Shown here: piece by piece, positions 1 through 5,009 of the stretch
Position numbering within the stretch: the stretch's first letter is position 1
How the letters are laid out: each line of letters begins with the position of its first letter
Source: JBHIBR01 sp046759145 [NCBI: Nitrospinota bacterium]
GTDB taxonomy: Bacteria; UBA8248
Length of the DNA stretch: 5,009 bases
Reading direction: 5' to 3'
Assembly (NCBI GenBank): GCA_046759145.1
Contig: JBHIBR010000164.1
Location: forward strand, 1-5,009
Made by a program: the position numbers and the translations under genes
The notes under the pieces: generated by a model
What the model saw: only the letters and a program-made list of their open reading frames with translations
Databases searched by the model: none
What the model was told of the DNA's origin: nothing

Positions 1-19
1 GTCCATCTCGCCTGCGCCC

Positions 20-145
20 TCACCGTGCTGAAAAGGGTTTTGGGATGACTTCTAGATTGTCCGGCGTGAGCAGGGTCTTGGGGACCTTGTAGGCTACATC
101 CGCGGGCACGCGGTCGTTGCTGATGTAGTAGACGCCGTAGCGGAC
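20..145 (-). pseudogene. Out-of-frame C-terminal part of the TAXI receptor
   Basis: From 145 down to the TGA at 20-22, one alternative - strand frame encodes VRYGVYYISNDRVPADVAYK followed by about 20 further residues. The first part matches the usual TAXI C-terminal strand and helix (a [YF]xxxNDRVP-type segment). It joins the main frame if one base is added to the C4 run read on the - strand (G4 at 154-157 on +), giving a GPRPVVRYG join. Even so, the total is about 295 residues, somewhat short for the family. A second slip in the T4 run (AAAA at 31-34 on +) would keep the frame open past the window edge. This may be real gene decay or homopolymer errors in the assembly; the sequence cannot decide between them. 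Confidence 0.6.
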
Positions 146-906
146 GACCGGACGGGGCCCTTGAAGCCCTTCACATCGCGCAGATGCGGGTCCTTATCCC
201 GGGTGCAGGTCTGAATGCCGTAGAAGGGAAACTTGGCCGCGATCTTCTCGTACTCCGCCTGGGTGAGGCTCAGGAAGCGCACCGGCCGCCTCTGGGATGC
301 TTGGGTGACGGCGGTGATGGTGCAGGGGCTCGAGGCCGAGATGACCGCATCCAGCTGACGGTTGGCGAGGGCGCGCCCGAAGGCCGCGAAGTTCAGGTAG
401 TTGCGTTTCACCTTGTCGAACAGACCCAGCGCCGTCAAGAGGTTGCGGCTGTTGAGCTCGGTGCCGCTTCCCACCGGCCCCAGGTTCACCTTCTTCCCCA
501 CCAGGTCGCTGATCTTGTGGATGTCGGTGTCCTGGCGCGTCACGAAGATCTGCCCCTGGTCCAGCATCTTGCCCAGGACGAGCGTCTCCCGGGCCGGCTT
601 GCCCTTGAACGCCTTCCCCTTCCCGTGCCAGGCGTTGTAGAGGGTCGAGATGTGAGAAAGGCCAAAGTGCATGTCCTTGGTGCCGCCGATGAGGCGGGCG
701 TTCTCGCCCGAGCCCCGGGTGGCGACGCCGTCGAAGCGTATCCCGAGGTTGGCCTCATTGAGCACCTTCACGGCGCCACCCATGGAGATGAACCAGTTGC
801 CCCCAGCCGGGCCCGTGGCGTGCTTGTAACGCTTCTGGGCGGCGGCCGGCCCGGCGAGCAACGCCAGGCCCACGATTACTGCCAGAACAACTGCTACTCT
901 ACGCAT
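94..906 (-). CDS. TAXI family TRAP transporter solute-binding receptor, C-terminus frameshifted
   Basis: Periplasmic receptor of a TRAP transporter of the TAXI class, which captures small organic acids and hands them to the membrane subunits. I start it at 906 rather than at the in-frame ATG at 945, because GGAGGAG lies just upstream and MRRVAVVLAVIVGLALLAG then opens a signal peptide (residues 1-23, cleavage after AAA). The mature part has the TAXI hallmarks: ATGPAGGNWF (30-39), RGSGENARLIGG (64-75), a FKGKP segment (100-104), and DLVGKKVNLGPVGSGTELN (134-152). Reading is normal to about residue 251. The last 20 or so residues of this frame (rich in S, T and A) are unlike the family, and the expected continuation (VRYGVYYISNDRVPADVAYK) lies in another frame, which stays open to a TGA at 20-22. 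The intact protein would therefore be longer. Divergent from the aromatic genes; no membrane TRAP subunits are visible, and the ligand is unknown. Confidence 0.85.
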   Translation of the reverse strand: MRRVAVVLAVIVGLALLAGPAAAQKRYKHATGPAGGNWFISMGGAVKVLNEANLGIRFDGVATRGSGENARLIGGTKDMHFGLSHISTLYNAWHGKGKAFKGKPARETLVLGKMLDQGQIFVTRQDTDIHKISDLVGKKVNLGPVGSGTELNSRNLLTALGLFDKVKRNYLNFAAFGRALANRQLDAVISASSPCTITAVTQASQRRPVRFLSLTQAEYEKIAAKFPFYGIQTCTRDKDPHLRDVKGFKGPVRSSATASTTSATTACPRM

Positions 907-910
907 GGCA

Positions 911-917
911 CTCCTCC
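911..917 (-). promoter_or_regulatory. Ribosome binding site of the TAXI receptor gene
   Basis: GGAGGAG on the - strand, 4 bases from the ATG at 906. It selects this start over the upstream in-frame ATG at 945, and the signal peptide at the chosen N-terminus agrees. Confidence 0.7.
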
Positions 918-1051
918 CTCTCCCTGGGAAGCAGGCGACAGGCACTCAGAGGTTCCAGCCGCCTCCCCCGGTCATCCCCCGCCTAGAATGTGCGGGTATC
1001 CGAAGCAGCCCCACTCCCTCCTTGTTGCATATTATTGAAATCGTAGGAATC

Positions 1052-1080
1052 TTCTTACCCGGAACATCCCCCTCTGTCAA
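1052..1080 (-). promoter_or_regulatory. Candidate sigma-70 promoter for the TAXI receptor gene
   Basis: On the - strand a perfect TTGACA (1075-1080) is followed after 17 bases by TAAGAA (1052-1057), which matches the -10 consensus at only three of six positions. Transcription would begin near 1045 and leave a leader of about 140 nt before the ATG. The surrounding 1028-1057 stretch is the most AT-rich part of this gap. The -35 box and spacing are convincing; the -10 box is weak. Confidence 0.4.
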
Positions 1081-1288
1081 GTGCCTTCTTGGGTCCTCCT
1101 CTCCCCGGCCATCGCCCATCAGCAAGCGTCTCGGGGGAAAGCGCCGCACTTCACGGAGATGGGCTGCGCAGAAGTGATAAGATCAGCCCAATTCGCGGCG
1201 TATCATCGTTCGTGGGTCTTCGGGGGGAAGATTCCTCCAGGGCCCCTTGAGTCCCGCTCTGTCCCGGAAATTTCGAGCGGTCCGACCA

Positions 1289-1322
1289 TCCTTTCGGTGA
1301 GACCTTTCGCAAGGGGGAAGGA
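1289..1322 (+). promoter_or_regulatory. Nested inverted repeat over the ribosome site of the cupin remnant
   Basis: TCCTT (1289-1293) can pair with AAGGA (1318-1322), enclosing CCTT-TCGC-AAGG (1303-1314). The 3' arm covers the purine-rich ribosome-binding stretch just before the ATG at 1326, so a folded leader could hide it. The stems are only 4-5 bp and may be chance. Confidence 0.2.
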
Positions 1323-1325
1323 ACC

Positions 1326-1649
1326 ATGGCGGGCAAGCCGACGGCATCCGATGAGGACCTCCAGAGGTTTTATGGGGAGGTGGAGAACCTCCACCTCGTT
1401 CCCTTGTGGAACATCCTCGCCCGGCTCGCCCCCCCCTGGGCCTGGCACGAACACGCGAGCGCCGAGGGGGAAGAGGCCGTCCTCTTCTCCATCCACGACA
1501 CGCCCGTCCTGGGGGCTCTGGGCCTCTACCGGGAAGAGGCCTACGAAGGAAACAGAGGCCACCAGCCAGTCACCGGCGCCTTCGCGTGGGGAGAGGGATG
1601 CGCGGCAAAGGGGGGTCGACCGCGGTTGGGCGTTGCTCGGTGGCGATGA
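1326..1649 (+). pseudogene. Gentisate 1,2-dioxygenase-like cupin protein, internally deleted remnant
   Basis: A 107-codon frame that joins the two ends of a much longer ring-cleavage dioxygenase. Residues 12-35 (LQRFYGEVENLHLVPLWNIL and on) resemble the N-terminal helix of gentisate 1,2-dioxygenase and related bicupins, in which PLW-x-x-LARL precedes the cupin core. From residue 36 the sequence jumps to PPWAWHEHASAEGEEAVLFS and the IHDTPVLGALGLYREE segment, which is the last cupin strand and C-terminal end of the same family. Family members are usually about 340-380 residues, so some 250-270 residues are missing, including the N-terminal cupin that carries the iron-binding histidines. The join lies on a run of eight C (1429-1436). 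The tail after about residue 85 looks like non-family read-through that overlaps the promoter region of the next gene. It keeps a start codon with upstream purine-rich AAGGGGGAAGGA. It cannot be an active dioxygenase; translation into a small protein is possible. Confidence 0.65.
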
Positions 1650-1661
1650 GCTCGCTATGAT
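1633..1661 (+). promoter_or_regulatory. Candidate sigma-70 promoter for the ligAB-like genes
   Basis: TATGAT (1656-1661, five of six consensus bases) lies 17 bases after TTGCTC (1633-1638, three of six). Transcription would start near 1668, about 60 nt before the ATG at 1729. It overlaps the end of the cupin remnant's frame, which supports the idea that the remnant's tail is not conserved coding sequence. Confidence 0.45.
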
Positions 1662-1714
1662 TGCCCCATCTGAGCGCGAAGTTAGCTCTGGGTGCGTCCT
1701 GGGAGGTCTGTGAG

Positions 1715-1720
1715 AGGAGG
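1715..1720 (+). promoter_or_regulatory. Ribosome binding site of the LigA-like gene
   Basis: AGGAGG, 8 bases before the ATG at 1729. It is a near-perfect Shine-Dalgarno sequence at ideal spacing and fixes the start. Confidence 0.75.
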
Positions 1721-1728
1721 GGTACGCA

Positions 1729-2007
1729 ATGTCATGCTATGCGCTCAACAAGGTCATCTACGAGCTCCAGTTTCCGGAGACGCGCGGCCGCTATCGCGCC
1801 AACCCCGACGCATTCCTCGGCCGGTATGACCTCGCCGAGGAGGAGGTCGCCGCCCTCCGCGGGGCTGACATCCGCGCCCTGTGGTTGCTGGGCGTGCACC
1901 CAATGCTGTTGCGCTTTTTCCAACCCTGGAACCGGATCTCCGACGATGATTTCCGCGCCGCCCTGCAGGGCCTCTCCTACCCCGGGTTAGCCAAACAGGA
2001 GGATTAG
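1729..2007 (+). CDS. LigA-like small subunit of a class III extradiol ring-cleavage dioxygenase
   Basis: 92-residue protein of the LigA family (protocatechuate 4,5-dioxygenase alpha subunit). In LigAB enzymes the small helical subunit packs over the active site of LigB and helps form the substrate pocket; it carries no iron ligand. Visible family features are YALNKVIYELQ (4-14), a RYRANPDAFLGRYDLAEEEVAAL stretch (21-43) and the highly typical LGVHPMLL motif (54-61). The C-terminal tail, FFQPWNRISDDDFRAAL, is acidic and probably helical. Length fits the free-standing LigA subunits, which are shorter than the Sphingomonas protein. It ends two bases before the LigB-like gene starts, so the pair is almost surely co-translated. 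The substrate is unknown: the family includes enzymes for protocatechuate, gallate and other catechol acids. Confidence 0.88.
   Translation: MSCYALNKVIYELQFPETRGRYRANPDAFLGRYDLAEEEVAALRGADIRALWLLGVHPMLLRFFQPWNRISDDDFRAALQGLSYPGLAKQED
1997..2002 (+). promoter_or_regulatory. Ribosome binding site of the LigB-like gene, inside the end of the LigA-like gene
   Basis: AGGAGG, 7 bases before the ATG at 2010 and within the last codons of the upstream gene. Position and strength support translational coupling of the two subunits. Confidence 0.75.
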
Positions 2008-2009
2008 CC

Positions 2010-2843
2010 ATGGCTGAGGTCGCCGCTGTATTCGCTGCGACCCACTCGCCTCTCCTTTTCCGCCGGGCCGATGACGTCGCGCCGGAGGTTCGAGAGAAGG
2101 TCTTCTCGGCCTATGAGCGGGTGGGTCAAACCTTGATGGAGCGAGGGGTGGAGGCGTTGGTCGTCTTCGCCAACGACCACCTCCAGGCCTTCTTCCTTGA
2201 CCGCTACCCGGCGCTTGCGGTAGGGGTCGCCTCGCGGTTTCGGCCCGTGGCAAGCCAGGATTGGCTGCCGGATGTTGAAGGAGGGCGGAAGGGCGACGAG
2301 GAACTCGGCCTCTACTTGGTGGGTGCACTGCGGAGCAGCGGTTTCGACCCCACCCTGTGCCATGAGCTCCCCCTCGACCACTCGGTGGTGGTGCCGCTCC
2401 ACCGGATGGGCGACCCCCCCATCCCAATCGTCCCCGTCTTGCAGAACTGCTTCGCGCCGCCGGTGGCGCCCGCGCGGAGGTCCTACGAGCTGGGGCTCGC
2501 CGTGCGGCGCGCGCTGGAGCGATACGACAAGGTGGGGCGGGTGGGCATCCTGGGCACGGGCGCGCCGGCCCACTGGGTCGGAACGCCCGAGCAGGGCCGC
2601 GTGGACGAGGTCTGGGACAAGGCGGCGATCGACCTGCTCCTCGAGGGGCGCGCCGAGCGGCTCTCGGCCTGGAGCCAGCAGGAGATCGATGCCGGCGGGG
2701 ACGGCGCCAACGAGATCCGCAACTGGATCGCGGCTGCGGCCGCGGCCGGAAACACCCGAGCGGAGCTCCGGGTCTATCAACCTGAGCCCATCTGGTTCTT
2801 GGGCGTGACGGTGCTGGAGTGGCCTGTGGGCCCGGCCGCTTAG
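2010..2843 (+). CDS. LigB-like catalytic subunit of a class III extradiol ring-cleavage dioxygenase
   Basis: 277-residue non-heme Fe(II) enzyme of the LigB family, which opens a catecholic ring next to its hydroxyls using O2. The whole active-site set can be read by comparison with Sphingomonas LigB. His12 in AATHSPLLF and His57 in FANDH are likely iron ligands, and Glu235 in GANEIRNWI is the third. His188 in ILGTGAPAHW is the likely catalytic acid/base. His124 in LPLDHSVVVPL is the conserved second-shell histidine. Length is normal for the family. The enzyme is cytoplasmic and expected to work as a complex with the LigA-like subunit encoded two bases upstream. Regiospecificity (4,5 or 2,3 cleavage) and substrate cannot be read from the sequence. 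The family also contains MEMO-like and other non-aromatic relatives, but the adjacent LigA partner argues for true ring cleavage. Confidence 0.9.
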   Translation: MAEVAAVFAATHSPLLFRRADDVAPEVREKVFSAYERVGQTLMERGVEALVVFANDHLQAFFLDRYPALAVGVASRFRPVASQDWLPDVEGGRKGDEELGLYLVGALRSSGFDPTLCHELPLDHSVVVPLHRMGDPPIPIVPVLQNCFAPPVAPARRSYELGLAVRRALERYDKVGRVGILGTGAPAHWVGTPEQGRVDEVWDKAAIDLLLEGRAERLSAWSQQEIDAGGDGANEIRNWIAAAAAAGNTRAELRVYQPEPIWFLGVTVLEWPVGPAA

Positions 2844-2871
2844 GAGGGGAGGGCCAGCCCTCGCAGCCTCC
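2843..2871 (+). repeat. Inverted repeat directly after the LigB-like gene
   Basis: GGAGG (2843-2847) pairs with CCTCC (2867-2871) around an inner GAGGG-CCAG-CCCTC hairpin (2849-2862). It begins on the last base of the stop codon. There is no U-run after it, so it is not a classical intrinsic terminator. It could attenuate transcription or stabilise the 3' end of the ligAB message. Confidence 0.35.
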
Positions 2872-2925
2872 TCGCCCGGAAGCTCGATGGTGGCTTTGCT
2901 CGCATTTTCTAGGGATTCTGGGCGG

Positions 2926-2961
2926 CGAGATAGCTTTTGCCGCGAGGCTTACGCTAGCTCG
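2926..2961 (+). repeat. Imperfect inverted repeat upstream of the oxidoreductase gene
   Basis: CGAGATAGC (2926-2934) and GCTAGCTCG (2953-2961) are inverted copies with one mismatch and an 18-base loop. They lie 40-75 bases before the ATG at 3003. It may be an operator or an mRNA stem; no family of binding site is recognised. Confidence 0.25.
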
Positions 2962-3002
2962 TTCGGCAAGTGCGAGCGCCGCGCGACCTGACGCGAGGGT
3001 CC

Positions 3003-4037
3003 ATGGCCTTGGAGGCGGTGCGGGTGGCTTCGGTGGGGCTGGGGAGGTGGGCGAGCGTGCTGGCCGACGCCATCGGCCGGGGGGGGAAGCTTCGGCTGGT
3101 GAACTGCTTCACCCGCGATCCCTCCCGCCGCCGCGCCTTCGCCGAGCGCTACCGCTGCCGGGAGAGCGCGAGCCTGGAGGCCCTCGTGGCCGACCCCGAG
3201 GTGGAGGGGGTCATCCTGACCACCCCCAACCACCTCCACGCCGAGCACGCCGAGATGATCGCCGCGGGGGGAAAGCATCTCTACGTCGAGAAGCCCATCG
3301 CCCACACCCTCCAGGACGCCCGCCGGGTGGAGCGGGCCTGCCGGGAGGCGGGTGTGGTGCTGGCGGTGGGGCACAGCGCGCGCCGCCTCGCAGTGTGCGG
3401 GAGGCTCAAGGGTCTCCTGGAGAGTGGGGAGCTCGGCGAGGTGAACATGGCCGAGTCCAACTTCTCCACCGAGCGGGGCCTCGAGCTCACCCCCGAGAAG
3501 TGGCGCTACCACCAGCACCTCAACCCCACGGGGGCCCTCATCCAGCTCGGCATCCACCACGCCGACACCTACCGCTACCTCCTCGGGCCCATCGTGAGCG
3601 TGACGGCCCGCCTCAAGCGGCTTTGCACCAAGGGAGAGGTGGAGGACACCTGCCTCACCATCCTCGAGCACGCGGGAGGCCAGCTCACCTATGTGGGGGC
3701 GAGTTGGGCTTCTCCTTGGGCCTTCTACATGCAGGTTTACGGCGGCCGAGCCAACGCTCGGTTTCGCCTCACGCGCCAGCAGTGGCAGGACCCCTCCTGC
3801 GCCCCCGAGCCCATCCGCCTCTTCGTCGACCGCGAGCCCCTGGGGGAGGACACCTTTGAGGAGCCGCCCGGAGGGGACATGTTCCGTGACACCCTGGAGG
3901 ATTTCGCCGAGTGCGTGCGGGAGGGCCGGGAGCCGGAGGTGAACGGAGCGGTGGCGACCGAGGCCCTTGCGGTGGTCTTCGCCGCCCACCTCTCCTCGCA
4001 GGAAGGCCGGACGGTGGAGCTCAGAGAGCTGCTCTGA
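3003..4037 (+). CDS. Gfo/Idh/MocA family NAD(P)-dependent oxidoreductase
   Basis: 344-residue cytoplasmic dehydrogenase. Residues 5-120 form the Rossmann domain: VRVASVGLGRWASVL (6-20) is the dinucleotide loop in its GLGRW form. TTPNHLHAEHA (73-83) and YVEKPIAHTLQDA (94-106) are the classic family motifs, with Lys97 of EKP the usual catalytic or NAD-contact lysine. The C-terminal alpha/beta domain has LIQLGIHHADTYRYLLG (179-195), the G-x-H-x-x-D active-site motif, with Gln181 where many members have Asp. I prefer the ATG at 3003 over the in-frame GTG at 2970: GAGGG lies just upstream and the Rossmann fold starts at once. It follows ligAB after 159 bases. LigC, which oxidises the protocatechuate 4,5-cleavage product, belongs to this superfamily, so a role on the ring-cleavage product is reasonable. 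The EKP motif is closer to sugar-type members, however, and the substrate remains open. Confidence 0.88.
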   Translation: MALEAVRVASVGLGRWASVLADAIGRGGKLRLVNCFTRDPSRRRAFAERYRCRESASLEALVADPEVEGVILTTPNHLHAEHAEMIAAGGKHLYVEKPIAHTLQDARRVERACREAGVVLAVGHSARRLAVCGRLKGLLESGELGEVNMAESNFSTERGLELTPEKWRYHQHLNPTGALIQLGIHHADTYRYLLGPIVSVTARLKRLCTKGEVEDTCLTILEHAGGQLTYVGASWASPWAFYMQVYGGRANARFRLTRQQWQDPSCAPEPIRLFVDREPLGEDTFEEPPGGDMFRDTLEDFAECVREGREPEVNGAVATEALAVVFAAHLSSQEGRTVELRELL

Positions 4038-4091
4038 TTCCCGACCCCGCACGCGACCGCCCATCCCCCTATCCATCCGGATCCCGGGGCG

Positions 4092-4121
4092 TTATCTCCC
4101 CTCGGCCCCTTGTGTTAAGAT
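4092..4121 (+). promoter_or_regulatory. Candidate extended -10 promoter for the UbiX-like gene
   Basis: TGTTAAGAT (4113-4121) fits an extended -10 element (TG-n-TAAGAT, four of six in the hexamer), with a poor -35 candidate TTATCT at 4092-4097 (18-base spacing). Transcription would start near 4128, leaving a leader of only about a dozen bases that contains the ribosome site. The gene could also be transcribed from upstream. Confidence 0.35.
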
Positions 4122-4130
4122 GGGCGCCCG

Positions 4131-4137
4131 GGAGGTG
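4131..4137 (+). promoter_or_regulatory. Ribosome binding site of the UbiX-like gene
   Basis: GGAGGTG, 2 bases (4-5 from the GGAGG core) before the ATG at 4140. It is a strong match to the anti-Shine-Dalgarno sequence, slightly close to the start. Confidence 0.65.
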
Positions 4138-4139
4138 CC

Positions 4140-4736
4140 ATGAAGCTCGTTGTGGCCATCACGGGCGCGAGCGGAGTCGTCTACGCAGTTCGCCTCCTCG
4201 AGGCGCTGGAGGGGCACGAGGGGGTCGAGGTGCACCTCATCGTCTCGCGCAACGGGGAGCGGCTGCTGCGCCATGAGTGCGGCCTCTCGACGGAGGACAT
4301 CTCCCGACACGCCCACGTGGTCCACAGCCCCTCGGACATCGGCGCACGCCCCGCCAGCGGCTCGGCCCGCATGGATGCCATGGCCATCGTCCCCTGCTCG
4401 GTCAAGACGCTGGCCCAGATCGCCGCGGGCACGGGGGACAACCTGGTGGGCCGTGCGGCGGATGTGATCCTCAAAGAGGGCCGCAAGCTGGTCCTGGTGC
4501 TCCGGGAAGCTCCGTTCTCTTCCATCCACCTGGAGAACATGCTCAAGCTGGCCCGGATGGGGGTGACCATCCTGCCCGCCTCGCCCGGCTTCTACCACCA
4601 GCCGAAGACTTTCGACGACCTGGTGAACCACGTGGTGGGGAAGACTCTGGACTGCCTGGGGTTTGACCAAACCCTCTTTCCCCGCTGGGCGGGGCAGGCC
4701 CCGGAGCGCAAGGGCGGTCGGGGAGCCGAGGGCTAA
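4140..4736 (+). CDS. ubiX: UbiX-like flavin prenyltransferase
   Basis: 198-residue flavoprotein of the UbiX/Pad1 family. It joins a dimethylallyl group to reduced FMN to make prenylated FMN, the cofactor of UbiD-type reversible decarboxylases. Motifs appear in order: VVAITGASGVVYAVRLLEAL (4-23) with the FMN-binding GASG at 9-12; LIVSRNGE (33-40); VPCSVKTLAQIAAGTGDNLV (84-103) with Ser87; LVLREAPFSSIHLENM (119-134) with Arg122; LPASPGFYHQP (145-155) with Tyr152; and a C-terminal LFPRW (179-183) with Arg182, where prenyl-phosphate-binding Tyr and Arg are expected. The last 15 residues are a charged glycine-rich tail. No ubiD lies in the window, so the partner decarboxylase must be elsewhere. 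Next to ring-cleavage genes, a job in aromatic acid (de)carboxylation is as likely as ubiquinone synthesis; the sequence alone cannot separate these. Confidence 0.92.
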   Translation: MKLVVAITGASGVVYAVRLLEALEGHEGVEVHLIVSRNGERLLRHECGLSTEDISRHAHVVHSPSDIGARPASGSARMDAMAIVPCSVKTLAQIAAGTGDNLVGRAADVILKEGRKLVLVLREAPFSSIHLENMLKLARMGVTILPASPGFYHQPKTFDDLVNHVVGKTLDCLGFDQTLFPRWAGQAPERKGGRGAEG

Positions 4737-4756
4737 CCCCGCGCCAGGGCTTGGGG

Positions 4757-4762
4757 AGGGAG
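4757..4762 (+). promoter_or_regulatory. Ribosome binding site of the M17 aminopeptidase-like gene
   Basis: AGGGAG within a GGGGAGGGAG stretch, 7 bases before the ATG at 4770. It supports a gene start here although the frame is cut by the window end. Confidence 0.55.
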
Positions 4763-4769
4763 AACGAGT

Positions 4770-5009
4770 ATGCGGATGCAAGTGGCCTCAGGGGGGGCCC
4801 TCGACCAGAGGGTGGATGCGGCCATTCTCTTCGTCCCCGAAGCGAAGGCCCCGACGGGGCAGCCGGTCGCCGGACTGGCGCGAAGACCCTCCTCCCTTCG
4901 AGCCCCCGTGGGCAAGAGGGGCTCAGAAGAACCGGCCTTTTCGGGGTGGCCGGTGCCACTGGCCGCCCTGGACCGAAGCCTCGGGGGTCTCCTGGGAGAG
5001 CTCTGGGAG
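4770..5009 (+). CDS. Partial leucyl aminopeptidase-like protein (family M17, N-terminal domain)
   Basis: Open frame of 80 codons from an ATG with a good ribosome site to the window end; it lies 33 bases after the UbiX-like gene. The first residues, MRMQVASGGALDQRVDAAIL (1-20), then FVPEAKAP, resemble the beta-strand start of the PepA/leucyl aminopeptidase N-terminal domain. PLAALDRSLGGLLGELWE (63-80) is the typical following helix, whose family form is AALDxALGGxLxxL. The metal-binding catalytic domain would lie beyond the window. Between the two, about 30 residues rich in Arg, Pro and Ser (roughly 32-61) are longer than usual and do not look like the family. They may be an insertion or a local double frame slip. 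The start could also be the second Met (4776). PepA is a cytoplasmic peptidase, probably unrelated to aromatic catabolism. Confidence 0.6.
   Translation, partial: MRMQVASGGALDQRVDAAILFVPEAKAPTGQPVAGLARRPSSLRAPVGKRGSEEPAFSGWPVPLAALDRSLGGLLGELWE

Follow-up and report, generated by a model that had tools for sequence, protein, structure and literature searches.

Is the open reading frame at positions 1326-1649 of the 5,009-nucleotide stretch of DNA analyzed here (the window) a dioxygenase gene that has collapsed to its two ends, a short gene in its own right, or a product of faulty assembly? The sequence-only reading had taken it for a gentisate 1,2-dioxygenase-like gene reduced by an in-frame deletion. 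Read directly, the ORF runs on the forward strand for 107 codons in a single frame from an ATG start to a TGA stop, with residues 1-37 resembling the N-terminus and residues 34-87 the C-terminus of one family of full-length dioxygenases of the gentisate/5-aminosalicylate type, which have about 360 aa. The start codon, the ribosome-type site upstream, the run of eight C at 1429-1436 and the unbroken frame are all as that reading had described them. The run by itself is unremarkable, as the window has seven runs of at least six C or G. The parts of the ORF are as follows:

1311-1322, forward strand: AAGGGGGAAGGA, purine-rich, a plausible ribosome site (direct reading)
1326-1430, forward strand: dioxygenase N-terminal remnant, residues 1-35 (N-region profile, 38.0 bits; 47% identity to the N-terminus of L020)
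1428-1439, forward strand: join, GCC CCC CCC TGG, with the eight-C run at 1429-1436 and 275-276 codons gone (ten relatives compared)
1431-1586, forward strand: dioxygenase C-terminal remnant, residues 36-87 (C-region profile, 94.4 bits; NF049978; 74% identity to L010)
1587-1649, forward strand: run-on tail, residues 88-107, 20 codons followed by TGA (GC by codon position.75/.80/.60)

Searching the two halves separately, a check that the sequence-only reading had proposed, assigned both to a single bicupin dioxygenase family, correctly ordered and sharing one frame. The C half matched the NCBIfam families NF049978 (5-aminosalicylate 1,2-dioxygenase; E = 1.4e-15, profile positions 299-349 of 351) and TIGR02272 (gentisate 1,2-dioxygenase; E = 1.9e-6, positions 301-335 of 336) as well as PDB 3bu7 (E = 3.6e-11), with NCBIfam scores below the curated cut-offs (57.6 bits vs 650 for NF049978 and 27 bits vs 442.1 for TIGR02272). 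Among the 69 pattern-matched stretches in genome_contigs, 18 loci matched this half at 46-74% identity. The C-terminal identity that had been proposed thus holds, with a different extent: the match reaches residue 87, not 77, and only then gives way to the run-on tail. No Pfam model matched at E up to 1.

The N half was identified with a profile of the N-terminal region built from 28 intact relatives, with the window protein left out. Residues 1-37 scored 38.0 bits on this profile, against a maximum of 5.9 bits among 2000 shuffles of the same residues (822 of which scored at all) and 1.4 bits for the highest-scoring alternative frame of the window. The 28 relatives were chosen from 48 extracted frames; the 20 left out comprise five duplicates (L083, L087, L089, L093 and L096), 12 frames that lay on the wrong strand and so lacked the match, and three intact genes that failed the motif pattern (L024, L027 and L095). 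Four of the 28 (L011, L015, L021 and L022) have an N-terminus that is itself only weakly similar to the rest, scoring 5.6-25.8 bits when left out of the profile. One gene in the genome G011, designated L020, was matched twice by the window protein, at its start by residues 4-37 (47% identity, E = 1.1e-5) and at its end by residues 34-88 (63%, E = 4.9e-18). That the halves are unrelated sequences with a chance resemblance to the family is scarcely credible: the N half alone has no Pfam or NCBIfam hit with E of 1 or below, as chance resemblance would have it, but its profile score far exceeds those of the shuffles and of the other frames, and the gene whose N-terminus it matches at 47% identity gives the C-terminal match as well.

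What lies between the halves in intact genes is missing from the window. We tried to measure the gap in eleven relatives, of which L095 failed the site pattern; all ten measurable relatives have additional sequence separating the halves, 275 codons long in nine of them and 276 in L020. The remnant lacks both cupin barrels and so is no two-barrel protein with a three-histidine iron site, and a profile of the core gave no more than a 16.8-bit cross-match, between residues 34-73 and a similar motif of the first cupin. The loss of the iron-binding core claimed in the sequence-only reading is borne out by both results. In gentisate and salicylate dioxygenases the iron ligands are three barrel histidines (PMC10306065); with both barrels gone, ring cleavage by the remnant is not expected.

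At the join the window reads CTC GCC CCC CCC TGG GCC TGG. In L020 the N-terminal site is CTC GCG CCG GTC and the C-terminal site GTG CCC CCC TGG GCC TGG; other relatives have Pro-Pro (L016, L024 and L095) or one proline or none at the N-terminal site. None of the relatives inspected has eight C at either site, so the run appears to have been made by the join. The position of the join inside proline codons can also explain why the frame was kept. Microhomology-mediated deletion, the route that the sequence-only reading had suggested, is plausible, and the overlap argues for it weakly: the two sites of L020 have 3 nt in common in phase (more only if the parent gene had Pro-Pro at both), and across the 28 relatives the longest exact words found at both sites measure 5-9 nt, lengths compatible with a short-homology deletion but perhaps due to chance. 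The accessible part of PMC10292909 contains nothing on microhomology. We also considered and rejected a phase-variable switch at the eight-C run, since slippage there could not restore the core and the run is absent from both sites in the relatives inspected.

The tail beyond residue 87 suggests a second lesion. Many relatives stop a few residues past HQ-x-x-TG; L020 ends TTC GCG TAA, where the window has TTC GCG TGG followed by 20 more codons. Judging from these alignments, the stop was probably at 1587-1589 originally, if the gene ended like L020, or at 1590-1592 (now GGA), if its end was of the L010 type. GC content at the three codon positions is.66/.37/.86 and.75/.50/.85 in the two halves, and.75/.80/.60 in the run-on, which comprises only 20 codons; with third-position GC of.84-.92 in four neighboring genes (LigA, LigB, Gfo and UbiX), both halves are of coding type and the tail is not. 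From this non-coding composition, the tail was probably not coding until the stop was lost. Against a lost stop, TAA to TGG takes two changes, most of the relatives inspected end elsewhere than L020, and dioxygenase tails vary among relatives, that of L024 being longer.

We also asked whether the joined form occurs elsewhere. The sequence-only reading would lose ground if many relatives carried the same short protein as a conserved gene, and we found no such pattern. In the closest phylum tested, that of G011, 3 of 18 genomes matched the 107-residue protein (P0001), and none of the 18, all of them distant relatives, had an N-to-C fusion. In the class of G001, 49 of 148 genomes matched, again with no fusion among the matches listed; these reach E of about 1.4e-6, which is weaker than expected for a true copy of both halves, and none of them begins before residue 28, the match beginning there (G159) lying within a 367-aa frame. 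Plasmid records gave 27 matches, none of which spans 80% of the query in a single place, and viral_contigs gave no match to P0001. Five short or broken frames from the 148-genome class were fetched as candidate collapsed copies, a sixth (G152, 60 aa) being left out, and all five were rejected: L112 and L113 stop at contig ends, L111 is frameshifted, and L109 and L110 are C-terminal fragments with no N-to-C join. In L110 the fragment lies near a longer copy. Other genomes, then, do carry fragments of this dioxygenase family, but the form with both ends joined was seen only here. Among the papers listed from a limited open-access literature, judged by titles and the beginnings of abstracts, we found no collapsed gentisate dioxygenase of this kind.

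Taken together, these results make it very probable that the ORF is an ordinary, recent pseudogene of a gentisate/5-aminosalicylate-type bicupin dioxygenase, produced by internal in-frame deletion. A single deletion of about 825 bp would have fused the N-terminal helix segment with the final strand and tail of the second cupin. The join would fall within proline codons at both sites, probably through slippage or end-joining on the few C-rich bases in common, and the frame would have been kept by luck, with a probability of one in three that rises if proline codons were aligned in phase. Loss of the stop may date from the same period or be independent. The pseudogene reading gains from the broken gene next to it, described below, and from broken copies and fragments of the family elsewhere (L109, L110 and L111); against it, the retained frame and start and the well-conserved halves also fit a translated, constrained short protein.

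Besides the remnant, five genes were recognized in the window:

94-945, reverse strand: TAXI-type TRAP solute-binding protein gene, frameshifted near 139-150 (TIGR02122, E = 4.3e-35)
1729-2007, forward strand: LigA-type subunit gene, looks intact (PF07746, E = 8.9e-9)
2010-2843, forward strand: LigB-type class III extradiol dioxygenase gene, looks intact (PF02900, E = 7.7e-41)
3003-4037: Gfo/Idh/MocA gene, looks intact (Pfam/NCBIfam searches)
4140-4736: UbiX-type gene, looks intact (Pfam/NCBIfam searches)

The frameshift in the TAXI gene lies beside a GGGGCCC run. The coding sequence continues in another frame from 145 downward for 41 residues, ending about 40 residues short of three relatives (L105, L106 and L108); this continuation aligns to each of the three better than all 500 shuffles, whereas the scores of the end of the existing frame are reached by 76, 469 and 490 of 500 shuffles. 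Three further relatives were left out of this comparison, L103 and L107 for want of a usable frame and L104 because its frame was wrong. Two of the six recognized genes are thus damaged, which fits either local gene decay or imperfect assembly.

Among the genomes compared, no close relative with an intact copy of this locus was found. LigB relatives (E = 1e-40 or better) were present in 12 of the 18 genomes, with a best full-length identity of 65%, and Gfo had matches at E up to 1e-60 in all 18, with a best identity of 64%, so none of the 18 is close; a scan of genome_contigs with the LigB protein found no relative, and an alignment of nine sequences offered no stretch of sufficient conservation to serve as a query. 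LigA adjoins LigB in all 12 LigAB loci fetched (L058-L067, L071 and L072, three of them under 15 kb), and P0001, TAXI, Gfo and UbiX had no match in these loci (tblastn, E up to 1e-4). The gene order of the window consequently gave no intact reference copy, and we infer, rather than observe, an ancestral full-length gene at this place. Elsewhere, in Bacillus sp. OK048 (L027), a full-length bicupin dioxygenase gene (about 5059-6201) has a distant LigB homologue (31% identity, 1238-2047) about 3 kb away.

The main rival to the pseudogene reading is an assembly or amplification artefact, in which the genome holds the full gene and the contig lost the middle through misassembly or a chimeric amplified molecule. 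We regard this as unlikely, though less so than any other rival. Of the relatives that a record names, the nearest, L020, comes from a metagenome-assembled genome, so the window may too, and the TAXI frameshift beside its GGGGCCC run is what poor assembly might give. Collapse of an assembly graph is nevertheless improbable with exact words of only 5-9 nt common to the two sites in the 28 relatives, as these are well below usual assembler word lengths. An artefact would also have had to join the halves exactly in frame while four neighboring genes look intact, and the probably lost stop would count as a second, separate lesion of this gene.

A short protein with a function of its own, perhaps one whose N-terminal arm interacts with a full-length paralogue, would make sense of the intact start, ribosome-type site and frame and of the conserved residues in both halves, and a study of the related 5-nitrosalicylate dioxygenase describes the N-terminal region as mainly stabilizing the tetramer (PMC10306065). 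We nonetheless consider it very unlikely: a match joining both ends was found neither in the 18 genomes nor among the matches listed from the 148, none of the 27 plasmid records with a match spans 80% of the query in a single place, the tail has a non-coding composition, and the structural model is mostly of low confidence beyond one helix. More doubtful still is a specific version in which a microprotein of arm and tail, expressed from the fusion, enters the tetramers of an intact dioxygenase paralogue or competes within them and so lowers the activity of that paralogue; if true, deletion would have turned an enzyme into a regulator. From its signals the ORF could still possibly yield a small protein.

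The conservation of the halves gives some indication of age. In leave-one-out comparisons the C half scored 93.5-95.4 bits, against 71.9-113.8 bits for the 28 intact genes (17 of which scored higher), and the N half 34.8-39.6 bits, against 5.6-70.7 bits (23 of 28 higher). Because both lie within the range of intact genes, the loss looks recent or the remnant constrained, alternatives that these data cannot separate, and the scores would suit some decay as well as plain divergence. An AlphaFold2 model from an 11-sequence alignment (mean pLDDT 60.6, pTM 0.32) has a confident helix at residues 9-34, a weaker helix at 56-64 and no strand, and predicts a largely disordered remnant.

Compared with known systems, the remnant has the N-terminal segment and the C-terminal PPWAWHEH...DTPVxxALGLYREE...HQPVTG end of gentisate 1,2-dioxygenase (TIGR02272; PDB 3bu7 and 2d40) and of the 5-aminosalicylate 1,2-dioxygenase MabB (NF049978); unlike those enzymes, it lacks both cupin barrels and has 87 native residues instead of about 360. 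As a truncated and run-on ORF much shorter than its homologues, it resembles bacterial pseudogenes and gene fragments such as those sorted by Pseudofinder (PMC9336565), but its loss is internal and in frame, not terminal or caused by a frameshift. It resembles L109 and L110 in being a partial copy of the same family, and differs in that those keep only the C-terminal cupin or its end.

By itself the remnant matters little, as one decayed catabolic gene, and we see no sign of a novel type of system. Pseudogenes formed by internal in-frame deletion can resemble small intact ORFs and so may escape calls based on stops or frameshifts; a gene finder could call this one a small intact ORF. The well-conserved C-terminus is no ground for annotating the locus as a working gentisate dioxygenase. 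At the far end of the window, an open-ended forward-strand ORF (4770-5009) had no NCBIfam or Pfam match and no match in seven genomes; we take it to resemble the N-terminus of a leucyl aminopeptidase with an odd middle.
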